From the NCBI GenBank assembly GCA_020072845.1, contig JAIQGF010000016.1, forward strand, positions 62,001-126,000: a stretch of DNA of 64,000 nucleotides, in the 5' to 3' direction. Each line of letters begins with the position of its first letter. Positions within the stretch are counted from its first letter, which is position 1. Of this stretch, positions 1 through 64,000 are shown piece after piece. Under the pieces are notes generated by a model that saw nothing but the letters and a program-made list of their open reading frames with translations, was not told the DNA's origin and searched no databases. Origin of the DNA: Terriglobia bacterium. GTDB taxonomy: Bacteria > Acidobacteriota > Terriglobia > Terriglobales > Acidobacteriaceae. The position numbers and the translations under genes were made by a program.

Positions 1-944
1 ACGATACCAACCTGCCGTTCAAGTACGGCAACAAGGTCATCTCCATCTCCAGCAAGGCCGTCCAGTTTCCCTACGGCGCCATGCGGCGCCTCGAAGTGGA
101 AGACGGCCGGTATTTCGAGGAAGGCGACTGCCTCGAGCACCGCCGGGTGGTGATTTTCGGCCAGCGCGCCGCCAAGAAAATTTTCTACGGTCTCAATCCG
201 GTGGGCCAAAGCGTCACCATCCGCGGCCAGGATTTTCGGATCATCGGCTTGCTGCGGATGAAAATTCAGGACTCATCCAATAACGGCCCCGACAATGAGA
301 ACGTCTTCATTCCGTTCGAGACCTATCGCGACATCATGGACGTCCGCGATCCCGGCATGATCGTCTTCGCTCCCCTCACGCCCGAGCTGCACCGCAAGGC
401 GCTGCAGGCGGTCCGCGGCGTGCTGGCGCGCCGTCATCACTTCGATCCCAAGGACGACAAGGCTACGCCGGAATGGGACACGGTCGAAGACGCGGAAGAA
501 ATCCAGCAGTTCTCGATTGCGCTGCAGGTCATCCTCGGGCTGATTGGCGCGCTCACGTTGGGGGTCGGCGGCGTTGGCGTGATGAATATCATGCTGGTTT
601 CGGTCACCGAACGCACCCGCGAGATCGGCCTGCGCAAAGCGGTGGGCGCCCGTAAGCTCGACATCCTCGGACAGTTCCTCGTCGAAGCCCTGGTCCTGAC
701 CTTTATCGGGGGCGCGCTGGGCATGATCATCGCCACCGCGATCGCTCACGCCGTGCCGCCCATGCCGCTCTACGCTGAGGACTTCCACATGGCCAACCAC
801 GAAGGCGACATCTTCCTGCGCACCTCGCCGGTTGTGCTCAGCGTTTCGTTCCTGATCTTGGCCGCGGTGGGCGTAATTTCCGGCTTCTGGCCGGCGCTGA
901 AGGCCGCGCAAATGGAGCCGGTCGAAGCGCTGCGCTACGAATGA
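1..944 (+). CDS. MacB-like ABC transporter permease, 5' truncated
   Basis: The reading frame is open from base 3, so the gene starts upstream of the window; about 313 codons are visible. The visible part begins in a MacB-type periplasmic core (residues like YGAMRRLEVEDGRYF) and continues into an FtsX-like membrane domain with the characteristic GVGGVGVMNIMLVSVTERT run, followed by REIGLRKAVGA and three hydrophobic segments, ending in KAAQMEPVEALRYE, the usual MacB C-terminus. Family knowledge: such permeases pair with a MacB ATPase and a periplasmic adaptor to move peptides, lipoproteins or drugs across the envelope. The ATPase is not in the window, so the substrate cannot be inferred. Confidence 0.9.
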   Translation, partial: DTNLPFKYGNKVISISSKAVQFPYGAMRRLEVEDGRYFEEGDCLEHRRVVIFGQRAAKKIFYGLNPVGQSVTIRGQDFRIIGLLRMKIQDSSNNGPDNENVFIPFETYRDIMDVRDPGMIVFAPLTPELHRKALQAVRGVLARRHHFDPKDDKATPEWDTVEDAEEIQQFSIALQVILGLIGALTLGVGGVGVMNIMLVSVTERTREIGLRKAVGARKLDILGQFLVEALVLTFIGGALGMIIATAIAHAVPPMPLYAEDFHMANHEGDIFLRTSPVVLSVSFLILAAVGVISGFWPALKAAQMEPVEALRYE

Positions 945-950
945 GGGTTT

Positions 951-1682
951 CTATCGCGATTCAAAGATCGCGTATTGGATCGTTCCCGCAATCTTCCGCA
1001 ATCCCGAAATCTCCGCCACCGCACGCTCGGAAATCGGATTCTGATACGCCAGATATACCTTTCTCGGCGCTTCCCTCACCGACCGCTCCACCCCGGCGAT
1101 CACCTCCCGCAGAATATCTTCCGGGAAGGGATCAAAGATGAACACCACCAGCGGCTCCGGCGGAAGCTGAAACCGGCGCGCGTCGCCGCAGTGCAATTCG
1201 AAACTGCGGCACTGTTGCCGCTGGCTGGAATACTTGCGGACGTTCTCCTCGGCAATGGCGTGCAATTCCGGCAGCAGCTCGACGCCAATGATTCTGCGAA
1301 ACGGATAGTCGGAAGCCATCAGCAGCGCGCGTCCTTTGCCCGAGCCCAGATCAAGCAACGCATAGTCGCGGAAATCGATGGGAAGCTGGGCCATGATTTC
1401 GTGGAAGGTCAGCGGGTCGCTAGGCTGGTAGCCCCTGCCGGCAAGCACTTCGCGCATGCGCGTGGACAGCCGCAGGTTCGACCACGTTGTATCCACGCGA
1501 TAGTCCCAGTCGAAATCAATGTCGCCGAAGCGCAGACGGCGGCGCCACGGCAGATGGTCGCACGCAATCTCGAATGCACCCTTCACCAGTTCCGCCGAGG
1601 TGCGCAGCACGCCGCGCCGCGTGAACCACTCGCGCAACCAGGCGCGATACGGGAAGTCTGGGTGTTCGTTCACCGGCCCCAT
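951..1682 (-). CDS. Class I SAM-dependent methyltransferase
   Basis: A 243-residue protein with the SAM-binding glycine motif DLGSGKG at residues 111-117, followed by an acidic residue in VELLPE at the end of the next strand and a FDPFP segment further on. These features place it among class I Rossmann methyltransferases; the substrate is unknown. I chose the ATG at 1682 rather than longer upstream starts because those would run through the divergent PPOX gene; the two starts are then 24 nt apart, leaving little room for a shared divergent promoter. Its stop lies 7 nt from the stop of the permease gene, so the two genes are convergent. Confidence 0.75.
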   Translation of the reverse strand: MGPVNEHPDFPYRAWLREWFTRRGVLRTSAELVKGAFEIACDHLPWRRRLRFGDIDFDWDYRVDTTWSNLRLSTRMREVLAGRGYQPSDPLTFHEIMAQLPIDFRDYALLDLGSGKGRALLMASDYPFRRIIGVELLPELHAIAEENVRKYSSQRQQCRSFELHCGDARRFQLPPEPLVVFIFDPFPEDILREVIAGVERSVREAPRKVYLAYQNPISERAVAEISGLRKIAGTIQYAIFESR

Positions 1683-1706
1683 TCTAATCAGATAAACTGA
1701 TCGCGG

Positions 1707-2060
1707 ATGCCCGGCGATTTCACTCACCTGCGCGGCCGCCATTACATTGACCTGGTCACCTTCCGCAAGACCGGTGTGGGGGTGCATACGCCGGTGTGGT
1801 TCGCCGAGACCGATGGCCGCCTGTACATCTTCACCCGTCCCGACGCCGGCAAGATGAAACGGATTCGGAACAATCCACGCGTGGAGGTTGCGCCCTCCAC
1901 CCTCCGCGGCCGGCCGCTTGGCCCGCACGTTCGCGCCACCGCGCGCATCGCCTCTGACCAGGCCGCCGCCCGCCGGGCGATCCGCCGCAAGTACTGGCTG
2001 GCCCGCATTCCCTGGCTGTGGAGCAAGGACAACGTGTACGTGGAACTACGGCCCGCTTGA
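1707..2060 (+). CDS. PPOX-class flavin/F420-type oxidoreductase family protein
   Basis: A 117-residue protein resembling the small split-barrel pyridoxamine-oxidase-like family: a substrate strand reading TFRKTGVGVHTPVWFAE, then GRLYIFTRPDAGKMKRIRNNPRVEVAPS, then a basic C-terminal region. In this family the basic residues after the KxxRIRxNP motif contact the cofactor phosphate. Members use F420, FMN or heme-related substrates, and sequence alone does not distinguish them. It is divergent from the methyltransferase gene and does not appear to be in an operon. Confidence 0.75.
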   Translation: MPGDFTHLRGRHYIDLVTFRKTGVGVHTPVWFAETDGRLYIFTRPDAGKMKRIRNNPRVEVAPSTLRGRPLGPHVRATARIASDQAAARRAIRRKYWLARIPWLWSKDNVYVELRPA

Positions 2061-2182
2061 GGGGTGGTGACCATAGAAGGCACTCCTTACTAAAGTAATC
2101 TTCTGCCATTACCTCCATGTAGATAAAGTTACCTGTGAAGGTCACCACAGCTGCGCTGCAACTATGGGGGCGTCGGTAATCC
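2061..2182. other. Leader of the minor-pilin operon with an 8-nt inverted repeat
   Basis: The space upstream of the pilin operon contains the inverted pair TGGTGACC (about 2064-2071) and GGTCACCA (about 2139-2146), 67 nt apart. They could close a long RNA stem or be coincidental. I see no convincing -35/-10 pair and no recognised riboswitch. Confidence 0.3.
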
Positions 2183-2719
2183 ATGATTGCTAGTTGCCAC
2201 GTTTCGATTCCGGGACGGCGGGCTACACACCGGGGGAGAGCTCAGGCGCCGAGGTGTGGCGGCTTCACGCTCATCGAGCTCCTCGTCGCGGTTGCCATGA
2301 TCTGTGTAATTGCCGGCATCTGCATTCCGATGGCCCGCAACATGATTCGGAGTTACCGGCTCACCGCTGCCGCCTCCGCGGTCTCCGGCGCTATCCAAGG
2401 CACTCGCTACCAGGCCATCATGGTGGGTTGTCCATATACCGTTACCTTTACCCAGACCTCGACCACCTACCAGATCGCCACCGAGCCGGTGTCCGGCTCG
2501 CCTCCAGCCTGCGCGACCAGCTTTTCCAATCTCGGCAGCGCGATTCCGTGGGGGACCGCCGGCGATGTGACCATGAGCCCGTCGACCACCTTGCAGTTCA
2601 GTCCGAGCGGCATGGTAACGCCAACAACAGGATCGCTCTCCTTCACCCTTTCGAATGGTCTTTCGACCAAGACGGTCAACGTTTCAGGAGTCGGAAATGT
2701 CCAGGTTGCCAGCCCGTAA
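2183..2719 (+). CDS. Type IV minor pilin / pseudopilin, FimT-GspH type
   Basis: A 178-residue protein with a prepilin peptidase site: G27 then FTLIELLVAVA, with Glu at mature position 5 (E32), followed by about 20 hydrophobic residues. The C-terminal part is Ser/Thr-rich with two Cys (C80 and C111 regions), fitting the GspH/FimT beta-rich head. The leader is long (27 residues), so the true start may lie further in. It is the first gene of a cluster whose members overlap or nearly touch; in such operons FimT, PilV, PilW and PilX form the initiating tip complex of the pilus. PilD and the pilus motor genes are not in the window. Confidence 0.85.
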   Translation: MIASCHVSIPGRRATHRGRAQAPRCGGFTLIELLVAVAMICVIAGICIPMARNMIRSYRLTAAASAVSGAIQGTRYQAIMVGCPYTVTFTQTSTTYQIATEPVSGSPPACATSFSNLGSAIPWGTAGDVTMSPSTTLQFSPSGMVTPTTGSLSFTLSNGLSTKTVNVSGVGNVQVASP

Positions 2720-3344
2720 GAGAGGTGCGGAGGCCGGGTTCACCCTCATTGAGGTGATGGCTGCCGTATTCATCTTGACCGTGGGCGTCGTCTCGGTGGC
2801 GGCCCTGGCGGGAGGAATGCTGGCTTCCGGACAACAGTCCAAGTACATGACCTTGGCCGCTAGCCTTGCCTCGGAAAAGCTGGAAGACCTCAACCGGTGG
2901 AATGACGAGGCCCCGCAGATTTGTGTTCCGAGCGGAAATGCCTCAGTCGGTAGCCTGACTGCGGACGTATTACAGACGACCACGTGTCCAACCGGCGCTT
3001 CGGCCAGCGTCAGTTACTACGACGACGTCAGCATCACCCTGGTCAGCGGCACCGACTGCCCCGGTGCCACCGCGGGCTGCTTTGCCGACACGGTCTCCAG
3101 CCAGAGTGGCGGCACCACGCAGTACACGACGACGTATCACTCGCCCGACGGCACCATCCCCGGCCCCAGCGGCGCCCCGATTACTTCCACCACGGCGCCT
3201 TCCAGCGTCAGTTTTCATCGACGCTGGATTATCGAAGCGAACTCCCCTGCCAACGGCGTGCGGCGCGTCACGGTTCAGGTGCACGTGGTAGCTCCCACGG
3301 TCAAACCGATGGCCAATTTTCGCATGAGCATGGTGCGGCCATGA
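2697..3344 (+). CDS. Type IV minor pilin, PilV type
   Basis: A 215-residue prepilin: short leader ending at G14, then FTLIEVMAAVFILTVGVVS with E19 as the conserved Glu at mature position 5. I placed the start at the ATG at 2697, preceded by AGGAG about 8 nt upstream; this start overlaps the end of the FimT-like gene by 23 nt, a sign of translational coupling. The head contains several Cys, giving probable disulfides. A longer in-frame extension from 2655 is possible but would lengthen the leader beyond family norms. The next gene starts in an ATGA overlap with the stop of this one. Confidence 0.85.
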   Translation: MSRLPARKRGAEAGFTLIEVMAAVFILTVGVVSVAALAGGMLASGQQSKYMTLAASLASEKLEDLNRWNDEAPQICVPSGNASVGSLTADVLQTTTCPTGASASVSYYDDVSITLVSGTDCPGATAGCFADTVSSQSGGTTQYTTTYHSPDGTIPGPSGAPITSTTAPSSVSFHRRWIIEANSPANGVRRVTVQVHVVAPTVKPMANFRMSMVRP

Positions 3345-4576
3345 AAATGGAGACCTACTCTACGACGACCACCGGCAGCCAGCGGCGCGGGACCGCTGCA
3401 CGTGGCTTCTCGGTGCTTGAACTTCTCGTCTCCCTGGCTATCTTCATGCTGATCGGAGGCGCTGCCTTCAGCCTCTTCAGCAAGCAGCAGTCCTCCGCCA
3501 CGCTTCTGCAAAACCAGGTGGGGCTGCAAAACCAGGTGGGGCTCAACCTGGCCCTTCGCAATGCTGCCAACCAGTTGCAGCTCGACATCGCGAATGCCGG
3601 CTCCGGCTATTTCCAGGGCGTGAACATCCCCACCTGGCCGGTTGGCGTCACGATTGTGAACAACGTCCCTCCGACCGGTACTTCCTGCTACAACTCCACC
3701 ACCGCCAGGTACGGCGTCAATTGTTTCGATCAGCTCAACGTCATCACGGCGGCCGATCCCACGACTTATCCCCCCATCAATGCCACCGACAGCACGGGGG
3801 GGAACGGCCTGGGAAACTGCAGCAATACCAATACCGGCATCGCCTATGGGCGGGCTGCCAGCGGATTGACCCTGTCCCAGACGGCCGCCAAATTCAAGCG
3901 CAACGATCAAATCCTGTTGCTGAACAGCACAGGAAGCAAGCTTACGTCGGTCGTGCTGACGGCGGATGCGGTCGTGGCGGGATCGGCGGTCAAATTCACC
4001 TTCAATCCTACGCTGGATCAGACCGTCAGCGGAGTCGACTACAAGGGCTACAACACCTTGGCCCACGATCCGCTCGATATCACAGCCTGCGACGGCGTCA
4101 CGCCATGTTCGGCGGCTGCTCAGAACCCCGCGGCGCCGCAGCTCCCCGGCAAACTGGGAGAACAGTTTTGCGGCGGGGATTGGATGCTCAAGCTCAATCC
4201 GATCACTTTCCAGGTCGATACCACGACGGATCCCAAGAACCCCAAACTGATCCGCACGCAGAACGGCACCACATCCACGGTCATGGAACAGGTGATTGGC
4301 TTCAAGGTCGGTGCGGCGATCTGGAACCAAACTGCGGCGACACCCACGGACACCACCCAATACAACTATCGAGCTTCGACTTACACGAACCTGAATTCCG
4401 GGGATATGGCGTACAACTTTTCGCTTGTCCGTGCGGTACGGATTTCATTAATTGGGCGGACCGCGCCCAACCAAAATGCAACCTATACGTTCAGGAATTC
4501 ATTCGACGGGGGAAGCTACCAGGTTCAGGGCATCGCCATCGTAGTCAATCCGCGCAACATGAGCATGAACGATTGA
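3341..4576 (+). CDS. Type IV minor pilin, PilW type
   Basis: A 411-residue protein with leader to G22 followed by FSVLELLVSLAIFMLIGGAA; E27 is the conserved Glu. The start is the ATG at 3341 that overlaps the PilV stop as ATGA. The large head is rich in Asn, Thr and Gly, as usual for PilW. An exact 18-nt tandem duplication at 3506-3541 repeats LQNQVG within the exposed N-terminal helix, extending it by six residues. The protein presumably sits in the pilus tip complex with its operon neighbours; the ligand is unknown. Confidence 0.85.
   Translation: MKMETYSTTTTGSQRRGTAARGFSVLELLVSLAIFMLIGGAAFSLFSKQQSSATLLQNQVGLQNQVGLNLALRNAANQLQLDIANAGSGYFQGVNIPTWPVGVTIVNNVPPTGTSCYNSTTARYGVNCFDQLNVITAADPTTYPPINATDSTGGNGLGNCSNTNTGIAYGRAASGLTLSQTAAKFKRNDQILLLNSTGSKLTSVVLTADAVVAGSAVKFTFNPTLDQTVSGVDYKGYNTLAHDPLDITACDGVTPCSAAAQNPAAPQLPGKLGEQFCGGDWMLKLNPITFQVDTTTDPKNPKLIRTQNGTTSTVMEQVIGFKVGAAIWNQTAATPTDTTQYNYRASTYTNLNSGDMAYNFSLVRAVRISLIGRTAPNQNATYTFRNSFDGGSYQVQGIAIVVNPRNMSMND
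3506..3541 (+). repeat. Exact 18-nt tandem duplication inside pilW
   Basis: Two identical 18-nt copies (CTGCAAAACCAGGTGGGG at 3506-3523 and 3524-3541) encode a duplicated LQNQVG. Being a multiple of three, the duplication keeps the frame and lengthens the pilin N-terminal helix by about 1.7 turns. Perfect identity suggests a recent slippage event or selection. Confidence 0.9.
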
Positions 4577-4583
4577 AGGTTGT

Positions 4584-6554
4584 ATGAAACGCACATTAGG
4601 ATCACTCAACGCGCGAAGGAGGACGGGCAGGCTGACGTATCGCGTGTTGACCGCCGACACCGAAAGCGGCATGGCGCTGCTGACCACCATGCTGCTCTTG
4701 ATTCTCATGAGTATCCTGGCGCTGGCAATGGTGTTGACCGTCAATGCCGACATGGTGATCAACGGATATTACGGGAACACCCGCAGCTCGTTTTATGCGG
4801 CCGACTCCGGCATTAACATTGCGCGGGCGGAACTGACGAACCAGCTCGTATTGGCCGTCAACATGACTCCCTGCACCGGTTGGGGGACCACTGCCGGCAC
4901 CGGGTGCACTTCGCCCCCCCTGGCCACCGCCTCGCCCACCAACGCGTTGAGTTACGTCACCACGACCTATGGCAGCTTCACTTCGTTGAATTCCGGAGAG
5001 GCGGCCAACTCCTGGCCCGCAAGTTTCGCCATCGCCAACGTCACCGGTTGCGCCAACAGCTTCGCACTTGCTGCCGGATATCCGACGACAACCCAGAACG
5101 CGCAGGGACAGAACAACTCCTATACGTACCGGTACAACTACACCCTTTGCTCCAGCGGCCGAGCGCAGGCATTGCAGCAGGTGTACACGAAAGAGACCGG
5201 CAGCATCGTCCTGACCATCCAGGCGCAGACTACGACTACACAGCAAGTGACGGTGAGCTTTGCCGCCTTCGGCGCCTTTATCAATAACTATCCACCCTGC
5301 CTCGGTGCCTTGGTTCCCGGCACGATGACCGGCCCCATGTTCACTAACGGCGCATGGCAGTTCGCGACCGGAGGCTCGTATATCTTCACTGACCCGGTCG
5401 GCCAAGCCAATACCAAGGCCGACTACTTCATTAACGGACATTGCTATCAGTCGCCGACCTCCAGCTACACCGCGAACGGTCAGACCATCAAGCCCACCTT
5501 CCAGGGAGGCCTAAACCTGAATCAACCTTCGGTGGCGCTCCCGCCCAACGATTTCAGTCAGAAATGGGCGGTGTTGGACGGCAAAGGCTGTGGCGAAGGC
5601 GGTACGACTTGTGGCTCCGGCCCGCCACCGGCTCCCACCAACGCGAACTTGAACGCTAATCTCAAGGACCGCTGGGGCAATTCCTATCCGATCGGTGGTG
5701 CGTCCAGTGGTGTCTACCTGCCGTATTGCACGGGAGGCCCCGGCTGTACCAATCCGTACACCATCAACGGCGGTGGCATCTACGTCGCCGGTAACGCATC
5801 GGTCCAGATGAACGTCGGGACGGATGGCTCGAGTCATCCGACGCAGATCTACACGATTACGCAAGGCAGCACGACTACCACCGTCACCACCAATATTCAG
5901 GCCAATACCACGACGGTCACCTCAGGCTCGGGAACCACCACCTTGACCGGCGTTCCGCAGAACCTGACCGGCGTGTCTCCTTCACCCGCCACGGTGCTGT
6001 ACGTGGATGGGGACATCACCGGTCTGAAAGGGCCCGGCCAGGGCCAGCCCGCAATCCAGGACTATTCCCAAATCACCATTGCGGCCGACGGTAACATCAG
6101 CATCACAGGGGACCTGGTCTACGCGCACGAACCGGTCACCATGAACACCAGCGACACGCTCATTTCCGGCAACGATTACAACCAGGTGCTGGGGATTTTC
6201 ACGTCGACCGGCAACATCAACCTGAGTAGCCCCTATTCCAATCATAATCTCCAGGTGGACGGGAGCCTGGCCGCCATCGGCCAGAGTTGCTCGTCGAGTT
6301 CCTGCGGCTTCACCGTGAGCGGCTCCATCAACACGTTCAACAACGTTGGCGGCCAGATCCAAAGCAACATCTTCTCCGCCAGCATGGCGACGCAAAACAC
6401 CTATTTCGACCGCCGGTTCACTTCCCGGGCAGGTTTTGCGCCTCCATGGTTCCCTTCGACGACTCTCCCCCAAATGGACATTATCAATGCCGCCGCGCCG
6501 CTGGTTTCCCCGGCGCAGCCACAACGGCTGTCCTGGGTGACCTGGCCGCAATAG
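4584..6554 (+). CDS. PilX-type pilus assembly protein
   Basis: A 656-residue protein starting 7 nt after the PilW stop, with GAAGG ahead of the ATG. Residues about 28-52 (ESGMALLTTMLLLILMSILA) form the single N-terminal membrane helix of PilX-like proteins, followed by YYGNTRSSFYAADSGINIARAEL, a conserved PilX segment. The rest is a long Ser/Thr/Asn/Gly-rich exported region with several Cys pairs. PilX proteins lack a strict prepilin cleavage motif in many lineages. It is much longer than the roughly 200 residues of the Pseudomonas protein, so the C-terminal 400 residues are probably an added surface domain. Confidence 0.75.
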   Translation: MKRTLGSLNARRRTGRLTYRVLTADTESGMALLTTMLLLILMSILALAMVLTVNADMVINGYYGNTRSSFYAADSGINIARAELTNQLVLAVNMTPCTGWGTTAGTGCTSPPLATASPTNALSYVTTTYGSFTSLNSGEAANSWPASFAIANVTGCANSFALAAGYPTTTQNAQGQNNSYTYRYNYTLCSSGRAQALQQVYTKETGSIVLTIQAQTTTTQQVTVSFAAFGAFINNYPPCLGALVPGTMTGPMFTNGAWQFATGGSYIFTDPVGQANTKADYFINGHCYQSPTSSYTANGQTIKPTFQGGLNLNQPSVALPPNDFSQKWAVLDGKGCGEGGTTCGSGPPPAPTNANLNANLKDRWGNSYPIGGASSGVYLPYCTGGPGCTNPYTINGGGIYVAGNASVQMNVGTDGSSHPTQIYTITQGSTTTTVTTNIQANTTTVTSGSGTTTLTGVPQNLTGVSPSPATVLYVDGDITGLKGPGQGQPAIQDYSQITIAADGNISITGDLVYAHEPVTMNTSDTLISGNDYNQVLGIFTSTGNINLSSPYSNHNLQVDGSLAAIGQSCSSSSCGFTVSGSINTFNNVGGQIQSNIFSASMATQNTYFDRRFTSRAGFAPPWFPSTTLPQMDIINAAAPLVSPAQPQRLSWVTWPQ

Positions 6555-6555
6555 G

Positions 6556-7428
6556 GTGGACTTTTTGCAGGAATACTTCATTCACGAGCAATGGGGAGCC
6601 GGGCTGCGCCGGGTCGAAATCCATCTCGCCCCGTGCCGCAAGTGCAAGGCGTTGGATAAAACCGATCCGCCTTCTGCTCAGGAAGTCTGGCACGGGCCCT
6701 TTGATGACTTGGCCTCAGCTCGTGTCGCTGCCTCCGGTTTGCCCGCGAACGCCTTGCTCTCCGAGTGCCGCTGCGTCTACCGCGCCCTGGAGGGCAATGC
6801 GCTCGACCGTGTTCTCCTGGCAGACTTGTCGCTCCGCAGGTCGAAAGCCGGCCAGGCTCCCGATGATGGCGGCGTATTAATCGAATACCCGCCGGCCCGA
6901 ATCAGCAGACGACGCAAGCCGCAACGCAAAAGGCCCCGCCATGCGGCCGGCTCGGCGAAGCGCTCGAAAGGTTCACCTTCCTCGGCAGACTCGCGGCGAA
7001 AGCGCAAGGCGCTAATCCTGGCGTGTTTGTCGGTCGCATTGCTTATGGTCGTGGGGGGTGCATTGTCCCTGTTGCCCTCGCTATCCGTCGAGGAGTTGCC
7101 TGATTCCTCCCGGACCTATGCAGCGTCCTTTGTTTTTTCCAACGGAAGCCCGTTCGCGATCACGCATGTCGTGGCCGACTGCAATCTCGAGTTCGCGCCT
7201 GCCGGTGTCCATATTGAGGACGCTCACGTCAATGTTGCGGATCGTCTCGAGTTCAAACGCCATGCGCCGATCTCCTGCCTGAGTGGTTCCGTGCCGCAAT
7301 CGGGCGGCATGAAATCCGAGGTCACTGTCAGCTACAAGATCCTGGGGATTCGCCGGGTGCAGCAGAAATTTCTCTTTACCGCTGGGCGCAGTACCACCGG
7401 TATCCAGCGTTGGATGTATCTCCGGTAA
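6556..7428 (+). CDS. Single-pass membrane protein of unknown function, distal gene of pilin operon
   Basis: A 290-residue protein starting with GTG directly after the PilX stop (1-nt gap), so it is very probably co-translated with the pilin genes. The N-terminal 110 residues are cytoplasmic in character with a CRKC pair (C27, C30) and CRC (C71, C73), which could bind a metal. Residues about 115-150 are strongly basic and 152-174 form one membrane helix (LILACLSVALLMVVGG). The C-terminal 115 residues would be outside and look like a beta-sandwich. I do not recognise the family; the context suggests a role in pilus assembly or in coupling a cytoplasmic sensor to the tip complex. Confidence 0.6.
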   Translation: MDFLQEYFIHEQWGAGLRRVEIHLAPCRKCKALDKTDPPSAQEVWHGPFDDLASARVAASGLPANALLSECRCVYRALEGNALDRVLLADLSLRRSKAGQAPDDGGVLIEYPPARISRRRKPQRKRPRHAAGSAKRSKGSPSSADSRRKRKALILACLSVALLMVVGGALSLLPSLSVEELPDSSRTYAASFVFSNGSPFAITHVVADCNLEFAPAGVHIEDAHVNVADRLEFKRHAPISCLSGSVPQSGGMKSEVTVSYKILGIRRVQQKFLFTAGRSTTGIQRWMYLR

Positions 7429-7525
7429 CCTGCGGGCGCGACATTCCACGTGAACAGCTCACGGTCAGGCGCTCGGAAGAAGCGCGGCGCGTAATGTGAT
7501 ATAGCTTTCCCGGGTACACCGCTTC

Positions 7526-9373
7526 ATGCTGGATATAGCAGCCCTCGTGGCCGGCTTCGCGGTCCTCGCCATCCCCGGCATTTTCCTGTGGCGCGCCGCG
7601 TTTCCCGATCATGACCTGGTGGACCGCCTGACCTGGGGCGCTACCGCCGGGCTTGCGCTCGCTGTCCTGATCGCGTTTTACGTTTCCCTGTTCCGTCTGT
7701 CACTGTTCTGGCCGCTGTGGATGGGCGTGGTTGCGCTGAGCCTGCTGCTCGCCTGGCTTCGGTCGCCTCGCCGGCAATCGCCTGCGCCAGATCGCACCCG
7801 GTTTTGGCTGGCGTTGCTGCTCGCCGTGGTCGCCGTCTCCCGGTTCGCGCCCACGTTCTTTCGTGACATCCCCCTCGGATGGGACCCCAGCTTCCATCTC
7901 CTGCTGGCGAAGAAACTGCTGATCACCGACAAGCTCTTTTACGACTGGACCCCTTTTGAAACCGTCGCGCTGAACTATCCTCTGGGCAGTCATCTCCTGA
8001 TTGTGGTGCTCTCCCGTCTGACCTTAATTCCGCTGCACCGCGTCTTCCAACTGCTGGTTCCGGCGCTGGGTGTGATCACGACCGCCCAGGTGTATGGCCT
8101 CGCGAGAAATATTTTCCGCTCCTCGGAGGTCGCGCTGTATTCCGCGTTCGCCTATGGCATGTGGGCGGTCCTCGGCAGCATCGGCTATTACACCTGGGGA
8201 GGAATGCCCAACCAACTGGGCATGGTTTTTCTGATTCCGGTGATCGCCATCATGGCCCGGTCGGCGTGCAATCTACGCAGCGCCGCTGCCATTGCCGTGT
8301 TCCTCGCCGCCATGTTCGTGACGCACCATCATGTGGCCCTGGTAGCGGGCATTACGCTGGCCGTTGCTGCCGCGTATTTACTGCTCTCCTCCGAAACCGC
8401 CGAACCTGAAAAGTGGGGCAAGCTGCGCACTTTGACGCTCGGTGTGGCCGGCGCTATTGGGTTGGCTTCTGCCTATCTTGTGCCACAAGCCATGAAGGCC
8501 GCTCGGATTGGCGACACCGATGCGCTCCGCTTCCAAAGCTCCCATTCATTCTTGTCGCTGATCGCCGGCATGGGTGTGGTTTTCGTGGCCTTTGCCATTT
8601 GCGGCATCGTCCTGTCATGTGTGCGCGAGGCAGGAGCGCGCGCCGGCATGCTGCTCGCGATGTCACTCGCGCTGCTTGCCGCGTACCTGCTGTGCGGCCC
8701 GGTTTATCGCGCCTACGCTTTGCACCACTGGGGAGAGGAGCGCACCGCGCTGGAGCCTTCACGCTTCATTACCGACCTGGTTTACCTGGTCAGCGTATTC
8801 GCCGGTTACGCCATGTACCGCCTAGCTTCGCGCTATCGGCTGGAGCTTGGTACAACATTCGCGATCGCGCTGCTGCTGGCGCTCTCCAATATCCCGCTGT
8901 GGCGCGAGAGCTTCGCTCCGGACCGCGATCCAGATTGCTGGCGTGCCTACGCCTGGATTCAGCAGCACACCCCGGCCGACACGATCGTGCTGAACACCGA
9001 TGAATGGGCGCCCTACGCAACCTGGCGACGAACCCTCTTGACTCCCCTGCCGGCCTCGGAACCCCGCGCTGGCGACAACGATGCGCGCCGGGCAGCAGCG
9101 GCCTTGTCCGCGGGTCATCCGCCCCTAGTCAGCACAGTGGTCGAGGTGATTGCTCCCGGCGGCAAGTGGCAGCGTGGTTCGGTCATCTGGAATTCACCGT
9201 CAGGATGGGCGATCGTGCAGCAGTGGCCGGAGACAGCGGCGACAGCGCCGCGCCGACCAAAACCCGGCCATACGCTGCGCTTCCCCGCTTCTCCGCGCCC
9301 TCGGCTGGCGTTTACTTTGCGCCGCTGGAAATCTGAACTTCCGGCAAGCTTGCCGACCGCAATTTCTGGTTGA
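7526..9373 (+). CDS. Polytopic membrane protein, glycosyltransferase (PMT/DUF6541)-like
   Basis: A 615-residue protein with roughly a dozen hydrophobic segments. After the first three helices the loop FRDIPLGWDPSFHLLLAKKLL has the acidic/His arrangement found in the first extracytoplasmic loop of GT-C glycosyltransferases (WDPSFH). This supports a lipid-linked sugar transferase or related DUF6541-type protein, but acceptor and donor are unknown. The final 120 residues are a soluble domain. Its 3' end overlaps the convergent BNR-repeat gene by 62 nt, so both proteins are coded by the same DNA there. Confidence 0.6.
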   Translation: MLDIAALVAGFAVLAIPGIFLWRAAFPDHDLVDRLTWGATAGLALAVLIAFYVSLFRLSLFWPLWMGVVALSLLLAWLRSPRRQSPAPDRTRFWLALLLAVVAVSRFAPTFFRDIPLGWDPSFHLLLAKKLLITDKLFYDWTPFETVALNYPLGSHLLIVVLSRLTLIPLHRVFQLLVPALGVITTAQVYGLARNIFRSSEVALYSAFAYGMWAVLGSIGYYTWGGMPNQLGMVFLIPVIAIMARSACNLRSAAAIAVFLAAMFVTHHHVALVAGITLAVAAAYLLLSSETAEPEKWGKLRTLTLGVAGAIGLASAYLVPQAMKAARIGDTDALRFQSSHSFLSLIAGMGVVFVAFAICGIVLSCVREAGARAGMLLAMSLALLAAYLLCGPVYRAYALHHWGEERTALEPSRFITDLVYLVSVFAGYAMYRLASRYRLELGTTFAIALLLALSNIPLWRESFAPDRDPDCWRAYAWIQQHTPADTIVLNTDEWAPYATWRRTLLTPLPASEPRAGDNDARRAAAALSAGHPPLVSTVVEVIAPGGKWQRGSVIWNSPSGWAIVQQWPETAATAPRRPKPGHTLRFPASPRPRLAFTLRRWKSELPASLPTAISG

Positions 9374-12300
9374 GTGCCGCGAGGTCACGCGACTTCACCT
9401 GCTCCCATTTTGTGAGCAGCAGCGGGAGCGATCGCTGCAAGTCGCGGAAGGTCGCCACCACCTGCGATGTCGGCGCCGTGTCGGCGCTGTCCACCATCTC
9501 ATACACCGTCCCGAGGCTGCTGCTCAGGCCCGTAAGATTGTCGCTGGCAGCGCGCTGTCCGTATTCGCCGGGCGCGCCCTCCAGTGTTCGCAAGGTCTTG
9601 TCCAGTTCGTTGATCGCTTCGGCAACATCGCCCGGCAGCGACTTCGCGGGCATCAGCAGATTCCTTAACTGCGTCCGCACCGAGCGCACCTGCTGCAGGG
9701 CGTCGTAGTCCTGCTGCAGCACATCGGCGATCTTGGTTGCGATGTCGAATTGCTGCGCCAGGCCCTCCGCCGGCGTGGTGACGCGCGGGTCCATCTTCAC
9801 CGTGAGTTTTTGCGACAAGGTCTTCCCGTCCGCCGTGAGCTTCACCGTGTACTCGCCCGGCAGCGCGCGAGGCCCTTGCGGCGCCAGCGGAGTGTCGTGG
9901 GGAATCGCCGAAATCGGCAAGTTCCGCCTCAGCACGGCAGGCGGAGGATAGTGCAGGTCCCAAACCCAACGATGCATCCCCGACGACGCTGCCAAAACCC
10001 GCGGCGGCCTTGCCCAGGACGTCATCACGGTCAAGTCTTTGGGGTTGATCTCTTCCGGTTTATCCGTGCTGGCGAAGCGCCGCACCAATTTCTCCGCAGC
10101 ATCAAATACCTCTAAAACAGCCTGTTGGCTTTCATCCTTCAAGTAGTAGTTGATGATTGCACCATCCGGCGGATTCTGACCCGCCGGCTCTTCCGGCGGC
10201 AGCGGCGTGTCGGTATTGGTGCTGCGCCGCACGCGATATGCGACCTGTGGTTGGAACAGATGCGCCTGCGCCCGCGCCATTTCGACCGACATCTGCCGCA
10301 AGGGCGTAATGTCATCCAGAATCCAGAACGACCGCCCGTGCGTGCCCACCACGATGTCGTCGCCATGCACCACCAGGTCGCGCATGGAGGTGTGCGGCAG
10401 GTTCAATTGCAGCGCTTGCCAGTGGTCGCCATCATCGAAGGAGACCCAGATGCTAGTCTCCGTTCCGGCAAACAGCAGGCCCTTGCGCTCCGGATCTTCG
10501 CGCACCGCGTTCACCGCGGCATCGTCGGGCAAGCCGTTGGTGATCTTCTGCCAGGTCTCGCCGCCGTCGTGCGTACGGTAGATGTAGGCATGCAGGTCGT
10601 CAAGCCGGAAGCGATTCACCGCGGCATAGCAAGTGTTGGTGTCGAAGTGCCCGGCCTCGATCTGCGCGACCTTGCTCCATGGCGTCAACTCCGCAGGCGT
10701 GACGTTCTGCCAGGTCTTACCGCCGTCGCGGGTGACGTGGATGAGCCCATCATCGCTGCCCACCCAAATGACGTTCGCATCCTGGAATGAAGGCCCGATG
10801 CTGTAGATCACGCCGCGATGTTCGGTCTTGTCGTTGGCCGCGAAATTTCCCAGGTTTGGCGGCACACCGGGATGCTCGCGCGTCAGGTCGGGACTGACAA
10901 CCTCCCAGCTCTGCCCGCCGTTGGTCGTCTTGAACAGCACGTTCGATCCGAGGTAAAGCGCGTGCTTGTCCACCGGGGAGAAGATGAGCGGCGCGGTGCG
11001 ATTGAAGCGGTACTTCCCTGTCCGCAGCACGACCGGTGAAACATCCTGGGACTGCGTGGTCGTCTGGTCGTAGCGCGAGACTTTGCCGCCGTAAATGAAG
11101 TTCGGATGCAGCGGATCGGGCGCGACGTAGCCATACTCCTCCGTGCCCACGGTGTGCCAGTCGCGAAAGGTGATGGCGCCGTAATCGCTGCGGCTGGCGG
11201 TGCCGGCCGACCCGCTCTCCTGTTGCCCGCCGTACACCCAGTAGGGAAAGCGGTCGTCGGTGATCACGTGATAGAACTGCGCCGTCGGCTGGTTGTACCA
11301 CGAACTCCAGGTGGCGCCACCGTTCACGGTCAGGGTCGCGCCCTGGTCGGCGCCCATCAGGATGATGTCGGGATTCTCCGGGTTGATCCAGATGCGGTGG
11401 TAATCATCGCCGCCGGGCGCGCCTTTGATGGCGGTGAAGCTGGTTCCGCCGTCGGTGGAGCGGTACGTCGTGGTATTGGCGGAGTACACAACGTCCGGAT
11501 TGCGTGGGTCCACCTTGACCTCGGCGAAATCGTCGGCGCGACCGTAGACCCGCGTTTCATTGTTGACCCGATTCCACGTCTGGCCGGCATTGTCGGAGCG
11601 ATAGAGGCCGCCGTGCTCCGCGTCCGCCTGCACCGTCGCGTAGATGCGATTGGGATTGCTGGGCGCGATGCCGAGCCCGATTCGCCCTAGCCCTTCCGCC
11701 CACGTCGGCAGCCCCTGCGTTAGCGGCTGCCAGGTTTTTCCGCCGTCGGTGGATTTGAACAGTCCGCTGCCCGGCCCGAGAATGGCGCCCCCGGTGGTCC
11801 ATGGTGGCCGGCGCGCCGACCACAGCACGGCATACAGAGTCTGCGAGTTCTTCGGGTCGAATGCCAAATCAATCGCACCCGTGTTCTCGTCTTTGTAGAG
11901 AATCTTTTCCCAGGATTCTCCGCCGTCGGTGGAGCGGAATATGCCGCGCTCCTGGTTCGGCCCGTAGGGATGTCCGAGCACCGCGGCGAAGACGCGGTTG
12001 GGATCGCGCGGGTCTACCAGCACCACCGGAATTTGCCAGCCATCGCGCAGGCCAAGGTGCTGCCAGGTCTTGCCCGCGTCGGTGGACTTGTAAATTCCGT
12101 CGCCAGTCGAGAGGTCCGGGCGCTGCAGGCCTTCGCCGCTGCCGATGTAAGTGATGTCGGGATTGGAGGGCGCCACCGCCAGCGCTCCGATGGAGCCGGT
12201 CGGCTGGCCGTCGAAGATGGGATGCCAGGTGTGCCCGAAGTCGGTGCTCTTCCAGGCGCCGCCGTTGTTGACCCCGATGTAAAAGACGTTCTGCTTTCCG

Positions 12301-12458
12301 GGAATTCCCGTCGCCGCCACCGTTCGCCCGCCGCGAAACGGGCCAATCATTCGCCACCGCATCTCCTGATAGAGCGAGGGACTAAACTGTTGCCCGACAA
12401 GCGGCGCCCCGACGCACAACATCACCAACAGCCAGCGCAAACGCCCCATTGTTTTCAC
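9312..12458 (-). CDS. Secreted VPS10/sortilin-like BNR (Asp-box) repeat protein
   Basis: A 1048-residue protein with a signal peptide (GRLRWLLVMLCVGAPLVGQ) and then RMIGPFRGGRTVAATG, a start typical of exported sialidase-fold proteins annotated as VPS10-domain or glycosyl hydrolase in Acidobacteriota and Bacteroidota. Many Asp-box motifs of the form STDGGKTW, STDAGKTW, RTHDGGETW and KTTNGGQSW recur over residues 60-700, consistent with one or two beta-propellers. The last 300 residues include a beta-sandwich segment and a helical tail. Despite the fold there is no evidence for hydrolase activity. The gene is monocistronic and convergent with the membrane glycosyltransferase-like gene. Confidence 0.8.
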   Translation of the reverse strand: MKTMGRLRWLLVMLCVGAPLVGQQFSPSLYQEMRWRMIGPFRGGRTVAATGIPGKQNVFYIGVNNGGAWKSTDFGHTWHPIFDGQPTGSIGALAVAPSNPDITYIGSGEGLQRPDLSTGDGIYKSTDAGKTWQHLGLRDGWQIPVVLVDPRDPNRVFAAVLGHPYGPNQERGIFRSTDGGESWEKILYKDENTGAIDLAFDPKNSQTLYAVLWSARRPPWTTGGAILGPGSGLFKSTDGGKTWQPLTQGLPTWAEGLGRIGLGIAPSNPNRIYATVQADAEHGGLYRSDNAGQTWNRVNNETRVYGRADDFAEVKVDPRNPDVVYSANTTTYRSTDGGTSFTAIKGAPGGDDYHRIWINPENPDIILMGADQGATLTVNGGATWSSWYNQPTAQFYHVITDDRFPYWVYGGQQESGSAGTASRSDYGAITFRDWHTVGTEEYGYVAPDPLHPNFIYGGKVSRYDQTTTQSQDVSPVVLRTGKYRFNRTAPLIFSPVDKHALYLGSNVLFKTTNGGQSWEVVSPDLTREHPGVPPNLGNFAANDKTEHRGVIYSIGPSFQDANVIWVGSDDGLIHVTRDGGKTWQNVTPAELTPWSKVAQIEAGHFDTNTCYAAVNRFRLDDLHAYIYRTHDGGETWQKITNGLPDDAAVNAVREDPERKGLLFAGTETSIWVSFDDGDHWQALQLNLPHTSMRDLVVHGDDIVVGTHGRSFWILDDITPLRQMSVEMARAQAHLFQPQVAYRVRRSTNTDTPLPPEEPAGQNPPDGAIINYYLKDESQQAVLEVFDAAEKLVRRFASTDKPEEINPKDLTVMTSWARPPRVLAASSGMHRWVWDLHYPPPAVLRRNLPISAIPHDTPLAPQGPRALPGEYTVKLTADGKTLSQKLTVKMDPRVTTPAEGLAQQFDIATKIADVLQQDYDALQQVRSVRTQLRNLLMPAKSLPGDVAEAINELDKTLRTLEGAPGEYGQRAASDNLTGLSSSLGTVYEMVDSADTAPTSQVVATFRDLQRSLPLLLTKWEQVKSRDLAALNQKLRSASLPEVQISSGAK

Positions 12459-12527
12459 CCCGTGCGATCTATCGCGAAGCGACGATTGTACGCCTCCGCG
12501 AAATCTCCGCGCCGTGTGCGCTGATGC

Positions 12528-12544
12528 TGGTAGTGGGTCAATTT
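12528..12544 (+). repeat. Left 17-nt terminal inverted repeat
   Basis: The sequence TGGTAGTGGGTCAATTT is the exact reverse complement of 14768-14784. Inward, the similarity continues for about four more positions with two mismatches. It lies 70 nt upstream of the BNR-protein start codon, within that gene's probable promoter region. Confidence 0.85.
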
Positions 12545-12712
12545 TTGGTTTGCCGATAATTCATCCAGAAAAGTACCCCGGGGACGGGGACTCGGACCAT
12601 TGCCGACACGACAGCCGCGTTTTCTCGCGTGGTCCGCGAGTCACGCTCTACGAATTGTGGGCGTCCTGTGCCGAATCTCGGCAACAAAATCGACTGCATC
12701 CGCAACATAGCC

Positions 12713-12741
12713 TTGACATACGATGGACGAAGCGCTAACTG
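12713..12741 (+). promoter_or_regulatory. Possible promoter of the radical SAM-HD gene
   Basis: A perfect -35-like TTGACA at 12713-12718 is followed after 17 nt by TAACTG, a poor -10 match. It lies about 115 nt upstream of the chosen start codon. The consensus hexamer and spacing are suggestive only. Confidence 0.25.
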
Positions 12742-12855
12742 TGGCAGAGTGTTCGTGGTCGCCTCGAATATCGGCAGGAACGTTTCAGGTGAGCACGAGG
12801 GAGCTACGTCAATGTGGGCCTGATGTCAGTCGTGAGACGAGCGGAGGATATCCTA

Positions 12856-14667
12856 ATGGCAGAAGTGATTTCCAGGGAATGTTGTTTTCGCACAGACAAT
12901 CTCCCTTTTTCTAAAGCTGTTTGGGAAGTCACGTTCGCGTGTCCGCTTAAATGTCCCTATTGTTTCCAGGAACGTACCGGCCATAGAAATGATATTTCGC
13001 GAGCAGATATGCACTCGGTCCGAGAAGGTGCCTTACGATTCCTTCAGTTCATGCAGCCGAGGAGTGTGCTTTTATCTGGTGGAGAGCCACTAACGCTGGG
13101 CGAAGATCTTTTCAAGCTAATTGAATCCATCAAAGAAATGGGCGCTGACTTTTCCGTGTCCACGACAGGGTTTCCTCAAGAGGTATTTCTGAGAATGCTC
13201 GAATTCGGGCCCGGCGGGATCAACATTAGCATCGACCCTGCAGGCATGGAGGGGAACCAGTACGAGTATCGCAAGACCAAGTTTGAGACACTCCTTGCCA
13301 CTCTACAGGCAATATCCTCGAAAAGAATTCCCATCAAGGGTACTTCTCTCATCACAAAAGAAAACCTCCAAAACGTGCCCGCCTATGTGGATATGCTTCG
13401 CACCTTGGCGGCCAAGGCACCAACACTGCGGACCCTCTTCATTACAAACCCATATCACATTGGATACGCGCGCCCTGATCTTTCTGTAAAACCCAGCGAT
13501 GTTGAGGAGTTCGTTGGCCAAGTTCGTTCACTTGCGACTTCGTCAATTGATCTCCGCTTCATTAATTTCTCGTCAATTGCTTTGCCCCTGCAGGACTGTC
13601 CTGCTGCAGCAAGCATCTTCTCAATAGTTCCGAACGGAGATGTTGTTGGATGCCCGTTTCTGTACCAGCGGAGTTCAAGCTTCGCTGTTGGCAATGTTGC
13701 CGAGAATCCAGCGGATGTCATCAGACGCAGTTTAGAGCGGTTCCGAGGTTTTCTCACGCAGAACATGCATCAACTGATTTGCTCCACGCCCGAGTGTGTG
13801 GAGTGCCCCGCCAAGCAGGAGTGCCATGGTGGATGTTTCGCAGAATCGTTCGCGATGAAAGAGACTTCGATACCGGCGCTATTGTGCAAGAGAACTGCTC
13901 AGAACGCCCAAGGACGCGACGAGAAACTTCTCTCGCTTCCCTTACAGGTGCGAAGGAAACTAATGGCTGGAAGACCAAAGGCAAGTTTCGAGCGGAGCAG
14001 CCTTGATCCCGAGCTAGAGGTCCGAATGGCCAGCCATGTTCGCGAATATATGAAGCACAGTTTCTCAGACATCGCACACCGTTTCGACCACGTCGAGGCT
14101 GTTGTCCAATTGGCGAAAACAATCGCGACACAGGAGAAGGCAAACAAGAGGATTGTCGTCCCTGCTGCATATTTTCACGATTTTGCACCACGGCAGCACG
14201 AGGCATTTCATTTCCACACGGACGAATCAGCGGATGCAGCCGCTACATTCCTTAACGAGAATGGGTTTGACGCTGACGAAATCACTGCAATCGTGCACTG
14301 CATTGTAGCGTCTGAGTTCAGTTCTTACCTGTTGGGAATCGAACCTAGGACCATAGAAGCAAGAGTTGTACGCGATGCAGACTTCTTGGAGTCAATGGGA
14401 GCAAGGGGAATAGCACGGGCATTTGCCTTCGCCGGCAAACATTGCGCCGAACTGGGAGATGTTGATTACGATCCTTACTCTCCACCATTCACACATCACA
14501 ATATTATGGCGCCTGATACGACTCCGATACAGCACTTCGCAGCCAAACTTCTCCTGCTGAATCGGTTACTCTTGACCGCGTCAGGAAAAGGCATGGGACG
14601 ACGTCGACATAAGTTAATGTTGGATTTCCTGCTGCAATACAAGAACGAGATGAAGGGCGTGAGTTGA
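12856..14667 (+). CDS. Radical SAM/SPASM-like protein fused to an HD phosphohydrolase
   Basis: A 603-residue protein. The start is the ATG at 12856, preceded by GCGGAGG with 8-nt spacing. The N-terminal half is a radical SAM enzyme: C29xxxC33xxC36 (CPLKCPYC) binds the SAM-cleaving 4Fe-4S cluster and SGGEP at 74-78 is the SAM-binding loop. A Cys-rich segment at about 310-328 (CSTPECVECPAKQECHGGC) matches a SPASM/twitch auxiliary cluster site. The C-terminal 200 residues form an HD domain: H408/H412, Y-F-H441-D442 and D507-A-D509, close to the YpgQ-like nucleotide phosphohydrolase pattern. Family knowledge gives no known joint role; a peptide- or nucleotide-modifying enzyme with a built-in hydrolase is plausible. 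GC is clearly lower than in the neighbours, indicating transfer. Confidence 0.85.
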   Translation: MAEVISRECCFRTDNLPFSKAVWEVTFACPLKCPYCFQERTGHRNDISRADMHSVREGALRFLQFMQPRSVLLSGGEPLTLGEDLFKLIESIKEMGADFSVSTTGFPQEVFLRMLEFGPGGINISIDPAGMEGNQYEYRKTKFETLLATLQAISSKRIPIKGTSLITKENLQNVPAYVDMLRTLAAKAPTLRTLFITNPYHIGYARPDLSVKPSDVEEFVGQVRSLATSSIDLRFINFSSIALPLQDCPAAASIFSIVPNGDVVGCPFLYQRSSSFAVGNVAENPADVIRRSLERFRGFLTQNMHQLICSTPECVECPAKQECHGGCFAESFAMKETSIPALLCKRTAQNAQGRDEKLLSLPLQVRRKLMAGRPKASFERSSLDPELEVRMASHVREYMKHSFSDIAHRFDHVEAVVQLAKTIATQEKANKRIVVPAAYFHDFAPRQHEAFHFHTDESADAAATFLNENGFDADEITAIVHCIVASEFSSYLLGIEPRTIEARVVRDADFLESMGARGIARAFAFAGKHCAELGDVDYDPYSPPFTHHNIMAPDTTPIQHFAAKLLLLNRLLLTASGKGMGRRRHKLMLDFLLQYKNEMKGVS

Positions 14668-14767
14668 GCAGACCTCCGACGACTGTCCCGTTCGGATTCG
14701 GAGCGATTACTCCGCGCATCTCCAGCACTACACGTTGCGCGGTTCCGCACGAGTCACGCCGACCCGG

Positions 14768-14784
14768 AAATTGACCCACTACCA
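14768..14784 (-). repeat. Right 17-nt terminal inverted repeat
   Basis: The sequence AAATTGACCCACTACCA is the exact reverse complement of the left repeat at 12528-12544. It lies 100 nt after the radical SAM-HD stop and 72 nt before the FKBP start. Confidence 0.85.
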
Positions 14785-14856
14785 AGCCCTCCCCACTTGG
14801 CGAAATTCCTGCGCCGGTGGTAGCTTGGTGGTTCGTCGTACAGGAGAACAAGCCTC

Positions 14857-15297
14857 ATGCTGAAGCTCGCTTTCGCGACCCTTGCACTTGCGTTCCTGCT
14901 CGCCTCCGCGCCCGCGCAGAACTCCGGCGGGCCCACCAAGGTTACAGGCAAACCGACCAAGCTGCCCGACGGCCTGGAGTATTGGGACATCAAGGAAGGT
15001 ACCGGCCCGGCCGCCAAAAAAGGCGACAAGGTCAAGGTCCACTACACCGGCTGGCTGACGGATGGCAAGAAATTCGACAGCTCGGTGGACCGCAACGATC
15101 CGTTTATCTTCACGCTTGGCGCCGGCCAGGTCATTAAGGGATGGGACGAGGGCGTCGCCGGCATGAAGGTTGGCGGCAAGCGCCAGTTGCGCATTCCGCC
15201 TGAGCTGGGTTACGGCAGCCGCGGCGCCGGCGGCGGCCTTATCCCGCCCAATGCCACCCTCATCTTTGACGTGGACCTTCTCGGCATTGGCAAATAG
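14857..15297 (+). CDS. Exported FKBP-type peptidyl-prolyl cis-trans isomerase
   Basis: A 146-residue protein: signal peptide 1-20 ([13 protein letters not shown]), then a single FKBP domain with the classic segments [37 protein letters not shown] and [10 protein letters not shown]. The active-site aromatic and Asp residues (Y, F, D in YTGWL and FDSS; W in KGWDEG) are present. It would catalyse prolyl isomerisation and assist folding in the periplasm. The gene stands alone, with the repeat/terminator module R1 directly after its stop. Confidence 0.93.
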
Positions 15298-15303
15298 AAA
15301 ACC

Positions 15304-15415
15304 TAACCACGGATTCCCACGGATTTCCGCGGATCAAAAGCAAGGCACGCCTCAAGACAAGGCGCGTTTTCTTTTTTGCTTTATCCGTGTGAATCCGCGT
15401 GAATCTGTGGCTAAG
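15304..15415. repeat. Repeat module R1: inverted arms of 10-nt units between two convergent genes
   Basis: The left arm (15307-15335) contains CCACGGATTC, CCACGGATTT and CCGCGGATC in tandem. The right arm (15383-15410) contains ATCCGTGTGA, ATCCGCGTGA and ATCTGTGGC, the reverse complement with mismatches. The arms lie just after the FKBP stop and just before the stop of the convergent dinB-like gene, and a T-tract hairpin lies between them. Confidence 0.8.
15346..15378 (+). terminator. Weak rho-independent terminator after FKBP gene
   Basis: A CGCCT/AGGCG stem of 5 bp with a 7-nt loop is followed by a T-rich run (TTTTCTTTTTT). The stem is short, but the outer repeat arms could extend it. It fits the end of the FKBP transcript. 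Confidence 0.45.
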
Positions 15416-15420
15416 TTTCT

Positions 15421-15903
15421 TTACGCGGCGACTTTTTTCGTGATCGCCTCGACCTGCTTGACATGGTTCAGGTCGTGACCTGCCATGGTCTCGACGAGCT
15501 CGCCGAAGCTTCCCTCGCCGCGTTCCGGGTGGGTATTTTTCTTCGACCGCGCCGCTGGACCAGCCTGTTCGATCAGTTGCATGTTCCAGTGGCGCACTGC
15601 CGAAAAGACCGCCAACGCCGCGTGCGCATCGTGGCCGGCGTACATCTGTGACCATTGATCCTGATCGAACGGCTGGATCACGTGATGGTCCTCGGACAGC
15701 GTCTGCCGCAAGCGGAAGGCGAACGCTATTTCGCAATCGGCAAGGTGGCAGAAAATCTCGCGCGCGCTCCACTTCCCCGGCGCCGGCGAGTAGTTGATCC
15801 GCTCCGGACCCAGCAGGTTCGCCAACGCTTCCAGGCGTGTCGGCGTGCCGGTAATCACCTCGGCTGCTTCTTGATCTTTCAGGAATGATGCGTACGGATT
15901 CAT
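15421..15903 (-). CDS. DinB-family four-helix protein
   Basis: A 160-residue protein with the DinB/YfiT-like pattern: WSAREIFCHLADCEIAFAFRLRQTL near residues 45-70 carries the first metal-ligand His (CHLAD), and HDLNHVKQVEAI near the C-terminus carries the HxxxH-type ligands. Members bind a divalent metal, and some are bacillithiol- or mycothiol-dependent transferases; the thiol partner in this organism is unknown. It is convergent with the FKBP gene and its stop lies 10 nt from repeat module R1. Confidence 0.8.
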   Translation of the reverse strand: MNPYASFLKDQEAAEVITGTPTRLEALANLLGPERINYSPAPGKWSAREIFCHLADCEIAFAFRLRQTLSEDHHVIQPFDQDQWSQMYAGHDAHAALAVFSAVRHWNMQLIEQAGPAARSKKNTHPERGEGSFGELVETMAGHDLNHVKQVEAITKKVAA

Positions 15904-16030
15904 GGTCAGGCCTCCATGTTCGGTTTTCGGCTGCTACCAGCTTGGATTGGATTGCTCGCCGCGCCGGCAAGCTTCAAAACCATAGCCGCAGCGCGCGGAC
16001 AATGTGGGATGAGTCGCTGACCCCTGTCGT

Positions 16031-17110
16031 TCAATGTTCGGCGCGAATCAACTTGCACAACGCGTCTGTAGCTTCGCGCGTGCTGGCACGGCCACCCAGG
16101 TCGGGCGTCTTGGCGGTTGCGTTGGCCGCAAATTCCTCGATGGCACGCATCAGCGCCTTGGCCGCATCCGCCTCGCCCAGGTGCTCCAGCATCATCTGGA
16201 CGGACCACACCGTCCCCAAAGGATTTGCCAGCCCCTTGCCCGCAATGTCGGGGGCCGACCCATGGATCGCCTGGAACAGGCTGGGATATTTCCGCTCGGG
16301 ATTCAGATTCGCGCTCGGAGCAATGCCCATGCTGCCCGAGATGGCCGCGCCCAGGTCGGTCAGAATGTCTCCGAACAGGTTCGACGCAACCACCATGTCC
16401 AGGCTTTCCGGCTTGGACACGAAGCGCGCGCACAGCGAGTCCACCAACTGCTGTTCATGGGCAATGTCGGCGTACTGCGCCGCCACGCCGGCGAAGACTT
16501 CGTCCCAGAACACCATGTTGTACTGCATGGCATTCGATTTGGTGGCGCTGGTCACCTTCTTGCGCCCGTTGGCACGCGCATATTCGAATGCATAGCGGAT
16601 CACGCGCTCGGTGCCGTGGCGGGTGTGCACGCTGCTTTGGATGGCGACCTCGTCGGCCGTCCCGCGATGCACCCGCCCGCCAACCCCGGCGTATTCGCCC
16701 TCGGCGTTCTCGCGCACGCAGACCATGTCGATGTCCTGGGGAGACTTGCCCGCGAGCGGCGTCCTGATCCCTGCCAGCAGCCGCATGGGGCGCAGGTTGA
16801 TGTACTGATCGAATCCCTGCCGGATGGGCAACAGCAGTCCCCACAGCGTAATGTGGTCGGGCACGCGCGGGTCGCCCACCGGCCCCAGCAGGATGGCGTC
16901 GAAGCCGCCGCGCTCCAATTGCTGCATGCCGTCGCGCGGCATCATCGCGCCCTCGCGCAGGTAGCGCGCCGTTCCCCACTCAAACACCTGCGTCTCGAAA
17001 TTGAACGACGCTTGCCTTTCTGCCACGGCGCGCAGCACCTGTAGTCCGGCGGGAATGACCTCGGCGCCGATTCCGTCTCCCGGCAGCACGGCGAACCTGA
17101 AATTTCTCAT
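16031..17110 (-). CDS. Tartrate/D-malate-type decarboxylating dehydrogenase
   Basis: A 359-residue member of the isocitrate/isopropylmalate dehydrogenase superfamily. It begins FAVLPGDGIGAEV, has NLRPMRLL for substrate binding, RENAEGEYAGVGGRVHRGT, the KSNAMQYN lysine segment, and SNLFGDILTDLGAAISGSMG with the metal-binding Asp residues, then HGSAPDIAGKGLANP at the cofactor site. The RENAEGEY and RVHRGT segments resemble tartrate dehydrogenase/D-malate dehydrogenase more than LeuB. It would oxidise a 2-hydroxy acid with NAD and a divalent metal. The chosen start at 17110 removes an 8-residue extension. No leu genes are adjacent, in line with a non-biosynthetic role. Confidence 0.8.
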   Translation of the reverse strand: MRNFRFAVLPGDGIGAEVIPAGLQVLRAVAERQASFNFETQVFEWGTARYLREGAMMPRDGMQQLERGGFDAILLGPVGDPRVPDHITLWGLLLPIRQGFDQYINLRPMRLLAGIRTPLAGKSPQDIDMVCVRENAEGEYAGVGGRVHRGTADEVAIQSSVHTRHGTERVIRYAFEYARANGRKKVTSATKSNAMQYNMVFWDEVFAGVAAQYADIAHEQQLVDSLCARFVSKPESLDMVVASNLFGDILTDLGAAISGSMGIAPSANLNPERKYPSLFQAIHGSAPDIAGKGLANPLGTVWSVQMMLEHLGEADAAKALMRAIEEFAANATAKTPDLGGRASTREATDALCKLIRAEH

Positions 17111-17163
17111 GCTTACAGTATCTTCGCAAGGCAAACTGGCCGCAACATATCGAGATTGCTTGG

Positions 17164-18843
17164 TTATCGCTGCGAACCACTCGCCTCCTGCCTGTTGCCG
17201 GCTGCGATCGCGCTCGCCGAGTTGCTTGCCAGCACGGTGCGGGCACGCGCAAGCTCCGGCCGGTCGGAGTGCGCATTAGCGCAGTTTTTCAGCAGGGTTG
17301 CGTAATAAGAATTCGCCGTTGCCGGTTGCCCTGCCAGTTCGGCGGCCCGCGCGGCGCCGTAGAGCCCGTTGAAGCGGTTGGGGTCGACCTTCATGGATTG
17401 TTCGTACTCCGCCAGCGCCTCCTGGGGGCGGTTCAATTCCAGAAGCATGTTGGCGAGCATCTCGCGCGCGGGGATGTCGGTCTCGTCCTTGCCCTGGGCG
17501 TCCTGCCGGTCGGCAGCGCGACGCATCAGGCGAACCGCTTCGTCATTCTTCTTGTCCGCGAAGGCGGCCCAGGCACTGATTTCGTCGCGCGGCACGCCGG
17601 CAAGCAGTTCGGCCAAGTAGGCCTGGTTCGACTTGCGCACCGATTCGAGAAGCAAATCGTATTGCTCCAGGGCCTTCCGTGCGCCGTCGGCGTCGTGCCG
17701 GTGGCCGGCGCCGATGCCGCGCGCCCAAAAACTGGTGAGCTGGTCGAGGGGTTTGGCATCCGCCGGGGGTTGCAGGGCCGCTGCGTCCGCCCAGTGGTGC
17801 ATCTCGAGCGCATACAGGGCCGGGAATTCGGTCATCGCGTAACCGGTATGGTCCGCCATCGTGTCGTGCGCGTGCCCGGCCTTGATTTCCGCAACGGTGT
17901 TCGCCAAGTCATCCACGATCTGCCTGGCCGACTGATCTTCACCCACCTGCAAGTAGGCGTAGATCAGGAAATCCATGGCGTGCAACTGATGGGAAGCGCC
18001 GCCCATGTGCATGGCGGCGGACTGGCGAGTCAGAGCGACGGAGGTGAGGTTGGACTGGATGTCCTCCTGCCACAGGCCCAGCCGGGCGAAGATATGCGAC
18101 GGCATGTGGACCGCGTGCGGCGAAGACGAGGCGATGTGCGCATACCGGCGCGCCGCCTCCAGGCCCATGGGGGCCATCTGCGGCGAGTCGCACGCATGAA
18201 TGATGTAGTGCGCCAGCCCCGGATGCGTGGGATTCTCGCGGAAGAGGGGCATGAGCACGGCAACCGCTTTCTTCCGTTCGACGAACTTGGTGTCGTCGAG
18301 AGGCGCGGCTGCCAACAGCGATAAGGCGTAGAACGCGCCCGCTTCATGATCACTCGGATAGCGGGCGTACAGCTTCTCCATCGCCTCGGCGTACGCCGTG
18401 GCGCGTGCCTGGTGGTTCCGGGTGGCATAGTCGCGGTAGAACACGGCAAGGGCATTGATGTAGCCGCGCTCGCGATCGGTTTTGGCGCCGATTGACTGCG
18501 CTTTCTGGATCTCCTCCCAGCCGTGTTTCAGCACCGGTTCCTGTGGGCGGTCCCAAAGCTGGTGGTAGAGGCTGAGCGCGACACCCCAGTGCGCCATGGC
18601 ACACCGGGGGTCCTGCTGCGCGATGGCGGTGAACTGCTTCTCCGCCTCCTCGTACCAGAAGGAGTGCATCAGCGCCACAGCGCGTTCGAACGGCTTCTGC
18701 GCTGCGGGTGTACAGGAAATTGGGAAGGAAACCGTGCCCAGTTGCTCGGCCGCGTCGTGGTGGCCGTGATGTTCGTCATCGGCGAAAGCACCAGGCAGGC
18801 AAACCAGGCAAATGAGCAGAAGGAACCAAGTAAATCGTTTCAC
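17164..18843 (-). CDS. Exported TPR-repeat protein
   Basis: A 559-residue protein with a signal peptide (MKRFTWFLLLICLVCLPGAFA), a His-rich start (DDEHHGHHD) and TPR-like helices throughout, for example FWYEEAEKQFTAIAQQDPRCAMAHWGVALS and NRPQEALAEYEQSMKVDPNRFNGLYGAARAAELAG. Several conserved His residues (HYIIHACD, HAVHMPSHIF, MHMGGASHQLHAMDF) are unusual for a simple scaffold and suggest metal binding. I know this architecture as a common unnamed family in Acidobacteriota and Bacteroidota; its function is not established. It lies 53 nt upstream of the dehydrogenase start, on the opposite side from the tRNA. Confidence 0.75.
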   Translation of the reverse strand: MKRFTWFLLLICLVCLPGAFADDEHHGHHDAAEQLGTVSFPISCTPAAQKPFERAVALMHSFWYEEAEKQFTAIAQQDPRCAMAHWGVALSLYHQLWDRPQEPVLKHGWEEIQKAQSIGAKTDRERGYINALAVFYRDYATRNHQARATAYAEAMEKLYARYPSDHEAGAFYALSLLAAAPLDDTKFVERKKAVAVLMPLFRENPTHPGLAHYIIHACDSPQMAPMGLEAARRYAHIASSSPHAVHMPSHIFARLGLWQEDIQSNLTSVALTRQSAAMHMGGASHQLHAMDFLIYAYLQVGEDQSARQIVDDLANTVAEIKAGHAHDTMADHTGYAMTEFPALYALEMHHWADAAALQPPADAKPLDQLTSFWARGIGAGHRHDADGARKALEQYDLLLESVRKSNQAYLAELLAGVPRDEISAWAAFADKKNDEAVRLMRRAADRQDAQGKDETDIPAREMLANMLLELNRPQEALAEYEQSMKVDPNRFNGLYGAARAAELAGQPATANSYYATLLKNCANAHSDRPELARARTVLASNSASAIAAGNRQEASGSQR

Positions 18844-18920
18844 GCGTCACCCCACAGTTCCACCGAGTGTAGCGGTGTGTCCGGCGGCGCGTCAACGGCA
18901 CGTCAGCGATCGGCTAATCT

Positions 18921-18998
18921 TGGCGTCCCCGGCGGGATTCGAACCCGCGTTACCGCCGTGAAAGGGCGATGTCCTAGGCCGGGCTAGACGACGGGGAC
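18921..18998 (-). tRNA. tRNA-Glu (anticodon TTC)
   Basis: Read on the minus strand, the acceptor strands GTCCCCG and CGGGGAC pair over 7 bp, the anticodon stem is CGCC/GGCG with loop CTTTCAC (anticodon TTC), the T-arm is GCGGGTTCGAATCCCGC, and the CCA end is encoded (TGG at 18921-18923). All stems close, so the gene looks functional. It stands alone between the TPR gene and an unknown gene on the other strand. Confidence 0.95.
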
Positions 18999-19130
18999 GC
19001 TTGCTGGGCGGGAAATTCCTGCCGAACCATTCATCGTAGCAGTCCATTTCTTCCACTGTCAAAGCTTCACCGGTCCGCGCAGCCGGTCGTCCGTGGCGCA
19101 AGTCGCTCAGCGCCATCTAAAATAGTCGGC

Positions 19131-19724
19131 ATGGCCGACCCGCTCTATCTCAGCCTCTGGTTCCCGCGCTTCCGTGAATCCGACATCATGCCGCGCCTGC
19201 TCTCGGTGGTGCGCCAGTTCTTGTTTTCGGCCTCGCGGCCCGGGGTGACTGAGGTCGCCGTGCACCCCGTCTCCTGGAGCGAGCCGACCATCCTGGAACG
19301 CCGTTTTCACCCCGGGATCGACCCCGAGCAGGCCATCGCCATCGTCGCCGACATGCTGCACGACGATCACGCCTATCTGCTGGAAGGCTACTGGGACCTG
19401 TGGGTGCAGCCGGAAGGCAGCGCCGAGTGGATCGTCGAACCGCGCCAGGTGAAGTTCATCGCCCACGGACTGGAATTCGACGAAGGGACCTACCAGGAGA
19501 GCGGTCACATTCAGGTGGACTTCGGACTCGACACGCCCTTCCTCTTCGAGGGCGTTGACCTCACCGAAGTCTCAGAGCCGCGCATTCGCGCCAACGTTCA
19601 GAAGCTGATCAACTTCAGCAACGCCGTGGAGAAGAACTGCGGCGTCACCGGCCGCGTGCTGTGGTCCGAATCCGAGGAAAACCTGGCGCAAAAACTCATC
19701 GCCCGCCTGCAGAAAACGCACTAA
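19131..19724 (+). CDS. Conserved hypothetical cytosolic protein
   Basis: A 197-residue soluble protein without signal peptide or membrane helix. It starts MADPLYLSLWFPRFRESDIM and carries a compact acidic profile with a conserved-looking segment YWDLWVQPEGSAEWIVEPRQVKFIAHGLEFDE. I do not recognise the family. Its stop is followed after 2 nt by the left arm of repeat module R2, and the gene beyond is convergent. A real gene is likely from its codon use and length, but no function can be offered. Confidence 0.6.
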   Translation: MADPLYLSLWFPRFRESDIMPRLLSVVRQFLFSASRPGVTEVAVHPVSWSEPTILERRFHPGIDPEQAIAIVADMLHDDHAYLLEGYWDLWVQPEGSAEWIVEPRQVKFIAHGLEFDEGTYQESGHIQVDFGLDTPFLFEGVDLTEVSEPRIRANVQKLINFSNAVEKNCGVTGRVLWSESEENLAQKLIARLQKTH

Positions 19725-19726
19725 CC

Positions 19727-19901
19727 AGTTGTGAGTTGTGAGTTGGGAGCCGATCGGATCAGGGGATCGGCACGTAGCGCAAACAAACAGGAAATGTCAT
19801 TCCGAACGCAACGAGGCATCTCTTTTCAAGCGCCGCTGCTCGGGGCCTGCAGCTTTCCACTAATTTCACTCACAACTCCGAACTCACAACTCAAAACTCG
19901 C
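19727..19901. repeat. Repeat module R2: heptad arms between convergent stops
   Basis: The left arm (19727-19750) reads TTGTGAG, TTGTGAG, TTGGGAG. The right arm (19867-19900) reads AACTCCG, AACTCAC, AACTCAA, AACTCG, the reverse complement. The left arm begins 3 nt after one stop and the right arm abuts the stop of the convergent gene at 19901. The centre contains a TGTCATTCC-type sequence that partly resembles the core of module R4. Confidence 0.8.
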
Positions 19902-20356
19902 TACCAGTCCAGCAGCGCGTTGTCCACCGGACACCGGGTGCCCCGCTTGCGGTTGTCGCCGCCGGCGATGCGCGGCGGCGCGCTGTTCACGATGCGCACC
20001 ACCGCATCGGAATCGAACGGAAGGTCCGGTGTGGCCAGGTCTTTCTTGTTGTCCTGCGCCTCGCGCAAGGTGATCGCGATGTTGGCGCCGTCCACCTTGC
20101 CGGGATAGGTCTTCCAGCCTTCCTTGGCCGTCACCATGAACTTATCGAAGCCGCGCTGGGCCGTGTTTTCAATGTCCACGCGCGATCGCGCGCTCAGGCT
20201 CTTCACCTGGATGGTTCCACTCGATCCCTTGGGGAAATTCACCAGGATTTTGTCGCCGTTGTCCAGCAGCAGGAAATCCTTCTGCGTCATTTGCGCCGAC
20301 ATCATCACCACCGCCAAAAGAACGGCCGTCACACATAGCACGACTCTCGCCTTCAT
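19901..20356 (-). CDS. Exported hypothetical protein
   Basis: A 151-residue protein with a signal peptide (VVLCVTAVLLAVVMMSAQ) and a small mature domain that begins KDFLLLDNGDKILVNFPKGSSGTIQVKSLSARSRVDIENTAQ, likely a beta-sandwich. It contains one Cys near the C-terminus. I do not recognise a family. The stop codon abuts the right arm of repeat module R2. Confidence 0.6.
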   Translation of the reverse strand: MKARVVLCVTAVLLAVVMMSAQMTQKDFLLLDNGDKILVNFPKGSSGTIQVKSLSARSRVDIENTAQRGFDKFMVTAKEGWKTYPGKVDGANIAITLREAQDNKKDLATPDLPFDSDAVVRIVNSAPPRIAGGDNRKRGTRCPVDNALLDW

Positions 20357-20445
20357 TCAGGCCCTCCGAATCCTCTTCCCTGAATCCTACAACAGAATTC
20401 CGCCGCGCTGAATTCATCTCGCCGCACGGTGCAATTCCATTCTGG

Positions 20446-20472
20446 AAAAAAGGCCCGGTCGATGACCGAGCC
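20446..20472 (-). terminator. Rho-independent terminator after ppdK
   Basis: On the minus strand GGCTCGGTC and GACCGGGCC pair with a 3-nt loop, followed by TTTTTT. It lies 29 nt after the ppdK stop, with heptad repeat arm R3 between. Confidence 0.85.
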
Positions 20473-20480
20473 TCTCTTCC

Positions 20481-20503
20481 TGAAGCCTGCAGCCTGCAGC
20501 CTA
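20481..20503 (-). repeat. Repeat arm R3 (CCTGCAG heptads) overlapping the ppdK stop
   Basis: Tandem units CCTGAAG/CCTGCAG/CCTGCAG/CCTATTT run to the edge of ppdK, and the ppdK stop codon (CTA on the plus strand, 20501-20503) is inside the last degenerate unit. No inverted partner arm is evident. Confidence 0.7.
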
Positions 20504-23245
20504 TTTCGTTCTACCCGCCTCCGCTCCCAGCTTTTCGCCGGCCGCGGCCTGGGCCGCCGCCAGACGCGCCGTGAGCACGCGGTACGGAGAGCAGGAAACG
20601 TAGTCCATCCCGACCAGGTAGCAGAACTCCACCGAGGCCGGCTCGCCGCCGTGCTCGCCGCAGATTCCGACTTCCAGGTTGGGCCGTGTCTTGCGCCCGC
20701 GCTCGATGCCCATCCGCACCAAATCGCCCACGCCCTCGCGATCGATAACCTGGAACGGGTCCTGCTTCAGGATCCCCTCCGACACGTACTTGGGCAGGAA
20801 CTTGTTGATGTCATCGCGCGAGAAGCCATACGTGGTCTGCGTCAGGTCGTTGGTGCCGAAGCTGAAGAACTCGGCTTCCTGCGCGATCTTGTCCGCCACC
20901 ACGCACGCGCGCGGCAACTCGATCATCGTGCCAACCAGGTAGTGCACCTTGCGTTCTTTCTCCGCGAACACTTCCTCGGCGACGCGGCGGCAGATGGCAG
21001 CCTGGTGCTCCATCTCCTTCAGCGTGCTGGTGAGCGGGATCATGATTTCGGCGTGCGTCTTCACGCCTTCCTTCTCCACCTGCACCGCCGCCTCGATGAT
21101 GGCGCGCGCCTGCATCTCCGTGACCTCCGGCAGAGCAATGCCCAACCGGCAGCCGCGGAAGCCCAGCATCGGGTTGAACTCGTGCAGTTCTTCCACGCGC
21201 GCCAGGATCTTGCGCAGCTCTTTCAGCTTGGGAGATTTCGGCTTGGTCGCTTCCAGCACCGCGATCTCCACCATCAGCTCTTCGCGCTTGGGCAGGAACT
21301 CGTGCAGCGGCGGATCGAGCAGGCGGATGGTCACCGGCAGCCCTTCCATCGCCCGGAACAGCCCGGCGAAGTCCGCGCGCTGCATGGGCAGCAGCTTCTT
21401 CAGCGCGGCGCGCCGGTCTTTCTCGTTGTTGGCGAGAATCATGGCGCGCATGTGCGGAATGCGGTCTTCGGCGAAGAACATGTGCTCGGTGCGGCACAGC
21501 CCGATTCCCTCCGCCCCGAAGGCACGCGCCTGGATGGCGTCGCGCGGAATATCGGCATTGGCGCGCACCCCCAGCTTGCGGTACGGCTCGCTCCAGCTCA
21601 GCAGGGTTTGCAGCTCGGGATCGTCCACCGACGCCGCCACCGTGTTCAGCCGGCCTTTGATCACGCGCCCGGTGGTGCCATCCAGCGAGATCCAGTCGCC
21701 TTCGTGGAACACCTGCCCATCGACGTGCATCTCCTTCTTGCTCTCGTGAACCTGGATTTCGCCCGCGCCCACGATGCCGCACTTGCCCATGCCGCGCGTG
21801 ACCACGGCCGCGTGGCTGGTCATGCCGCCGCGCGAGGTCAGAATGCCCACCGCTACTTCCATGCCGTGGATGTCTTCCGGCGTGGTCTCGCCGCGCACCA
21901 GGATCACCGGGTTCTTTTTCTTGCCCGTGCCCGCCTTCACCACCGCTTCGTCGGCGGTGAACACGATCTGGCCCACGGCCGCGCCCGGCGACGCCGGCAG
22001 CCCCGTGGCCAGCACTACGACGTTCACGCCCTTCTCGTCCAGCCGCGGAACCAGGAAGTCGTACAACTGGTTCGGCTCGACGCGCATGAACCCCTCTTCC
22101 TTGGTGATCAGCCCTTCGTTCACCATCTGGAGCGCCACCCGTACCGCGGCGCGCCCGGTCCGCTTGCCGTTGCGCGTCTGCAGCATGTAGAGCTTGCCGT
22201 CCTGGATGGTGAACTCGAAGTCCTGCATGTCCTTGTAGTGCGTTTCCAGCCGCGTGGTGATGTTGCGGAGCTGGTCGTACACCTTGGGCATGATCTTCTT
22301 CAGCTCGCCGATGTGCACCGGGGTGCGCACGCCGGACACCACGTCCTCGCCCTGCGCGTTCATCAGGAACTCGCCGTAAAACTCCTTGTCGCCGGTGGCG
22401 GGATTGCGCGTGAAGCCCACACCGGTGCCGCTGGTTTCGCCCAGGTTGCCGAAGACCATGGCCTGCACGTTGACCGCGGTGCCCAGGTTGTCGTCGATGT
22501 TGTTAATCCGGCGATAGTGCTTGGCGCGCTGGTTCATCCACGAGCGGAACACGGCGTCGCGCGCCATCACGAGCTGCTCTTTCGGCTCCTGCGGGAAGTC
22601 GCGCTTGGTGTGCTTCTTCACCACCTTCTTGTACTCGGCGATCACGTCCTTCAGCGCCGCGGCATCGAGGTCGGTGTCCAGCTTGGCTTTCTTCTTTTTC
22701 TTGATGCTCTCGAAGACCTCGTCAAATGCGGGTTTCGGGACTTCCAGCACCACGTTGCCGAACATCTGGATCAAGCGGCGATAGCTGTCGTAGGCGAAAC
22801 GCGGGTTGTTGCTGCGCTTGGCCAGCGCTTCCACCGACGTGTCGTTCAGGCCGAGGTTGAGAATGGTGTCCATCATGCCGGGCATGGAGAACTTGGCGCC
22901 CGAGCGCACGCTCACCAGCAGCGGATTTTTTCCCTCGCCCAGTTTTTGGCCCTGGATCTTCTCCAGACGCGCCAGCGCCTCGTTGGTCTGCCGGTCCATC
23001 TCCGGCGCAACCTGCCCGCGCATGTACTCGCGGCAGGCATCGGTTTGAATGGTGAATCCCGGCGGAACCGGCAGTGCGGCATTGGTCATCTCGGCCAGAC
23101 CGGCACCCTTGCCGCCCAGCTCGTCTTTCATCTTCCCGTTGCCGTCGGCCTTGCCTTCGCCGAAGAAGTAAACGTACTTGGTCGCGCCTGTTTGCGGAGT
23201 CGTCGCCATTTTTTCAGTCTCAACTTCCATCGTGGGAGTGCTCAT
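20501..23245 (-). CDS. ppdK: Pyruvate, phosphate dikinase
   Basis: A 914-residue enzyme converting pyruvate, ATP and phosphate into phosphoenolpyruvate. The N-terminal ATP-grasp part shows YVYFFGEG, LGGKGAGLAEM and SVRSGAKFSMPGMMDT; the phosphohistidine segment is GGMTSHAAVVTRGMGK; the C-terminal PEP-binding barrel includes GIGLCRTEHMFF, MLGFRGCRLG and CGEHGGEPASVEF. The length is normal for the family. I placed the start at the ATG at 23245 (MSTPTMEVETEK) rather than the longer frame. It is the distal gene of recO-glyQ-glyS-ppdK, an order also known in Firmicutes, but a repeat-containing gap precedes it, so it may have its own promoter. It supports gluconeogenesis or reversible PPi-linked glycolysis. 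Confidence 0.95.
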   Translation of the reverse strand: MSTPTMEVETEKMATTPQTGATKYVYFFGEGKADGNGKMKDELGGKGAGLAEMTNAALPVPPGFTIQTDACREYMRGQVAPEMDRQTNEALARLEKIQGQKLGEGKNPLLVSVRSGAKFSMPGMMDTILNLGLNDTSVEALAKRSNNPRFAYDSYRRLIQMFGNVVLEVPKPAFDEVFESIKKKKKAKLDTDLDAAALKDVIAEYKKVVKKHTKRDFPQEPKEQLVMARDAVFRSWMNQRAKHYRRINNIDDNLGTAVNVQAMVFGNLGETSGTGVGFTRNPATGDKEFYGEFLMNAQGEDVVSGVRTPVHIGELKKIMPKVYDQLRNITTRLETHYKDMQDFEFTIQDGKLYMLQTRNGKRTGRAAVRVALQMVNEGLITKEEGFMRVEPNQLYDFLVPRLDEKGVNVVVLATGLPASPGAAVGQIVFTADEAVVKAGTGKKKNPVILVRGETTPEDIHGMEVAVGILTSRGGMTSHAAVVTRGMGKCGIVGAGEIQVHESKKEMHVDGQVFHEGDWISLDGTTGRVIKGRLNTVAASVDDPELQTLLSWSEPYRKLGVRANADIPRDAIQARAFGAEGIGLCRTEHMFFAEDRIPHMRAMILANNEKDRRAALKKLLPMQRADFAGLFRAMEGLPVTIRLLDPPLHEFLPKREELMVEIAVLEATKPKSPKLKELRKILARVEELHEFNPMLGFRGCRLGIALPEVTEMQARAIIEAAVQVEKEGVKTHAEIMIPLTSTLKEMEHQAAICRRVAEEVFAEKERKVHYLVGTMIELPRACVVADKIAQEAEFFSFGTNDLTQTTYGFSRDDINKFLPKYVSEGILKQDPFQVIDREGVGDLVRMGIERGRKTRPNLEVGICGEHGGEPASVEFCYLVGMDYVSCSPYRVLTARLAAAQAAAGEKLGAEAGRTK

Positions 23246-23310
23246 ATTCCATCCTTTTCTATTAAGCCGTATAAATTTCAGATCCCGCTGTTCACGAAAA
23301 CCAAAAACCC

Positions 23311-23403
23311 TTGTCATCCTGAGCGAGGCATCGGCCGCTTTTGCCGATGCCGAGTCGAAGGACCTTGCGTTTCCTCCGTGATCCTCCGTGCCCTCTGTGG
23401 TTA
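23311..23403 (-). repeat. Repeat R4: TGTCATCCTGAGCG motif plus 9-10-nt units at the glyS stop
   Basis: A TGTCATCCTGAGCG sequence at about 23312-23325 is followed by an inverted GCATCGGCC/GGCCGATGC-like pair, then CCTCCGTGA, CCTCCGTGC and CCTCTGTGG in tandem (23372-23400). The glyS stop (TTA on the plus strand, 23401-23403) is the edge of the last unit. The same last units recur at 34327-34360, 36074-36210 and 41375-41405. Confidence 0.75.
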
Positions 23404-25545
23404 CTTCTTCTCCGTCACGATCTCGGAAAAATCCGCGATCGTCGAAAACTCGTTGAGCAGCGATTGCAGCAGCGCCAGCCGGTTCGCCCGCACCCGCTCA
23501 TCTTCGACCATCACCATCACCTTGTCGAAGAACGTGTCCACCGCCGGCCGAATGGTCGCAATCTCTGCCAGCGCACTCGCGTAATCCCGGTTCTGCGACA
23601 ATTCGCGCACCCGCGGCGCCACCCGCTGCATCTCCTGCGCCAACGCCTTCTCCGGCGGATCGCTGAGCGCGGTAACATCAAGCGCGTCGCCAACCTTCTT
23701 CCCCGTCTCTTGCGCCTGCCGCAGAATATTCTTAATCCGCTTAAACGCCGCCGAAATGGCTTCGAAATCTTCCGACGGCCGCACTTTCGCGACTGCCTGC
23801 GCCCGCGCGACCACGTCCACCACATCATCAGCGCCCGCCGCGAGCACCGCGTTCACCACGTCGTATGCGAAACCAAGCGCGTCGCGCAGGTAGAACTCCA
23901 GCCGCTCCCGGAAGAACAACGATGTCTGAACTACTGTGCCAACTCGAACTGTAGTAACCGCCTTGTCCTCGGTGGTGCCGATCCTCTGCTCCGTCGTTGC
24001 CTTGCTGAACGCGTGCGTTCCCGCGAAAACATCACGGAAAGTGAGTGGCAGCTTGTGCTCTGCAATGATCTTAATGATCCCGTTCGCCTGCCTTCTCAGC
24101 GCAAACGGATCCTTCGAGCCGCTCGGAATCAGTCCCAGCGCGAACATTCCGGCGATTGAATCCGCTTTGTCCGCAATCGAGAGTACCGCGCCCTCAACGG
24201 TCCGCGGCACCGTGTCTTCCATGGACTCCGGCCTGTACTGATCGTAGATCGCGTCGCCGATCGCCGGATCCAGCCCCTGCGCCTTGGCGTACAATCCGCC
24301 CACGATTCCCTGCAGCTCGGTAAATTCCTTCACCAGCTCGGTGGTCAGGTCGGTCTTGGCCAGCAGCGCCGCCTTGTGCACGATCCCGGCACGCACCTTG
24401 ACGCCCGCATCTTCCAGCGTCTGCGAAATCTGGCTGGCGAGCTTCTGGACCCGCATGGTCTTGTCGAAATAGCTGCCAAGATCTTTCTGGAAGGTGACAT
24501 TCTTCAGCCGCTCCACCCGCTCGCGCAGCGGCTGCTTCTGGTCGGTGTCCCAGAAGAAGCGCGCGTCGTTGAAGCGCGCCCGCAGCACGCGCTCGTGCCC
24601 GTGCTGGATAATTCCCGTGGGATCGCCGTCGGTGTTGAGCACTGCCAGAAAATGCGCCGCCAGCTTTCCGGTCGCATCTTCGACCGCGAAATATTTCTGG
24701 TGGTCGCGCATCACCGTGACCAGCACCTCTTCCGGCAACGACAGGAACTCGCCCTCGAAATTTCCCAGGATGACGGACGGAAACTCGGTGAGGTTGACCA
24801 CCGTATCCAGCAGTTCTTTGTCTTCTCGCCAGCGCGCGCCCGCAACCGTGCGGCACGCCCGGTCCAGCTCTTTGCGGATCAGCGCCAGCCGATCCTCGCG
24901 TTTTGCGAACACGCCTGCTGCTTTGAGATCCGCCGCGTACGACGTGGGCGCCTTGACCTCAACATCGTGTCCCAGCAAACGGTGCCCGCACGATTTTCGA
25001 GCCGCCCTGATTCCCGCGTATTCCAGCGGCACTACCTGCTCTCCCAGCAGAGACACCATCCAGCGCACCGGGCGCACGAACCGCTCCGGCTTGCCCTCGC
25101 GCCAGTACATGTTCTTCGCCCAGTAGAGCGCGTTGATTTCCTTGGGCAGCGCCTCCGCCAGGATCTCCTGTGCGGTGCGCCCCTTGCGCGTTACCGTGGC
25201 TGCCAGGTATTCGCCCTTCGGCGTGGTGACGGACTTCAGTTGCGCCACATCGACATTCACTTTGCGCGCAAACGCCTGCGCCGCCGCGGTTGGCTGGCCG
25301 TCCTTGTAGGCGACCTTGACCGACGGCCCCAGCACCTGCTCTTCCGCATCCGCTTGTTTCTCGGCGATCCCGCGCGCCAGCACCGCCACACGGCGCGGCG
25401 TGGAATACGGCTCCACCTCCGGACTCTGCGCCAGCGACTCGCGCTCCAGCACGTCGGCGACGCGTTTGCGCAGCTCCGCCTCGGCGCCGTCAATCATGCG
25501 TGCCGGGATCTCTTCCAGTCCGATCTCAAGAAGGAAATCAGGCAT
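23401..25545 (-). CDS. glyS: Glycyl-tRNA synthetase, beta subunit
   Basis: A 714-residue protein, the normal length for the beta chain of the bacterial alpha2-beta2 GlyRS. It starts MPDFLLEIGLEEIPARMI, the family signature, and includes FVRPVRWMVSLL, EFPSVILGNFEGEFLSLPEEVL and RDHQKYFAVED, with an anticodon-binding-like C-terminus rich in Arg/Val. It acts with the alpha subunit encoded 88 nt upstream to charge tRNA-Gly. Repeat DNA abuts its stop. Confidence 0.95.
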   Translation of the reverse strand: MPDFLLEIGLEEIPARMIDGAEAELRKRVADVLERESLAQSPEVEPYSTPRRVAVLARGIAEKQADAEEQVLGPSVKVAYKDGQPTAAAQAFARKVNVDVAQLKSVTTPKGEYLAATVTRKGRTAQEILAEALPKEINALYWAKNMYWREGKPERFVRPVRWMVSLLGEQVVPLEYAGIRAARKSCGHRLLGHDVEVKAPTSYAADLKAAGVFAKREDRLALIRKELDRACRTVAGARWREDKELLDTVVNLTEFPSVILGNFEGEFLSLPEEVLVTVMRDHQKYFAVEDATGKLAAHFLAVLNTDGDPTGIIQHGHERVLRARFNDARFFWDTDQKQPLRERVERLKNVTFQKDLGSYFDKTMRVQKLASQISQTLEDAGVKVRAGIVHKAALLAKTDLTTELVKEFTELQGIVGGLYAKAQGLDPAIGDAIYDQYRPESMEDTVPRTVEGAVLSIADKADSIAGMFALGLIPSGSKDPFALRRQANGIIKIIAEHKLPLTFRDVFAGTHAFSKATTEQRIGTTEDKAVTTVRVGTVVQTSLFFRERLEFYLRDALGFAYDVVNAVLAAGADDVVDVVARAQAVAKVRPSEDFEAISAAFKRIKNILRQAQETGKKVGDALDVTALSDPPEKALAQEMQRVAPRVRELSQNRDYASALAEIATIRPAVDTFFDKVMVMVEDERVRANRLALLQSLLNEFSTIADFSEIVTEKK

Positions 25546-25633
25546 TATGCGAACCGCTTATTGTCCCACCTGCTTGCCAGACCGCGCGTGATGCAGGTCA
25601 CATCGAGGTGTAGCCCCGGACACGTCAAATCGT

Positions 25634-26674
25634 TTACGCCTTCTCGACCGCTGCCGGTTTCTCCTGGCTGATAGCTGAAAGCTGACGGCCGACAGCTTCT
25701 TGTTGCGCCACCCACGCTTTTGCCACCCCGACCGCTAACTGACGTATGCGCGCGATCACCCCCACGCGCTCCGTCACCGAGATCGCCCCGCGCGCATCGA
25801 GAATGTTGAACAGGTGCGAGCACTTCAGGCACAGGTCCAAGGCCGGGAGCACCGGGAACCGGCGAATCTGTTCCCGCAGGTGCGCCGGAAAATCCTCATC
25901 CACGGTGCGCTCTTTCTTCCCTGCTTCTTTCTTCTCCGACGTGAGTTTGGCGAACTCGCTCAGCAGCTCTTTGCACTCGTCCTCGAAAAGCTCCAAGTGC
26001 TTCCACGCGCGGTCCACATCCGCCAGCTCGAAGTTGTACACCGAGAACTGCAACTCGTCGGCCAGGCGCACGTCGCCGTAGGTGACCTCTTCACCCGTCT
26101 TGGGATCGCGTGCCCAAACAATCTCGTAAATGGAATTCACGTCCTGCAGGAAGGCCGCGATGCGCTCCAGCCCGTAGGTCAACTCCGCCGAAATCGGGTC
26201 GAGATCAATCTGGCCGCACTGCTGAAAGTAGGTGAACTGCGTGATTTCCAGGCCATCGAGCATCACCTGCCAGCCGATTCCCCACGCGCCCAGCGTCGGC
26301 GACTCCCAGTTGTCTTCTTCAAACTTGATGTCGTGCTGGCGCAGATCAATTCCGATCGCCTCCAGCGACTTCAGGTAGAGCTCCTGCACGTCTTCAGGTG
26401 GAGGTTTAAGGATTACCTGTAACTGCGTGTGTTTATAGAGGCGATTAGGATTCTCGCCGTAGCGCCCGTCGGCCGGGCGGCGCGACGGCTGCACGTACGC
26501 CACCCGGTACGGCTGCGGCCCCAGCACGCGCAGGAAAGTCTCCGGCGCCATGGTGCCCGCGCCGACTTCCAAATCATGCGGCTGCTGCAGCACGCATCCG
26601 TAGTCGGCAAAGAAATTCGACAGCCGCAGGATGAGCTCCTGAAACGTGGGCGCGTTTTGTTTCTGCTGTGGCAT
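25634..26674 (-). CDS. glyQ: Glycyl-tRNA synthetase, alpha subunit, with C-terminal extension
   Basis: A 346-residue alpha subunit carrying the catalytic core: [13 protein letters not shown] at the N-terminus, [44 protein letters not shown], and [25 protein letters not shown]. The family is normally about 290-300 residues. Here an internal Lys/Glu-rich segment ([18 protein letters not shown]) and the C-terminal tail add length. The tail segment [12 protein letters not shown] is encoded by heptad repeat DNA (25666-25698), so it seems acquired by read-through into a repeat. It lies 12 nt downstream of recO, in operon arrangement. Confidence 0.93.
25666..25698 (-). repeat. Heptad repeat R5 inside the glyQ 3' end
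   Basis: Units GCTGATA, GCTGAAA, GCTGACG, GCCGACA, GCTT follow each other with period 7 and encode the GRQLSAI part of the glyQ C-terminus. They are the same class of degenerate heptads seen at stop codons elsewhere in the window. Confidence 0.75.
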
Positions 26675-26685
26675 TTAGCTCTTAG

Positions 26686-27426
26686 CTACTGAAGTTTTTC
26701 CAGCATTGTCGCCGTCACCAGCTTCTTCTCCAGATGCCGCTCCAAAATCTGGATCACGAACTTCCGCAAATCGGTGCCCTTCGACTTCGGCCACACCTGC
26801 TGCGCCATCGTTTCCACCGGCGAGCGAAACATCTCCGCCGCCAGCGCCCGCGATTCCGGCGTCATTTCGCTCGACGCCAGGCGCTTGTCACTCTGGCACA
26901 TCAGGCCGTCCACCAGCGCGTGGTAGAAGGCGCGGTTTCCGTCCAGAGCCGCGCCGCAAACCACGCATTCACCAAGCTCCGGCAAAAATCCGACCAGCCG
27001 CGTCAACCACAGTTCGAAATAGGTCAGCGGCATCCAGATGGCGTCCGCGCGCAGCGACCGCAGCACCGAGACCGTGAGCCGGAAGATCGCGTCATTGGCC
27101 TCGCGGTCGGGCAGCAATTCATCCAGCAATTCCGCAATGTGTCCCAGCGCCACCGCCCGCGGATAATCCACCGCGCTGGTCAGCGGCGACTCCAGGATCT
27201 CGCAGGAATCAATGCGCGCCAGTTCCTGCCGCTCCCGGTCCTCGTAATACAGCTTGACCAACGTCAGCGGCTCCAGCGCGCCGCCGAACCGCCGCTTCGA
27301 CTTCTTCGCCGAACGCGCCACCCCGCGCACCTTGCCTTCGGCGCGCGTGAAAAACGTCACCAGCAGGTCGGCCTCGCGCAGCGGATAGCTGCGCAACACC
27401 ACCGCCTCGGAATCCTTGAGCGGCAT
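26686..27426 (-). CDS. recO: DNA repair protein RecO
   Basis: A 246-residue protein with the RecO layout: an OB-fold N-terminus (SEAVVLRSYPLREADLLVTFFTR and GKVRGVARSAKKSKRRFGGALEPL), then a helical C-terminal part with a metal-binding-like CVVCGAALDGN and a later LMCQSD segment. RecO loads RecA onto SSB-coated DNA in gap repair together with RecR. It opens the recO-glyQ-glyS-ppdK run; the spacing to glyQ is 11 nt. Confidence 0.9.
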   Translation of the reverse strand: MPLKDSEAVVLRSYPLREADLLVTFFTRAEGKVRGVARSAKKSKRRFGGALEPLTLVKLYYEDRERQELARIDSCEILESPLTSAVDYPRAVALGHIAELLDELLPDREANDAIFRLTVSVLRSLRADAIWMPLTYFELWLTRLVGFLPELGECVVCGAALDGNRAFYHALVDGLMCQSDKRLASSEMTPESRALAAEMFRSPVETMAQQVWPKSKGTDLRKFVIQILERHLEKKLVTATMLEKLQ

Positions 27427-27515
27427 AGGGCTTCGACCGGCTAACGCGCCTGTTCGAGCGAGGACAAACGATGATTCTAACTGACGCGCGCAGGGAGGGA
27501 AAGCGGGCTGAGGGT

Positions 27516-27573
27516 GGCTGGTAGCTGGTCGCTCGCAGCTCGGCTCTATGGCCGAACCTCAGCTACCAGCTAC
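27516..27573. repeat. Repeat module R6: GCTGGTA heptads with an inverted arm
   Basis: Units GCTGGTA, GCTGGTC, GCTCGCA and GCTCGG run at 27518-27543. The inverted arm CAGCTACCAGCTAC lies at 27559-27572. The module is next to the ferredoxin terminator, between the ferredoxin stop and the recO start. Confidence 0.75.
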
Positions 27574-27574
27574 G

Positions 27575-27613
27575 AAAAAAGAACGGCGCGCCCTCGGCGT
27601 GAGGTGCGCGCCG
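27575..27613 (-). terminator. Rho-independent terminator after the ferredoxin gene
   Basis: On the minus strand CGGCGCGC and GCGCGCCG pair across a 14-nt loop and are followed by TTCTTTTTT. It lies 20 nt after the ferredoxin stop and directly borders repeat module R6. Confidence 0.8.
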
Positions 27614-27633
27614 CCGTGAACTTGAAAATCTGC

Positions 27634-27903
27634 TTACGCCGGGGTGCGGCCGTAGTACGCCGCATTGCGCTCGGCAAACGCTTTCCACTTGTCCGGCAGG
27701 TCATCGAGCGCGAAGATCGCCGACACCGGGCACACCGGCACGCAGGCGCCGCAGTCAATGCATTCCACCGGATCGATGTACAGCATTTCCTCGCCGGCAT
27801 GCGCCGGTTCATCTTTCTTGGGGTGGATGCAGTCCACCGGGCAAGCATCGACGCAGGCCGTGTCCTTGGTGCCGATGCAGGGTTCCGCGATTACGTATGC
27901 CAT
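27634..27903 (-). CDS. Ferredoxin with 3Fe-4S/4Fe-4S cluster motifs
   Basis: An 89-residue ferredoxin with a first Cys-rich loop EPCIGTKDTACVDACPVDCI and a second CIDCGACVPVCPVSAI. The first loop has the C-x7-C-x3-CP spacing typical of seven-iron ferredoxins (one 3Fe-4S, one 4Fe-4S) such as FdxA. The C-terminal tail PDKWKAFAERN is also family-typical. It is a single-gene unit with its own terminator. The electron partner is not evident. Confidence 0.92.
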   Translation of the reverse strand: MAYVIAEPCIGTKDTACVDACPVDCIHPKKDEPAHAGEEMLYIDPVECIDCGACVPVCPVSAIFALDDLPDKWKAFAERNAAYYGRTPA

Positions 27904-28044
27904 TTCTGTCTCTCCCCTCGGTCCTGGGTATTAGAAAGAATTTATCTGAACGGGTGATTTTAGCCAAGCCCCACCCGCTCTGGCGAACCTAATATTGTCC
28001 GCCGCTACTCCCGTTCTCGTCCGTGACTTAAGTCACGCCCGGAA

Positions 28045-30123
28045 TCATGCTGAGACCGCTTCTCTCTCCGCCGCCGCTTCGTACTCCGTGATATACCCCG
28101 CCACGGCGCTCGCGGCCACGGTCAGCGGGCTGGCAAGATACATCTGCCCCGGGCCGCTGCGTCCCGGAAAATTGCGGTTCTGCGCGCTTATCACCACCTG
28201 GTCGGGACGGGTGGAAACTCCCGGTCCGGCGTTGATGCAGGCCCCGCAACTAGGCTCGATCACGATGGCGCCCGCCTGCTTGAACACCTCCAGGTAGCCC
28301 TGCCGCACGCAGTAATCGCGCGTCTCCTGCGACCCGAACTGGATGTAGAACTTCACCGAGCCGGCCACGCGCCTGCCCTGCTTGAGCGCCTGCGCGAGCA
28401 CACGCGCGTACATGTCCATGTCTTCGTTCTTGCCGGCGGTGCAGGTACCGCCGTAGGCGATCTCGATCGGCACCGGCGTGTTCAGGTCGCGCACGAACTT
28501 GCCGTTGCCGGGATCGCCGGGGGTGGCAACCATGGGATAGATTTCTTTGGCGTTCATTGCGATGACGTGGGCGTACTCGGCATCGGAATCGCTTTGCAAG
28601 CCGGCAACCAGCTTCTGTGCTTGGGCACCGTCCATGCCGCGCCGCTCCACCAGGAAGTCCACCACCTTCTCATCGGGCGCGACGATGCCGGTAAACCCGC
28701 CGATTTCCGCCGCCATGTTGGTCAGCGTCGCGCGCTCATCCACGCTCAACTCTTCCACCGCTTCGCCGGCATACTCGATCACCTTGGCCAGCGCCTTGCC
28801 GCTGCGCACGTAATCCATGGCGAGGATGGCGAGGATGAAGTCCTTGGCGGTGACGTTCGGCTTGCGCCTGCCGCGGATCACCACTTTCACCGATTCCGGC
28901 ACCTTGACCCGCACATCTTTCGTGATCCAGGAATTGAAGACATCGGTGGTGCCGATGCCGAAGGCGATGCAGCCCATGGCGCCGACGTGCGGCGTGTGCG
29001 AGTCCGAGCCGACGTTCACCTGGCCCGGCAGTGCGTAGGTTTCCAGCATCACCGAGTGGCAGATGCCCTCGCTGCCCTTGCGGTCCTTGAGCTCGCCGTG
29101 AAGCTGGATGCCCTGGTCCTTGGCAAAGTCCTGCTGCTTGAATTTGAGCTGCGTCGCCAGGTCCAGCAGGCCCATCTTGCGCTTTTCTTCCGACATCACC
29201 TCGTCAAGAAACGTCAGATGATCGCGGAAAAATTTGATGGAGTCGCGATCGTTCACCGGCACGCCCTTGCCGACGAAGTGCTCGTAGAAGATCGCCGCCA
29301 TCGGGGTGACGTACTCGTGCGAGAAGCGCAGGTCCACGCGGGTGAAACCGGTATCGCCAGGCTTGACGGCCGGCGGTCGATTGTCGACGGTCGATGGCCC
29401 GGAACCTGTCGACTGTCGACCGTCGACCGTCGACGGCCTGTTCACCATGTGCCGCGCGAGAATCTTCTCCGATATCGTCATCGGACGCGCCTTGGTTGTA
29501 ATCGGCGGCACGGAAACTTTGGACTGCATGCGCGCGACGTTGAACGGAAACAACCCGCCGTACTCGATGACCTGGCGCGTAATCTCGTCCTCGCCCTGGG
29601 TAAACACGGAGAGCGGAATTTCTTCGCCGCGGCGGATGCAGTCAATCAGCGAAAAATCGGTGGAGGTTAGCACGCCCAGGTTCTGGCAGTTCTGCTTGTA
29701 GATGCGCTCGATGTTTTCCGCGATCACCAACTGAATTCCCGCCGACCGCTCGGCGTAGGGCGATTGCTCGCGGCTGGAACCCTTGCCACGCCGCTTTCCG
29801 CTCACCGCCGCGACGAATCCGCCCTGCTTGACGTCGCTGCGCTTGATCGGCGTTTCGCTGCCGCACTTCAGGCCGGTGTAGGGAAATTCGCCGAGCGTCT
29901 CATCGAAAAAGAAGCAGATGTGCGCGGGCGTGATCTCGTCGGTGGAGATGTCGTCGCGCAGCTTGGGATTTTTTTCCGGATGCGCCGTGTCCCACGGCAG
30001 GTCCCACCCCGCAAGCTGTTTGCGGATGAGCTCAGGATCTTCGGTCAGAAACAGGATTCGTCCCTGCAACCGTACCTGCTGCGGACGCTTTTCAATCTTG
30101 CGTTCCAGGAGTGACTTGATCAC
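28045..30123 (-). CDS. Aconitase-family enzyme, swivel domain first, with repeat-derived insertion
   Basis: A 692-residue hydro-lyase of the aconitase/isopropylmalate dehydratase superfamily. The swivel (LeuD-like) domain comes first, with GKRRGKGSSREQSPYAERSAGI and NLGVLTS, then the catalytic (LeuC-like) domain from MTISEKILARH. Cluster Cys are in GICHSVML and PSCGACINAGPG. The N-terminus was set at GTG 30123 because GAGGA precedes it and VIKSLLERKIEKRP is family-like; the longer frame looks noncoding. Residues 227-252 are a repeat-encoded insertion between ILARHM and VKPGDTGF, where relatives have only a short linker. The domain order recalls AcnB; the substrate (citrate, homocitrate or another acid) is not determined by the sequence. 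Confidence 0.85.
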   Translation of the reverse strand: MIKSLLERKIEKRPQQVRLQGRILFLTEDPELIRKQLAGWDLPWDTAHPEKNPKLRDDISTDEITPAHICFFFDETLGEFPYTGLKCGSETPIKRSDVKQGGFVAAVSGKRRGKGSSREQSPYAERSAGIQLVIAENIERIYKQNCQNLGVLTSTDFSLIDCIRRGEEIPLSVFTQGEDEITRQVIEYGGLFPFNVARMQSKVSVPPITTKARPMTISEKILARHMVNRPSTVDGRQSTGSGPSTVDNRPPAVKPGDTGFTRVDLRFSHEYVTPMAAIFYEHFVGKGVPVNDRDSIKFFRDHLTFLDEVMSEEKRKMGLLDLATQLKFKQQDFAKDQGIQLHGELKDRKGSEGICHSVMLETYALPGQVNVGSDSHTPHVGAMGCIAFGIGTTDVFNSWITKDVRVKVPESVKVVIRGRRKPNVTAKDFILAILAMDYVRSGKALAKVIEYAGEAVEELSVDERATLTNMAAEIGGFTGIVAPDEKVVDFLVERRGMDGAQAQKLVAGLQSDSDAEYAHVIAMNAKEIYPMVATPGDPGNGKFVRDLNTPVPIEIAYGGTCTAGKNEDMDMYARVLAQALKQGRRVAGSVKFYIQFGSQETRDYCVRQGYLEVFKQAGAIVIEPSCGACINAGPGVSTRPDQVVISAQNRNFPGRSGPGQMYLASPLTVAASAVAGYITEYEAAAEREAVSA
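29368..29445 (-). repeat. Heptad repeat R7 inserted in frame in the aconitase-family gene
   Basis: Two arms of degenerate GTCGACN heptads (about 29374-29395 and 29408-29437) with a GC-rich centre lie in the coding sequence and encode 26 residues with the pattern STVDGRQST/PSTVDNRP. The length is exactly 78 nt, so the frame is kept. GTCGAC is self-complementary, so each arm can also pair with itself. Confidence 0.85.
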
Positions 30124-30276
30124 GTGGCCATCCTCAAAAACCGCTGATAAACATTTTACGCTGCACCAAGGTTTGTGGCTCACGGAAGTGTGTGACAAGG
30201 CATTTTGGCGCGCGCGTTCCGCTAGCGATCGTGCCACAATGCACAACTGTCATCCGCACGCGAGCGGGGTACGACC

Positions 30277-31407
30277 TTGAGAAGTGCACTGTTAGTGGCC
30301 GTTGTGCTCACTGCCCTTTCTGCCAGCGGGCAGGATAGTGCCTGCAGCGAAATCAATGCGGCGAAAGCGAAGACGTACGGCTTTCACCCGACACAGGTCG
30401 ACCAGAAAACCAGAGAAGCCAAGTCTAAAGCGATGGATTCGTTCTGGTTGCTGGTGAAGAGCAAAGGACGCGGCGGCCAAGAGTGCCTAAAGCAACTGCT
30501 CACCACGGAAACCAAGGACCAGTTTTTCCTCTTCGATGGCGCGTCTCTTCTGCTTTCGTTGGATGGTTCCGAAGCCAGCCTGACGACAGTCACTGACGCC
30601 GTTCAGCGCACCGACATGGCTGAAGTAGATTTTGCGGGTTATATGCGATTGACGCTGCAACTTGCGTCCCGGGGCGCCGACACCGGCCCACTGGTACTAC
30701 GCTATCTACGCCAGGAAAATCCTGTCGCCAATGCCCCGGCGCACGCCATGAGCTTCGACCGCAACATGGCTGCGATTCTGCTGTTCGGCAGCATGCGACC
30801 CGAGATGGTAGACCGTTATGCCATCCCTGCGCTCACTGATCCGGACACGAATGTGCGCGCTGCAGTGGCGATTGCGGTCGCGATCAATATGACGGAAAAC
30901 AGTTTCAAAGCGCTGCAAGCATTTCAATTGGGGCAAATTCCGGAGCAGGTCCGGAAGCAGTTGGTGCTTTATCGTACGTACACGCCACTGAAATTCGCTG
31001 GCGAGAGGCCGACGTTCTCGCGAGAGCAGGTCTTGAAAGTGATTCGTCGCGTTCCGCACACCGAGGAAGAATTCGAAGCCGTATCGACTCAGTACTCGAA
31101 GATTCTGGAGGAGCGCGAGAAGTCCGAACCAAAGATGGATCCGCACGACACTAAGGCGCTAGCGGCAAGCGTAAACCGCCACGTGGAAGAAGACGAGCCC
31201 TATTTCGGAATCGCAGGAGCGAAGAAATTTCTGCAGAGCGCGGTGCTGACTCTAGGTGAGCAAGACTTGCCTGAACTGCGCGAAGCGCGCCGCAAGTCGG
31301 TGCACGGTCTGTCCGATGAGACAATGTACGAGTATTTTGCTTACACGCAGGTGATCGAAGGAATCATCAACCGCCTCGACCTGTACAAGAACTATCGCTT
31401 GCACTAG
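30277..31407 (+). CDS. Exported hypothetical protein with HEAT-like helical body
   Basis: A 376-residue protein starting with TTG at 30277; the signal peptide SALLVAVVLTALSASGQ follows immediately. The mature part is helical, with LTDPDTNVRAAVAIAVAINMTENSF resembling a HEAT-type repeat used for protein contacts. I do not recognise the family beyond this. It is divergent from the aconitase-family gene, 153 nt away from the chosen GTG, and convergent with the cupin gene. Confidence 0.6.
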   Translation: MRSALLVAVVLTALSASGQDSACSEINAAKAKTYGFHPTQVDQKTREAKSKAMDSFWLLVKSKGRGGQECLKQLLTTETKDQFFLFDGASLLLSLDGSEASLTTVTDAVQRTDMAEVDFAGYMRLTLQLASRGADTGPLVLRYLRQENPVANAPAHAMSFDRNMAAILLFGSMRPEMVDRYAIPALTDPDTNVRAAVAIAVAINMTENSFKALQAFQLGQIPEQVRKQLVLYRTYTPLKFAGERPTFSREQVLKVIRRVPHTEEEFEAVSTQYSKILEEREKSEPKMDPHDTKALAASVNRHVEEDEPYFGIAGAKKFLQSAVLTLGEQDLPELREARRKSVHGLSDETMYEYFAYTQVIEGIINRLDLYKNYRLH

Positions 31408-31416
31408 CCTGTCGGC

Positions 31417-31779
31417 CTATTCGTCCCGGTGCACGGTTTCGATGGCGAATGCCGGCAAGCACACGGCGATGTACTCCGCACCGTCCGCTTCCGGCGTTGA
31501 ATACCTGATCCACTCGCCCTTATGAGCGATCACCGCCTGGCCGGCGCGCACGTCGAGGTGACCGCCCTGGTGCTCGACCCGCAGCAGACCGCGCAGCACG
31601 ATGGTGTATTCGTCGAACTCCGGCGTCTGGCCCGGTTCCTGCCAGCCCGCCGGACTGCGCATGTGAGCAACGCTGACCGGCGAGGTCTTCGAATTCACGC
31701 GGCCAATGTATTCATCAATCAGCTTGGGCTTGTTTCCGGCGGCCGTGATGCGGGTGGGTTGGGGAATCAATGTGGGCAT
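31417..31779 (-). CDS. Small cupin-domain protein
   Basis: A 120-residue single cupin. The core motif region is TPEFDEYTIVLRGLLRVEHQGGHLDVRAGQAVIAHKGEWIRYSTPE; the usual His/Glu metal ligands are partly replaced, with E and H in FDEYTIVL and VEHQG. The family includes many metal-binding regulators and enzymes; function is unclear. It is transcribed from a region carrying three small hairpins. Confidence 0.75.
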   Translation of the reverse strand: MPTLIPQPTRITAAGNKPKLIDEYIGRVNSKTSPVSVAHMRSPAGWQEPGQTPEFDEYTIVLRGLLRVEHQGGHLDVRAGQAVIAHKGEWIRYSTPEADGAEYIAVCLPAFAIETVHRDE

Positions 31780-31824
31780 GCGACATCAGCATACAACCTG
31801 CGAATCAGAATTGCGGCGCTTGCG

Positions 31825-31962
31825 ATTCTGTCGCCCGCTGAAGCGGGCTCGCCATCGTAGCTTCAGCGTACCCACGGCTTACGCCGTGGGCTACAGATTC
31901 TGTCGCTCGCTGAGCGAGCTAAAATCCGCGTTCATCAGCGTTAATCTGTGGCCGATTGGCTA
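31825..31962. repeat. Repeat cluster R8: three hairpins and a tandem arm near suhB stop
   Basis: ATTCTGTCGC followed by a GCCCGCT/AGCGGGC hairpin (about 31825-31848) is repeated at 31896-31918 with a GCTCGCTGAGCGAGC hairpin. Between them is a perfect GCCCACGGCGTAAGCCGTGGG-class hairpin (31868-31894). A CCGCGTTCATCAGCGTTAATC arm lies at 31926-31947, close to the suhB stop. The whole fills the 190-nt gap between the cupin gene start and suhB stop. Confidence 0.75.
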
Positions 31963-31969
31963 ATTTTTT

Positions 31970-32815
31970 CTATTCCGGCTTGCGCGCGGCGGCGTACTCC
32001 GCCGGGCTGGGCAATTCTTCCAGCCCGCGTCCGGCAAGAATGTCTTCCATAATCCTGACGAAGTCGGCGTGCACCAGGCTGTTGGTGGCCAGGGTTTCGC
32101 GGCTGTCGAGGCGCCACGGGCCGCCGGTCATGTCGGTAATGGCGCCGCCGGCTTCTTCCACCAGCAGGGCGCCCGCCGCGGTGTCCCACGGGTTGAGGTT
32201 GAATTCCCAGAATGCGTCCAGGCGTCCGCTCGCCACCGACGCCAGGTCCAGCGCCGCCGATCCCGCCCGCCGCACGCCGTGCGTCCGGAGCGTGATCTGG
32301 TGATAGAAGTGGATGTTGGGATTCTTGTGGCGCTTGTGGCTGGGAAAGCCGGTGCCGCACAGGCATTCGGCCATGTTGTTGACCTTGGAAACGTGCATGC
32401 GGCGCTGGTTCAGGTAAGCGCCGCTTCCCTTCTCCGCCGCGAACAGTTCATCGCGGGTGGGATCGTAGATGACACCCGCCACGCGCTTGCCCTTGTGTTC
32501 CAGCGCGAGCGAAACGCAGAACACCGGGAAGGCGTGGGCAAAATTCGTGGTGCCGTCCAGCGGATCGATGTACCAGCGGTAGTCGCTGCCGGTCTCGACG
32601 CGCGCGCCTTCTTCGCCGATCAGGTCGTGGCGCGGCCAGCGGGCGCGAATGCGATCGGTGATCAGAGCCTCGCTGCTCCGGTCGGCCTCGGTGACCAGGT
32701 CGACATCGCCCTTGTACTCGAAGCCGATGCGCCGCCGGAAGTGGGTCATCAGCAACGCGCCCGCCTCCCGTGCGATCTCGCTCATGGCAGGAACGAATTG
32801 GTCGGAGGAATGCAA
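31970..32815 (-). CDS. suhB: Inositol monophosphatase family protein
   Basis: A 281-residue protein with the signature motifs: GDVDLVTEADRSSE, GEEGARVE with metal-ligand Glu, WYIDPLDGTTNFAHAFP (the central metal-binding motif 1) and WDTAAGALLVEEAGG (motif 2). The family dephosphorylates inositol phosphates and related sugar phosphates, and SuhB-type members also assist rRNA processing. Substrate cannot be set from sequence. It is followed on the same strand, further upstream, by the Hfq-like gene with repeat module R9 between. Confidence 0.88.
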   Translation of the reverse strand: MHSSDQFVPAMSEIAREAGALLMTHFRRRIGFEYKGDVDLVTEADRSSEALITDRIRARWPRHDLIGEEGARVETGSDYRWYIDPLDGTTNFAHAFPVFCVSLALEHKGKRVAGVIYDPTRDELFAAEKGSGAYLNQRRMHVSKVNNMAECLCGTGFPSHKRHKNPNIHFYHQITLRTHGVRRAGSAALDLASVASGRLDAFWEFNLNPWDTAAGALLVEEAGGAITDMTGGPWRLDSRETLATNSLVHADFVRIMEDILAGRGLEELPSPAEYAAARKPE

Positions 32816-32816
32816 G

Positions 32817-32900
32817 CAGGCTTTAGGCGTTAGGTTTTAGGCGACAATACGGAACGCAGTACCGCGATCCAGTCGCCTAAAGCCCAAAGCCTAACGCCCC
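32817..32900. repeat. Repeat module R9: GCCTAAAG/CTTTAGGC arms between suhB and hfq
   Basis: The left arm GGCTTTAGGCGTTAGG lies at about 32818-32834 and the right arm, its reverse complement with one or two changes, at about 32873-32897. The hfq stop codon (CTA, 32891-32893) is inside the right arm, and the suhB start at 32815 abuts the left arm. The two arms could close a stem around a 28-nt loop. Confidence 0.8.
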
Positions 32901-33187
32901 TCAGGCGCTTTCACCCGTTTCTGCGGCCCGCCGTCCTCGGCGATATACATGATCTCGTGCTTGAAGATAAACAGATTCGGCGCGTCCTCGCGGGTCAGCC
33001 GGATCATGTTCTTGTCGTAATACTCGATCCAGCCCCGCACCACTTCCCCATCGCGGAGCTTCACCTGCACCGGCTTCTGCTTCTCGCCCAGCGCTTTCAG
33101 GTAAGCCGCCTCTTCAAAGGTCTCCTCCGGCGGCGGCGTCTTCGCCTTTTTCAGCGGATTCGAGTTGCCCGGAGTGCGAAATGCCAT
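32891..33187 (-). CDS. hfq: Hfq-like Sm RNA-binding protein with N-terminal extension
   Basis: A 98-residue protein whose central 60 residues form an Sm fold: KPVQVKLRDGEVVRGWIEYYDKNMIRLTREDAPNLFIFKHEIMYIAED. FKHEIMYI occupies the place of the Sm2 motif YKHAIST. The N-terminal 30 residues (PLKKAKTPPPEETFEEAAYL) are charged and not part of canonical Hfq, and the C-terminal tail is short. Hfq-type proteins mediate sRNA-mRNA pairing; whether this one binds U-rich RNA at the canonical site is uncertain. The start was set at the ATG at 33187 (MAFRTPG). Confidence 0.75.
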   Translation of the reverse strand: MAFRTPGNSNPLKKAKTPPPEETFEEAAYLKALGEKQKPVQVKLRDGEVVRGWIEYYDKNMIRLTREDAPNLFIFKHEIMYIAEDGGPQKRVKAPEGR

Positions 33188-33202
33188 GCGGACATTGTAC
33201 AC

Positions 33203-33331
33203 GCGAAGTCGACGGTCGACGGCCGGCAGTCGACGGCCAGAGACAACCTTGCGATCCGGGAGCTGGAAGCAATTTGCTCTTGCCGTAGACGGTAGACCGT
33301 AGACGGTAGACCGTCGACCGTCGACCGTCGG
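33203..33331. repeat. Repeat module R10: GTCGACN and GTAGACN heptads between hfq and the VWA gene
   Basis: At 33207-33237 units GTCGACG/GTCGACG/GCCGGCA/GTCGACG occur; at about 33284-33330 units GTAGACG, GTAGACC, GTAGACG, GTAGACC, GTCGACC, GTCGACC run in perfect register. The VWA stop (CTA, 33332-33334) directly follows the second array. The units are the same GTCGAC class found inside metH and the aconitase-family gene. Confidence 0.85.
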
Positions 33332-34270
33332 CTACTTGAATTTCGACGTGAAGTATCCCGTCCGATGCCGCGCTTTCAGGCCCTCGGTGGCCGGGCCTTT
33401 CAGCTCGACTTTGATCTTGCGGAAATCGCTTTCGGCGATCCGGCGCACGGGGTAGTAGGCGAGCAGATACTGCGCCCGCAGCTCTTCGCTGATTTGCTGG
33501 AACGCCTGCTCCAGCCGCGGCAGCGTGTCGGCGTAATAATATTTCCCGCCGGTATCGTGGGAGAGTTGGATAAGCGCGTGCTCACCGCCCAGGTCGCGTC
33601 CGGCGCTGGCCTCGATGGGCACCACGATCATCGAATAGACCGTCGCCTCCGACTGCTGCGCCGCCCGCAGCGCCTCCTGGTACGAAGTGCTGCTCATGGT
33701 GTCTCCACCGTCGGTGATGATCACCATGACCTTGCGTCCCGGCCGCTTGTACAGCGCCTCAGCGCCAAGATAAATCGCGTCGTACATCGCCGTCGCCGAA
33801 CGCACGTGGACCCGCTCGATGCCGGCATCAATCCGCTTCAAGTCGGAAGTGAACGGCACCAGTTCTTCCACCGTTTCGCTGAACTGGTACAGCGCCAGCG
33901 CATCCTGCGGGCGCATGATTTCGTGCGCGAACTTGCGCGCCGATAGCAGCTCCAGCTTCAAGTCTTTTTTCGTGCTCAGGCTGGCATCCACCGCCATCAC
34001 GATGGAAAGCGGCAATTGCGACTCGCGGCTGAACACGGAAATCGCCTGCGGCACGCCGTCTTCGAAGAGCGCGAAATTATCCTTGGTCAGGGTGCGGGCG
34101 GGTGCGCCGCTGGCGTCGTTGACGGTAACGAACACGTTGACCAGCTTGACGTCAACGCTGATCGCCGGTTCCTGCGTGTCCTTCTGCGGATCTTCCGCGC
34201 CCACGGCGAACGGTGTCAGCAGCGTGAGCGCGAGCAGCAGCGCGACAGCCGGCAAGCGCACAAGCTTCAT
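33332..34270 (-). CDS. Exported VWA-domain protein (VWFA-related acidobacterial type)
   Basis: A 312-residue protein with a signal peptide (MKLVRLPAVALLLALTLLTPFAVGA) and a von Willebrand A domain: VMAVDASLSTKKD carries the DxSxS MIDAS, with LALYQFSETVEEL and VMVIITDGGDT further on. The short N-terminal segment VNVFVTVNDASGAPARTLTKDNFALFEDG is characteristic of the VWFA-related domain known mainly from Acidobacteriota. Such domains bind protein or metal ligands; no partner is evident. The start was set at MKLV because the upstream 14 residues lack a leader role. Confidence 0.85.
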   Translation of the reverse strand: MKLVRLPAVALLLALTLLTPFAVGAEDPQKDTQEPAISVDVKLVNVFVTVNDASGAPARTLTKDNFALFEDGVPQAISVFSRESQLPLSIVMAVDASLSTKKDLKLELLSARKFAHEIMRPQDALALYQFSETVEELVPFTSDLKRIDAGIERVHVRSATAMYDAIYLGAEALYKRPGRKVMVIITDGGDTMSSTSYQEALRAAQQSEATVYSMIVVPIEASAGRDLGGEHALIQLSHDTGGKYYYADTLPRLEQAFQQISEELRAQYLLAYYPVRRIAESDFRKIKVELKGPATEGLKARHRTGYFTSKFK

Positions 34271-34324
34271 CGCGGACCTGGTTGATGAGATGCGGCGGGA
34301 CTCGATAGGCACGATAGGTTGTTC

Positions 34325-34360
34325 TACTTTCCTCTGCGTCCTCTGTGTCCTCTGTGGTTA
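34325..34360 (-). repeat. Repeat R11: 9-nt units at the moaDE stop
   Basis: Units CCTCTGCGT, CCTCTGTGT, CCTCTGTGG run in tandem and end in GTTA. The stop codon of the MoaD-MoaE gene (TTA on the plus strand, 34358-34360) is part of this end. The same units recur in R4, R13 and R17. Confidence 0.8.
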
Positions 34361-35062
34361 AGCCCTTCGTACTTCCGGCGGGAACGGCTCGCCGTCGGCC
34401 CAGACCGCGCCGTCTTCGAAGTGTTCTTTCTTCCAGATGGGCACCGTCTGCTTCAGCGTGTCAATCATCCACCGGCATGCGTCGAAGGCCGCCGCGCGAT
34501 GCGCCGAGCTGACCACGATGGCCACGCTGGTCTCTCCGATCTGCAGCCTGCCCAGCCGGTGCGCGACGGCAACCTCCCGCACCTTGAATTTCGAGAGCGC
34601 CTGCGCCGCCAACTCCTCGAGCTGCTTCCGCGCCATCTCTTCGTAGGCTTCATAGTCGAGGTACAGCGTGCGCCGGCCGCGGCTGTTGTCGCGCACGATG
34701 CCTTCGAACACCACCACCGCGCCATCTTCGGCGCGCTTCATGCGCTCGGCGAGCCCGGCGGTGTCAATGCGCTCGCTGCTGAGTTGAACCCGCGATTGGG
34801 TTGCGGGTTGCGTGCTGTCCGCCCCGCCGCTGACCGGCGGCAGCAAGCCCACCTCGTCCTGCTCGTGCAGGCCCGCCGTCCGCGCCGCGTACTCCTGGTT
34901 CAAAGCCACCGCAATCGAGCCCAGCATGCCCTTGAGTTTCGCGTCTTGCGCGTAATGCGAGAGCAGATCGCGGACCGTGGCGCCCTCCGGCAGCGACACC
35001 TCGTCGCTGGCCTTGCCGGCAATGTCTTTCAAGATTCCGAAGAACAGTACGCGAACCTGCAT
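34358..35062 (-). CDS. MoaD-MoaE fusion, molybdopterin synthase
   Basis: A 234-residue protein. Residues 1-80 are MoaD-like, with MQVRVLFFGILKDIAG at the N-terminus and GLLPPVSGG at 72-80; G79-G80 is the C-terminal diglycine that must become a thiocarboxylate in MoaD. Residues about 95-230 are MoaE-like, with DGAVVVFEGIVRDNSRGRR, EEMARKQLEELAAQA and WKKEHFEDGAVWADGE. The enzyme inserts the dithiolene sulfurs of molybdopterin. Because the diglycine is internal, a processing step after G80 is expected, as reported for mycobacterial MoaX. The linker is encoded by GGGTTGC-type heptads. Confidence 0.9.
   Translation of the reverse strand: MQVRVLFFGILKDIAGKASDEVSLPEGATVRDLLSHYAQDAKLKGMLGSIAVALNQEYAARTAGLHEQDEVGLLPPVSGGADSTQPATQSRVQLSSERIDTAGLAERMKRAEDGAVVVFEGIVRDNSRGRRTLYLDYEAYEEMARKQLEELAAQALSKFKVREVAVAHRLGRLQIGETSVAIVVSSAHRAAAFDACRWMIDTLKQTVPIWKKEHFEDGAVWADGEPFPPEVRRA
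34787..34815 (-). repeat. Heptad-like repeat in the MoaD-MoaE linker
   Basis: GGGTTGC occurs twice in tandem (about 34797-34810) with degenerate flanks, and encodes part of the linker STQPATQSRVQ. The same class of heptads is common between genes in this contig. Confidence 0.5.
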
Positions 35063-35114
35063 AAAGAAAGTGGTCAGCGATCAGTGGCCAGTTGCCAGTG
35101 CCCGGCACCAGCAT
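35063..35114 (-). repeat. Repeat R12: GTCAGTGGCCAGT-type heptads before the glycosyltransferase stop
   Basis: Units GTCAGCG, ATCAGTG, GCCAGTT, GCCAGTG run at about 35070-35099, in the gap between the MoaD-MoaE start and the glycosyltransferase stop at 35115. They share sequence with R14 (units CTGACCA/CTAGCCA), in the opposite orientation. Confidence 0.75.
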
Positions 35115-36788
35115 CTACTTCGATTGTAATGGAAGAGGTTCAAAGATGACGTTGGCGTCGGTGCACTGGTACATCTGCACCGCCCGGTAATTTTCCACGA
35201 TCGCCTTCACCACGCCGGAGGAGAAGCGCTCCGCGCCGTCGCTCATGAAGTTGGGATACATCGGGTAATTCCACTGCGCCACGATGAGGTCGAACTCGCG
35301 GCTGCGCACCATACGCTCCAGGCCGGTGTCGGGCCAGCCGCCGCGCATCACCAGTTGGCTGTACACGAACGGGTTTGACACCCAGACGGTCTTCCCCGCC
35401 AGCACCAGCGCGCCGACATTTTCCGACAGCACGCGGTCGCCGGGATATTGCTTCACCAACGCGTACACCCGGTCGCAATCCTGCACCGTGGCATAGGGAT
35501 CGAACGGAAGCGTGCGGTCGCGCCAGAGGAAAATGCACAGCCACGCGGTGACGACCACGGCCATCACCAGCGCCAGCGCGCGCGGGCGGATGCGCGACAT
35601 TTTCTCCCAGCCGAGCCCGGCGCACAGGCACAAGGCGGCCGGCCACTCCAGGAAATGGTTCCAGTTCGATCCCAGCTTGCCTGCGCTCACCGCCGTCAGA
35701 GTCGCCACAACAAGCCAGAGCGCGGGCAGTGAAATCCGCCGGCGGAGGAGGCCGGGGATCAGCAACACCGCCGCCAGCGCTACCAGCACGCGGTGTCGTG
35801 CGATGACGTCGGTGAGCCGCAGCAGGTACACGCTCCAGGAAAACGGGTCGGAATGGGTCAGGAAGAGGTGGGTGAGGATCGTGCCGCGGGTGGCGCCGGT
35901 CGCGATGGCGAGCGCAACCACGCACATCGCCGCCATGGTTGCGGCGAAGCGCACCGCCTGCTGCCCTTGCTTGCGCGTGATCAGCCACAGCGCGCAAGCC
36001 AAGGGCGCCGCGATGTATGTGCACTTCACAAACAGTGCGGCCACGAACAGCGCCGGCGCAAACAACGAAACATTAACCACAGAGGACACGGAGGAAGAAA
36101 CACGATAGGAATTTTCGATTGCCGATTTTCGATTGTCGATTTGGTCAGAACCAGGCCTGGCAATCGGCAATCCTTTGGCTCCGTCCTCCTCTGAGTCCTC
36201 TTTGGTTACTTCACGACAGAAGACATACACTCCGGCCGTGCTCAGCGCGAGCGCCAGAAAGTCCACGCGCAGCACGGCGCTCCACGATTCCACCACCGGC
36301 AGTGTCCCATAGATCGCGCCAAAGACGACGCCGGTGAGCGCCGAACCGGTCAGGCGCGTGATGGTAAGCGCGACAAAAACGCAGATCGCCATCACGCACG
36401 CCACAATCACCAGCCGCGGCCACAGGAACGACACGCCGAACAGCTTCCCCGGTATGGCCAGCAGGTAATACGCTACCGGGCCATAAGGATTGAGGATGTT
36501 GGGCATGGCATGCGGATCGGGATACGGCGTCAGCCCGTGCGTGATCCGCGCCAGCGCGTTGAGGATGTTGCCCTCTTCGTAGTCCACCTGGAAGGGCAGG
36601 CCGACGTGGCGCCGAATGGCCGCGGCATGTGTCAGGAGATCGCGCACCACCCACCCCAACACCAGCAATTCGCAAGCGACGAGCACGATCCGTTGCCACG
36701 CGATGCGGGGCTTCGCGCTGCGCGGGACTGCCTCGGCCTGAGCTTGATCAGGGGCCTTGGTGGGTACCATTTGCCCAAACACTAGCAC
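35115..36788 (-). CDS. Polytopic glycosyltransferase-39-like membrane protein with repeat-derived loop
   Basis: A 557-residue protein with about a dozen membrane helices. The first extracytoplasmic loop, GLPFQVDYEEGNILNALARI, has the acidic DYEEG pair of GT-C enzymes; a PMT/GT39-like role in transferring lipid-linked sugars is inferred. Between two helices (after STAGVYVFCRE and before LFAPALFVAALF), about residues 194-239 form a hydrophilic loop encoded by the inverted repeat module R13. It is the first gene of a likely glycosyltransferase-moaDE arrangement, although the repeat gap makes an operon uncertain. Confidence 0.65.
   Translation of the reverse strand: MLVFGQMVPTKAPDQAQAEAVPRSAKPRIAWQRIVLVACELLVLGWVVRDLLTHAAAIRRHVGLPFQVDYEEGNILNALARITHGLTPYPDPHAMPNILNPYGPVAYYLLAIPGKLFGVSFLWPRLVIVACVMAICVFVALTITRLTGSALTGVVFGAIYGTLPVVESWSAVLRVDFLALALSTAGVYVFCREVTKEDSEEDGAKGLPIARPGSDQIDNRKSAIENSYRVSSSVSSVVNVSLFAPALFVAALFVKCTYIAAPLACALWLITRKQGQQAVRFAATMAAMCVVALAIATGATRGTILTHLFLTHSDPFSWSVYLLRLTDVIARHRVLVALAAVLLIPGLLRRRISLPALWLVVATLTAVSAGKLGSNWNHFLEWPAALCLCAGLGWEKMSRIRPRALALVMAVVVTAWLCIFLWRDRTLPFDPYATVQDCDRVYALVKQYPGDRVLSENVGALVLAGKTVWVSNPFVYSQLVMRGGWPDTGLERMVRSREFDLIVAQWNYPMYPNFMSDGAERFSSGVVKAIVENYRAVQMYQCTDANVIFEPLPLQSK
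36074..36209 (-). repeat. Repeat module R13 inserted in frame in the glycosyltransferase gene
   Basis: Outer arms TTAACCACAGAGGACACGG (36074-36092) and TCCGTCCTCCTCTGAGTCC (36181-36199, continuing into CTTTGGTTA) are reverse complements with a few changes. Inner heptads CGATTGC, CGATTTT, CGATTGT, CGATTTG (36117-36144) face GGCAATCGGCAATC (36160-36173). The whole nested hairpin is in coding sequence and translates without a stop. Confidence 0.85.
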
Positions 36789-36934
36789 AGGTCAAAGCCT
36801 AGGGTACCTACCCGATCGTCACAAGACGGAAACGGGAAGCGGGGCGACCAAATGCGAGGAGCTTGCGGCATTACCCTCCGGGCCGCGCGCTACAATTGGA
36901 GTCGCTCTAATTGCAGTTGGATGGAGGGGCAGAC

Positions 36935-37750
36935 GTGTTCACGCACTTTGCTGCTTGCGTGGTTGTGTTTTCGCTACTCGGCCCGATACCAGTTCATTCG
37001 CAAAATACGTCGAACGCTGCCGACGGCCCGGGTCTGTTCGAACAAGGCATGAATGGGATTCGAGGCAGCGGGGTCAATCGCAACGACCGGGAAACCATCG
37101 AATTCTTCCGCCGCTCCGCAGAACTGGGGTATGCCCCGGCGCAGGTTGCGCTGGGATACATGTACGACACAGGCTTCAGGGTCGCGAAGGAGCCGAGGCA
37201 GGCGGCGGAGTGGTACAAGAAAGCCGCCCAGCAGGGAGATTCGCTGGCGCCGTGGCTGCTGGGCCGCGTCATCTATCTGGGAGCGGTTCCTCCGCTCGAC
37301 GTTAACGACGCCATCATCTGGCTGCAGCGCGCCGCGGACGCCAATAATCCATTCGCGCAACATCTGCTCGGCCTTATCAAGCTGGAGAAAAACGATTACG
37401 CGAAAGCGGCAGAGTTGTTCCGAACAGCGTCCCAGTATGGCCTTCCGCAAGCGCAATACGAACTCGGCAAACTGCTGCTCAAGGGCCCGGGAACGATCAA
37501 GCAGGATAAGTTCGAGGCTTACGTGTTGCTGTTGATGGCCGGCGACGCGAACTACGCGCAGTATCCCGATCTGCAGTCGCTGGAGACTGAACTGGGCCGG
37601 GCGCGCGCCCAGGAGGCCAAGACGACAGCCCGCCAACGCGAGCGGGAATCTTCCCGCACCGTCATCGCCCACGGCTGCACCGGATGGGATGGCGAGTTTG
37701 ACCGCATCTCCAGTCCACCGCCACTCGACGTTCAGCAGTTCTGTCGCTGA
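36935..37750 (+). CDS. Exported Sel1-repeat protein
   Basis: A 271-residue protein. I chose the GTG at 36935, preceded by GGAGGGG with 5-nt spacing; the upstream TTG at 36911 lacks a good ribosome site. Signal peptide VFTHFAACVVVFSLLGPIPVHS. Sel1-type repeats follow, for example LGYAPAQVALGYMYDTGFRVAKEPRQAAEWYKKAAQQGD and NPFAQHLLGLIKLEKNDYAKAAELFRTASQYG. Sel1 repeats mediate protein contacts in secreted and signalling proteins; the partner is not evident. It is convergent with lon, with terminator and repeat R14 between. Confidence 0.8.
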   Translation: MFTHFAACVVVFSLLGPIPVHSQNTSNAADGPGLFEQGMNGIRGSGVNRNDRETIEFFRRSAELGYAPAQVALGYMYDTGFRVAKEPRQAAEWYKKAAQQGDSLAPWLLGRVIYLGAVPPLDVNDAIIWLQRAADANNPFAQHLLGLIKLEKNDYAKAAELFRTASQYGLPQAQYELGKLLLKGPGTIKQDKFEAYVLLLMAGDANYAQYPDLQSLETELGRARAQEAKTTARQRERESSRTVIAHGCTGWDGEFDRISSPPPLDVQQFCR

Positions 37751-37760
37751 CCGCCATCAC

Positions 37761-37793
37761 AAATAACAAGGGCCGCGTCTCGCAACGCAGCCC
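37761..37793 (-). terminator. Rho-independent terminator after lon
   Basis: On the minus strand GGGCTGCG and CGCGGCCC pair (one G-U) with an 8-nt loop and are followed by TTGTTATTT. The stem lies 36 nt after the lon stop, with heptad array R14 between. Confidence 0.7.
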
Positions 37794-37796
37794 TCA

Positions 37797-37828
37797 CTGA
37801 CCACTAGCCACTGACCACTGGCCACTCT
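37797..37828 (-). repeat. Repeat R14: CTGACCA heptads at the lon stop
   Basis: Units CTGACCA, CTAGCCA, CTGACCA, CTGGCCA, CT run directly up to the lon stop codon (TTA on the plus strand, 37829-37831). The order is stop, heptad arm, terminator. Confidence 0.85.
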
Positions 37829-40273
<2,445 letters not shown>

Positions 40274-40281
40274 ATGACTCC

Positions 40282-40302
40282 CTTGAGTGCATGATACTCA
40301 AG
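40282..40302 (-). promoter_or_regulatory. HAIR operator (HspR-type heat-shock box) at lon
   Basis: CTTGAGT, 7 nt, ACTCAAG matches the HspR-associated inverted repeat exactly. Its position just upstream of the lon start codon (which is at 40273) fits repression by an HspR homologue, as described for lon and dnaK in actinobacteria. No HspR gene is in the window. Confidence 0.8.
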
Positions 40303-40602
40303 TTTTGATGCTGCCTGTTGCCAAAAGATTCAGCCCGGCCCGCTCTAGCTGGGTCCATCAAACTCCACCGGTTCGCGACGGCGAAAAGCCGCGTTGCGTC
40401 CGCCGTGCACCTTCGGCCTAAAGCCCAACGCCTAACGCCTGAAGCCTGAAGCTAGCCGCCTGTTTTGCAGCGCCCGGATTCTACTCCCCCCCGCCTCCTC
40501 CGGCAACGTAACCAAGGTTGGACATTTGGTTCCCATTCCTTACTTGGAACGAACCCAGATCGGCATCTAGCATCCGCCTGCCCTCTTACCAATCTTCAAC
40601 CC
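40303..40602. other. Noncoding region upstream of lon
   Basis: I see no gene here. It contains repeat array R15 at 40417-40456 and otherwise unremarkable sequence; it must hold the lon promoter, but no clear -35/-10 pair can be picked by eye. Confidence 0.5.
40417..40456. repeat. Repeat R15: CCTAACG/CCTGAAG heptads
   Basis: Units CCTAAAG, CCCAACG, CCTAACG, CCTGAAG, CCTGAAG run in tandem. They share the CCTAAAG core with R9, but here the array is not next to a stop codon and has no inverted partner arm. Confidence 0.75.
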
Positions 40603-40634
40603 AAAAAACAACGGCCCGCGCTCGCGCGCGGGCC
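40603..40634 (-). terminator. Strong rho-independent terminator after the DUF1579 gene
   Basis: On the minus strand GGCCCGCGC and GCGCGGGCC pair over 9 bp with a 4-nt loop, followed by GTTGTTTTTT. It lies immediately after heptad arm R16. Confidence 0.9.
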
Positions 40635-40635
40635 A

Positions 40636-40667
40636 CTCGCAACCTGCAACTCGCGACTCGCGACTCA
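40636..40667 (-). repeat. Repeat R16: CTCGCGA heptads at the DUF1579 stop
   Basis: Units CTCGCAA, CCTGCAA, CTCGCGA, CTCGCGA, CTCACTT run from the terminator to the stop codon (TCA on the plus strand, 40665-40667), which is inside the last unit. Confidence 0.8.
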
Positions 40668-41210
40668 CTTCACCTTGGTCGACTTCCCCTCAAACATGTT
40701 CGCCCAGGTCTTGCCATTGTCGCTGGACGTGTCGAGCTTGAAGGTGTACGAGGTTGGAGATACTTCGTTCAGAACGAATTTCGCCTTGACGACTTTGCCG
40801 CCCATGTCCTCATCGGACGTCCACGTCCAGGTCTTGCCCGACACGTGGCCCGTCGACCGCTCGTGCTCTCCCATGCTGTTGAACGCGTCGTAGGTGTAGG
40901 CCTTCTGCTTAACGTCGTAGCCCATGGTCGCCACCTCGGTCATCGCCCCCATCGGGCCGGTGCCTTTCGAGTTCGTGACCAGGAAGAAGTCGCCCAGCAT
41001 GTGGGCCTCATCCATGCTGCTGAACTTCCCGGCCGGCCCGAAAGGCGAGGCTTTCATCTCGCCCTCACTCTTCCAATTGCCAACGAAATAATGCAGGCGC
41101 TGCTGCTCCGGACCTGCCTTCGGCATCGGCGGCGGCGCCTGCGCCAGCACGATGTTCGCCACCATCACTGCCATCAGACCGACTAAGCATGACACTATTC
41201 TCTGTCGCAT
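40665..41210 (-). CDS. Exported DUF1579-family protein
   Basis: A 181-residue protein with a signal peptide (MRQRIVSCLVGLMAVMVANIVLAQ) and then a DUF1579-type domain: QQRLHYFVGNWKSEGEMKASPFGP, MLGDFFLVTNSKG and AYTYDAFNSMGEHERSTGHVSGKTWTW. The family is widespread and exported; its molecular role is not known to me. The start at 41210 is preceded by a strong GGAGG-type site (AAGGAGGCAAAG on the minus strand). The stop lies in heptad arm R16. Confidence 0.85.
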   Translation of the reverse strand: MRQRIVSCLVGLMAVMVANIVLAQAPPPMPKAGPEQQRLHYFVGNWKSEGEMKASPFGPAGKFSSMDEAHMLGDFFLVTNSKGTGPMGAMTEVATMGYDVKQKAYTYDAFNSMGEHERSTGHVSGKTWTWTSDEDMGGKVVKAKFVLNEVSPTSYTFKLDTSSDNGKTWANMFEGKSTKVK

Positions 41211-41372
41211 CTTTGCCTCCTTCTGAAAGCGGCGGCAGCATAGCAGCACCATCCCGGGTTTTCAATCCGCGGCTCAACCGGGTGGCGCAGGGCCTGCCCT
41301 GAGCGAAGCCGAAGGGACGGCAGTCCTGGGAATGGCAAAGTGTTGACCCCTGGAGTCCCGCAGGGACGGCGC

Positions 41373-41408
41373 GAACACATCCTCTGTGTCCTCTGTGGCA
41401 AACCTCAC
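41373..41408 (-). repeat. Repeat R17: 9-nt units at the metH stop
   Basis: CCTCTGTGT/CCTCTGTGG in tandem (41380-41398) followed by CAAACCTCAC end 1 nt before the metH stop at 41409. The region just upstream (41300-41345) carries a degenerate CCTGAGCGAAGCCGAAGGG and a GGAGTCCCGCAGGGAC hairpin. Confidence 0.7.
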
Positions 41409-44400
41409 TCACGCCACAAAATACTTCGCCCCCGGATGATGCACCACGATCGCCGATGTGCTCTGCTCGGGATCGAGCATGAATCCTGTCGTCAGCTTCA
41501 CCCCGATCGCCTCCTCCGGCCGCAGCAGCTTGAACAGCTTGGTCTGGTCTTCCATATGAGGACACGCCGGATAGCCGAACGAGAATCGCGACCCGCGATA
41601 CTTCTGGTGGAACAGGTCGCTGATTCGCGGCGCGTCCTCGCCCGCGATTCCCAACTCCTGGCGCATCAGCCGGTGTTGCAGCTCGGCCAGCGCCTCCGCC
41701 GTTTCCACGCTGATGCCATGCAGGTAGAGATACCGCGTGTACTCGCCGCCGTGAAACAGTTTCTGCGTCAGCTCGCTCGCCTTGTGCCCGATGGTCACCA
41801 GCGACAGCCCGATCACGTCCATCTCCCCGGATGATTTCGGCGCGAAGAAATCGGCAATGCACAGCCGCCGCCCTTCGCGCTGGCGCGGGAACGTGAAACG
41901 CAGCAGTTCGCGCGCGTTCCCACGGACATCAACGCCCTCCAGAACAGGAACTGTCCGAATCACGTCTTCTTCGCCGTCGACCGTCGACCGTCGACCGTCG
42001 ACTTTTTCGCCATCGACCATCGACGATCGACCATCGACCTCGTAGACGATGACATCATTCCCCTCACTCTGCGCCGGCCAGTACCCCCACACCACCTTGG
42101 GCTCAAACCATCCCTCGCGAATAATCTCTTCCTCGAGACCATTCAAGATCGGCCGGTATTTCTCCTCCACCACGCGCAAATATTCTTCCTGCGACGCCGT
42201 CTTTAACTGCCACTGGTTCTTGAACAGCGCCGTCTCGTTGATGTACTGAAACACCTCGCGCAGATCGAAATCTTTTTTCACCCGCGCGCCCCAGAACGGC
42301 GGACGTGGAAGGTTCGGCGCCGGCCCGACCGCCGTGCTGCGCGCGGTGGAAACTTCCGCTTCCGCCGTGGCCGCTGCCGCCTTGGTGAATTCCTTCGCGA
42401 CGCGGCCTTCCGCCAGACGCGCCTCGCGCTTCTCCGCCGACTGCGTCAGATCGTCCATGACGTGCAGGCCATCGAACGCATCCCCGGCGTAGAACACCGC
42501 GTCCGCGTACTCCCGCCGCAAATCATCTTCGACGTACTTCCGCGTCAGCGCCGCGCCCCCGCACACCACGGGGAACTTCAGCCCCTGCTGCTGCAAGTCC
42601 TGGATGACGTACTTCATCTCCAGGGTGGACTTCACCAGCAGGCCGCTCAGCCCGATGATGTCGGCCTTATGTTCCTGCGCCGCTTTGATAATCGTGTCCG
42701 CCGGCTGCTTGATCCCCAGGTTCACCACCTTGTAGCCGTTGTTGCTCAGGATGATGTCCACCAGGTTCTTGCCGATGTCGTGCACGTCGCCCTTCACCGT
42801 GGCCAGCACCATGATGCCCTTCTCACGACCGGCAACCTTCTCCATCTTCGGCTCGAGATGCGCCACCGCCGCCTTCATCACCGACGCCGAATCCAGCACC
42901 GACGGCAATTGCATCTTGCGCGCCCCGAACAGGTCGCCCACCGTGCGCATTCCGTCCAGCAGCACGTTGTTGATCAGGTCCAGCGGCGTGTACGTCTTGA
43001 GCGCGTCCTCCAGGACTTGTTCCAGCGACTGCTTGCTCGCGCCCTCGCCGATCGTCTTCTCGCCGTGCACGATGCTGAACTTCAGCTTGTCCTCCACCGA
43101 CAGCGACTCGACGTGGACCACTTCCTCCACCGTCTTCTCGCGCCCGGCGAAGAACGCCATGTACGCCTGCAGCGGATCGCCCTGCGAGCGGTCCTGGTAG
43201 ATCAGCTTGCGCGCGATCTCCACCTCGGCCTCGGGAATCTTGTACAGCGGATAAATTTTCGAGTAATTCACGATCGCCATGTCGAGGCCGTAATTCACCG
43301 CCTCGTGCATGAACACCGAGTTCAGCACCCGCCGCGGGTAGGTCGCCAAGCCGAAGGAAATGTTGCTGACGCCGAGGATGGTTTTCACCTCGGGCAACTC
43401 TTCCTTGATCCGCTTGACCGCGTTCAGCGTTTCCATGCCCGCGCTGCGGTACTCCTCCTGCCCGGTCGAGATGGGCAGCGTGAGCGCGTCGAAAATCAAA
43501 TCCACGGCCCGCATGCCGTATTTTTCCGTTGCCAGCTTGCAAATGCGCTTGGCAATCGCGACCTTCTTGTCGGCGGTGAGCGCCATGCCCTCTTCGTCAA
43601 TGGTCAGCGCGATCACCGCCGCGCCGTAGCGCTTGGCCATGGGCAGCACTTTCGAGGTGCGCTTCTCGCCATCCTCCAGGTTGATGGAGTTGATGATCGC
43701 TTTGCCCGGAATGCGCTTCAGCGCCTCTTCCACCACGTCGGCTTCGGTGGAATCCACCAGGATGGGCGCCGGGACGCGCGTCGCCACCTTCTCCAGCACG
43801 CTGCTGATGTACTTCTTCTCGTCCTCGCCGACGATGGCGCAGCACAGGTCGAGCATGTGCGAGCCTTCGGCCGCCAATTTTTTCGCCACCGCGAGAATGT
43901 CGTCGTACTTGCCCTGCTGCAGCAGGTTGCGGAAGGTCGCCACGCGCGTGGTCGCGTTCATCTCTTCCGCCACGATCAGCGGCTTGGGATCCAGATCCAG
44001 CGGGACCATGGAGTAGGCGCTCGCGGCCGCCGCCGTCGGCTTTACGTCCCGTTTCGCCGGTTGCAGGTGGGAGCACACCTCCACGACCTTCTTCAAATGC
44101 TCCGCCGTGGTGCCGCAGCACCCGCCGACAATCCGCACCCCGTACTCGGTGATGAACAGCTTGTGATACTCGGCCAGTTCCTCCGGCTTGAGCGCATACA
44201 CGGCGTGCCCGCCCACGTTCTGCGGCAGCCCGGCGTTGGGCAGCACCGAAATTTCTTTGGGCGAGTTGATGCCGAGGTAGCGCACGGCATCGTTCATCTC
44301 CTTCGGCCCGGTGGCGCAGTTCAGCCCGATAGCGTCCACATCGAAGGGTTCCAGCGACGTCAGCGCCGCCCCGATTTCCGTACCCAGCAGCATGGTTCCG

Positions 44401-44978
44401 GTGGCTTCCAGCGTCACCTGCACCTGCACCGGCAAGCGCTTGCCGGCCTGCCTCATGCCGTCGAACACCGCCGCCAGCGCCGCTTTCGCCTGCAGCAGGT
44501 CCTGACAGGTTTCCACCAGCAGAATGTCCACGCCGCCTTCGATCAACGCCAGCACCTGCTCCAGGTACACGGCCGTCATATCGTCGTACGATATATGCCC
44601 CAGCGACGGCAGCTTGGTGGTCGGGCCGATGGACCCCGCCACGTACCGCTTCCGGCCGTTGGAAAATTCCGCCGCCACCTCGCGCGCCAGTTGCGCCGCC
44701 GCCCGGTTGATCTCCCCGACCTTGTCCTCGAGCTGGTATTCGCCCAGCACGATGCGCGTCGCCCCAAACGTGTTGGTCTCCACCACGTCGCACCCGGCCC
44801 GGTAATAACCGGCATGGATGTCGCGGATGATGTCCGGCCGGCTCAGCACCAGCAGTTCATTGCACCCTTCCTTGCCCCAGTAGTCATCCACGGACGGGTT
44901 CCGCGCCTGGATGGACGTCCCCATCGCGCCGTCATAGATGACCACACGCTCCCGCACGGCTTTTAGAAAGTCAGACAT
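41409..44978 (-). CDS. metH: Cobalamin-dependent methionine synthase with a repeat-derived insertion
   Basis: A 1189-residue MetH. Domain order: homocysteine-binding barrel at about 1-320 (YDGAMGTSIQARN; zinc Cys in GGCCGTT), pterin-binding barrel at about 340-620, cobalamin-binding cap and Rossmann domain (KGDVHDIGKN with the axial DxHxxG, then the SGLLVKSTLEM region) and a C-terminal activation domain (GYWPAQSEGNDVIVYE, EIGVEDAPRISD-like and SFGYPACPHMED). About residues 980-1001 (DGRSSMVDGEKVDGRRSTVDG) are encoded by GTCGAC-type heptads inside the activation domain, where relatives carry only a short variable loop. The ATG at 44978 is preferred to an upstream TTG. Confidence 0.95.
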   Translation of the reverse strand: MSDFLKAVRERVVIYDGAMGTSIQARNPSVDDYWGKEGCNELLVLSRPDIIRDIHAGYYRAGCDVVETNTFGATRIVLGEYQLEDKVGEINRAAAQLAREVAAEFSNGRKRYVAGSIGPTTKLPSLGHISYDDMTAVYLEQVLALIEGGVDILLVETCQDLLQAKAALAAVFDGMRQAGKRLPVQVQVTLEATGTMLLGTEIGAALTSLEPFDVDAIGLNCATGPKEMNDAVRYLGINSPKEISVLPNAGLPQNVGGHAVYALKPEELAEYHKLFITEYGVRIVGGCCGTTAEHLKKVVEVCSHLQPAKRDVKPTAAAASAYSMVPLDLDPKPLIVAEEMNATTRVATFRNLLQQGKYDDILAVAKKLAAEGSHMLDLCCAIVGEDEKKYISSVLEKVATRVPAPILVDSTEADVVEEALKRIPGKAIINSINLEDGEKRTSKVLPMAKRYGAAVIALTIDEEGMALTADKKVAIAKRICKLATEKYGMRAVDLIFDALTLPISTGQEEYRSAGMETLNAVKRIKEELPEVKTILGVSNISFGLATYPRRVLNSVFMHEAVNYGLDMAIVNYSKIYPLYKIPEAEVEIARKLIYQDRSQGDPLQAYMAFFAGREKTVEEVVHVESLSVEDKLKFSIVHGEKTIGEGASKQSLEQVLEDALKTYTPLDLINNVLLDGMRTVGDLFGARKMQLPSVLDSASVMKAAVAHLEPKMEKVAGREKGIMVLATVKGDVHDIGKNLVDIILSNNGYKVVNLGIKQPADTIIKAAQEHKADIIGLSGLLVKSTLEMKYVIQDLQQQGLKFPVVCGGAALTRKYVEDDLRREYADAVFYAGDAFDGLHVMDDLTQSAEKREARLAEGRVAKEFTKAAAATAEAEVSTARSTAVGPAPNLPRPPFWGARVKKDFDLREVFQYINETALFKNQWQLKTASQEEYLRVVEEKYRPILNGLEEEIIREGWFEPKVVWGYWPAQSEGNDVIVYEVDGRSSMVDGEKVDGRRSTVDGEEDVIRTVPVLEGVDVRGNARELLRFTFPRQREGRRLCIADFFAPKSSGEMDVIGLSLVTIGHKASELTQKLFHGGEYTRYLYLHGISVETAEALAELQHRLMRQELGIAGEDAPRISDLFHQKYRGSRFSFGYPACPHMEDQTKLFKLLRPEEAIGVKLTTGFMLDPEQSTSAIVVHHPGAKYFVA
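41976..42039 (-). repeat. Heptad repeat R18 inserted in frame in metH
   Basis: GTCGACC runs for four units (41976-42002), then a TTTTT spacer and degenerate ATCGACC units (42010-42039). All is coding, encoding a MVDG/STVDG-type repeat in the MetH activation domain. Confidence 0.85.
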
Positions 44979-45011
44979 ATCTCGCAAATTTCCAGTGTAC
45001 TAACGACTGTT

Positions 45012-45063
45012 TAAAGCTGTCATCCTGCCGTAGCTAATTGCTAATGGCAAATTGCTGATAGCT
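45012..45063. repeat. Repeat R19a: GCTAATT heptads upstream of metH
   Basis: TGTCATCCTGCCG is followed by GCTAATT, GCTAATG, GCAAATT, GCTGATA, GCTAATA in register, ending next to the nuoI terminator. The array sits just upstream of the metH start codon rather than at a stop. Confidence 0.75.
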
Positions 45064-45090
45064 AATAAAAACGCCCGACTTGTGCCGGGC
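45064..45090 (-). terminator. Rho-independent terminator after nuoI
   Basis: On the minus strand GCCCG and CGGGC (6 bp with neighbours) close a loop and are followed by GTTTTTATT. The order on the minus strand is nuoI stop, GAAACT array, terminator, heptad array. Confidence 0.75.
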
Positions 45091-45096
45091 TTGTTC

Positions 45097-45119
45097 TGAA
45101 ACTGAAACTGAAACTGAAA
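45097..45119 (-). repeat. Repeat R19b: (GAAACT)4 at the nuoI stop
   Basis: Four perfect 6-nt GAAACT units end exactly at the nuoI stop codon (CTA at 45120-45122). The unit is 6 nt here rather than 7. Confidence 0.85.
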
Positions 45120-45668
45120 CTATATCTTGCCCGCCGCCGGCGTATCGCTCAGCTTGTAACGCTCCGGATTTTTCTCCACCTCGGCGCGGTTGAACACCGC
45201 GTTGGCCCCGAGGTGGGCCGGCATGGACGACAGCAGTTGCTCCTTGCGGTACACCAGGTTGCTGGCGCTAAACGTGGCAATCTCGAAGCCGTGCCCGTGC
45301 GTGATCGCATCCGTCGGACACGCCTCCACGCAGTATCCGCAGAAGATGCACCGGTTGTAATCGATGTTGTAGACGCGGGCGTAGCGCTCGGCGCCGCTGA
45401 CCCGGTGTTCGGCGGTGTTCTCGGCGGCCTCGATGTAAATGCAGTTCGAGGGACAGGCGGCGGCGCAGAGAAAGCACGCGACGCATTTTTCCAGGCCGTT
45501 CTCGTCGCGCTGCAGCACGTGCACGCCGCGATAGCGCTCCTGGAATTGCGCGCCGCGCAGCGGACCCGGCCCGTCGGGATAATTCTCCACGATGGTGGGC
45601 TGGAACAGCTCGCGCAGGGTGACGCTCATCCCTTTGGCGATCGCTCCGATGTTTCTGAACACGGCCAT
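45120..45668 (-). CDS. nuoI: NADH-quinone oxidoreductase subunit I-like ferredoxin
   Basis: A 182-residue protein of the NuoI type, with an amphipathic N-terminal helix (AIAKGMSVTLRELFQPT) and two 4Fe-4S sites, CVACFLCAAACPSNCI and CIFCGYCVEACPTDAI. In complex I this peripheral subunit passes electrons towards the quinone site. Other nuo genes are not adjacent, so it may belong to a dispersed complex or a related oxidoreductase; a lone ferredoxin role cannot be excluded. Confidence 0.88.
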   Translation of the reverse strand: MAVFRNIGAIAKGMSVTLRELFQPTIVENYPDGPGPLRGAQFQERYRGVHVLQRDENGLEKCVACFLCAAACPSNCIYIEAAENTAEHRVSGAERYARVYNIDYNRCIFCGYCVEACPTDAITHGHGFEIATFSASNLVYRKEQLLSSMPAHLGANAVFNRAEVEKNPERYKLSDTPAAGKI

Positions 45669-45714
45669 GACCGTATCAGTATAAATGACAGCCTGGGCCG
45701 GCTAGCAATTGCCG

Positions 45715-45808
45715 GCCTGCGGAATTGAAAATTGCCAATTTGAGAAGACTGTTCAGCTCGGCACAATCAATCCGGCAATTCCGCAGTTCTGCAATTCCGC
45801 AATCCTAC
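45715..45808. repeat. Repeat R20: degenerate CCGCAATT/AATTGCGG-type arms
   Basis: GCGGAATTGAAAATTGCC lies near 45718-45735. CCGGCAATTCCGCAGTTCTGC and AATTCCGCAATCC run to the stop of the SRPBCC gene at 45809. The two arms are approximate reverse complements of each other around a 40-nt spacer. Confidence 0.7.
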
Positions 45809-46456
45809 TCACTTCCCCGCCCACTGCCGCGGGCCCACCGCAAAACGCTTGTAGAGCTGTCCCAGGACGTAGGCGTTGCCGGTCTGGAAGAATTTGTAGA
45901 CCTTGTCCCAATCCTCGCCGCTCTGCCAGCCGGTCATGATCTCGGAAACGCGCACACTGCCGTTGCCCAAGTCCTTGATCTGCATGATCGCCGATAACTG
46001 ATCGGCATTGGCTACGGAGGCGGGAAAGATCTGCGTCCCGAGCTTGACGTGGATGGCGACCATCTCCAGCGGGATGTACGCCAGCACCGTGTTGTAGATG
46101 GTGCCGGGATCGCCGATCCGGGCCGCCGGATTGTAGTTGGTGTAGTAATGCCCGCCGGTCTTCATCTCCACTTCCGTGACCGGCGCCACAAAGCTGCGCA
46201 AGCCCTCGGAGGTGCTCACCGCCTCCCAAACCTGCTTCGGCGTGACCCCTGGAATGACGATTTCCAGCCGCTGCACGCGCTCGCCATTGGTCGCTACGAA
46301 CGAAGTGTCGGCGGTCTTGGCGGTGAAGTCCTTGTCGGGGAGCGCATCGTGCATCTTGGCAACGTCGAGCTTGGGCTGCTCGGAAATTTTCTGCTCTTGC
46401 GCGCATGCGCAGGCAGCCACAAGTAGTAGCCAGACCAAGGTTGTTGTCTTTGTCAT
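45809..46456 (-). CDS. Exported SRPBCC (START-like) domain protein
   Basis: A 215-residue protein with a signal peptide (MTKTTTLVWLLLVAACACAQ) and a START/SRPBCC fold: QRLEIVIPGVTPKQVWEAVSTSEGLRSFVAPVTEVEMKTGGHYY and YIPLEMVAIHVKLGTQIFP. The N-terminal 38 residues of the longer frame were excluded since the chosen ATG opens the signal peptide. Members bind hydrophobic ligands; the ligand is unknown. A divergent fragment of a second SRPBCC protein and a TetR regulator lie upstream on the same strand. Confidence 0.8.
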   Translation of the reverse strand: MTKTTTLVWLLLVAACACAQEQKISEQPKLDVAKMHDALPDKDFTAKTADTSFVATNGERVQRLEIVIPGVTPKQVWEAVSTSEGLRSFVAPVTEVEMKTGGHYYTNYNPAARIGDPGTIYNTVLAYIPLEMVAIHVKLGTQIFPASVANADQLSAIMQIKDLGNGSVRVSEIMTGWQSGEDWDKVYKFFQTGNAYVLGQLYKRFAVGPRQWAGK

Positions 46457-46461
46457 ACATC

Positions 46462-46597
46462 CTCTCTCTGGTTCTCGGTTATCGGTTTGCGGTCGTCGGT
46501 TTCTCAGTTCGCCGGCACGGCGCTCGATTCCTGGCCATTGCGCAGCCGACAACCGGAAGGCGACCACCACCGAAAACCGATCACCGACAATCGATAA
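46462..46597. repeat. Repeat module R21: GGTTCTC/GAACCGA-type heptads, two inverted arms
   Basis: Units GGTTCTC, GGTTATC, GGTTTGC, GGTCGTC, GGTTTCTC run at 46467-46502. Their reverse complements ACCACCG, AAAACCG, ATCACCG, ACAATCG run at about 46566-46596. The right arm abuts the stop of the SRPBCC remnant at 46598. Confidence 0.8.
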
Positions 46598-46723
46598 CTA
46601 TTTCTTCGGCGCACTCGCCGCGTCCGGATTCCCCGTTTCGACGTAATTCTTCAAGCGCGTGAACTGCTCCGTCAGCACGCCATCCACCGGAACGGCCAGG
46701 CTGTTCATGCCGGCGGGCAACTT
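46598..46723 (-). pseudogene. C-terminal remnant of an SRPBCC protein
   Basis: A 41-codon minus-strand open segment, terminated upstream by a TAG in the R22 array, encodes NSLAVPVDGVLTEQFTRLKNYVETGNPDA, a C-terminal segment common in exported SRPBCC proteins of this phylum. Only the tail survives; the missing body would have lain where repeats now stand, between this fragment and the TetR gene. The remnant sits next to an intact SRPBCC gene, so a tandem duplication with decay is likely. Confidence 0.55.
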
Positions 46724-46726
46724 CTA

Positions 46727-46778
46727 GTTCCCGGTTTTTGGTTTACCGACAACCGCAAACCGAGAACCGAAGGACCCT
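46727..46778. repeat. Repeat R22: ACCGACA-type heptads at the TetR stop
   Basis: Units ACCGACA, ACCGCAA, ACCGAGA, ACCGAAG run at 46745-46772, close to the TetR stop codon (46777-46779). A GGTTTTTGG arm at 46732-46741 is a partial inverted partner. Confidence 0.75.
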
Positions 46779-47415
46779 ACGCAGGTCGATCCGAAAGCAG
46801 GTAGCCAACATAGGCCCGCAAATTCGAAATCGAAGCATCGTAGAACGATATATCGCGATGCGTCCGCGCCTGCATGACGGCGCCTTCCATGGTGGTCAGG
46901 ACGAAGGTCGCCAAGCTGTTGCGGTCCACGCTGGCGGGCAGACGCTCCCCGGCCTGATCGAGGCAGTCGCGGATGTGGTCGCGCCAGGCGGCGAAGTTGG
47001 CGGCGATCTTCTCCCGCGCCTGGGGGGAATGGCGCGCCACCTCCAGCGCCAGCTTCCCTACCGGACACTCGTAATCGAGACCCGTCATGACCAGGCGGCC
47101 GCGATAGTCCTCCAGCACGGCGAAAATGCGCTCGATGGGATCTTCCTCGCGCGCAAAGGCCGGCTGCATGACGATCGGGTACAGCAGGGTCTTGAAAAAC
47201 TCCAGGCCCTCCACCAGCAGGTCGTGCTTGTTATCGAAGAAGTAGTAGAGGCTGCCGCTGTTGACCCCGGCGCGCTTCAGGATCTCGGCCACGGTGGTCG
47301 CTTCGTAACCCTGGGTGGTGAATAATTCCATGGCAGCCATGAGGAGCCGCTCGCGGGTAGAGGAAGAAGGAGGCGGGGTGCGGAGCCGCTCGCGAGTTAG
47401 AATCGCTTGTTGCAT
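46777..47415 (-). CDS. TetR-family transcriptional regulator
   Basis: A 212-residue regulator. The HTH at about 20-60 reads STRERLLMAAMELFTTQGYEATTVAEILKRAGVNSGSLYYFFDNKHDLL, the canonical TetR N-terminus; the rest is an all-helical ligand-binding and dimerisation domain. The N-terminal 19 residues are an extension with a second RERL. A gapped palindrome directly upstream of the start (47416-47431) suggests autoregulation. The likely regulated genes are the SRPBCC gene downstream and the lost partner between them. Confidence 0.88.
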   Translation of the reverse strand: MQQAILTRERLRTPPPSSSTRERLLMAAMELFTTQGYEATTVAEILKRAGVNSGSLYYFFDNKHDLLVEGLEFFKTLLYPIVMQPAFAREEDPIERIFAVLEDYRGRLVMTGLDYECPVGKLALEVARHSPQAREKIAANFAAWRDHIRDCLDQAGERLPASVDRNSLATFVLTTMEGAVMQARTHRDISFYDASISNLRAYVGYLLSDRPA

Positions 47416-47431
47416 TTGATTGATCGTTCAA
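47416..47431. promoter_or_regulatory. Palindromic operator directly upstream of the TetR start codon
   Basis: TTGA, 2 nt, GATC, 2 nt, TCAA is a perfect gapped palindrome immediately upstream of the TetR start codon. It could serve TetR autorepression. The 12 matched positions are short for a full operator, so support is modest. Confidence 0.45.
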
Positions 47432-47806
47432 CTAAATACAACGACGGAGCTGCCTGTGTCAAGCCATTTCGCAATTCAGGAGCATCTCGTCCCGCATTTC
47501 CGGATCACAGGTATGATTTGACCGGCTGATTTAAGTGAACAGCGGTGCGTCCCCAAAGACCCGCAGATCGCTTGTTCTGAATTCGTAACAGATTCCTTTA
47601 TTCGCGCCTGTTAGACAGCACCTCGTCCTAAGCTAGGCTGTGCAAACGTTCATCGCGAGCGCTTGCTGGCAGTCGAGGAGTCTTGCGGAGGCGCAGGAAC
47701 CAGCAGACAGAGACTCAAACCGGAATGGTTGTTACGATTTCAAAACACGAAACCAATCTTTCAGTTATTTGGGGAAAATCTTCTCGCCTCATCTGGGGGG
47801 TGGAGT
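47432..47806. other. Noncoding region between the TetR and choice-of-anchor genes
   Basis: This stretch holds the start side of both divergent genes. I see only scattered AT-rich segments and no clear promoter hexamers, repeats or RNA structure. An in-frame extension of the downstream gene begins at 47663 but lacks a ribosome site. Confidence 0.4.
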
Positions 47807-49297
47807 GTGCTCTTGGCAAGCAGATTGGTACTGGCGCGGCTCCTGCTGTTCAGTTGGCCGTTGGTCTTGCTAGTCGGCGGTAATGCTCGACTAGTGCCCG
47901 CGGCATTCGCACAACAACCGGAGGCACCAGCAGCAACAATTGGTCCTCTGCCGCCCGGACTGCAGCCCCAGGTAGATGCGATGTGGGGAGTGCTGCCGTC
48001 GAAAGTGGTGCGCGATAACTTCGGGCATTTCATAAGCTCGAAGTACTACTGCATTGAGGTTGTGATCGGGAACAACTCCGGTTACGCGCTACAGATCGCG
48101 ACGGTCGGGTTTCACCTGCAGAACCTGCCCGGACGTACGCTTCCGACGAACGGCTACCATATAGCCCGAGGCACGCTGGAAAAGGGACAGGAAGTCGGGC
48201 CAAGGGCACTCTTCCTTCATACTGTGGAAACGGCCGGTACCGTGGCCACTGCCTTTGGTCCATTCTTTCGCGAGCCGACGCACAAAGCGAATTATGAAGC
48301 TGGTGTAGGCATCTTCAGCAATCCCTTCGAAAAGGGGCTGGAGCTGATCCTGCCGGACACCACAATCAGAGAACTCAACCGCCTGGATGACCAGACGCTC
48401 CGCGATGGCATGATTATCCCGAACAATGTCCAGATACGGACCGTGGTTTTCTTCGCCAAGGACAGGCTGTCTTCGCTGATCACCTCTCCCTCGGTTAATG
48501 CTACCGGAGCCTGTTCAGCCATCCCGCGAAGAACAGGCCTTGGTGCCTGGTTGCGGCGCAGCCGGGAAAAGTGTCTGGACCAAGCCGAGATCGGCCAGGT
48601 CGAAGCAGCTCTTAACCAGTTGGTAGTGGTCGGCGACCAGATTGCGTATATCAATCGGGTCTCAGTCCAGGTAAGCCAGGCGTCACCCTTGTCGTTGTCC
48701 GCCAATAACCTCAATTTCCCCGAACAGGCACTAGGCACAACTAGCGCAGCGAAGACGATCAGCGCAGCCAATACTGGCGCGACGGCACTGACAATTGAGG
48801 GCATTGCGGCCACCGGGGACTTCGCTGCCTCGCACACGTGTGGGGCCAGTGTCGCCCCTCAAGCAACCTGTATCATCAGCGTCACGTTCACCCCCACTGC
48901 TGCCGGAATACGCACGGGCAACGTTTCCATTGCACGTTCCGGTTCGGGAAGCCCGCAGACCGTGGTGTTGACTGGCACCGGAATCGCTGCCCTGTCATTC
49001 ACGCCGGCGGCGCCGCCTGCGTTTGCTAATCAACGCTTGAACTCGGCCAGTGCAGCTCAAGTTGTTCAGCTAACCAACAACACTCCTGCTGCGGTGCCGG
49101 TGGCGATTGCGACCGAGGGCGACTTCGCACAGACGAACGACTGCGGGGCGACAGTTCCCCCGACCAGCACATGCCGGATTCAAGTCACATTCACGCCCAC
49201 CGCCGCCGGAAAACGTGACGGAGTACTGGTCGTAACTCCGACGGGCAATGGCAAGGCAATCAAAGTGCCGTTAAGCGGAGTGGGCGTAACCCCATAG
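47807..49297 (+). CDS. Exported choice-of-anchor D domain protein
   Basis: A 496-residue protein. The start is the GTG at 47807, preceded by GGGGGG; it opens a signal peptide (VLLASRLVLARLLLFSWPLVLLV). The first 300 residues are unfamiliar and may be a receptor-like or enzyme-like domain. Two immunoglobulin-like choice-of-anchor D repeats follow (ASPLSLSANNLNFPEQALGTTSAAKTISAANTG and TGTGIAALSFTPAAPPAFANQ), each ending in FTPTAAG-type motifs with paired Cys (CGASVAPQATC, CGATVPPTSTC). The next gene begins 31 nt downstream, so they are probably an operon. Confidence 0.75.
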   Translation: MLLASRLVLARLLLFSWPLVLLVGGNARLVPAAFAQQPEAPAATIGPLPPGLQPQVDAMWGVLPSKVVRDNFGHFISSKYYCIEVVIGNNSGYALQIATVGFHLQNLPGRTLPTNGYHIARGTLEKGQEVGPRALFLHTVETAGTVATAFGPFFREPTHKANYEAGVGIFSNPFEKGLELILPDTTIRELNRLDDQTLRDGMIIPNNVQIRTVVFFAKDRLSSLITSPSVNATGACSAIPRRTGLGAWLRRSREKCLDQAEIGQVEAALNQLVVVGDQIAYINRVSVQVSQASPLSLSANNLNFPEQALGTTSAAKTISAANTGATALTIEGIAATGDFAASHTCGASVAPQATCIISVTFTPTAAGIRTGNVSIARSGSGSPQTVVLTGTGIAALSFTPAAPPAFANQRLNSASAAQVVQLTNNTPAAVPVAIATEGDFAQTNDCGATVPPTSTCRIQVTFTPTAAGKRDGVLVVTPTGNGKAIKVPLSGVGVTP

Positions 49298-49328
49298 TGC
49301 TGTTTTCAACGGGTGAGGACAGAGTCCT

Positions 49329-50732
49329 ATGTGCATGCAGCCAAATGACGTTCGGCCCTACCAGAAGTGGCACTGGGCGGGCGATCAAATCGCGTACGAC
49401 ACCATCATCCCAGCCTCGCGGGCCGTGCCCGGGACACGCAAGAGGTGGTATCCAATTGACATCCGGGAGTACCTGACAACGCAGGGAAATGCAGTCATAC
49501 GGAAAGCGGTGCGCGAAATCGTCGGCGAGCTCAACAAGTCCGACCAGGCGAAGTTCCTATCGGAGGCGCCCGGCTCGTTCGACTTCCGCGCCGATGCAGT
49601 GGTCGAATACACCAGCCGCCTGGAGTACCGGCCCTTAGGGCGGCGCTTTGACCAGTGGCTGTTCCCGGATGAAACCCTGGCAGTACAGGGTGGCGATTGC
49701 GAGGACCTGGCTTTCCTGCTTGCTGCTCTGCTGGAAGCCACCGGCATCAGCAGTTACTGCATTCGAGTTGCCTTGGGCCGGGTCACCCACCACGACATCA
49801 GCGGCAGGGTAAATCGGTCTGATCATGCTTGGGTCGTCTATCTCAACGAGGCGGGCGCATGGGAGATTCTGGAACCGCTGGCCATTAGCAGTAAGACACA
49901 CCGGAGAGGCCGGCGGGAAAAGACTAAACGGGAGCTGGGCGCGATCGAATACACGCCGTACTTCGTTTTCAATCGCGAACACCTCTGGCGCGTACGGGGC
50001 CCACATAAGCATGCCGGGCTTGAACTTCCTCAGTATCTGGGCACGCGCAGGTTCTGGAAGGAATTCAGACCGCTGTTTGCCGCCAAGGTACATGAAGGGA
50101 TTTTCGACGAGGCGCTGGTAGGGATGTCCGCTTCCGATCTGAGAACGGTCAAGCGAACAAGCTTGATGGTGGACGTCAATGTCCTAAGCTACGACCCCCG
50201 CGACCATTTCGATTTTGCCTACATTAAGGAAGGCTGGGACCTCGTGAAATCCCGTCTGAAGACCGGAGAACTGCGCGATTTCGCTCTGGCCGCCCACTCC
50301 ATCGGAGACTTCTACGCTCACTCGTTTTATGCCGACTTCGCCAACACAGACGCGGCTGGCAACTTGATTCCGTACGATCCGGACCGACCGAACCTGAAGG
50401 CGTCTCCTGAATACGACTTCAGCGGTTACCAGGGTCTACCGGGGTGTTCGGAAGGCGCAGCAGAAGCAGCCGCGAGTTGGCGGGGTGAATTGATCAGTGG
50501 GCAGTGGTGGCGCTGGTTCACAACTCTCCCTGATGAACTCCAGAACAGCAAGGACTTTGCGCATCACCGGTGCTTGCCGGATCACGATGAGGTGGCGGTA
50601 GATGACGTCATCCCGAAGAGCCAGCAACGGCATTATCAGAAGGGGTCGGAATATACAACCCAGTTTCGGCAAAGACGGAAGGCTGCTATAGATCATATCC
50701 GCCAGGTTTACCAGAAGTGGCAACCCGCATAG
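49329..50732 (+). CDS. Transglutaminase-like protein with a Het-C-like C-terminal domain
   Basis: A 467-residue protein without an obvious signal peptide. An N-terminal transglutaminase/protease-like core shows the Cys in GGDCEDLA (C124), the His in DHAWVVYL (H167) and an acidic residue in WEILEP, the usual triad order. The C-terminal 130 residues include AAHSIGDFYAHSFYADF (H323, D327, H331), close to the HxxxDFYxH pattern of Het-C/zinc-phospholipase-C-like domains. The pairing could give a cross-linking or peptidase activity with a lipid- or metal-binding module. It follows the secreted choice-of-anchor gene. I do not know this architecture. Confidence 0.65.
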   Translation: MCMQPNDVRPYQKWHWAGDQIAYDTIIPASRAVPGTRKRWYPIDIREYLTTQGNAVIRKAVREIVGELNKSDQAKFLSEAPGSFDFRADAVVEYTSRLEYRPLGRRFDQWLFPDETLAVQGGDCEDLAFLLAALLEATGISSYCIRVALGRVTHHDISGRVNRSDHAWVVYLNEAGAWEILEPLAISSKTHRRGRREKTKRELGAIEYTPYFVFNREHLWRVRGPHKHAGLELPQYLGTRRFWKEFRPLFAAKVHEGIFDEALVGMSASDLRTVKRTSLMVDVNVLSYDPRDHFDFAYIKEGWDLVKSRLKTGELRDFALAAHSIGDFYAHSFYADFANTDAAGNLIPYDPDRPNLKASPEYDFSGYQGLPGCSEGAAEAAASWRGELISGQWWRWFTTLPDELQNSKDFAHHRCLPDHDEVAVDDVIPKSQQRHYQKGSEYTTQFRQRRKAAIDHIRQVYQKWQPA

Positions 50733-50965
50733 CCAAACTGCAGCCAGCGAGTCGGGTGCCAGGCTCGACGGAATGATTGCAGGGACGGAGAGCCAAGATG
50801 ACTCGTTCTAAGTAGGCTGTATTGGAGACCAAGACTGTCCGATGTGGCGCGGCTTGCGGCGTGGTGTATTCACTCCGCGAGGCACACGGCAAGGCGGTCA
50901 AGATGGCTATACCCGCTGCGAATGGACTGCGGACGACTGTGGAACGCTTGTAAGTAATTGAAATT

Positions 50966-50990
50966 TGGAGCGGGGAACGGGAGTTGAACC
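50966..50990 (-). other. tRNA 3'-end-like fragment (possible attachment-site remnant)
   Basis: TGGAGCGGGG followed by AACGGGAGTTGAACC resembles the 3' acceptor and T-arm region (with encoded CCA) of a tRNA such as tRNA-Gly, read on the minus strand. The T-stem does not pair cleanly and no matching 5' half is found, so it is not a working tRNA. Confidence 0.4.
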
Positions 50991-51034
50991 TCTAGCCGCC
51001 CGCGCCACAACGGTAATTGAGAGACTTAGCGCAC

Positions 51035-51055
51035 GCGCGGGTGGCATCCGCAGAC
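51035..51055 (+). repeat. 21-nt direct repeat, copy 1
   Basis: GCGCGGGTGGCATCCGCAGAC occurs here and again at 51303-51323, exactly, 268 nt apart. A second, shorter shared motif (GCGAATGGACTGC) also occurs twice around it. Confidence 0.8.
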
Positions 51056-51302
51056 GCTAGGGACAGCAAAACCCCCATTTCGCAACGCGAATGGACTGCA
51101 ACTGGGCTGTGGAACTTCAGCGCCTCACGGGAAGGGGTACGGGCCGAGGTTTTGATGCCCGGCGCAGGTTCGTCGGTACTCCCGGACTGCGGGACTGCCG
51201 CAGTCCAGGAAGATTTTCAGCGGCTGCTCGAGCTCGCTGCACAATCTGCCGCGGCCGGCGCGGGCGGCCTGGCTGCCGGTTCCTCATCGGCTTTAGCGCG
51301 AG

Positions 51303-51323
51303 GCGCGGGTGGCATCCGCAGAC
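51303..51323 (+). repeat. 21-nt direct repeat, copy 2
   Basis: The second exact copy of the 21-nt repeat at 51035-51055. The 268-nt segment between has no clear gene. Confidence 0.8.
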
Positions 51324-51499
51324 CAACGGCGAGCGTGAATCGACTCGTGGCAAGTACAACAGCATTGGTCGAGTTCACCGCGTCCGTGACCGTTCGGGCC
51401 ATGAACTCCCAGACAATCGCGCGAAATCGTGACGCGGTTTGCTACTGCTAATTCCCGCCTCCGCGCGTGCCGCTCGGAGGCGCTTCGGTAAATCGCCAT

Positions 51500-51517
51500 T
51501 GTGTCTTTTTTGACACA
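51500..51517. promoter_or_regulatory. TGTGTC-TTTTTT-GACACA palindrome
   Basis: A 6-bp inverted repeat around a T6 spacer. It could be an operator or a hairpin; it lies 277 nt upstream of the terminase-like gene start and has no known match to me. Confidence 0.35.
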
Positions 51518-51714
51518 TGATATGCTTGCGGCGCCGTCGGTGCTTGTCCTCAGCTCAGGACACTACTGCGGCGTCCGACTCGGGGGGACGGCGGCCGGTG
51601 CTGCTTCGTTTAGCCGGCGCACGGGGCACCTCAATTCATCGTGTCCCCAGGCCGCGCCGGGGGGTTGCCAGCTTCGCCATGACGGTAATCGGAGGGGGGC
51701 GGATCTATCGAGCC

Positions 51715-51736
51715 CGTGCCGGAGTCTCCCGGCACG
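51715..51736 (+). terminator. GC hairpin upstream of the terminase-like gene
   Basis: CGTGCCGG and CCGGCACG pair perfectly around a 6-nt loop. No T-tract follows, so it may instead be an RNA leader stem of the downstream gene at 51795. Confidence 0.3.
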
Positions 51737-51794
51737 GCCAGGCGACAAAATGGAGAAATGTCCGGTCTCGGCTAGTACCAGCAGGAGTTTCGTA

Positions 51795-52340
51795 ATGTCC
51801 GCACGCAAGTGGCCGACGTCTAAGCTCGACGACCCTGCCCGTACCCGCAGGAAGCAGGTCCGCAAACACGTCCTCACCCCCGTAGAGCGCGAGTTCTGCG
51901 CCTTCGTCGCTCAGGGCGTCTCCTTGCGCGAAGCCGCACGCCTGTGCGGCATGCATGAAAAGAACGTCGGCCACATCATCAAGCGGCCTCTCGTCCAGGA
52001 ACACCTCCAGGCCCTGAAAGTCGAGATCACCAAAGAGGACGCTCGGCGTGTCTCCGAATTCGTCAACATTACCCGCAACGAGATCATCGGCGGGCTGGCG
52101 AGACTGGCCAAGATTCACCCCATGGTCACTCACGGAATTAGTGGCCAGGTATCGGCTTACATGGGCCTGGCCAAAATCATGGGCATGCTGATCGACCGCC
52201 AGGTTAACTTGGACGAATTCTTCCGCGGCTGGAACGACGATGAACTGCTGACCTATGCAACTACTGGAAAGCGCCCTGCTCGATACGCAACTGGCGAAAG
52301 CCAAGGCGCGCAGGATCTGGGAACTCCAGCAGTGCCCTGA
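51795..52340 (+). CDS. Terminase-small-subunit-like DNA-binding protein
   Basis: A 181-residue soluble protein. The ATG at 51795 has AGGAG 7 nt upstream, so I used it rather than the longer frame. The sequence DPARTRRKQVRKHVLTPVEREFCAFVAQGVSLREAARLCGMHEKNVGHIIKRPLVQEHL forms an HTH, followed by helices including TRNEIIGGLARLAKI. This order resembles the small subunit of phage terminases (HTH plus conserved eiigELarla-type helix). No large terminase, portal or capsid gene is near, so it is an orphan; a transcription or transposon-associated DNA-binding role is also possible. Confidence 0.5.
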   Translation: MSARKWPTSKLDDPARTRRKQVRKHVLTPVEREFCAFVAQGVSLREAARLCGMHEKNVGHIIKRPLVQEHLQALKVEITKEDARRVSEFVNITRNEIIGGLARLAKIHPMVTHGISGQVSAYMGLAKIMGMLIDRQVNLDEFFRGWNDDELLTYATTGKRPARYATGESQGAQDLGTPAVP

Positions 52341-52883
52341 GGAGTGACCAGCTCCGCAGTGCCGAGCCATACAGGCCCTCGAAGTGCAGGGGGAGTTAGC
52401 TACATCATAGCTACAGCAAAATCGGCCCTTGCGCGAGGGCGCAAAATCCGCGTTTTATCCTGCAAAATCGCGGGTTTGGTGCCGATGTTGCCGCCTGCCG
52501 TTGACAGCAAGAATTTGATTCTGTTTCACAGCTTGGAGAAACCTGCTCAGAGCAACTGAGATCAGCGAAGCGCGGTTTCAGGCGAATGCACGGTGACGGC
52601 GCACTAAGGCTCACCAGGCTTGTTAAGGTTAGCGATGCCTGCGGTTGCTCTTGAGGGCGGAAAGCGGAACCAGCGGGGAATCCTACCCCGTGATGTATGC
52701 TGGCGCTCTGTTGTTTAGAGCACCGTTCCGAAAACCTTTGCCGAACGGCAGCCGTAACTTGCTGATCTGGATAACGCCACCGACTGTGGTTCGATGTTTC
52801 CTGAAACACAAGATTTCGGTCCGGTGGCAATCCAGAGAGTGTGTTGGATCAGGTGCACGTCAGCAACCTCTCACCTCCCCAAA
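52341..52883. other. Noncoding gap after the terminase-like gene
   Basis: No convincing gene is seen. A TTGCGC/GCGCAA hairpin lies at about 52428-52443. The rest is ordinary sequence with weak similarity to nothing I recognise. Confidence 0.4.
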
Positions 52884-55800
52884 TCACCTGTTCGCCGGGC
52901 CGTACACCGCCAGGGATGCCGCGGTCCCGACAAAGACTTTGCCGTCGGCGACGGTCGGGACCGTGAACCTGACGCCAGGGCCGAGATCGTCACCCAAATT
53001 TGACGAGCTGTTGTAGAGCTCGCGGGAAAGGTCGGTGGCATCCCAGGCATGCAGCACCTCGCTCGTTCCGCCGGTGTATTCCAGGGCCCAGAGGATGCCG
53101 TTGCTGCTGCCGTTTGCGCTGAGGGACGGTGCAGGAGCACCGGGATCTGGGAAGTAAGTGGAGGTTGCAGAAGTCGGGATGGTGGTCAATTTGCCGTTCT
53201 GCAACTGGAAAGCCTTGATGGAGTCGTTCAGGGCGCCGACGTACACCCATCCGTTCCACCAGACCGGCGTGCCGAAGATCTCGCCCGGGCTGGCGTTCTG
53301 GATTGACTGGATGATCTGACTGTTGCTGCCGGATTGCCAGTGGCCCAAGCTGGCGCGGTTGAGCAGATAGAGTGTGCCGTTCTTGCCGCCGATGAGCATT
53401 AGGCTGCCGCCGCCGGTGCCGTCGGGAAATAACAGCAGTCCGCCGGAGCCAAGATCGAGGTCGAGCACGGAGAGAGATGAGTTGTCATACGGTGAGAACC
53501 AGTCGGTGACGGTGAGCGACGGGCTGGAGCTGAACTTGATGACACTGTCGCCGTAATCGCTGCCGGCGGTTTGCACGGTGAACGTGCCGTTGCCGGTGCT
53601 GACATAAACGTTACCGCTGGAGTCAGCGGACATGCCGGCGCCCGCCATCCAGATGCCGCCTTCAGTACCGTTGGGCGTGTCGCAGAAGATGCCGAGCCTC
53701 GCCAGCGTAGAGGCGGAGTAGGTGAAGATCCAGCCGTGGTAGGGATCAGTGTCGCCGAAGGAAGCGAAGGCGATGTAGATGGCGCCGTTGGCCAACAACA
53801 ACGAGGCGCGTTGCAGGTGCTGCGCGGGATCGAAGGTTACGGTCCCGCCGCGGGAGGCGGCGCCGGTGCCGGAGACGCTGCCGGAGATGGTTACCGGGCC
53901 GCCGAATTTTTCGGCGCCGGTTGTAATGTCGAGCGCGTGGAGCTGGTAGCGCGCGCCGGTGCCATTCACTTGCGTGTCGGCAACGACGTACATGGTTCCG
54001 GTGGAAAGGTCGATGGCCGGGGTGGAGGTGATGCCGATTTCCGGCCCGATGTAGGCTGTTGCTGAGCTGCTGAAAGGTAGTATGCCGGCCGAAGGATTGA
54101 TGAAGCTGACTTGCCATAGCGGTGTGCTCTGCTTGCCGTCGGCATCAAAGGCGTAGACGCTGTCGTGCTCGGTGGCGACGAAAACGACGTTATGCGTCCC
54201 GCCAGCGATGTTCAGGTTAGGAACATAGAGCGGCTCGGCGTAGTTGTAGCCGTCCACCGGATAAGAAAACAGCTTCCCGAAGGTGGACGGGTTCACGTTG
54301 GCGGGCGTGAGCACGGTCTCGCTGGTGTTCTGGCCGGCACGATAATTGTTGTACTTGTGAGTAAGGATCGGTCCGGAATTGGAGACCCACACGGTGCCGC
54401 TGGCGGTCTGCGAGGCGTCGGCCTTGCTGACCGCGGTCACGGTGTGCTGCCCGACTGCTGGAGGCGGAGTGTAGAGGCCGGAGGTCGAAACTGTGCCGAC
54501 GCTGGAATTGCCGCCGGTGACGCCGTCCACCGTCCACGTGACGGCGGTGTTGGAGGTAAACTGCTGGGTCGTACCGAAGGTTACGACCGCACGTATGGGG
54601 TTGATGAGCACAGAAGAGACAACAGAAGAGGCGGTGAAATTAACGCCGGTGAGAGAAGCGTTGGTGATGGTGACTGTGGCCGAACCCGGAGTGAAACTGA
54701 AGCCGCTCTTGCTGGGTGTCACCGTATACGTGCCATTCGGCAAATTGCCGAAGGTGTAATTGCCCAAGCTGTCCGCAGTTTGGGTGCCTGTGCCTGCGCC
54801 GCTCAGAGTCAACGTGGTGCCACTGCCAAGCGACACAGGAGAAACGTTTCCGGAAAGCGTGTAGGTCGCGCGTGTACCGGGCGTGACGGTTAACGTAAAG
54901 GTCGTCGTGCGACTGACCGAACCAGCAGTCGCCGTCACCGTAATTGGTGCCGTACCTAAAGGAGCCGAAGTGCCGGCACTAATCGTCAAGGTCGTGCCGC
55001 ACGTTGGCGAACAACCCGCCGGGTTGAAGGATGCCGTTACTCTACTCCCGCGGGCAGACCAGACGCGCTGAACGCAACGGTTTGAGCAATACCGGACGAC
55101 AAGGTTGCCGTCAGCGTGTTTGTGACCGCAGAGCCTTGCACTACCGATTTGTCCCCTTCATTGCCCAAGGTGAAATCGATGGGTGCTTGTCCACCTGCCG
55201 CGACGATATCCGCGCCGATCATGCCCCACGAATCGGACGGGACGGTATACCCCATCGTGACCGAGCTAGCTCCGGCCGCCGTTGATTGTGCGCCGTTGCC
55301 GCCGGCTGTGGCGCAATTCACTTGCTTGAGCCAGCGGAGAGTCTTGCCGGAGGTGATGGTGCCATTGCAGCCGGTGACGAGAGCATCCACCACCATGTCC
55401 CCTGGTGTGCTCGTGACGGTAACCTTTGGCGACACGCCGCTGCCGAAACTGGTCGCGATATTTCGAACCGGAGTGGTCGGATCCACGCCGGTGAAGCTGA
55501 CTGACCCTGCTTCGAGTGATGCAGTCCCTCCGCTGAGGGTGACCTGGACCGGATGAGTGCCGGCCGCGGGAGCCTTCAGATAGAACAACTGTACAAACCC
55601 CAAGGTTCGATTATTGCTGTGCACGATGCCCACGGACGTCATGGGAACGCCGTTATACGTGACGGCGAGCAATTTCCCCGTATCCGGCATCGTACCCACC
55701 GCGACGCCCACGTGTGGCTCCAGCTCAAACTGGAACCGCTCAACACCGAAGCTCCGCCAGCACTTGGCCCAACCGCATCGAACGAGACTTGCGCTTGTGC

Positions 55801-55887
55801 GGTCGCGACGGGCATCGCGAGCAAAGCGATCGCGATCACGAAGAAGCACGCCAGAATGCGCCGGCTCTGGATCGAGGCAGCATTCAT
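52884..55887 (-). pseudogene. Secreted PQQ/Ig-like repeat protein gene broken by two frameshifts
   Basis: Three frames join into one product. The N-terminal part (start at 55887, MNAASIQSRRILACFFVIAIALLAMPVATAQA) is a signal peptide. The frame changes near 55711, where the next frame continues with VGVAVGTMPDTGKLLAVTYNG; it changes again near 55037, where it meets a stop, and the lower frame continues with NPAGCSPTC and TLTISAGTSAPLGT. The long 3' part has an Ig-like fold, a carboxypeptidase-regulatory-type repeat (YTLSGNVSPVSLGSG) and a propeller-like region with LDLGSGGLLLFPDG. Two independent indels suggest a decayed gene or assembly errors; the reading frame otherwise stays open over 700 codons. 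Confidence 0.7.
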
Positions 55888-56534
55888 ATTGTTGCGAACG
55901 ACAAGCAATCCACGTCTCCGAGGTGGTAGGACTGGGGTTCCAAGAGAAAAACGGAAGAATGACTGGGGGCGCCTCCCCCAGGCTATTAATCAGCATTTCG
56001 GTTGCCAAAGTTGATGCTGGGCGAGGCTGAAAATGTTGTTTGTGTTCAGTGACTTAGGCTCAGACGGAGTCATCCCCCCTAGGTCGCGGTGCAAGGAATT
56101 GCGGTTTTGTGGCAGAACAGTCTTGTCACGGAGATGAGTTGCAGCAACACGGCGAGGGCCACTAGAACCCGGCAGGCTTGACCAGCAATGTAGGCCCGAA
56201 CACGTTGGCATAAATCTCAAGATAGCCAGTATTTATGCGGCTTTCCTCGGCACCACTCCGAAGATCCCCCACCTTGACATTCCAGGACACCGGCTCTGTC
56301 CGACTGGTGTCCGAAAATCGTTGGCTCTTGAACCAGAGATGCAGGGACTGCCTTAGCTGGCCGGGGCCCGGCCAAGGAAGCCCAAAATGTTTCCTTTCGT
56401 AACTTGTCCCCTGCTGCGACCGGGGATACAAATAGCAGCAGCTTTTAGGACAACGGCGTCCCACAGCCAGCATGGCAGACGGAAAGGCCGCGCCGCCGAT
56501 CGTAACCTTTTCGATGTGGCACGAAAGGGCACGC
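55888..56534. other. Divergent intergenic region with a GC-rich hairpin
   Basis: This 647-nt gap lies between the broken secreted-protein gene and the TonB receptor. A CTGGGGG/CCCCCAG hairpin (55963-55981) with 5-nt loop is in the leader of the former. No cobalamin or other riboswitch consensus could be recognised, and no Fur-like box is seen. Confidence 0.5.
55963..55981 (-). promoter_or_regulatory. 7-bp GC hairpin in leader of the broken secreted gene
   Basis: CTGGGGG, 5 nt, CCCCCAG pairs perfectly. It is 76 nt upstream of the chosen start and may be a leader structure or an mRNA stabiliser; no known riboswitch pattern is evident around it. Confidence 0.4.
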
Positions 56535-58838
56535 ATGTCTTACATAGTTAGCGTTAAGTCTGCGACCGTGTTGGCAATCCTGGCCACCCTGGTTCCGCTG
56601 CAAGCTTGGAGCGCTCCACAGCAGGAACTGCGAGGGACGGTGAAGGATCGCAGCGGGGACGTGATTGCCAGAGCGCTGGTTGTGCTAGACGCCGACGGAC
56701 AGAAGTTCAACCGAGTGACCCAACCCGACGGCACCTTCGTCTTCACCGGCGTGACGGGCGCGAGCGGAAGTTTGACTGTCAACGCTCCGGGTTTCGCGAC
56801 CAGCACTACCGCCTGGCAAGCGGGACAGAATGATCTGTCAATCACGCTGACGCTGGCAACGGTGCAACGAAGCCTCGATGTGACGACGACGCGCACCTCG
56901 ATCCTGCCGACCGGGGCTGACGATGTTGAGGCGCAACCCGATGCGGCGGTCGTCCGCTCGACGCAGTTGCAGCAATGGGGCACGCTGGCCACAGATGACA
57001 AGCTGCGTCAAGTGCCCGGCTTTTCGCTCCTGCGCAGATCGGGGAGCCACACTGCAAACCCTACGTCGCAGGGCGTCTCGCTGCGTGGACTGGGCGCCAG
57101 TGGCGCCAGCCGTGCACTCATTCTGACGGACGGCATTCCGCTCAACGATCCCTTCGGCGGCTGGATCTACTGGGCGCGCGTGCCGCAGGCGTCCTTGGAC
57201 CAGGTGCAGGTTGTGCCCGGAGGCATTTCGGCGCTGTATGGGAACGATGCTTTGAGTGGCGTGGCCAATCTGGAGACGCGTTCAGCGGTGCAGACGGACG
57301 CATTCGTCCAGGGATCATACGGGAATAAGAACGAGCCTTTCGGCTCCGGTTGGGGGGCATTGCGCCTGGGGCCATGGGCAATATCGGCTAGTGGAGAAGG
57401 ATTTCGCACCAACGGCTACATTGCCGTGCCGCAAACCGTTCGCGGCTCGGTCGACATGCCGGTCGCCTCACAGTACGGCAGCGGAAACCTGCGTTTGGAG
57501 CGCTTGTTCACGGACCGCGGACGCATTTTCCTTAACGGCTCCAGCTACGGTGAGGACCGGCAGAACGGCACGCCGCTGCAAGTCAACGACACTACGATTC
57601 GGCAACTGGCCTTCGGTACGGATTACAACAGCAAGGCCGCTGGCTTGTTCACGCTGCGTTTGTATGGCGGAACTCAGAATTACTACCAGACTTTTTCGTC
57701 GATCGCCACGAATCGCAACAGCGAATCGTTGACCAATGTGCAGCGTGTTCCGGTGCAGCAAATGGGCCTCATCGCGCAATGGTCGAAGCAGATGGCGCGC
57801 CGTCTCACCTTGCTGGGAGGACTTGACGGTATGGAGGTCACCGGCTTCAGCAACGAAACCAGCTACTCGGGTGGCCAGCCTACAGCGCGCCTGTCGAACG
57901 GAGGCACGCAGCAGTCGCTGGGTGCATTCGCCGAAGCAATCTTGCAGATCACACCGAAGTGGTCGGTGACGTTCTCCGCGCGTGAAGACCTGTGGAGCAA
58001 CTCTGACGCAAGCTCGACGCGAATTCCGACCAGCGGCCAACCGACGCAGACTGTCTACCCTGACCGCGGTCAGAATGCCTTCAGCCCCCGGCTGACGATG
58101 TCCTATCGCGCCAGCGAACATACCGTGTTCTATACTTCCGCGTATCGCTCGTTTCGCGCTCCCACACTGAACGAACTCTACCGCAGCTTCCGGGTCGGCA
58201 ACGTGCAGACTCTGGCCAATGCTTACCTGCGGGGCGAACACTTTACCGGTGGCGAAGGCGGAGTGCGCGCTACCATGCTGCGGGACCGCATCACACTTTA
58301 CGGCGGCGGATTCTGGGGCCTTGTCACCGATCCGGCCGCCAATGTAACACTCAGTACGACTCCGCAGCTCATCGTGCGCATGCGTGAGAACCTGGGCCGC
58401 ATTCAAGCGCCCGGACTCCAAGCTGGCATCAACCTCAACGTAACGAAGCGCATTTGGCTGAGCTGCGCTTATCAGTTCATCAATTCCACCGTCGCTTCGT
58501 TTCCTGTGAACCCAGCTCTGGTTGGGAACCAGGTTCCGCTCGTGCCAAAGAACGAGTTCGTCTTCCAGGGGACCTGGGCTGCTCCGCAGAAGATTTTCGT
58601 CGCGATTCAGGGACGCACCGCCAGCAACGAATTCGATGACGATCAGAACGTGTTGCCACTCGGCGCCTACTTCGTGCTCAGCGCAACGGTTTCGTATCCG
58701 CTGCCCAGGGGGTTCGACGTTTTTGTCCAAGGTGAAAACCTGACCAACGATCAATACAACATCGGACGCACACCGGTTGTGACGCTTGGCCAGCCGATCC
58801 TGGTGCGAGGCGGGTTGCGCTGGCAGAGCCGGAAATAA
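56535..58838 (+). CDS. TonB-dependent receptor with a carboxypeptidase-regulatory-like N-terminus
   Basis: A 767-residue protein. The start is the ATG at 56535 (MSYIVSVKSATVLAILATLVPLQAWSA signal peptide) with AAAGGG upstream. Residues about 25-105 are a carboxypeptidase-D-regulatory-like domain (ELRGTVKDRSGDVIARALVVLDADG). The plug domain follows (TDDKLRQVPGFSLLRRSGSHTANPTSQGVSLRGLGASGASRALILTDGIPLNDPFGG), then a 22-strand-type barrel ending in a C-terminal aromatic/Lys segment (ILVRGGLRWQSRK). It should import a substrate such as a siderophore or glycan with TonB energy. No recognisable regulatory box precedes it. Confidence 0.93.
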   Translation: MSYIVSVKSATVLAILATLVPLQAWSAPQQELRGTVKDRSGDVIARALVVLDADGQKFNRVTQPDGTFVFTGVTGASGSLTVNAPGFATSTTAWQAGQNDLSITLTLATVQRSLDVTTTRTSILPTGADDVEAQPDAAVVRSTQLQQWGTLATDDKLRQVPGFSLLRRSGSHTANPTSQGVSLRGLGASGASRALILTDGIPLNDPFGGWIYWARVPQASLDQVQVVPGGISALYGNDALSGVANLETRSAVQTDAFVQGSYGNKNEPFGSGWGALRLGPWAISASGEGFRTNGYIAVPQTVRGSVDMPVASQYGSGNLRLERLFTDRGRIFLNGSSYGEDRQNGTPLQVNDTTIRQLAFGTDYNSKAAGLFTLRLYGGTQNYYQTFSSIATNRNSESLTNVQRVPVQQMGLIAQWSKQMARRLTLLGGLDGMEVTGFSNETSYSGGQPTARLSNGGTQQSLGAFAEAILQITPKWSVTFSAREDLWSNSDASSTRIPTSGQPTQTVYPDRGQNAFSPRLTMSYRASEHTVFYTSAYRSFRAPTLNELYRSFRVGNVQTLANAYLRGEHFTGGEGGVRATMLRDRITLYGGGFWGLVTDPAANVTLSTTPQLIVRMRENLGRIQAPGLQAGINLNVTKRIWLSCAYQFINSTVASFPVNPALVGNQVPLVPKNEFVFQGTWAAPQKIFVAIQGRTASNEFDDDQNVLPLGAYFVLSATVSYPLPRGFDVFVQGENLTNDQYNIGRTPVVTLGQPILVRGGLRWQSRK

Positions 58839-59206
58839 CGGGAAGGGGGACAGACAAGCAAGTAGGAGCGACCTTGGAGTAATGCCGCTCCAGAGCGATT
58901 CCCGTGCTCCGCACGCCACAAATTGGCGGACGCCATCGCCTATAACTTGCGATAAATTGCCTCTCTAACAATGTCGGCGCTGTCGCCTACGGTTTGAGCG
59001 CACTTCAACCTGCACGCAGGAGAGGCGCGCCATTTCGCTCTATTGGAAACAATTGCCATCGCCAAGCCAAAGGCTCGCTTGTAATCCGTCGGTCGGGAAC
59101 TTGGCCCGACCCAAACATCTCTTCGATCGCAGCGGCGATCATGATTACTTTGTTCGGACTCCCCTCGCAGGAGGGGAGCGGGATGCCCAATCATTAACGC
59201 GGTCTT
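58839..59206. other. Noncoding stretch after the TonB receptor
   Basis: No gene is supported. A CTCCCCT/AGGGGAG hairpin occurs at 59159-59178, near the end of the IS110 remnant. No T-tract follows the TonB stop. Confidence 0.4.
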
Positions 59207-59481
59207 CTACCGCAGACCAAGGCGATTTCCGGGCTGTCCCGCGTGCGAACCAAGCTTCGGCAGCTGCGCATAATCCCACTGGTTCCGCCACATCCAGTAG
59301 AGGCGGACTGCCAACATGCGCGCCATGGCAATCTTGGCGATGGGTCGTTGGCGGCGCATCGCCAGGTGCAGATATCTTTGCCGCCAGTGGGGATCACTGC
59401 GCACCGTAGCTTGCGCTGCCGCCACCAGGAGGAAACGCAGCAGCGTGGACGAACCGATAACTTCCGGTTTGCCCGTGATTC
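59207..59481 (-). pseudogene. C-terminal remnant of an IS110-family transposase
   Basis: The minus-strand reading encodes GSSTLLRFLLVAAAQATVRSDPHWRQRYLHLAMRRQRPIAKIAMARMLAVRLYWMWRNQWDY and ends LGSHAGQPGNRLGLR at a stop. This is the C-terminal part of IS110-type transposases, with the conserved GSS and LHLAMRR...KIAMARxLAVRLYWM segments. The upstream frame does not continue as transposase, so about three quarters of the gene is missing. Intact terminal repeats are not visible. Confidence 0.75.
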
Positions 59482-59580
59482 GGGAACAATGTAGAGAATC
59501 TTTATTCGGCGGTCTTGCGTACCGGAATTACTGCAAGTTCGCCTACGTGATGTTGGGTGGTCTATCCTGCAATCCCGCTG

Positions 59581-60831
59581 CTATTTCTCTGCCGATTGTA
59601 GCTCCAGCGTCACACGATCGCCGTTCATAAGAACGATTCCGGCATTGACTAATTGTTGTCCGGTGCAGTCGTAATTGGCGTAGCAGCGCAGCGCCTTCAA
59701 TGGAAAAACGAATTCCACCGCCAGCGGACTCGCAGAAGTCGAGAGCTTCACCGACGTGCCGAAATCAATGCCATCAAAATCCGTGTCCTTGGCAAAGTAC
59801 GCCAGCACCGGGCGGACCAGATGTGCGATGTGCTCGTCGAAGGCCAGGGCAGCGAGCTTGTAACGCGAACTGCCCGCGACCGCGGCGTTCAGCGGCGTAT
59901 TGACCGCCAACTGGAGGTAAGCGCCGTTGTGGAACGTGATGAAGCTGGGCGGAGCGTAGGAGACAAAGTGCGCCTGGGGATCCAGATCGCGAACCAGGCG
60001 CGTTAGGGTCGCATCGTGCTCCACCTGCAATGAGCCGAGGGTTTTGTCGGTGACGATGCGCGGCGCCGGCTCCTTGTAGCCGAGCAGCCTGGAACTGACG
60101 GTCGGCTCCACCGGATCGGCGGCGCCGATCGTCGGTTGCAGGGATGCGATTTCCTTGTTCCGTGGCTTCTCAATTTTGCGCGGGCGTTCGGAGCCTGGCG
60201 GCGGATCGCCGGTCAGCCACATGGAGAAGCGCTCGCCATCCACCAGGATCTGGCTATCCAGCACGGCGGCCTGCTGCTGCTCGGCGGTGGTGGCCTTGAC
60301 CAGGCGCTCAACTGCGGCGCGAGGGAAAACGTAGACCACGTTTTCCACCGTCTCGGATTCGACGCCGATCACCTTGTGCCGCACGTGATGCGAAATCTCG
60401 AATGCGTACGCCTGGAATCCCTCTGCCTTGGCGAGTCGCGGCGCGGCCATCTTCAACAGCGGCAAAACGACGTCGTTAAAATCCTGCCGTACCCGGTGGT
60501 TGTAATCCATTAGCAGCGAGGAATAGGACGCGAAGTAGTTGCCGGTGATCTCCAGGACCACTTGCCGGTTGAAAGAGTCGAAGCGGATGGAACGCTGGTC
60601 CACCGTGGCCTGCTGCGGCTGCTCGAGGTCGAGCACGCGGCTGAAGTAGAACGCGTACGGAAATTTGTGGGCGCGCGCCTCCTCGCCGAACTGCTTGAGC
60701 TGGTCGAAATATTTTTCCTGCAGCGCGCGTTGCTGGTCGTCGCCAATCTCGCCCGGGCTGAGCACCTGCGCGGACGCGGCGATGCAGCCGGCAACCATCC
60801 ACAGGATGAGGACCAGGCTAATTCTTCGCAT
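59581..60831 (-). CDS. Exported hypothetical protein, last gene of a cytochrome operon
   Basis: A 416-residue protein with a signal peptide (MRRISLVLILWMVAGCIAASAQ; the G-C suggests a possible lipobox, but it is not ideal). The mature part is globular and contains LDLEQPQQATVDQRSIRFDS, DQQRALQEKYFDQLKQFGEEARA and a PPPGSERPRKIEKPRNKE linker. I do not recognise a family. It overlaps the preceding cytochrome gene by 14 nt, so it is co-translated with it, and a role with the cytochrome complex in the periplasm is inferred from context only. Confidence 0.6.
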   Translation of the reverse strand: MRRISLVLILWMVAGCIAASAQVLSPGEIGDDQQRALQEKYFDQLKQFGEEARAHKFPYAFYFSRVLDLEQPQQATVDQRSIRFDSFNRQVVLEITGNYFASYSSLLMDYNHRVRQDFNDVVLPLLKMAAPRLAKAEGFQAYAFEISHHVRHKVIGVESETVENVVYVFPRAAVERLVKATTAEQQQAAVLDSQILVDGERFSMWLTGDPPPGSERPRKIEKPRNKEIASLQPTIGAADPVEPTVSSRLLGYKEPAPRIVTDKTLGSLQVEHDATLTRLVRDLDPQAHFVSYAPPSFITFHNGAYLQLAVNTPLNAAVAGSSRYKLAALAFDEHIAHLVRPVLAYFAKDTDFDGIDFGTSVKLSTSASPLAVEFVFPLKALRCYANYDCTGQQLVNAGIVLMNGDRVTLELQSAEK

Positions 60832-61543
60832 AAACGACTCCTTTCGTCGGGTACGGCGGATCAGCGACGGCGCGAATATAGGAAAGCAGGGCCTGGATAT
60901 CCGTCTTGGACAGCGTGTAGCCGTAGGGCGGCATCTCGGCGGACTTGTTCAGCGCCGCGCCACCGTGGCTGATGATGGCCGTGAGGTCGGCATCGCTGAT
61001 TTTGTTCAGCGTCTCGCCGTCGGTGAACCCGTGCGGCTTGGTGGCGAGGTTGTCCATATTGGAGACGCGTTCCGGCGTGGACTCGGGATCGTGGCAGCGC
61101 GAACAGTATTGCTGGTTGATTTGCCGGCCCAGCACCTGCTGGTAGTCGAGCGCAATTTCCTCGAGCTTGAGCTCGTAGCTCTTATCGCCCTTGTCGCGCG
61201 TGATCGCGGTCAGCTGGTACCGGCCGGCGACGCCACCGAGCGTGACCTTGGCGGTGAATTGCCCGCTGGAATCGGTGAGACCGGCGGCGGGATCGAGCGT
61301 CACGCCCGAGGGAGCGTGCACCTCGACCAACGCGCCGGTGACGCCGTTGCCCTGAGCGTCGTTGACCTGGACAACCACCGGCTGATCGAGGGACGTGCCC
61401 GCTGGAGCAATCTGTTTTCCGCCGCTGACTTCGGCGATCGCAGTGCCATAGGCAGTGGCAGCGGGCGCGGCAGGCTTCACCGGCCGGCGGCTGCAGCCGA
61501 TCAGGATGACGAACCAGAGCGCGACCAATGCAATCCGCTTCAT
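60818..61543 (-). CDS. Lipoprotein c-type cytochrome with an Ig-like (Big1) domain
   Basis: A 241-residue protein with lipobox LIGC17 after a hydrophobic leader, an Ig-like/Big1-type domain at about 40-125 (AGTSLDQPVVVQVNDAQGNGVTGALVEVHAPSGVTLDPAAGLTDSSGQFTAKVTLGGVAG), then a cytochrome c with one heme site CSRCH (147-151) and a Met ligand in the SAEMPPYGY region. The lipid anchor would hold the heme domain at the membrane face. It overlaps the octaheme gene by 4 nt (ATGA) and the next gene by 14 nt, indicating one operon with the cytochrome b gene. Confidence 0.8.
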   Translation of the reverse strand: MKRIALVALWFVILIGCSRRPVKPAAPAATAYGTAIAEVSGGKQIAPAGTSLDQPVVVQVNDAQGNGVTGALVEVHAPSGVTLDPAAGLTDSSGQFTAKVTLGGVAGRYQLTAITRDKGDKSYELKLEEIALDYQQVLGRQINQQYCSRCHDPESTPERVSNMDNLATKPHGFTDGETLNKISDADLTAIISHGGAALNKSAEMPPYGYTLSKTDIQALLSYIRAVADPPYPTKGVVYAKN

Positions 61544-63627
61544 CGTCCCGCCTCCGCTTGCGCATGAGGTGCGCCGGCCACTTTCGTTTTCGCCGCCTGC
61601 CCTTTGAGCGACATGAGATAGGCGGTCAGCGCGCGCGCGTCATCGTCGCTCATGTGCTGGTTGGGTTCGATGGCGCCGGGACGCAGCTCCTGCGGATTCT
61701 TCAGCCAGTGGTAGATCCAGGCGGGCGTCAGTCGTGAGCCGACCTGGGTCAATGTCGGTCCGATGTAACCCTTGTCTTTCGCTGGATCCACGATGTGGCA
61801 TGAGGAGCATGCGTACCTGGAGTAGAAAAGCTGGCGCCCCTGGTCCACCGTCGCCGGCGGGTACGTGGCAGGCACGGAGTCGCGCTCGAACGCGGGCGTC
61901 TGATACACCGTCATGATGTAGTCGGTGAGCTCTTTGATTTCCGCCTCCGTGAGGTTGAACTTTGGCATGCGGCGGATCAGCGCCGGACGCAGCGTGTTCG
62001 GGTTCTTCAGGAAATCAGCCAGCCATTTCGCCTGCACCGAGCTGCCCTCCCATGTGAGGTCGGGCGCCATGTCGCCGCCGCGGCCATTGATGGCATGACA
62101 ACTGAAGCAGCGCAGGTCGCCCATGAGCTGACCGGCGTGTCCGGCAGGCTTGTAATGCGATGGCTGACGGGAGGCGATGCGCATTGACGCCGGCTGTGAC
62201 TGCGCGCGGTCGGTGAGCGCCAGCAGCGCGGTGGTCATGGCATCCACCTGCGGCGGCGTGAGAGTGAACTGCGGCATCTTCAGGCTGGGGCCGAAAGCGC
62301 GCGGGTTACGCACCTTGGCGGCGATGTAGTCGGGCAGCGTGTGGGAGACGCCTGGGGCGAACACAAGTTGCGCCAGCGAACGGCTGCCCACGTGGCTGAG
62401 GTCGGGCGCGAAGTTGTCGGGCTTGCGCACGCCGTTGATCTCGTGGCAGGACGCGCAGCCGTATTCATTTACCAGTTGCTTGCCGTGCGCGGTCTGCTGC
62501 GCCGTGGGATCGGGCAGATGCACGTTGGCGAGGAGGTCCGAATCCGTCTTCGCTTCCAGGAATCTGGCGAGCGTCTTGATTTGCTGCTCACCAAAGCGAT
62601 AGTGCGGCATCGCGGTGTCGGGATCGTAGGCGCCGGGATTGCGCAGCCACGCTTCCAGCCACTCCGGCTTCGCCTTGGTGCCGATCCTGGTCAGCTCAGG
62701 GCCGACATCGCCACCCACCATTCTGCCGGCGGCGTTCTGCACCGCGTGGCAGGAGGCGCAGAAAGATTCACCGTAAAGCGAAGCGCCGGCGGTGGGGTCG
62801 GCCGGGGCGCGTGCTGACGCTGCGGATTTTTCGGCGCCGGGCAGTACGATGGGCGTGCTCTGCGCCATCAGGAACGCCGTGACATCGCGCGCGTCATCGT
62901 CGCTCAGGCTGAAGTTCGGCATCGTTGCCGTGGAGGAGTACGCCTGCGGATTCTTGATCCAGGCGTAGACCCACTCGCGCGTGGTCTTCTGGGCGATGTG
63001 CACCAGCGACGGAGGATCGTCCGTCCCCTGCATCAGCACGCCGTCCGGTTGACGAACTGCGTGACAGCGCACGCAACCTTCGCGCGCCAGCAGTTTGCGG
63101 CCGTAGTTGAGTTGCGGCGTTCCGGGCAGGTCTCCGAGATGGCACTGGCCGCAGGAAGACTCGATGTACTTCGCCGGCAGGATCGGCTGTTCCCAGGCCA
63201 GCGTGCTGCGATGCGCTTCTTCCACCGTGGTGGCGGCGCCCTGGCCGCGATGGCACGTGGAACAGCCGAACTCGGTGAGCTTGTGTGGAATCGCCGGATG
63301 CGGGCGGAATGGCTGGGTGCTGACGGTCGAGAGGCTCGTCTCGCGCAACGCGGCATGACAGGTGGTGCAACGGTCCACGACGCCGTATTCGGGAATCCAG
63401 ATCTGCTGAATGCCGGTTTCCAGATGGCGCTGCAGGGTGACGGCGTCGGCGCGCGTGCGGATGAGCTTCACGTACTGCTTCTGATAGTGGCGCCACTCGC
63501 TGAAGTAATTCTTGGCGGGCGCGATGGCGAGCGAGACCAGGAACACCACGCTCATGATGCCGAAGGTGCGGGCGCTGTCGCCGAAGATGCGGCGTCGCAG
63601 CGATGTGAGTATTTCTCGCGCGCTCAT
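61540..63627 (-). CDS. Membrane-anchored octaheme c-type cytochrome
   Basis: A 695-residue protein with an N-terminal membrane segment (TFGIMSVVFLVSLAIAPAKNYF) and eight CXXCH heme sites: CTTCH, CSTCH, CGQCH, CVRCH, CASCH, CASCH, CFSCH and CSSCH. Between the last sites, GP-A-x-G-x-x-L and MPxFxLT-type segments recur, each with a Met that could be a sixth ligand, so the protein looks like tandem mono-heme cytochrome domains. It begins directly after the cytochrome b stop (1-nt gap). In such operons it would carry electrons from the quinol-oxidising core to further periplasmic acceptors. Confidence 0.9.
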   Translation of the reverse strand: MSAREILTSLRRRIFGDSARTFGIMSVVFLVSLAIAPAKNYFSEWRHYQKQYVKLIRTRADAVTLQRHLETGIQQIWIPEYGVVDRCTTCHAALRETSLSTVSTQPFRPHPAIPHKLTEFGCSTCHRGQGAATTVEEAHRSTLAWEQPILPAKYIESSCGQCHLGDLPGTPQLNYGRKLLAREGCVRCHAVRQPDGVLMQGTDDPPSLVHIAQKTTREWVYAWIKNPQAYSSTATMPNFSLSDDDARDVTAFLMAQSTPIVLPGAEKSAASARAPADPTAGASLYGESFCASCHAVQNAAGRMVGGDVGPELTRIGTKAKPEWLEAWLRNPGAYDPDTAMPHYRFGEQQIKTLARFLEAKTDSDLLANVHLPDPTAQQTAHGKQLVNEYGCASCHEINGVRKPDNFAPDLSHVGSRSLAQLVFAPGVSHTLPDYIAAKVRNPRAFGPSLKMPQFTLTPPQVDAMTTALLALTDRAQSQPASMRIASRQPSHYKPAGHAGQLMGDLRCFSCHAINGRGGDMAPDLTWEGSSVQAKWLADFLKNPNTLRPALIRRMPKFNLTEAEIKELTDYIMTVYQTPAFERDSVPATYPPATVDQGRQLFYSRYACSSCHIVDPAKDKGYIGPTLTQVGSRLTPAWIYHWLKNPQELRPGAIEPNQHMSDDDARALTAYLMSLKGQAAKTKVAGAPHAQAEAGR

Positions 63628-63628
63628 C

Positions 63629-64000
63629 TCAGTACCCCTGCCATGGCCAGACCCAGGACCAGCCCGGGCCGCGGAAAAAGGTGCCGACCGCGGTCAGCAC
63701 CACCAGTTCGCACAGGAACCAAGTCATGATCCAGAACGAGATCGGCTTCGCGACCAGCCAACGGCGGAAGCGATCGGGTGGATGGGGCGCAGCCAGCGCA
63801 GCGATCACCATGAAGACCGCCACCACAATCGTCGGCGCCAGCGCGACGAATACGTCGAACACCACCAGAAAAATCGAGAACGCAACCACAACGACGCCGA
63901 CGATCCGGAGCCGGCGCGCTTTATCGTTCAACCACAGCCCTTCCGATTCGATGTTGACGTTGAAGTACGGAATGATGATGAGCGCAATCACCACCAGCGT
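63629..64000 (-). CDS. Cytochrome b-type C-terminal part, truncated at the window end
   Basis: The visible 124 codons run off the window at the right end. They carry PYFNVNIESEGLWLND followed by three hydrophobic helices (IVGVVVVAFSIFLVVFDVFVALAP, VVAVFMVIAALAA and WIMTWFLCELVVLTAVG), resembling the C-terminal membrane domain of cytochrome b/b6-subunit-IV-type proteins. With the octaheme cytochrome gene 1 nt downstream, it likely encodes the quinol-oxidising core of a bc-type complex. The N-terminal heme b part is outside the window. Confidence 0.6.
   Translation of the reverse strand, partial: TLVVIALIIIPYFNVNIESEGLWLNDKARRLRIVGVVVVAFSIFLVVFDVFVALAPTIVVAVFMVIAALAAPHPPDRFRRWLVAKPISFWIMTWFLCELVVLTAVGTFFRGPGWSWVWPWQGY

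Follow-up and report, generated by a model that had tools for sequence, protein, structure and literature searches.

In the oxetanocin-A pathway a B12 radical SAM enzyme, OxsB, and an HD phosphohydrolase, OxsA, serve one nucleotide pathway as two separate proteins. OxsB has a cobalamin domain and is not known to carry a SPASM module. In the available excerpts of PMC13331322, OxsB is inactive when OxsA is confined behind a semi-permeable membrane, no direct binding between OxsB and OxsA is reported, and the related AlsB works without a partner of this kind. YpgQ of B. subtilis (5DQV/5DQW) and YedJ of E. coli (3GW7) represent an HD type whose solved chains are 211–239 aa long and stand alone. 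According to the excerpted text of PMC8177086, YpgQ forms a homodimer, carries a mononuclear Mn site and acts on NTPs and dNTPs as a hydrolase, preferring dGTP and dATP. Its metal ligands are H29, H58, D59 and D124, and its substrate residues are H25, R136, F140 and H158. A shared residue named in the same excerpts suggests that OxsA resembles YfbR more than YpgQ.

Radical SAM enzymes with SPASM modules include the maturases PqqE, MftC, SkfB and SuiB. The SPASM pattern given in the excerpted part of PMC5682303 is Cx2-4Cx5Cx2-3Cx14-18C plus two remote cysteines. In the mobile insertion cassette mic-qnrD, 24-nt imperfect inverted repeats surround a passenger gene and no transposase lies between them, according to the portion of PMC3913671 that describes it. 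The gene reported here would likewise place a radical SAM enzyme and an HD protein in the service of one nucleotide pathway, except that both are on one chain and SPASM clusters replace cobalamin. The comparison with OxsB/OxsA is one of logic, and membership is not claimed.

The window, the whole 64,000-nucleotide stretch of DNA that was analysed, encodes a 603 aa protein on the plus strand (12856..14667) in which Radical_SAM, SPASM and HD domains follow each other in the Pfam results. The frame, coordinates and length proposed in the initial annotation were borne out. The gene starts with ATG at 12856, stops at 14665–14667 and has no internal stop codon. A Shine-Dalgarno-like GGAGG (12843..12847, plus strand) lies 8 nt ahead of the ATG, which scored 5/6 against AGGAGG in a script, compared with 4/6 for a longer GTG start at 12814. 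When the bases of the gene were shuffled, 0/1000 shuffles were open from end to end. No promoter-like sites were found in the two stretches scanned, terminator-like sites were on the minus strand only (12575–12591), and an Rfam search gave no match.

The low GC content reported earlier is real. The gene has a GC of 0.503 and a GC3 of 0.523, while the GC3 of ten neighbouring genes is 0.73–0.87, and by this measure it looks foreign in its genome. GC3 is nearly equal in the two halves (0.527 and 0.517), and an equally foreign-looking composition in both halves argues against a recent frameshift join. A frameshift artefact or mis-join, the first objection raised against the fusion, was rejected because the gene is a single ORF with equal GC and GC3 in its halves in the one assembly. 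Judged by its frame and domains, the fusion is real and is built from known families.

The radical SAM core comprises about residues 20–235 (12913..13560, plus strand). PF04055 matched residues 24–179 with 51.2 bits, above its cut-off of 29.5, which places the protein in the superfamily. The CPLKCPYC motif (CxxxCxxC at 12940–12963) supplies C29, C33 and C36, and SGGEP occupies residues 74–78; both are intact, as had been noted. In AF2 models of the core, strands alternate with helices at low confidence. The SPASM module follows (13597..13887, plus strand). It barely passed the Pfam SPASM cut-off (21.7 versus 21.5 bits) and clearly passed that of NCBIfam TIGR04085 (41.9 versus 27). The initial annotation had pointed to a SPASM-like cysteine cluster at about residues 310–328. 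C309, C314, C317, C323 and C327 are indeed there, but a SPASM set is complete only with C248, C266 and C344, which lie outside that range and are likewise present. Written out, the arrangement is C248-x17-C266 ... C314-x2-C317-x5-C323-x3-C327-x16-C344 with C309 as an extra cysteine. The seven SPASM cysteines fit the pattern in the PMC5682303 excerpt, which assigns the half to the SPASM subfamily, and the residues amount to a full SPASM set, enough for two predicted auxiliary iron-sulfur clusters.

The HD domain, of the YpgQ/YedJ type, occupies about residues 385–603 (14008..14664, plus strand). PF01966 scored 32.6 bits against a cut-off of 22, and H412, H441, D442 and D509 are present as expected for the HD superfamily. 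The numbering of the HD core claimed earlier (H408/H412-H441D442-D509) is exact, and the reading of the protein as a radical SAM/SPASM enzyme fused to a YpgQ-like HD hydrolase is supported by the Pfam and NCBIfam domains and the kept residues. By sequence the closest solved structures are YedJ (3gw7, 82.8 bits), lp_2664 (2pjq) and YpgQ (5dqv). In the alignment to 5dqv, with a residue offset of 6 derived by hand, the metal ligands H29, H58, D59 and D124 of YpgQ correspond to H412, H441, D442 and D509, and its four substrate-contact residues H25, R136, F140 and H158 correspond to H408, R521, F525 and H560. All eight are kept. The YedJ equivalog PRK10119 gave 100.7 bits, short of its cut-off of 286.

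The full-length AF2 model has a mean pLDDT of 62 and a pTM of 0.45, and is good for much of the HD part alone, where block means reach at least 90 at residues 381–400, 411–440, 461–490, 501–510 and 571–580. The HD fold superimposed on YpgQ-ADP (5dqw) with a Z score of 18.8 and 2.4 Å over 180 residues at about 30% identity. In HD alignments with 17 and with 22 rows, every row keeps the metal ligands, H408 and R521. The invariant positions do not include F525 and H560, and both fall in a weak region of the model (blocks 521–560, pLDDT 53–65). In an HD tree of the fusion (P0001) and 96 of 99 loci, three having been removed by hit and length filters, the fusion is on the longest of 97 branches (1.64), unplaced within a 54-row side, and the substrate of the HD half may therefore have shifted. 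The tree also pairs a genome from the phylum of the fusion with a named Acidobacteriota MAG (L015 with L074, 100/98), which suggests that this phylum is Acidobacteriota. The residue correspondence establishes a full YpgQ-type active site in the HD half, which is a predicted nucleotide hydrolase.

Which substrate the radical half acts on is less easily read from its relatives. The top NCBIfam scores of this half were mycofactocin MftC (61.7 bits versus a cut-off of 265) and PqqE (57.2 versus 381). No equivalog cut-off was reached among the best 25 of 65 NCBIfam families, and the radical half thus belongs to no named subfamily among those 25. A PDB sequence search matched it to the PqqE structure 6c8v. 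AF2 modelled this half poorly (mean pLDDT 51.6), and its fold matches were PqqE, SkfB, SuiB, viperin, BlsE, DesII and AbmM. These mix peptide-acting enzymes with others that act, in part judging by their titles, on nucleotides or sugars, and they do not discriminate the substrate. No B12-binding (cobalamin) domain was found among Pfam matches up to E 10, which sets the protein apart from the OxsB type. A second radical SAM match occurs in the genome at 26% identity; there is no second HD match at 1e-5.

One explanation for these matches is that the radical head matures a peptide or protein encoded elsewhere while the HD head does something secondary, for example nucleotide turnover or regulation. 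It would account for MftC and PqqE heading the profile list, for the match to 6c8v, and for the complete SPASM cysteine set, of the kind treated for RiPP enzymes in the excerpts of PMC5682303. Like PqqE, MftC, SkfB and SuiB, which are among its best profile or fold matches, the fusion has the radical SAM core and the full cysteine set; unlike them it carries a fused HD domain and has no match to an RRE/PqqD domain and no recognised precursor peptide among the small ORFs checked. Neither the MftC nor the PqqE score comes near the level of those maturase equivalogs. No RRE/PqqD domain was among the Pfam matches in the protein, and none of the four small plus-strand ORFs checked upstream of the gene in the cassette was a well-started precursor, their ribosome-binding sites being weak (2–4 of 6). 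Together these two results weaken the peptide reading. The wholly kept HD active site is also unlike that of a bystander. We consider a maturase unlikely.

The explanation that we prefer, tentatively, is a single-chain, two-headed nucleotide-modifying enzyme with a logic like that of OxsB plus OxsA, encoded by the sole gene of the cassette described below. The intact domains, the eight kept YpgQ residues and the fold match to YpgQ-ADP count in its favour. The gene would have reached the genome as the lone gene of an inverted-repeat-bounded cassette. The radical head would carry out SAM-driven hydrogen abstraction from a nucleotide or a nucleotide-linked substrate, with the auxiliary clusters carrying electrons or holding the substrate. 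Before or after this step the HD head would use a mononuclear divalent metal, for instance Mn2+, to strip pyrophosphate or phosphate off the same nucleotide. The covalent fusion would hold both sites near each other, a closeness that seems to matter for the separate OxsB/OxsA pair, and the enzyme would make an accessory metabolite in the form of a modified nucleoside or nucleotide. Counting against a nucleotide substrate are the peptide and cofactor enzymes MftC and PqqE at the top of the radical-half profiles, the absence of a B12 domain like that of OxsB, the apparent likeness of OxsA to YfbR instead of YpgQ, the weak modelling and variability of F525 and H560, and the long HD branch. If the two heads do share a substrate, one gene would couple radical SAM/SPASM chemistry to nucleotide hydrolysis, in a compact system whose two catalytic sites can be separately inactivated by single alanine changes.

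Genome collections were searched for the same fusion. At E≤1e-30 the whole protein matched its own genome and no other: 1/150 of the genomes drawn from the family, 1/396 from the phylum, 1/399 from the class and 1/397 from the order. The draws overlap and are not additive, and the number of first-look candidates scored in each genome was small. With the threshold at E≤1e-12, matches appeared in 44/296 other genomes of the phylum; in 42 of these the match was confined to the HD half and in 2 to the radical half. Matches were found in 69/72,556 plasmid records and 4/50,697 phage records, none of which covers 80% of the fusion protein. Five scans of viral contigs gave no match spanning both halves; they returned, respectively, nothing, four HD loci, two radical SAM loci, one radical SAM locus and one radical SAM locus. 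Exact 8-residue words, a search insensitive below high identity, picked out 45 stretches of GTDB contigs and no relative. An HD-profile pattern retrieved at least 588 GTDB stretches with at least 570 relatives, although the pattern excluded the DADF of the fusion protein and close siblings are therefore beyond its reach. The best 80 were kept, and none matches before residue 337. ORFs of at least 80 aa in these 80 loci, many of which end at contig ends, gave no match to the radical half (blastp, 1e-3), and a motif scan of them found one NrdG-like ORF (L050). The fusion is rare by these searches and was not found in the other genomes sampled, with phyla outside its own only weakly sampled. No account of a radical SAM-HD fusion was found among the open-access papers that the literature searches listed. 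A housekeeping homologue of the whole fusion, the second objection raised with the initial annotation, was not found in the genomes sampled, while HD-only relatives are common. Separately, a viral contig (L148 2923–4383) and an Aureibacter plasmid (L023 3929–5353) encode SPASM-type radical SAM proteins that are 49% identical and have a CxxC pair at the C-terminus; on the plasmid the gene comes after three DUF1843 genes and a RimK-type ligase.

This rarity bears on whether the two heads work together at all. Two once-separate enzymes may have been joined by chance, each acting alone, or the gene may be heading to loss. Since full-length relatives were not found among the sampled genomes, conservation of the fusion cannot be shown, and the long branch of the HD half fits the same picture. 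Yet all catalytic residues examined are kept in both halves, GC3 does not differ between them and the start site is good, so we regard an uncoupled fusion as quite unlikely.

The initial annotation had also spoken of a cassette setting, and this holds more strongly than was proposed, as the gene lies between inverted repeats. The left arm (12528..12555, plus strand) belongs to a 28-nt imperfect inverted repeat with the core GGTAGTGGGTCAATTT, located by a core motif scan, and is 82% complementary to 14757–14784. The right arm (14757..14784, minus strand), found by repeat search, matched the core at 20/20 positions when the genome was scanned. The arms are 2201 nt apart and the fusion gene is the single long ORF between them. 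To the left is a gene for a 1048-aa BNR/VPS10-like repeat protein, named by eye (9312..12458, minus strand), common to all three same-genus genomes compared. To the right is a FKBP-type peptidyl-prolyl isomerase gene, also named by eye (14857..15297, plus strand), which is matched in G055 and G109; the G136 contig ends before it. The intergenic region at 15297–15420 has many short matches elsewhere in this and the same-genus genomes and is a dispersed repeat.

When the genome was scanned for GGTAGTGGGTCAATTTCCGG with ≤3 mismatches, five sites were found and the control gave zero. Two are at the fusion locus, two on contig C8 and one on C3. The C8 pair flanks a 413-aa ORF, with a GC of 0.52 between the arms. 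The C3 arm has a partner with four mismatches, a GC of 0.48 between the arms and only a 146-aa ORF without a Pfam family. The genome thus holds three paired arm loci, the fusion locus included. No recognised transposase was present among the proteins scanned from cassettes, these three loci among them, and no element combining matching ends with a transposase turned up in the genome. Two inverted repeats with no transposase between them are what marks a mobile insertion cassette, and the locus, like mic-qnrD, has a passenger enclosed by imperfect repeats, of 28 nt as against 24 nt in mic-qnrD. It differs in that no clear target-site duplication was seen by eye at the fusion locus and no autonomous partner was found in its own genome. 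The 4-bp CTGG around the C8 pair may be due to chance. The fusion locus resembles a mobile insertion cassette and may be mobile.

In same-genus genomes the site is occupied differently. Homology between G055 and the window extends as far as 12556 and starts again at 14750, so that both arms are shared, the left one at the same site, and the interior differs. The G055 cargo consists of two methyltransferases and a DUF2071 protein, then a metallo-beta-lactamase-fold gene, then a second right arm. G136 is homologous as far as 12544 and again from 14750; the genes in between encode a Ser/Thr kinase and a protein of 423 aa that has no Pfam match. The G136 left arm is only partly similar and its arms are degenerate, the left beyond 4 mismatches of 20 and the right with 4. 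Homology with G109 stops at 12491 and resumes at 14814 around 532 bp of unrelated DNA with a small ORF, seen by eye, and no arm. One site therefore has three different cargoes in three species, one of them with degenerate arms, and in a fourth 0.5 kb of unrelated, armless DNA.

A genus scan for GGTAGTGGGTCAATTTCCGG (≤3 of 20) gave three sites in G055, all at the cassette locus, none in G109, and one true match in G136, which is elsewhere (C34:680). The reversed control, at ≤3 of 20 mismatches, had 3 matches in G109 and 0 in the other three genomes. Outside the genus (≤1 mismatch of 18) one site each was found in 5/117 genomes, while the control matched in 3/117, and no partner arm was present in the 6–11 kb around any of the five sites. 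On these two grounds the outside-genus sites were treated as noise. At the C8 pair, whose right arm ends at L135 5992, right-flank homology starts at L135 5988, 5997 and 6067 in the three same-genus genomes. With 40 first-look candidates per genome, the 413-aa ORF was covered by no same-genus match and a left-flank match was found in G136 and G109 only. The low-GC stretches bounded by inverted repeats in the genus are 12528–12555/14757–14784 in the window, L135 4432–5992, L136 3377–3914, L121 2148–5904 and L122 about 1015–3911. A direct repeat (84%) at L121 4531–4605 and 5869–5943, which includes the right arms, surrounds the metallo-beta-lactamase-fold gene of G055. Recombination between its copies could delete that gene and yield an arrangement like that of the window.

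The exchangeable position also invites an anti-phage reading, in which the nucleotide pool is depleted or poisoned on infection, either by a chain-terminating nucleotide made by the radical head, as viperin does, or by degradation of dNTPs by the HD head. Over its kinase domain only, the G136 cargo kinase matched PD-T4-6 models in PADLOC (235 bits), and one methyltransferase of the G055 cargo matched mad2 (78.7 bits), but models of both these kinds are generic. Neither Pfam (E≤0.01) nor PADLOC (E≤0.001) gave a match for the cassette proteins of 413 aa (L135 4617–5858, minus strand) and 423 aa (L122 1053–2324, plus strand). For the fusion protein PADLOC gave partial viperin-model (pVip) matches of 45.8 and 28.5 bits over residues 22–226, the shared radical-SAM core, and a weak Cas6 match of 15.6 bits. 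A SPASM module is not a known viperin feature; unlike pVip the fusion bears both SPASM and HD, and the NCBIfam viperin model scored 34.5, far below its cut-off of 180. The preference of YpgQ for dGTP and dATP in the excerpts of PMC8177086 would suit such an effector. No defence gene was recognised beside the fusion gene. An anti-phage effector seems improbable, and the defence or signalling role suggested in the initial annotation found no direct support. What speaks for defence is the exchangeable position and the generic kinase, methyltransferase and viperin matches. The idea of a transferred accessory gene was supported.

To return to the two-headed nucleotide enzyme, a broader proposal, which we rate as rather doubtful, is that a one-gene nucleotide-modifying pathway moves from one bacterium to another as a passenger of cargo-exchanging cassettes at a fixed chromosomal site, as a SPASM-based, fused counterpart of OxsB/OxsA that possibly yields a bioactive nucleoside. 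The cassettes are a possible route by which the genus acquires or swaps low-GC accessory genes, and could be mined for further enzymes. Elsewhere in the window, at 2984–6554, there are pilin-like and type IV pilus assembly genes with prepilin-type N-termini, as judged by eye.
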